From assembly GCA_016763335.1 (NCBI GenBank), contig JAESUD010000261.1:1-9189 (forward strand): a DNA stretch of 9,189 nt, read 5' to 3'. Under the pieces are notes generated by a model. The model was not told the DNA's origin, did no database searches, and saw only the letters and a list, made by a program, of their open reading frames with translations. Of this stretch, positions 1 through 9,189 are shown piece by piece. This stretch comes from Emcibacteraceae bacterium (GTDB lineage: Bacteria > Pseudomonadota > Alphaproteobacteria > Sphingomonadales > Emcibacteraceae). Made by a program: the position numbers and the translations under genes. Each line of letters opens with the position of its first letter. Positions within the stretch are counted from its first letter, which is position 1.

Positions 1-1
1 A

Positions 2-139
2 CATGATTATAATCATGTCAGGCCTCATTCATCACTAAACGGACTAAGCCCATACATGGCATTAAACAAAGAAAGGAATAAAGCCATTGCAAATCAACAT
101 GAATTAGACAAAAATATCAAACCAAGACTCTATGCATAA
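2..139 (+). CDS. IS3-family transposase OrfB, C-terminal fragment
   Basis: The frame is open from the window edge to a TAA at 137-139. It begins HDYNHVRPHSSLNGLSP, the hallmark end of the DDE integrase-core (rve) domain of IS3-family OrfB proteins (family pattern YNxxRPHSxLxxLTP). About 28 further residues follow, ending in KPRLYA. Such proteins cut and join the IS ends during copy-out transposition. The start is off the window, so whether the full gene is intact is unknown. The frame agrees with the position of the downstream terminal repeat. A 27-codon frame from the ATG at 56 is internal to this gene and is not a separate gene. Confidence 0.85.
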   Translation, partial: HDYNHVRPHSSLNGLSPYMALNKERNKAIANQHELDKNIKPRLYA

Positions 140-140
140 A

Positions 141-165
141 TGGACCTAACTTGGGGGCAAGGTCA
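141..165 (-). repeat. Terminal inverted repeat (right end) of the IS3-family element
   Basis: Read from the outside on the minus strand the segment begins TGACCTTGCCCCCAAG. This matches the style of IS3-family ends: a terminal TG, then a C-rich block about eight bases in. It starts two bases after the OrfB stop codon. The matching left repeat lies outside the window, so the exact inner border is an estimate. Confidence 0.65.
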
Positions 166-286
166 ATTGATAACGTATCAAAGACCGATGAATGTCTAAA
201 ATATGGCACGCCCGTCGTTCACTCACCTTAAAATCATCCGTAAGGTAAGTAACCGCTTCGCGTTTAACAACAAGGTCACGACCAGA
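166..286 (-). pseudogene. IS3-family OrfB remnant, N-terminal part, interrupted by another IS
   Basis: On the minus strand this stretch translates without a stop as SGRDLVVKREAVTYL followed by TDDFKVSERRACHILDIHRS and LIRYQ. It is the typical N-terminus of an IS3-family OrfB: REAV, then a helix, then VSERRAC and RS..RY, the HTH_21-like segment in front of the integrase core. The similarity stops at 166, where the plus-strand IS end begins, so the gene is cut by that element. A TAA at 287-289 lies just upstream in frame, as expected where OrfB is reached by frameshifting from OrfA, but no OrfA was recognised. The catalytic core is missing, so this copy is inactive. Confidence 0.7.
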
Positions 287-323
287 TTAATTTCTGCTAA
301 CGCGGACTAAATTCATATTAGCA

Positions 324-1577
324 TCATTCATCTAGTGAAATTTCGAGCCCTTCTATCGATTGTATTGCTTGTCCAGCAATGCCTTCCAAATCACCATACA
401 TTCCAACTGTTGCTTCTATAACTCCCTGAATTTGAGAGTCTCTTTTAGCCCATAACCGTGTCATGACCTTTCTTTCTTTGTTTAAATCGTCTTGCATCAT
501 AGAAAATTTTTCTACGATGGCTTCTATACGATGTCTAAATCGTGATCCCGTAAGATATTGGTAAACTTGTTCTGTTTTTGTTTGCTGCCCATCTTTGATA
601 AGCCGTGAGTTGTTGATTTCAATAAGCGATTGTCTCAGTGCAAATGCTAATGGCATGGCATATTTTTGCCCTGAAACCCAAGTTCCATCAATTTGCCCAA
701 AACTATCTATGCTTTTAGGTAAGCTATTAGACACAATAACAGCTATCTCAGAACCAGCCGATCTCTGATCTTCTCGCAGTTTTGATAACCAACCATCACT
801 CCAGTTTTTTGTTCGTTTTGTTTCCCAAATAATACTGCCGCACATTTGACCTGATGGAGAAACAATACGTTGGATAACATCTGCTCCAAATTCACCCTTT
901 GCAACGGGTTCAATAACATCAAACGGGAATTGAACTTTAAGGTTTTTTTCAAGTTCAAGTTCTAATACTTCACCTTGCAACTGCTGAGATCCCTGTTCGG
1001 ATTTTTGCTTTAAGCTTTCTATTTGACGTTGCATTGAAATAATTTGTTGCTCCTTTTCAGACACTTTCAGTTTCATACTTTCTTCTACGTCTCTCTTTAT
1101 TTTTAACCTCTCAGCATCGAGGCCAAATTGTATTTCTTGTTGTATTTTAAAATCCATTTCACGGGACTTATCGTCTAAAGCCCGTGTTTTTTGAATTAAG
1201 CTTACCTGTTTTTTTTGTGCCTCTCTAAGCTTTATTTCTCGTTCCTTTAAAACCTTTTGCAACTCATCAACTTCGTGTGATTTTTGATCCAAATCGTATT
1301 GAAAAGATAACTTTGCTCGCGTAGCTTCATTTTTAGAAATTTGTTTACGTTCTATATCCAGTTGCCTATCTACTTCTTGATATATTAGTTTTTCGGATTC
1401 CTTAACTGCAACACGTTTCTTTTCAAGAGATATTTCTCGTTCTTTAATATTTACTTGGCTATCAAGCAGGCGCTTTTCATACTCTGCTTTTGCTGCTGCA
1501 ACAAGAGGAGCTGCAATACCGTCTGTCAGCTTTATGGTCTCACCACAATTGGAGCATTTTATACTTGGCTCACTCAT
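324..1577 (-). CDS. DUF2130-type coiled-coil protein with putative PD-(D/E)XK nuclease core
   Basis: The product has 417 residues. It opens with one zinc-ribbon-like pair (C8-x-x-C11) and the run IAAPLVAAAKAEYE, as in DUF2130 proteins. A charged coiled coil runs from about 35 to 200. The C-terminal globular part carries E203/E206, D233 (in FGADVIQRI), E252-x-K254 (in IIWETKRTK) and Q271, a layout that fits a PD-(D/E)XK nuclease fold. The substrate is not known. The ATG at 1577 is two bases after the stop of the upstream RloC-like gene, and its ribosome site (AAAGGAG) lies inside that gene's last codons, so the two are probably translationally coupled. DUF2130 membership is a confident reading by eye. 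Nuclease activity and a role as RloC partner are inferences. The gene appears complete. No clear terminator was seen after it. Confidence 0.8.
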   Translation of the reverse strand: MSEPSIKCSNCGETIKLTDGIAAPLVAAAKAEYEKRLLDSQVNIKEREISLEKKRVAVKESEKLIYQEVDRQLDIERKQISKNEATRAKLSFQYDLDQKSHEVDELQKVLKEREIKLREAQKKQVSLIQKTRALDDKSREMDFKIQQEIQFGLDAERLKIKRDVEESMKLKVSEKEQQIISMQRQIESLKQKSEQGSQQLQGEVLELELEKNLKVQFPFDVIEPVAKGEFGADVIQRIVSPSGQMCGSIIWETKRTKNWSDGWLSKLREDQRSAGSEIAVIVSNSLPKSIDSFGQIDGTWVSGQKYAMPLAFALRQSLIEINNSRLIKDGQQTKTEQVYQYLTGSRFRHRIEAIVEKFSMMQDDLNKERKVMTRLWAKRDSQIQGVIEATVGMYGDLEGIAGQAIQSIEGLEISLDE

Positions 1578-1579
1578 AT

Positions 1580-3856
1580 TTATTCTACTCCTTTAATTTC
1601 AGCAGAAAGTGCAAGATTTTCCTCAACTGTAGGAGTAAGGTTAACACCTTTCGTCATCATTTCATAATGACCGATGTGTCCTGCTTTATTAAAAATATTC
1701 TTAAAAACAATGAGATATTTTTCTATGGTATTGGTATCACATGACGTATAGAGGTCGTCATTAATAGAATGTGAACCGTCATTAATCCACGATAGTAGAG
1801 AGCCACACACTATTTTGTCGTTTCCTGATAAACCATTTACAATTTCATCAGTGTTTATGCCACCAAAGAATGTGAAATATGTTTCTATAATCCTTCGCAT
1901 TACATTCTGTGCTGTTATAACAGATAATTCGGAACTACAAATTTCAGCCCATAGCATTTCATAAGATGATGTTACAGGGTTTTTTCCGTGTAGTTTTATT
2001 TTGGATTCACCATTTTTCTTTTGGACTGTCCAAAATGTAGGAGTATTTTCCTTCTTAGGAATTTTGCGTTCAAAAGTTATTTCTTTATGGAAATAAACGT
2101 TATGGGTTAGCGTTAATATTTGAACTATAGAAGAATTCCCGTTTCTAATTTTATTAATAACCCCTCTAATTAAATTACAAACGATAAATAAAACATCGCT
2201 ATCTAAGCTGGATACAGGGTCATCAAAAACAACAACCCGTGATGAGGCTAAACCATCCGTTTTGAGTGAGCCATCAATTAACTGATAAAAATATAAGAAG
2301 GTAATAAAAGACTTCTCACCTTCGCTGAGTGTTTCCTTTGCATCGGAGCCATCTGCCCTAGTAATTTTATAAAATCCTGGGTTTTCACTTTCAGCAAGTG
2401 AAAAGCTAGTAAAGCCAAAAGATAAAAGTAAACCGTTTATTTTATTAAGAGTAGGGTTAATACTCGTAATTTGGAGTTCTAAAGATTTAACTTCAGAACT
2501 AATTTGGCTTATTTTGGTTTTTTTTTCGGATATATTTGCTTTTATATCTGTGATAGTTTTTTTTGTGTTATTTATTTTCAGTTTAACTTTGTCGGCTTCA
2601 ACCTTAATATCTTCAATAATCCGTTTCCAAATTTCAGAAATTAATTGTTTTTTTCGTGCGTCTAAATTATCAATTGTTTGATTGTTACTTAGCGCTTTAA
2701 TATTTGCTTTTTGAATTTCATCAGAAATGTCTTCAATGACACCTGATATAGGCTCGAGCCTAATTTTTGAACTTGGTTCCTTTTTTTTGCTTTCAATGTG
2801 TTTTAAATTAACAGTTAACAAACTATCTAAACTCTTCTGTTTATCAATAACCTTGTCTTGATTTAAAAATTTTGGACTTGCATCTAAAATAGCCTTAAGT
2901 CGACTTTTCAATGAATCAGAAAAATCACTATACTTTTGACTCAGATCATCAATAGCTTCTAGATCGAGGGTGTAAGTACGATCAAAATACTCGTTTAAAC
3001 TGTTTTTAAAATCTTGTTCTGTTTTTTGTTGACAGAACGGACAATACTCGTCGTTTTTATTATAGAATGCTATTCCAGTTTGAACCCAATCGCTATTTCC
3101 AAGTGTGGTAATCATTGCTGCAATATCAACGTTGTCCTTTCCGAGCACAACTTTAGAAAGAACAGGAGTCTTTTCCAATTCTATGATGTCGTCATAAAGT
3201 AATTTTGGAATTAAATTTTCTTGTGATAAATCATCGGAAAACACGGATTGAGCCTGTTCTTTGATGATGTTAATTTCCAACAATTCGGCTGTATTATTTT
3301 CGACTTCTGAATCGTATTTACTTTTAAAAGTATCTTTCGTACCAGCACCCTTGAATACATTTTTGAACTCTTTGTATTCGGATTTTTTTTTCCAACACAT
3401 CTCTACAAGTTCGCTATCAAGATCAGTTTTTTCCTTTTCTTTACCTCCGTCACCATTGTCGCCGGCCAACACCTTTTTATAGTTGACAACTTTATCAGAT
3501 AGAACAGCAATATCATTATTTTTATCTTTTATTACTGCACTGACCTCCACATTATCGCCAAAAGTATAGATACCCATTACTTCTGCATTTGGATTAAAAT
3601 GTTTTTCAACAAAATCTCGATTATATACCAAAATTTCCATTGGATTACTTTGATGCCAGGCGACTTCACAGTTTGAGCCAATCGTATCTGCAGAAGGAGT
3701 TAATCTAATTTGATCCTGATTGGCTAAAACCCTTGAAATAGTGGTTTTTCCAGATCCATTTGAACCGTAAATAAAATTAATTTTTTTAAGGTCAAACATT
3801 TCTTGAGATTCAATTCCGTATGAACCTGTTTCTTTGATTGTAATTTTGGATATCAT
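1580..3856 (-). CDS. rloC: RloC-like ABC ATPase / zinc-hook anticodon nuclease
   Basis: RloC proteins are Rad50-like ATPases that cut tRNA in the anticodon loop, probably as a last-line antiviral or DNA-damage response. From the ATG at 3856 the product has 758 residues: Walker A GSNGSGKTT at about 31-39, coiled coil, a zinc-hook motif CPFC at 272-275, a second coiled coil to about 490, ABC signature LSEGEKS at 510-516, Walker B VVVFDDPVSSLD with DD at 545-546, and switch histidine H585 in LTHN. The C-terminus has MRRIIE with R654 and E658, and NDGSHS with H696. This R-x3-E...H arrangement resembles the PrrC/RloC catalytic triad. An in-frame TTG at 3922 would add 22 residues, but it lacks a ribosome site and family members begin near MISKITIK, so ATG 3856 was chosen, although its own ribosome site is weak. 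It heads an operon with the DUF2130 gene. The hsd genes often found beside rloC are absent from the window. Confidence 0.8.
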   Translation of the reverse strand: MISKITIKETGSYGIESQEMFDLKKINFIYGSNGSGKTTISRVLANQDQIRLTPSADTIGSNCEVAWHQSNPMEILVYNRDFVEKHFNPNAEVMGIYTFGDNVEVSAVIKDKNNDIAVLSDKVVNYKKVLAGDNGDGGKEKEKTDLDSELVEMCWKKKSEYKEFKNVFKGAGTKDTFKSKYDSEVENNTAELLEINIIKEQAQSVFSDDLSQENLIPKLLYDDIIELEKTPVLSKVVLGKDNVDIAAMITTLGNSDWVQTGIAFYNKNDEYCPFCQQKTEQDFKNSLNEYFDRTYTLDLEAIDDLSQKYSDFSDSLKSRLKAILDASPKFLNQDKVIDKQKSLDSLLTVNLKHIESKKKEPSSKIRLEPISGVIEDISDEIQKANIKALSNNQTIDNLDARKKQLISEIWKRIIEDIKVEADKVKLKINNTKKTITDIKANISEKKTKISQISSEVKSLELQITSINPTLNKINGLLLSFGFTSFSLAESENPGFYKITRADGSDAKETLSEGEKSFITFLYFYQLIDGSLKTDGLASSRVVVFDDPVSSLDSDVLFIVCNLIRGVINKIRNGNSSIVQILTLTHNVYFHKEITFERKIPKKENTPTFWTVQKKNGESKIKLHGKNPVTSSYEMLWAEICSSELSVITAQNVMRRIIETYFTFFGGINTDEIVNGLSGNDKIVCGSLLSWINDGSHSINDDLYTSCDTNTIEKYLIVFKNIFNKAGHIGHYEMMTKGVNLTPTVEENLALSAEIKGVE

Positions 3857-3933
3857 ATTTCTAAACACTCTTAAATTTGTAATTAAATTAAAATTTTTAT
3901 TAAAATAGTTATGATCTCGCAAAGTATGTACTA

Positions 3934-3953
3934 ACTAAATAGACATATTTAGT
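3934..3953. promoter_or_regulatory. Inverted repeat upstream of the rloC-like gene, candidate operator
   Basis: ACTAAATA at 3934-3941 and TATTTAGT at 3946-3953 are perfect 8-bp arms around four bases. They lie about 80 bases upstream of the rloC-like ATG in a very AT-rich intergenic stretch, where AT-only palindromes arise easily by chance. No convincing -35/-10 pair could be assigned. Apart from this repeat and the XRE fragment (4277-4432), nothing was recognised between 3857 and 4276. Confidence 0.25.
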
Positions 3954-4276
3954 AACAATAGATTTGTCCTAAATGGAATACAACTTAATTATATAAAACT
4001 ATACTATATAAAAATCATTAGGCACTATTAAAAAATAATTGATTTATATAAAAATGACAAAACTAAAAATTATTAAACTTTGCTAATTATGGCTTTAGGA
4101 GCACGTAATAACACTATTTATCAGTTGTTTGGGATGTTCTATTTATGGCATTGGTTTTTGATTATGTCGACCATTACAAAATGCAGTAAAAAGGCAATAG
4201 AATCTAATGATGATAAAAATATTGAATCTTCTTTTAATGTTTTTTTGCTGAAGAAGAGGTTCTAGGGGCTGTATGA

Positions 4277-4432
4277 GCAGCGGTAACCATATATATTCCA
4301 CATGAAGTTATAGGTTTTTGTATTAAGGAGAATAAAAGTCTTATTGCAGCATGGCGTAGTTATGAAAACATAAGTCAGACTGAGCTTGCTCAAAAAGTAG
4401 GCGTTTCAAAGTTAGCACTTATTGAAATAGAA
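4277..4432 (+). pseudogene. Fragment of an XRE-type HTH antitoxin/regulator
   Basis: The frame reads TIYIPHEVIGFCIKENKSLI followed by AAWRSYENISQTELAQKVGV and SKLALIEIE. This matches the centre of Phd/Xre-type antitoxins: an IPHEV block, then AWR, then the HTH core (SQTELAQKVGVSKLALIEIE). An in-frame TGA at 4274-4276 closes it upstream, no start codon precedes it in frame, and the similarity ends at about 4432. After that the frame runs into hydrophobic sequence from AT-rich DNA. It is therefore a remnant of an antitoxin gene that lost both ends. The matching toxin was not found. The upstream stretch 4090-4265 may contain more decayed sequence but cannot be assigned. Confidence 0.6.
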
Positions 4433-4481
4433 CCGCCCATCTTTTATTTTTTTATCATCCATTTTGTCACTCTAATTTATT

Positions 4482-4631
4482 GTTCTGGTTATCTGGTTTA
4501 TATTTTTACCAATATGCACTGTTTCACCTCTTTTACGTAACATTAGGATTTTTAATTGGATGTTAAGAGCGAATAGGTAAGGGTGTTCATCAAGACTGGT
4601 AACGACTAGTAACCAGAACCGGTATCGAACA
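4482..4631. promoter_or_regulatory. Candidate operator cluster before the HTH/coiled-coil gene
   Basis: GTTCTGGTTA (4482-4491) is the inverted form of TAACCAGAAC (4610-4619). GTAAC occurs twice, ten bases apart (4599 and 4609), flanked by CTGGT and ACCAG. The region ends just before the ribosome site of the gene at 4646. Such clusters suit autoregulation by that gene's HTH product. No promoter boxes were assigned with confidence, and no gene was seen in 4433-4645. Confidence 0.4.
4608..4631 (+). repeat. Direct repeat, copy 1 (promoter-proximal)
   Basis: The core ACCAGAACCGNNATCGAACA occurs at 4612-4631 and again at 4816-4835, with 18 of 20 bases identical. Including AGTN in front, 21 of 24 bases match. 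This copy ends directly at the AAAGGAG ribosome site of the downstream gene, so a protein bound here could block translation or transcription start. A further ATCGAACA lies at 4841-4848. Confidence 0.6.
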
Positions 4632-4645
4632 AAGGAGAAAAGCTA

Positions 4646-5083
4646 ATGAAACACTCACTAAATGAGGCATCAAAGTTGTGTAATCGTGCTAAGTCCACTC
4701 TATCAAAAGCTATAAAAACAGGGCGTATGTCTGCTAATAAAAATGATAAAGGACAATTTGAAATTGATCCTGTAGAATTAAACAGGGTGTTTCCTTATGC
4801 CGTTGACAACCAGTCACCAGAACCGAGATCGAACAGATACATCGAACAAGAGAACACTATTGAAAACAGTGTTCTAAAAGTTAAACTTGAGGCAAAAGAT
4901 GAATTATTTGAAAGATTAAAATCTGAAATAAATGACCTAAAATCACAACGGGATGAATGGCGAGATCAAGCTAAAGAATTAACAACACAAAATAAAAGTC
5001 AAACTCTGCTAATAGAAAACTTGTCTCCAAAACCTGAAATTAAGCCACGTGGTGGACTTTTTGGGTTTTTTAGTAAGTCATAG
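4646..5083 (+). CDS. Plasmid HTH/coiled-coil DNA-binding protein next to the origin
   Basis: This protein of 145 residues has three parts. The N-terminal helix-turn-helix (about 1-50) reads SLNEASKLCNRAKSTLSKAI, then KTGRMSANKNDKGQFEIDP, the pattern of small plasmid-borne HTH proteins often found beside replication genes. A charged coiled coil runs from about 66 to 125. A proline-containing linker leads to a short hydrophobic tail, RGGLFGFFSKS. The ATG follows a strong ribosome site, AAAGGAG, eight bases upstream. By analogy with KfrA-like proteins it may bind DNA as a dimer and help replication control or segregation, but the exact role is unknown. It lies directly upstream of the iterons and repA, on the same strand. 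Repeated ACCAGAAC motifs before and inside the gene are candidate binding sites. Confidence 0.7.
   Translation: MKHSLNEASKLCNRAKSTLSKAIKTGRMSANKNDKGQFEIDPVELNRVFPYAVDNQSPEPRSNRYIEQENTIENSVLKVKLEAKDELFERLKSEINDLKSQRDEWRDQAKELTTQNKSQTLLIENLSPKPEIKPRGGLFGFFSKS
4812..4835 (+). repeat. Direct repeat, copy 2 (inside the HTH gene)
   Basis: This second copy of the ACCAGAACCGNNATCGAACA motif starts at residue 56 of the HTH/coiled-coil gene, in the linker after the HTH domain. The shared ATCGAACA block recurs at 4841-4848. Being in a coding linker, the nucleotide identity is not explained by a protein repeat, since copy 1 is non-coding. Confidence 0.55.
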
Positions 5084-5154
5084 TAAAAAAAGTGAATTGA
5101 ATTTGACGGATTTTGATACTGTTTTTAAGCTTGGAACGTAGCCAAAATTTTTCT

Positions 5155-5184
5155 TGTGTTTTAATATGTGTTTTAATAGTGTTT
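5155..5184 (+). repeat. Tandem 12-bp AT-rich repeat in the origin region
   Basis: TGTGTTTTAATA occurs twice back to back (5155-5166 and 5167-5178), followed by a partial third unit, GTGTTT. It sits about 70 bases before the first iteron. AT-rich tandem 12- or 13-mers next to iterons are typical of the strand-opening element in theta-type origins. That function is inferred from position and composition only. Confidence 0.5.
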
Positions 5185-5249
5185 CCAGATTTAGGCAGGT
5201 TTGTAACTTATTGATCTTTATACGATAAAACCGTGTTAAAAATTAATTT

Positions 5250-5268
5250 GGTGTGTAATATCACGAAT
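5250..5268 (+). repeat. Iteron 1 (class A)
   Basis: The sequence is GGTGTGTAATATCACGAAT, identical to the copies at 5272 and 5347. All five iterons fit the consensus GGTGTGTAAWRTCMYGAA. Confidence 0.85.
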
Positions 5269-5271
5269 GGA

Positions 5272-5290
5272 GGTGTGTAATATCACGAAT
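5272..5290 (+). repeat. Iteron 2 (class A)
   Basis: GGTGTGTAATATCACGAAT starts 22 bases after the start of iteron 1, about two helical turns, so both face the same side of the DNA. Confidence 0.85.
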
Positions 5291-5316
5291 CTAACTTCAA
5301 TACATTTTATCTACTT

Positions 5317-5335
5317 GGTGTGTAAAGTCCTGAAA
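5317..5335 (+). repeat. Iteron 3 (class B)
   Basis: GGTGTGTAAAGTCCTGAAA shares the first nine bases with class A but differs by a co-ordinated block (AGTCCTGA in place of TATCACGA). It starts 45 bases after iteron 2. Confidence 0.8.
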
Positions 5336-5346
5336 AATATTGACGT

Positions 5347-5365
5347 GGTGTGTAATATCACGAAT
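5347..5365 (+). repeat. Iteron 4 (class A)
   Basis: GGTGTGTAATATCACGAAT starts 30 bases after iteron 3 and is a perfect class A copy. Confidence 0.85.
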
Positions 5366-5376
5366 AGTAGGAATCA

Positions 5377-5395
5377 GGTGTGTAAAGTCCTGAAC
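5377..5395 (+). repeat. Iteron 5 (class B)
   Basis: GGTGTGTAAAGTCCTGAAC starts 30 bases after iteron 4 and about 60 bases before the repA start codon. It is the copy best placed to overlap the repA promoter. Confidence 0.8.
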
Positions 5396-5455
5396 TTTAA
5401 ATAGGTAATGCATGAAATGTTGAATCTAACTCTAATTGTGTGAAGCTCGTAAATA

Positions 5456-6526
5456 ATGAACCAAGAACTAGAAAAATATGACCGCACACCTCTTCTACCT
5501 GAAAGACACCCAGAACCAGATTTTTTTATTTGTGACATTTTCGATGCCGCGCCAAAGTCTGATACCGCTTCAATGGAACATCCATTATTTACGCTCGCAA
5601 CTAAACCCGATATGACAGACCGCATGTATCAGAATGGCGACAGCTATATACGCTTACGTCCATCCCCTGACGGATTGGCAACTGTTCATGATCGAGACAT
5701 TTTAATTTACTGTATTTCCCAATGCATGCACCGATTAAACAATGGGCAACAAGTACACAAAACGCTTAGATTCAATGCTCATGACCTCTTAAAGGTCACC
5801 AATCGCGACACAAGCAAAAGAGGTTATGCGCTTCTTAAAACAGCACTTGGCCGCCTTCAGGGGACACAGATAGAAACAAATGTTACAACTGGTGGGCTTG
5901 AACAAACAGATCTATTCAGCTTCATAGATAGAGCCAAATTTATAAGAGAGACCCATGATGGCCGTATGCAAGGATTAGAAATAACCCTTTCTGATTGGGT
6001 GTTTAATGCTATGCACGAGAAAAGCGGTGACATACTTACCCTGTCTAAAGATTATTTCAGGCTAAGGAAGCCGTTAGAGCGTCGCTTGTACGAGTTAGCT
6101 CGAAAATGTTGCGGTCAGTCCTCTAAGTGGCATTTTCGCGTTGAAACGCTTCACAAACGGACGGGGTCCACATCCAGACCAAAAGAATTCAAGCGGATGC
6201 TGAAAAAAATCATTGATGATAATGACAAACATCAGCATATTCCAGATTATACTTTTAAAATGGAAGATAATCTTGTTGTTATTCGTCCTCGTGGGGAGTT
6301 TTCAGAGATCTATAAAGAACCTGAAAGCGTGGATGCTATAGATAAAATTTTCTTGGCACCAAAAACGTTTGATATTGCCCGTAAATTTGCAGGGGGATAC
6401 GATCTCTATTTTTTAGAAAGTCAATGGCGCGAAATGCTGACATCCAAAAACGCCATACCAGAGAATGTCGATGCTTCATTCATGGGCTACGTTAAATGGT
6501 ACATAACAAAACATGGCAAAGCATAA
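5456..6526 (+). CDS. repA: Replication initiator protein A (RPA/RepA family)
   Basis: The product of 356 residues has the RPA-family (replication initiator protein A) pattern: a front part with SMEHPLFTL at about 39-47, then SYIRLRPSPDGLATVHDRDI (63-82), LIYCISQCM, and the HTH-containing segment FNAHDLLKVTNRDTSKRGYA followed by LLKTALGRLQGTQIETNV up to about 143. The second half, with LSKDYFRLRKPLERRLYELA (196-215), resembles a second winged-helix region of initiators. It should bind the upstream iterons and open the origin for theta replication with host factors. The ATG at 5456 has only a weak GAAG ribosome site, consistent with low expression. The gene appears full length and undamaged. 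It converges on the recombinase gene. Family assignment is confident; iteron binding is inferred from position. Confidence 0.9.
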   Translation: MNQELEKYDRTPLLPERHPEPDFFICDIFDAAPKSDTASMEHPLFTLATKPDMTDRMYQNGDSYIRLRPSPDGLATVHDRDILIYCISQCMHRLNNGQQVHKTLRFNAHDLLKVTNRDTSKRGYALLKTALGRLQGTQIETNVTTGGLEQTDLFSFIDRAKFIRETHDGRMQGLEITLSDWVFNAMHEKSGDILTLSKDYFRLRKPLERRLYELARKCCGQSSKWHFRVETLHKRTGSTSRPKEFKRMLKKIIDDNDKHQHIPDYTFKMEDNLVVIRPRGEFSEIYKEPESVDAIDKIFLAPKTFDIARKFAGGYDLYFLESQWREMLTSKNAIPENVDASFMGYVKWYITKHGKA

Positions 6527-6580
6527 TTAATATTTATTAAATTATGCGAGCCTCAAGCGTTTAGATACTGGCCGCATACA

Positions 6581-7165
6581 TCATTTCCACATTCTACTTG
6601 CTAAGCTCTGTTCTTCAGCTCCAACAATTTGCATATAATGCGCTGTTGTTTGAATACTACTATGCCCCATCCATTTTTGAATTACAGGGAGAGGAATGTT
6701 ATTTTCGATACAAGCCACTGCAAATGCGTGTCTAAGTCCCTTAGCGGTCGCTAATGAACCTTCTAAACCCATTTGCTCCATAACACCCTTACACCACACC
6801 CAGCCCGTCTTACGCGTGATATTCCATAAATAAAAACTTCTATTCTTTTTCCTTTTCAAACCATGAACCAGATTAAGTTCATCAATAAACGAACTTGGGA
6901 CTGGCACAGCTCGCCAATGCTGCTTAGCTTCACCGTCTACCTTGCGCTTTTTTAATGTTCTGAAAATCAAAACACCTTCAGTAAAATCTATTCTATCACT
7001 CGTAAGCTCTAAGGCTTCAGACAAACGACAACCAGTATATGCAAGAGTTCTTACAAAGGTTCGGGCTTTATCATGTTGGCTATGATTAATTGCCATTTTT
7101 AGAAAACTTAATCGCTCTTCTGGAGAAAGATACAATCGTTGACCTAGATTATTATATAACTGCAT
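6581..7165 (-). CDS. Compact tyrosine recombinase (site-specific integrase)
   Basis: This 194-residue protein consists essentially of the catalytic domain of a tyrosine recombinase. Visible active-site elements are R47 (TGCRLSEAL), K72/K73 in the beta-hairpin, K142-x-x-R145 (AKGLRHAF), H168 (WMGHSS) and the nucleophile Y177 (AHYMQ). The usual box-II histidine is a lysine (KGLR), a variant common in plasmid recombinases of this type. The N-terminal SAM-like core-binding domain of XerC/D or phage integrases is missing. Such enzymes may resolve plasmid multimers or move small cassettes. The ATG at 7165 has no evident ribosome site, and no internal methionine starts closer to the catalytic core without losing conserved sequence. 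The gene diverges from the dinJ-like gene across the long palindrome at 7198-7237, which may also control it. No recombination site (dif, res) was identified. Confidence 0.85.
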   Translation of the reverse strand: MQLYNNLGQRLYLSPEERLSFLKMAINHSQHDKARTFVRTLAYTGCRLSEALELTSDRIDFTEGVLIFRTLKKRKVDGEAKQHWRAVPVPSSFIDELNLVHGLKRKKNRSFYLWNITRKTGWVWCKGVMEQMGLEGSLATAKGLRHAFAVACIENNIPLPVIQKWMGHSSIQTTAHYMQIVGAEEQSLASRMWK

Positions 7166-7197
7166 AATTGAAACTTAGCCCCTGAAACTACATTTTA

Positions 7198-7237
7198 ATA
7201 TTATGTAACATTATTAATAAATAGTGTTACATAATAT
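7198..7237. promoter_or_regulatory. Long palindrome at the dinJ start, probable antitoxin operator
   Basis: Two 18-bp arms (7198-7215 and 7220-7237) pair with one mismatch around four bases. The core is ATGTAACA..TGTTACAT. It covers the space between the recombinase start (7165) and the dinJ-like start, and overlaps the GTG proposed for dinJ. RelB/DinJ-type ribbon-helix-helix antitoxins bind palindromes with TGTAA half-sites. A nearly identical palindrome sits at 8084-8116, and a single half-site (TTGTAACATTATT) at 7583-7595 follows the toxin remnant. Confidence 0.65.
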
Positions 7238-7460
7238 CATTTATTTAAGTCCAAAATTAAAAGCTCAAGCAGAAAGTGTTTTTTCTCAAATGGGAATGAA
7301 CACAGCCGATGCTATACGTATGTTTTTACAGCAAACTGTAAATGATGGTGGACTATCATTTCAACCTCATACCAAAACTATAGCTGCTTTCTCTGAAGTT
7401 GAAGACAACCAGTCAACTGAAGTGTCTTTGGATGACTTGCGTCGTGAAATGGAATTATAA
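7224..7460 (+). CDS. dinJ: DinJ/RelB-family antitoxin, orphan
   Basis: The product has up to 78 residues. It shows the ribbon-helix-helix signature of DinJ/RelB antitoxins: a short strand (NIIYLS), then PKLKAQAESVFSQMGMNTAD and AIRMFLQQTVNDGGLSF (about 10-46), followed by an acidic C-terminal tail (SLDDLRREMEL) that would normally wrap the toxin. E. coli DinJ is slightly longer (86 residues). No ATG precedes the homology. The only plausible start is GTG at 7224 inside the palindrome, without a ribosome site, so the 5' end may have been altered by recombination, or the start may be weak. The partner yafQ begins two bases after the stop but is broken. The protein could survive as a regulator, since its likely operator is present twice. 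Family assignment is confident; the start is uncertain. Confidence 0.75.
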   Translation: MLHNIIYLSPKLKAQAESVFSQMGMNTADAIRMFLQQTVNDGGLSFQPHTKTIAAFSEVEDNQSTEVSLDDLRREMEL

Positions 7461-7462
7461 AA

Positions 7463-7580
7463 GTGCTCCAAATAAATCAAACATCCCAGTTTAAACGCGA
7501 TGTTAAAATTAATAAAGCAACAAAAGAACCTTGAAGAGTTGTTTCTTGCTAGAAGTGGTAGTCATTCAGAGTTATTTTAG
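7463..7580 (+). pseudogene. yafQ: YafQ-family toxin, frameshifted and internally deleted
   Basis: From GTG 7463 the frame reads VLQINQTSQFKRDVK, the start of YafQ-type mRNA-interferase toxins (MLQI..T.QFKRD.K). It then leaves the family pattern and stops at TGA 7532-7534. After a shift at the A-run 7505-7508, another frame continues as KLIKQQKNLEEL and then jumps directly to FLARSGSHSELF, the family's C-terminus, with TAG at 7578-7580. About 50-60 central residues, including most of the catalytic fold, are missing; YafQ is normally about 92 residues. Position two bases after dinJ is exactly as in intact dinJ-yafQ operons. The toxin is therefore inactive. The reconstruction is by eye, but both ends are characteristic. 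Confidence 0.8.
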
Positions 7581-7647
7581 CTTTGTAACATTATTTGTGA
7601 ATTGAAGTGCAAAACTATGCTCCCTATTTTTATCAAATAAGGGGTGG

Positions 7648-8040
7648 TTAGCGTGAGCATAAACTGCACAAATTAAAACCAACACTAATTATTCCTAACA
7701 AGATACTAAACGCTGCTAGCTGTGCTGGAATTCGAACAGATGGATCAGGTGAGAAAAAATACCAACAAAGGCGTTCTAAAAGACAAGCATTTTCTAGCTT
7801 GAAATCCAATTCGTCATCAATATCTACTTTAAGTGCTTCACGAATATCAATTGGCATAGAAATGGCATCTTCTTCCTTAAAGCCAAGCAGCATCACTATT
7901 ATTGATTCTTTAGAGCCATTATTTTTAATTATTTTCGCAAGGCTATAGCGTTTAAATTTGTTTCGGTGTTTAAAGTTAAGCCTAACTAGAATTCGTCCAT
8001 TATTACTGTTTGACAAAGTAGTAACTTTGAGCTTTGGCAT
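7648..8040 (-). CDS. Small membrane-anchored protein with an AbrB-like segment, function unknown
   Basis: The family is not recognised with certainty. From the ATG at 8040 the product has 130 residues. Residues 1-60 look soluble and basic. Residues 60-82 (AISMPIDIREALKVDIDDEL and onwards) resemble the AbrB/SpoVT swapped-hairpin pattern (IxIPxxIRExLxxxxGDxLxF). Then come a motif WYFFSPDPSVRIPA (93-106) and one hydrophobic segment (about 107-125) that should be a C-terminal membrane anchor. ATG 8040 was preferred over the upstream in-frame GTG (8094) and ATG (8058) because AAGGA precedes it at a good distance. The gene is preceded by the perfect palindrome 8084-8116, nearly the same as the dinJ operator. 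A regulatory link to dinJ is inferred from that alone. Confidence 0.6.
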   Translation of the reverse strand: MPKLKVTTLSNSNNGRILVRLNFKHRNKFKRYSLAKIIKNNGSKESIIVMLLGFKEEDAISMPIDIREALKVDIDDELDFKLENACLLERLCWYFFSPDPSVRIPAQLAAFSILLGIISVGFNLCSLCSR

Positions 8041-8083
8041 TTTATATTCCTTCAACATTTTTACTTGATTATTCTTGCACCGC

Positions 8084-8116
8084 TTATGTAACACTATTAC
8101 TAATAGTGTTACATAA
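8084..8116. promoter_or_regulatory. Perfect palindrome upstream of the membrane-protein gene
   Basis: TTATGTAACACTATTA (8084-8099) and its exact complement (8101-8116) flank a single central base. It is a near copy of the palindrome at the dinJ-like gene. A candidate -10 (TATTAT, minus strand, 8113-8118) overlaps the outer arm, so a bound protein would block this promoter. The -35 is not convincing. Nothing else was recognised between 8117 and 8223. Confidence 0.6.
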
Positions 8117-8223
8117 TATTAAAATTGCCAGTACTTTAAGCATATAGATAACTGCATTAATCTGTTCCATAGAAGCTGACGATTTACACGTTTGCTAACC
8201 AAAAACAAGACCTACATATAAAA

Positions 8224-9063
8224 TTAAATATTGATTGAAAGCATCCATTTTTCAGAGAAGGTGCTCTTATATTTTTTACTAGGGTCAAGTCGACGGCTAC
8301 CTCCACGTTGTGCAAAAATTTTCCAATTTTCAACAATTGGATTCTTAATGTTTAATCTTTCTTCTATAATATAACCGGCTCTAACTTTTATGATTTTAGT
8401 ACCGTAATTTTCGATTTTATCTATGATATCTTCAATATGATGAATGGCATGGTTATCCCAAATCTTTAGAACATGACTAATTCCACCGCAAAATTGGGGT
8501 TTATCCAGGGTATCAAAAAAAGTTCTAGGGATATTTGAAATATTTATGAACTGACGCTTAGTTTTATCATCTATTTTTGAGCTTCTGTGAATGAACAGCT
8601 TTGTTTCCCCTATAGTATTGGGATGGCTTGTTGTACTATACAATGGCATAGCGTTCAAAGTATTAAGCTTTTCTTTTTGAGAATTTGCAACAGAAATAGT
8701 TAAATGCAAAAAATCTGATTTAACTTCTGTGAATTTATATTCATATAATGCAGATAAGTGAGAAATAGATGCTAATGGATCAGCTAAACAGACTTTTTCT
8801 TGAGCTGATAACGTACGATATTTTTGTAATTTCCACATCCGTGAATAATGGTAATCCTTTGCTATTATATTTTCTTCAGTTAGCAGCTCTAATATTTTAC
8901 TTTGCGTAAGAACATCAAAACAACATTCATTCCGATCACAAACGTTAGAAATTTTTTTTTCAATGTAATAATTCGAAAAAAGAGGGACACCATCAACAAT
9001 CAATTGATTCATAACAGACATTGCAATATTAGTTATTTTAATTCTTTCCCGGAACGGTTCCAT
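8224..9063 (-). CDS. AbiEi-like antitoxin / transcriptional regulator
   Basis: The 279-residue product resembles AbiEi antitoxins of type IV (AbiE) toxin-antitoxin systems. The N-terminal part (about 10-90) looks like a helical, winged-helix-type DNA-binding domain. ADPLASISHLSALYEYKFTE (94-113) matches the 'SHxSAL' region of the family. The C-terminal half has PRTFFDTLDKPQFCGGI (179-195), RAGYIIEERLNI (228-239) and RGGSRRLDPSKKY with a final FSEKWMLSINI, typical of the AbiEi C-terminal domain. AbiEi normally neutralises, and represses together with, the nucleotidyltransferase toxin AbiEii encoded directly downstream. Here no such gene follows; the next gene is the unrelated membrane protein. 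It is therefore an orphan, a solitary regulator, or has a partner outside the window. The ATG at 9063 lies only six bases from a TATAAT box. Confidence 0.65.
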   Translation of the reverse strand: MEPFRERIKITNIAMSVMNQLIVDGVPLFSNYYIEKKISNVCDRNECCFDVLTQSKILELLTEENIIAKDYHYSRMWKLQKYRTLSAQEKVCLADPLASISHLSALYEYKFTEVKSDFLHLTISVANSQKEKLNTLNAMPLYSTTSHPNTIGETKLFIHRSSKIDDKTKRQFINISNIPRTFFDTLDKPQFCGGISHVLKIWDNHAIHHIEDIIDKIENYGTKIIKVRAGYIIEERLNIKNPIVENWKIFAQRGGSRRLDPSKKYKSTFSEKWMLSINI

Positions 9064-9069
9064 TTGTAA

Positions 9070-9075
9070 ATTATA
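9070..9075 (-). promoter_or_regulatory. Consensus -10 box of the AbiEi-like gene
   Basis: TATAAT on the minus strand ends six bases before the ATG at 9063, which predicts a transcript with almost no leader. No ribosome site lies at usual spacing. The -35 position falls within the long palindrome 9086-9134, so anything binding or folding there would affect this promoter. The -35 sequence itself is poor. Confidence 0.45.
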
Positions 9076-9085
9076 ACCTTACTGA

Positions 9086-9134
9086 CATCAGTGACCTACA
9101 TTGCGTCCTAAGGACGCAATGTAGGTCACTGATG
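9086..9134. repeat. 49-bp perfect palindrome
   Basis: Arms of 24 bp (9086-9109 and 9111-9134) pair perfectly around one base (A9110). The centre reads GCGTCCTAAGGACGC. It lies 23 bases upstream of the AbiEi-like gene, over its expected -35 region. Perfect palindromes of this length with almost no spacer are rare because they form cruciforms and tend to be deleted. Confidence 0.85.
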
Positions 9135-9135
9135 C

Positions 9136-9177
9136 CTGCAAGTCAAGACATCATTTCATTTTTTTCTTGACTTGCAG
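9136..9177. repeat. 13-bp stem-loop next to the long palindrome
   Basis: CTGCAAGTCAAGA (9136-9148) and TCTTGACTTGCAG (9165-9177) pair perfectly around a 16-base loop rich in T. It starts one base after the long palindrome ends. Confidence 0.75.
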
Positions 9178-9189
9178 TACTACAGTAAA

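Follow-up and report, generated by a model that had tools for sequence, protein, structure and literature searches.

A plasmid-borne gene pair of an RloC-type ATPase and a DUF2130 protein: a candidate two-gene antiviral module

A two-gene operon on a small plasmid

The window analysed here is a whole contig of 9,189 bases (C197) from a 2.89-Mb assembly in 371 contigs. Where the sequence-only reading had placed a two-gene operon, we find both open reading frames, an RloC-type ATPase gene followed back to back by a DUF2130 gene on the minus strand:

1580..3856, minus strand: RloC-type ATPase and predicted anticodon nuclease, 758 aa (AAA_13 match)
324..1577, minus strand: DUF2130 protein, 417 aa, predicted PD-(D/E)XK nuclease with a long coiled coil (PF09903 match and structure model)
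1588..1594, minus strand: AAAGGAG, ribosome site of the DUF2130 gene (read in the sequence)
5250-5394: five iteron-like repeats (repeat search)
5456-6526: RPA/Rep3 initiator (Pfam match)
7224-7460: RelB-type antitoxin gene, between the arms of a 29-nt inverted repeat
7648-8094: ORF with a weak, sub-threshold MazE match, in the same inverted-repeat unit
8224-9063: 279-aa ORF without a Pfam or NCBIfam match and with a weak PHROG match only

The junction has the form described earlier: the ATPase stop codon TAA (1582-1580) is followed by a two-base spacer and the DUF2130 start codon ATG (1577-1575), and the ribosome site (1594-1588) falls within the last codons of the ATPase gene, 10 nt ahead of that ATG. 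Judged by this layout, the DUF2130 gene is translationally coupled to the upstream ATPase gene. The latter likely starts at ATG 3856, because MIE or a similar sequence opens most relatives at that point; a longer ORF call begins at TTG 3922. Upstream of the ATPase gene, an A+T-rich gap (~4330-4440) resembles by eye the remnant of a helix-turn-helix gene and contains no ORF of at least 60 aa.

By its Rep gene and iterons, the contig is a small plasmid, which also carries a tyrosine recombinase gene and the RelB-type antitoxin gene. The nearest plasmid Rep comes from Labrenzia (61% identity), which points to an alphaproteobacterium as the likely host; a similarity search found no plasmid DNA resembling the window. 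Among the eight window ORFs scanned, no toxin gene was found beside the antitoxin gene, whose unit is bracketed by the 29-nt inverted repeat (93%, 7192-8125). Another inverted repeat (9078-9142; 32 nt, 91% complementary, 1-nt loop) lies just outside the 279-aa ORF.

Motifs and predicted folds of the two proteins

Both products carry the motifs that the sequence-only reading had picked out, listed here with their conservation among aligned relatives:

3743..3766, minus strand: ATPase Walker A, residues 31-38 (G36 and K37 in 83/83 rows)
3032..3043, minus strand: ATPase zinc hook CPFC, residues 272-275 (both Cys in 83/83 rows)
2315..2329, minus strand: ATPase ABC signature LSEGE, residues 510-514 (S511, E512 and E514 invariant in alignment A5)
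2219..2233, minus strand: ATPase Walker B VVFDD, residues 542-546 (D545 in 83/83 rows, D546 in 82/83)
1883..1897, minus strand: anticodon-nuclease motif R654-x3-E658 (each residue in 79/83 rows)
1769..1771, minus strand: anticodon-nuclease H696, preceded by S695 (64/83 rows)
1545..1556, minus strand: DUF2130 CSNC, residues 8-11 (C8 in 64/65 rows, C11 in 65/65)
930..1475, minus strand: DUF2130 long helix, predicted coiled coil, residues 35-216 (DSSP of the model)
615..998, minus strand: DUF2130 PD-(D/E)XK core, residues 194-321 (span of fold matches)
879-881, minus strand: DUF2130 D233 (65/65 rows)
816-824, minus strand: DUF2130 E252-x-K254 (both residues in 65/65 rows)

The ATPase matches Pfam AAA_13 (E 1.7e-164), and 76 of 82 rows (the window, 80 genome loci and viral-contig locus L115) jointly keep the Walker A GK, the hook cysteine pair, the signature glutamate, the Walker B DD and R654/E658/H696. 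Published RloC proteins, in the available portions of Davidov and Kaufmann 2008 (PMC2610378) and Klaiman 2013 (PMC3874168), are ABC ATPases split by a helical insert with a CxxC hook, and the former defines their C-terminal motif as Arg-X3-Glu-X36-52-His, often with SerHis. The window protein shares the ABC motifs and, in its structure model, a mostly helical span with the CX2C hook between Walker A and the signature (residues 102-479); its C terminus reads R654-x3-E658-x37-H696 with S695, and its 758 aa lie within the 658-897 given in the available text of PMC2610378. The head is predicted from the model to be Rad50-like, with fold matches to Rad50 and to chains of the Lamassu LmuACB, retron IA and AriA-Ocr structures. 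As for kinship of the C-terminal domain with PrrC/RloC nucleases, the domain fits the published RloC motif, and an alignment to PrrC brings R-x3-E and SH into register (hhalign, 14/15 PrrC loci), but with weak statistics (E 0.042, probability 1.2%); a PrrC profile scores 47.8 bits over residues 424-700. From its motifs, we predict an RloC-family enzyme that cuts tRNA anticodons. In a group of RloC-like proteins from viral contigs (L112-L163), R-x3-E is mostly kept and the usual histidine is absent in the alignment; L115 belongs to this group, yet it is paired with DUF2130, beside type III restriction genes.

The second product scores 256.9 bits against PF09903 (curated cut-off 26.7; E 2.3e-76), which places it in the DUF2130 family. 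All of C8, C11, E206, D233, E252 and K254 are kept in 79 of 85 rows, a set with some near copies and with two rows that are the window itself; the glutamate of D-ExK is aspartate in 3 of the 85. In the model (pLDDT 82.1) the core runs helix, three strands, helix, strand, and its second and third strands carry the conserved D and (D/E)xK. Model and fold matches agree on the PD-(D/E)XK fold that had been suspected, and we predict a DNA nuclease; Foldseek alone returned no match to the model at E <= 0.001. RmuC has the same succession of a coiled coil and a PD-(D/E)XK-like domain, and the searches run in this analysis gave no link between RmuC and DUF2130.

Recurrence and surroundings of the pair

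Scanning reference genomes with the ATPase alignment yielded 346 relatives, and among the best 80, which were retained, the fetched stretch includes a DUF2130 gene at 12 RloC loci, either of the main type (L004, L006, L008, L012, L026, L030, L040, L055, L057) or of a longer type (L061, L067, L069). The other 68 stretches lack one; 12 of 80 is a lower bound, because one or both flanks are shorter than 1.5 kb at 23 of the 80 loci. Viral contigs gave 92 RloC relatives, and of the 80 retained one (L115) is paired while 79 have no DUF2130 in the stretch. None of three plasmid RloC relatives viewed has DUF2130, and of 46 plasmid records with a DUF2130 relative, the 11 whose surroundings were viewed show no RloC match in the stretch (0/11). 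Counting the window, all 14 pairs are same-strand, seven with RloC first and seven with DUF2130 first, and 13 have an intergenic gap of -14 to 132 bp. At L012 an HsdR gene stands between the partners and overlaps each by 4 bp; the partners directly abut on the same strand in 11 of the 12 paired genome loci, in both gene orders.

Whole-genome searches of 78 of the 80 RloC genomes found 24 PF09903 copies in 21 genomes (10/38 plus 11/40). Twelve of the 24 adjoin RloC, against 0.09 predicted by uniform placement with rounded genome sizes and with defence islands outside the model; the other 12 have no RloC alongside. In a sample of 398 genomes from the phylum, 33 have a DUF2130 match, which passes the cut-off in 31; AAA_13 exceeded its cut-off in 60, reaching ~100 bits or more in 29; two of these 29 also have DUF2130, and the genes are paired only in the window. 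In one further genome (G335), DUF2130 and a partial AAA_13 match of 38 bits lie 2.2 kb apart. The adjacency anticipated by the sequence-only reading thus recurs across genomes, but pairing is a minority state in both families. The closest relatives of the two window proteins lie on equally long contigs (P0122 with P0001, P0123 with P0005), which suggests that these are paired as well.

Mapped on the RloC tree, the paired state does not cluster: it is scattered and needs at least nine changes among rows of known context. In the DUF2130 tree, the window belongs to a group with RloC first, which has 5 paired rows, 1 unpaired row and 2 whose context is unknown. A group with DUF2130 first (support 86) has 5 paired rows and 2 unpaired ones, and the long type has 3 and 4, with L115 separate; the groups of paired DUF2130 proteins also contain unpaired copies. 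Distances among the RloC proteins agree with those among their DUF2130 partners over all 14 pairs (Spearman 0.44, p 0.012) and over the 10 main-type pairs, four divergent rows being left out (Spearman 0.91, p 0.0002).

A search with ten query proteins, self hits removed, found restriction-modification-like genes in 6 of the 12 RloC stretches with a DUF2130 partner and in 16 of the 68 without one; of 12 DUF2130 stretches from these genomes that have no RloC, 1 holds such a gene. Paired loci include HsdR (L004, L012), SNF2 helicases (L006, L026), a methylase (L026), type III Mod and Res (L115) and KilA-N (L057). In a DUF2130 set that excludes the window and is biased by its collection route, 12 of 78 genes directly abut RloC. 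A Pfam scan of 30 proteins neighbouring or near DUF2130 found OLD/AAA_15-type ATPase genes abutting it at L227, L235, L215 and L169, with 2-23 bp gaps or a 14-bp overlap (longest frames), a second kind of ATPase pairing for DUF2130. Nearby were also AAA ATPases (L167, L174, L230), a SIR2_2 protein (L226), N6_N4 methylases (L182, L219) and a HerA-like gene (L182). Another ATPase family, with a weak likeness to AAA_13, also seems by eye to stand near DUF2130 at L213 and L187. Of 16 tree rows for DUF2130 genes without RloC on viral contigs (L190-L210), 13 fall into one group; by eye, some neighbours of these genes resemble polymerase or methylase genes of phages. Long-type DUF2130 genes (about 470 aa; L178-L189 and L212-L240) often lack RloC and stand in surroundings that look housekeeping-like by eye, for which reason the family may also have a non-defence role.

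A possible relay from DNA ends to tRNA cleavage

We propose, at a probability of roughly 0.4, that the two plasmid genes form one module, probably directed against viruses, that leads from DNA ends through RloC to tRNA anticodon cleavage. DUF2130, predicted to be a DNA nuclease, would generate DNA ends or keep hold of them, the Rad50-like RloC head would sense these ends, and the activated enzyme would cut tRNA anticodons and so stop translation. A single antiviral device is likely because the pairing recurs in distant bacteria; we infer DNA cutting by DUF2130, activation of RloC by the resulting products, and phage as the target. The sequence-only reading had likewise suggested a second effector or an RloC sensor, with the pair acting on phage, and the same conditional standing applies to it. 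According to the available text of PMC2610378 and PMC3874168, RloC is a tRNase that excises the wobble nucleotide, and according to that of PMC3874168 its activity needs linear DNA and DNA-break inducers activate it even in restriction-modification-deficient mutants. The relay is favoured because a nuclease-fold neighbour would supply the linear DNA that RloC needs. It would also account for the restriction genes close to about half of the pairs, since their enzymes too break foreign DNA, and for how the pair could act on its own here: no HsdS (Methylase_S) match was found in the window's genome, which is 90.6% complete, and this fits a module working without a type I enzyme. Against the relay count the many RloC loci and DUF2130 copies without the partner gene, the published RloCs, which in the available text of PMC3874168 answer DNA breaks without DUF2130, and L115, a paired RloC that lacks the catalytic histidine in the alignment.

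A somewhat unlikely alternative is one stable assembly, comparable to Rad50-Mre11 or to LmuA and the SMC-like subunits of Lamassu. In such an assembly the RloC head would restrain DUF2130 and free the DNA nuclease upon DNA-end binding, tRNA cutting being a second arm. The fold matches of the ATPase model, the nuclease fold of DUF2130 and its abutment to OLD/AAA_15-type ATPase genes agree with such a complex; the many RloC loci without DUF2130 and the variable gene order do not. Lamassu, retron/Septu-type ATPase-nuclease pairs and Mre11-Rad50 share with our pair an SMC-like ATPase and a separate nuclease, as judged from fold matches. To our knowledge their ATPases have no ribonuclease of their own, whereas the ATPase here carries a predicted tRNase.

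We consider it distinctly unlikely that DUF2130 is a silencer, holding the anticodon nuclease inactive until a phage eliminates the silencer, in the way that PrrI does for PrrC. Davidov and Kaufmann proposed cognate silencing partners for RloC (available text of PMC2610378), and a downstream, translation-coupled gene in a genome without an HsdS match would suit that role, but D233/E252/K254, invariant in 65/65 rows, fit an enzyme, the DUF2130 gene comes first in 7 of the 14 pairs, and most of the RloC loci viewed lack it. PrrC with the type I enzyme PrrI is also a tRNA-cutting ABC-HEPN protein beside DNA-acting genes; it differs in having no zinc-hook insert (available text of PMC2610378) and in its tie to a full hsd locus, and the eight window ORFs include no type I restriction-modification locus.

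The chances are slim that DUF2130 is a general plug-in DNA nuclease for several defence effectors (RloC tRNases, OLD-type and other AAA ATPases, SIR2-like proteins, type I and III restriction loci) and also forms a mixed zinc hook, its N-terminal CxxC at the coiled-coil tip sharing a zinc ion with the RloC hook and holding the tRNase off until DNA is cut. Slimmer still are those of a shared defence island, in which the genes would adjoin by moving together with restriction loci and have no joint function: restriction-like genes do lie near 6 of 12 pairs and DUF2130 has many other neighbours, but the 1 of 12 in unpaired DUF2130 stretches means that plain sharing of restriction islands explains the pairing poorly, and direct abutment in both orders and congruent distances also speak against it. 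A DNA-repair or plasmid-maintenance pair, in which DUF2130 would trim ends while RloC pauses translation and phage is not the main target, is very improbable, since pairs occur near restriction genes and in a viral contig, even though A. baylyi RloC responds to nalidixic acid (available text of PMC3874168) and the window pair sits beside plasmid replication genes.

In the available text of the published accounts, RloC stands by itself, apart from a few copies at restriction loci, whereas here it is coupled to a nuclease-fold gene. PDC-S06, a PADLOC candidate with one model that matches the ATPase at 842 bits, is described as one gene in the available material, and DUF2130 matches no PADLOC model at E <= 1. 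The accessible part of a Streptococcus thermophilus study (PMC12322248) lists RloC among its systems without assaying it. The open literature as indexed yielded no paper on DUF2130/COG4487 function, and its accessible portions on either family, subscription papers and preprints being outside this scope, no mention of the pairing. If the relay holds, a recurrent nuclease-fold partner would add an upstream step to RloC, so far treated as a self-sufficient break sensor; a coupled DNA-then-tRNA defence would be directly testable with two genes, and DUF2130, a widespread family, would gain its first functional setting.
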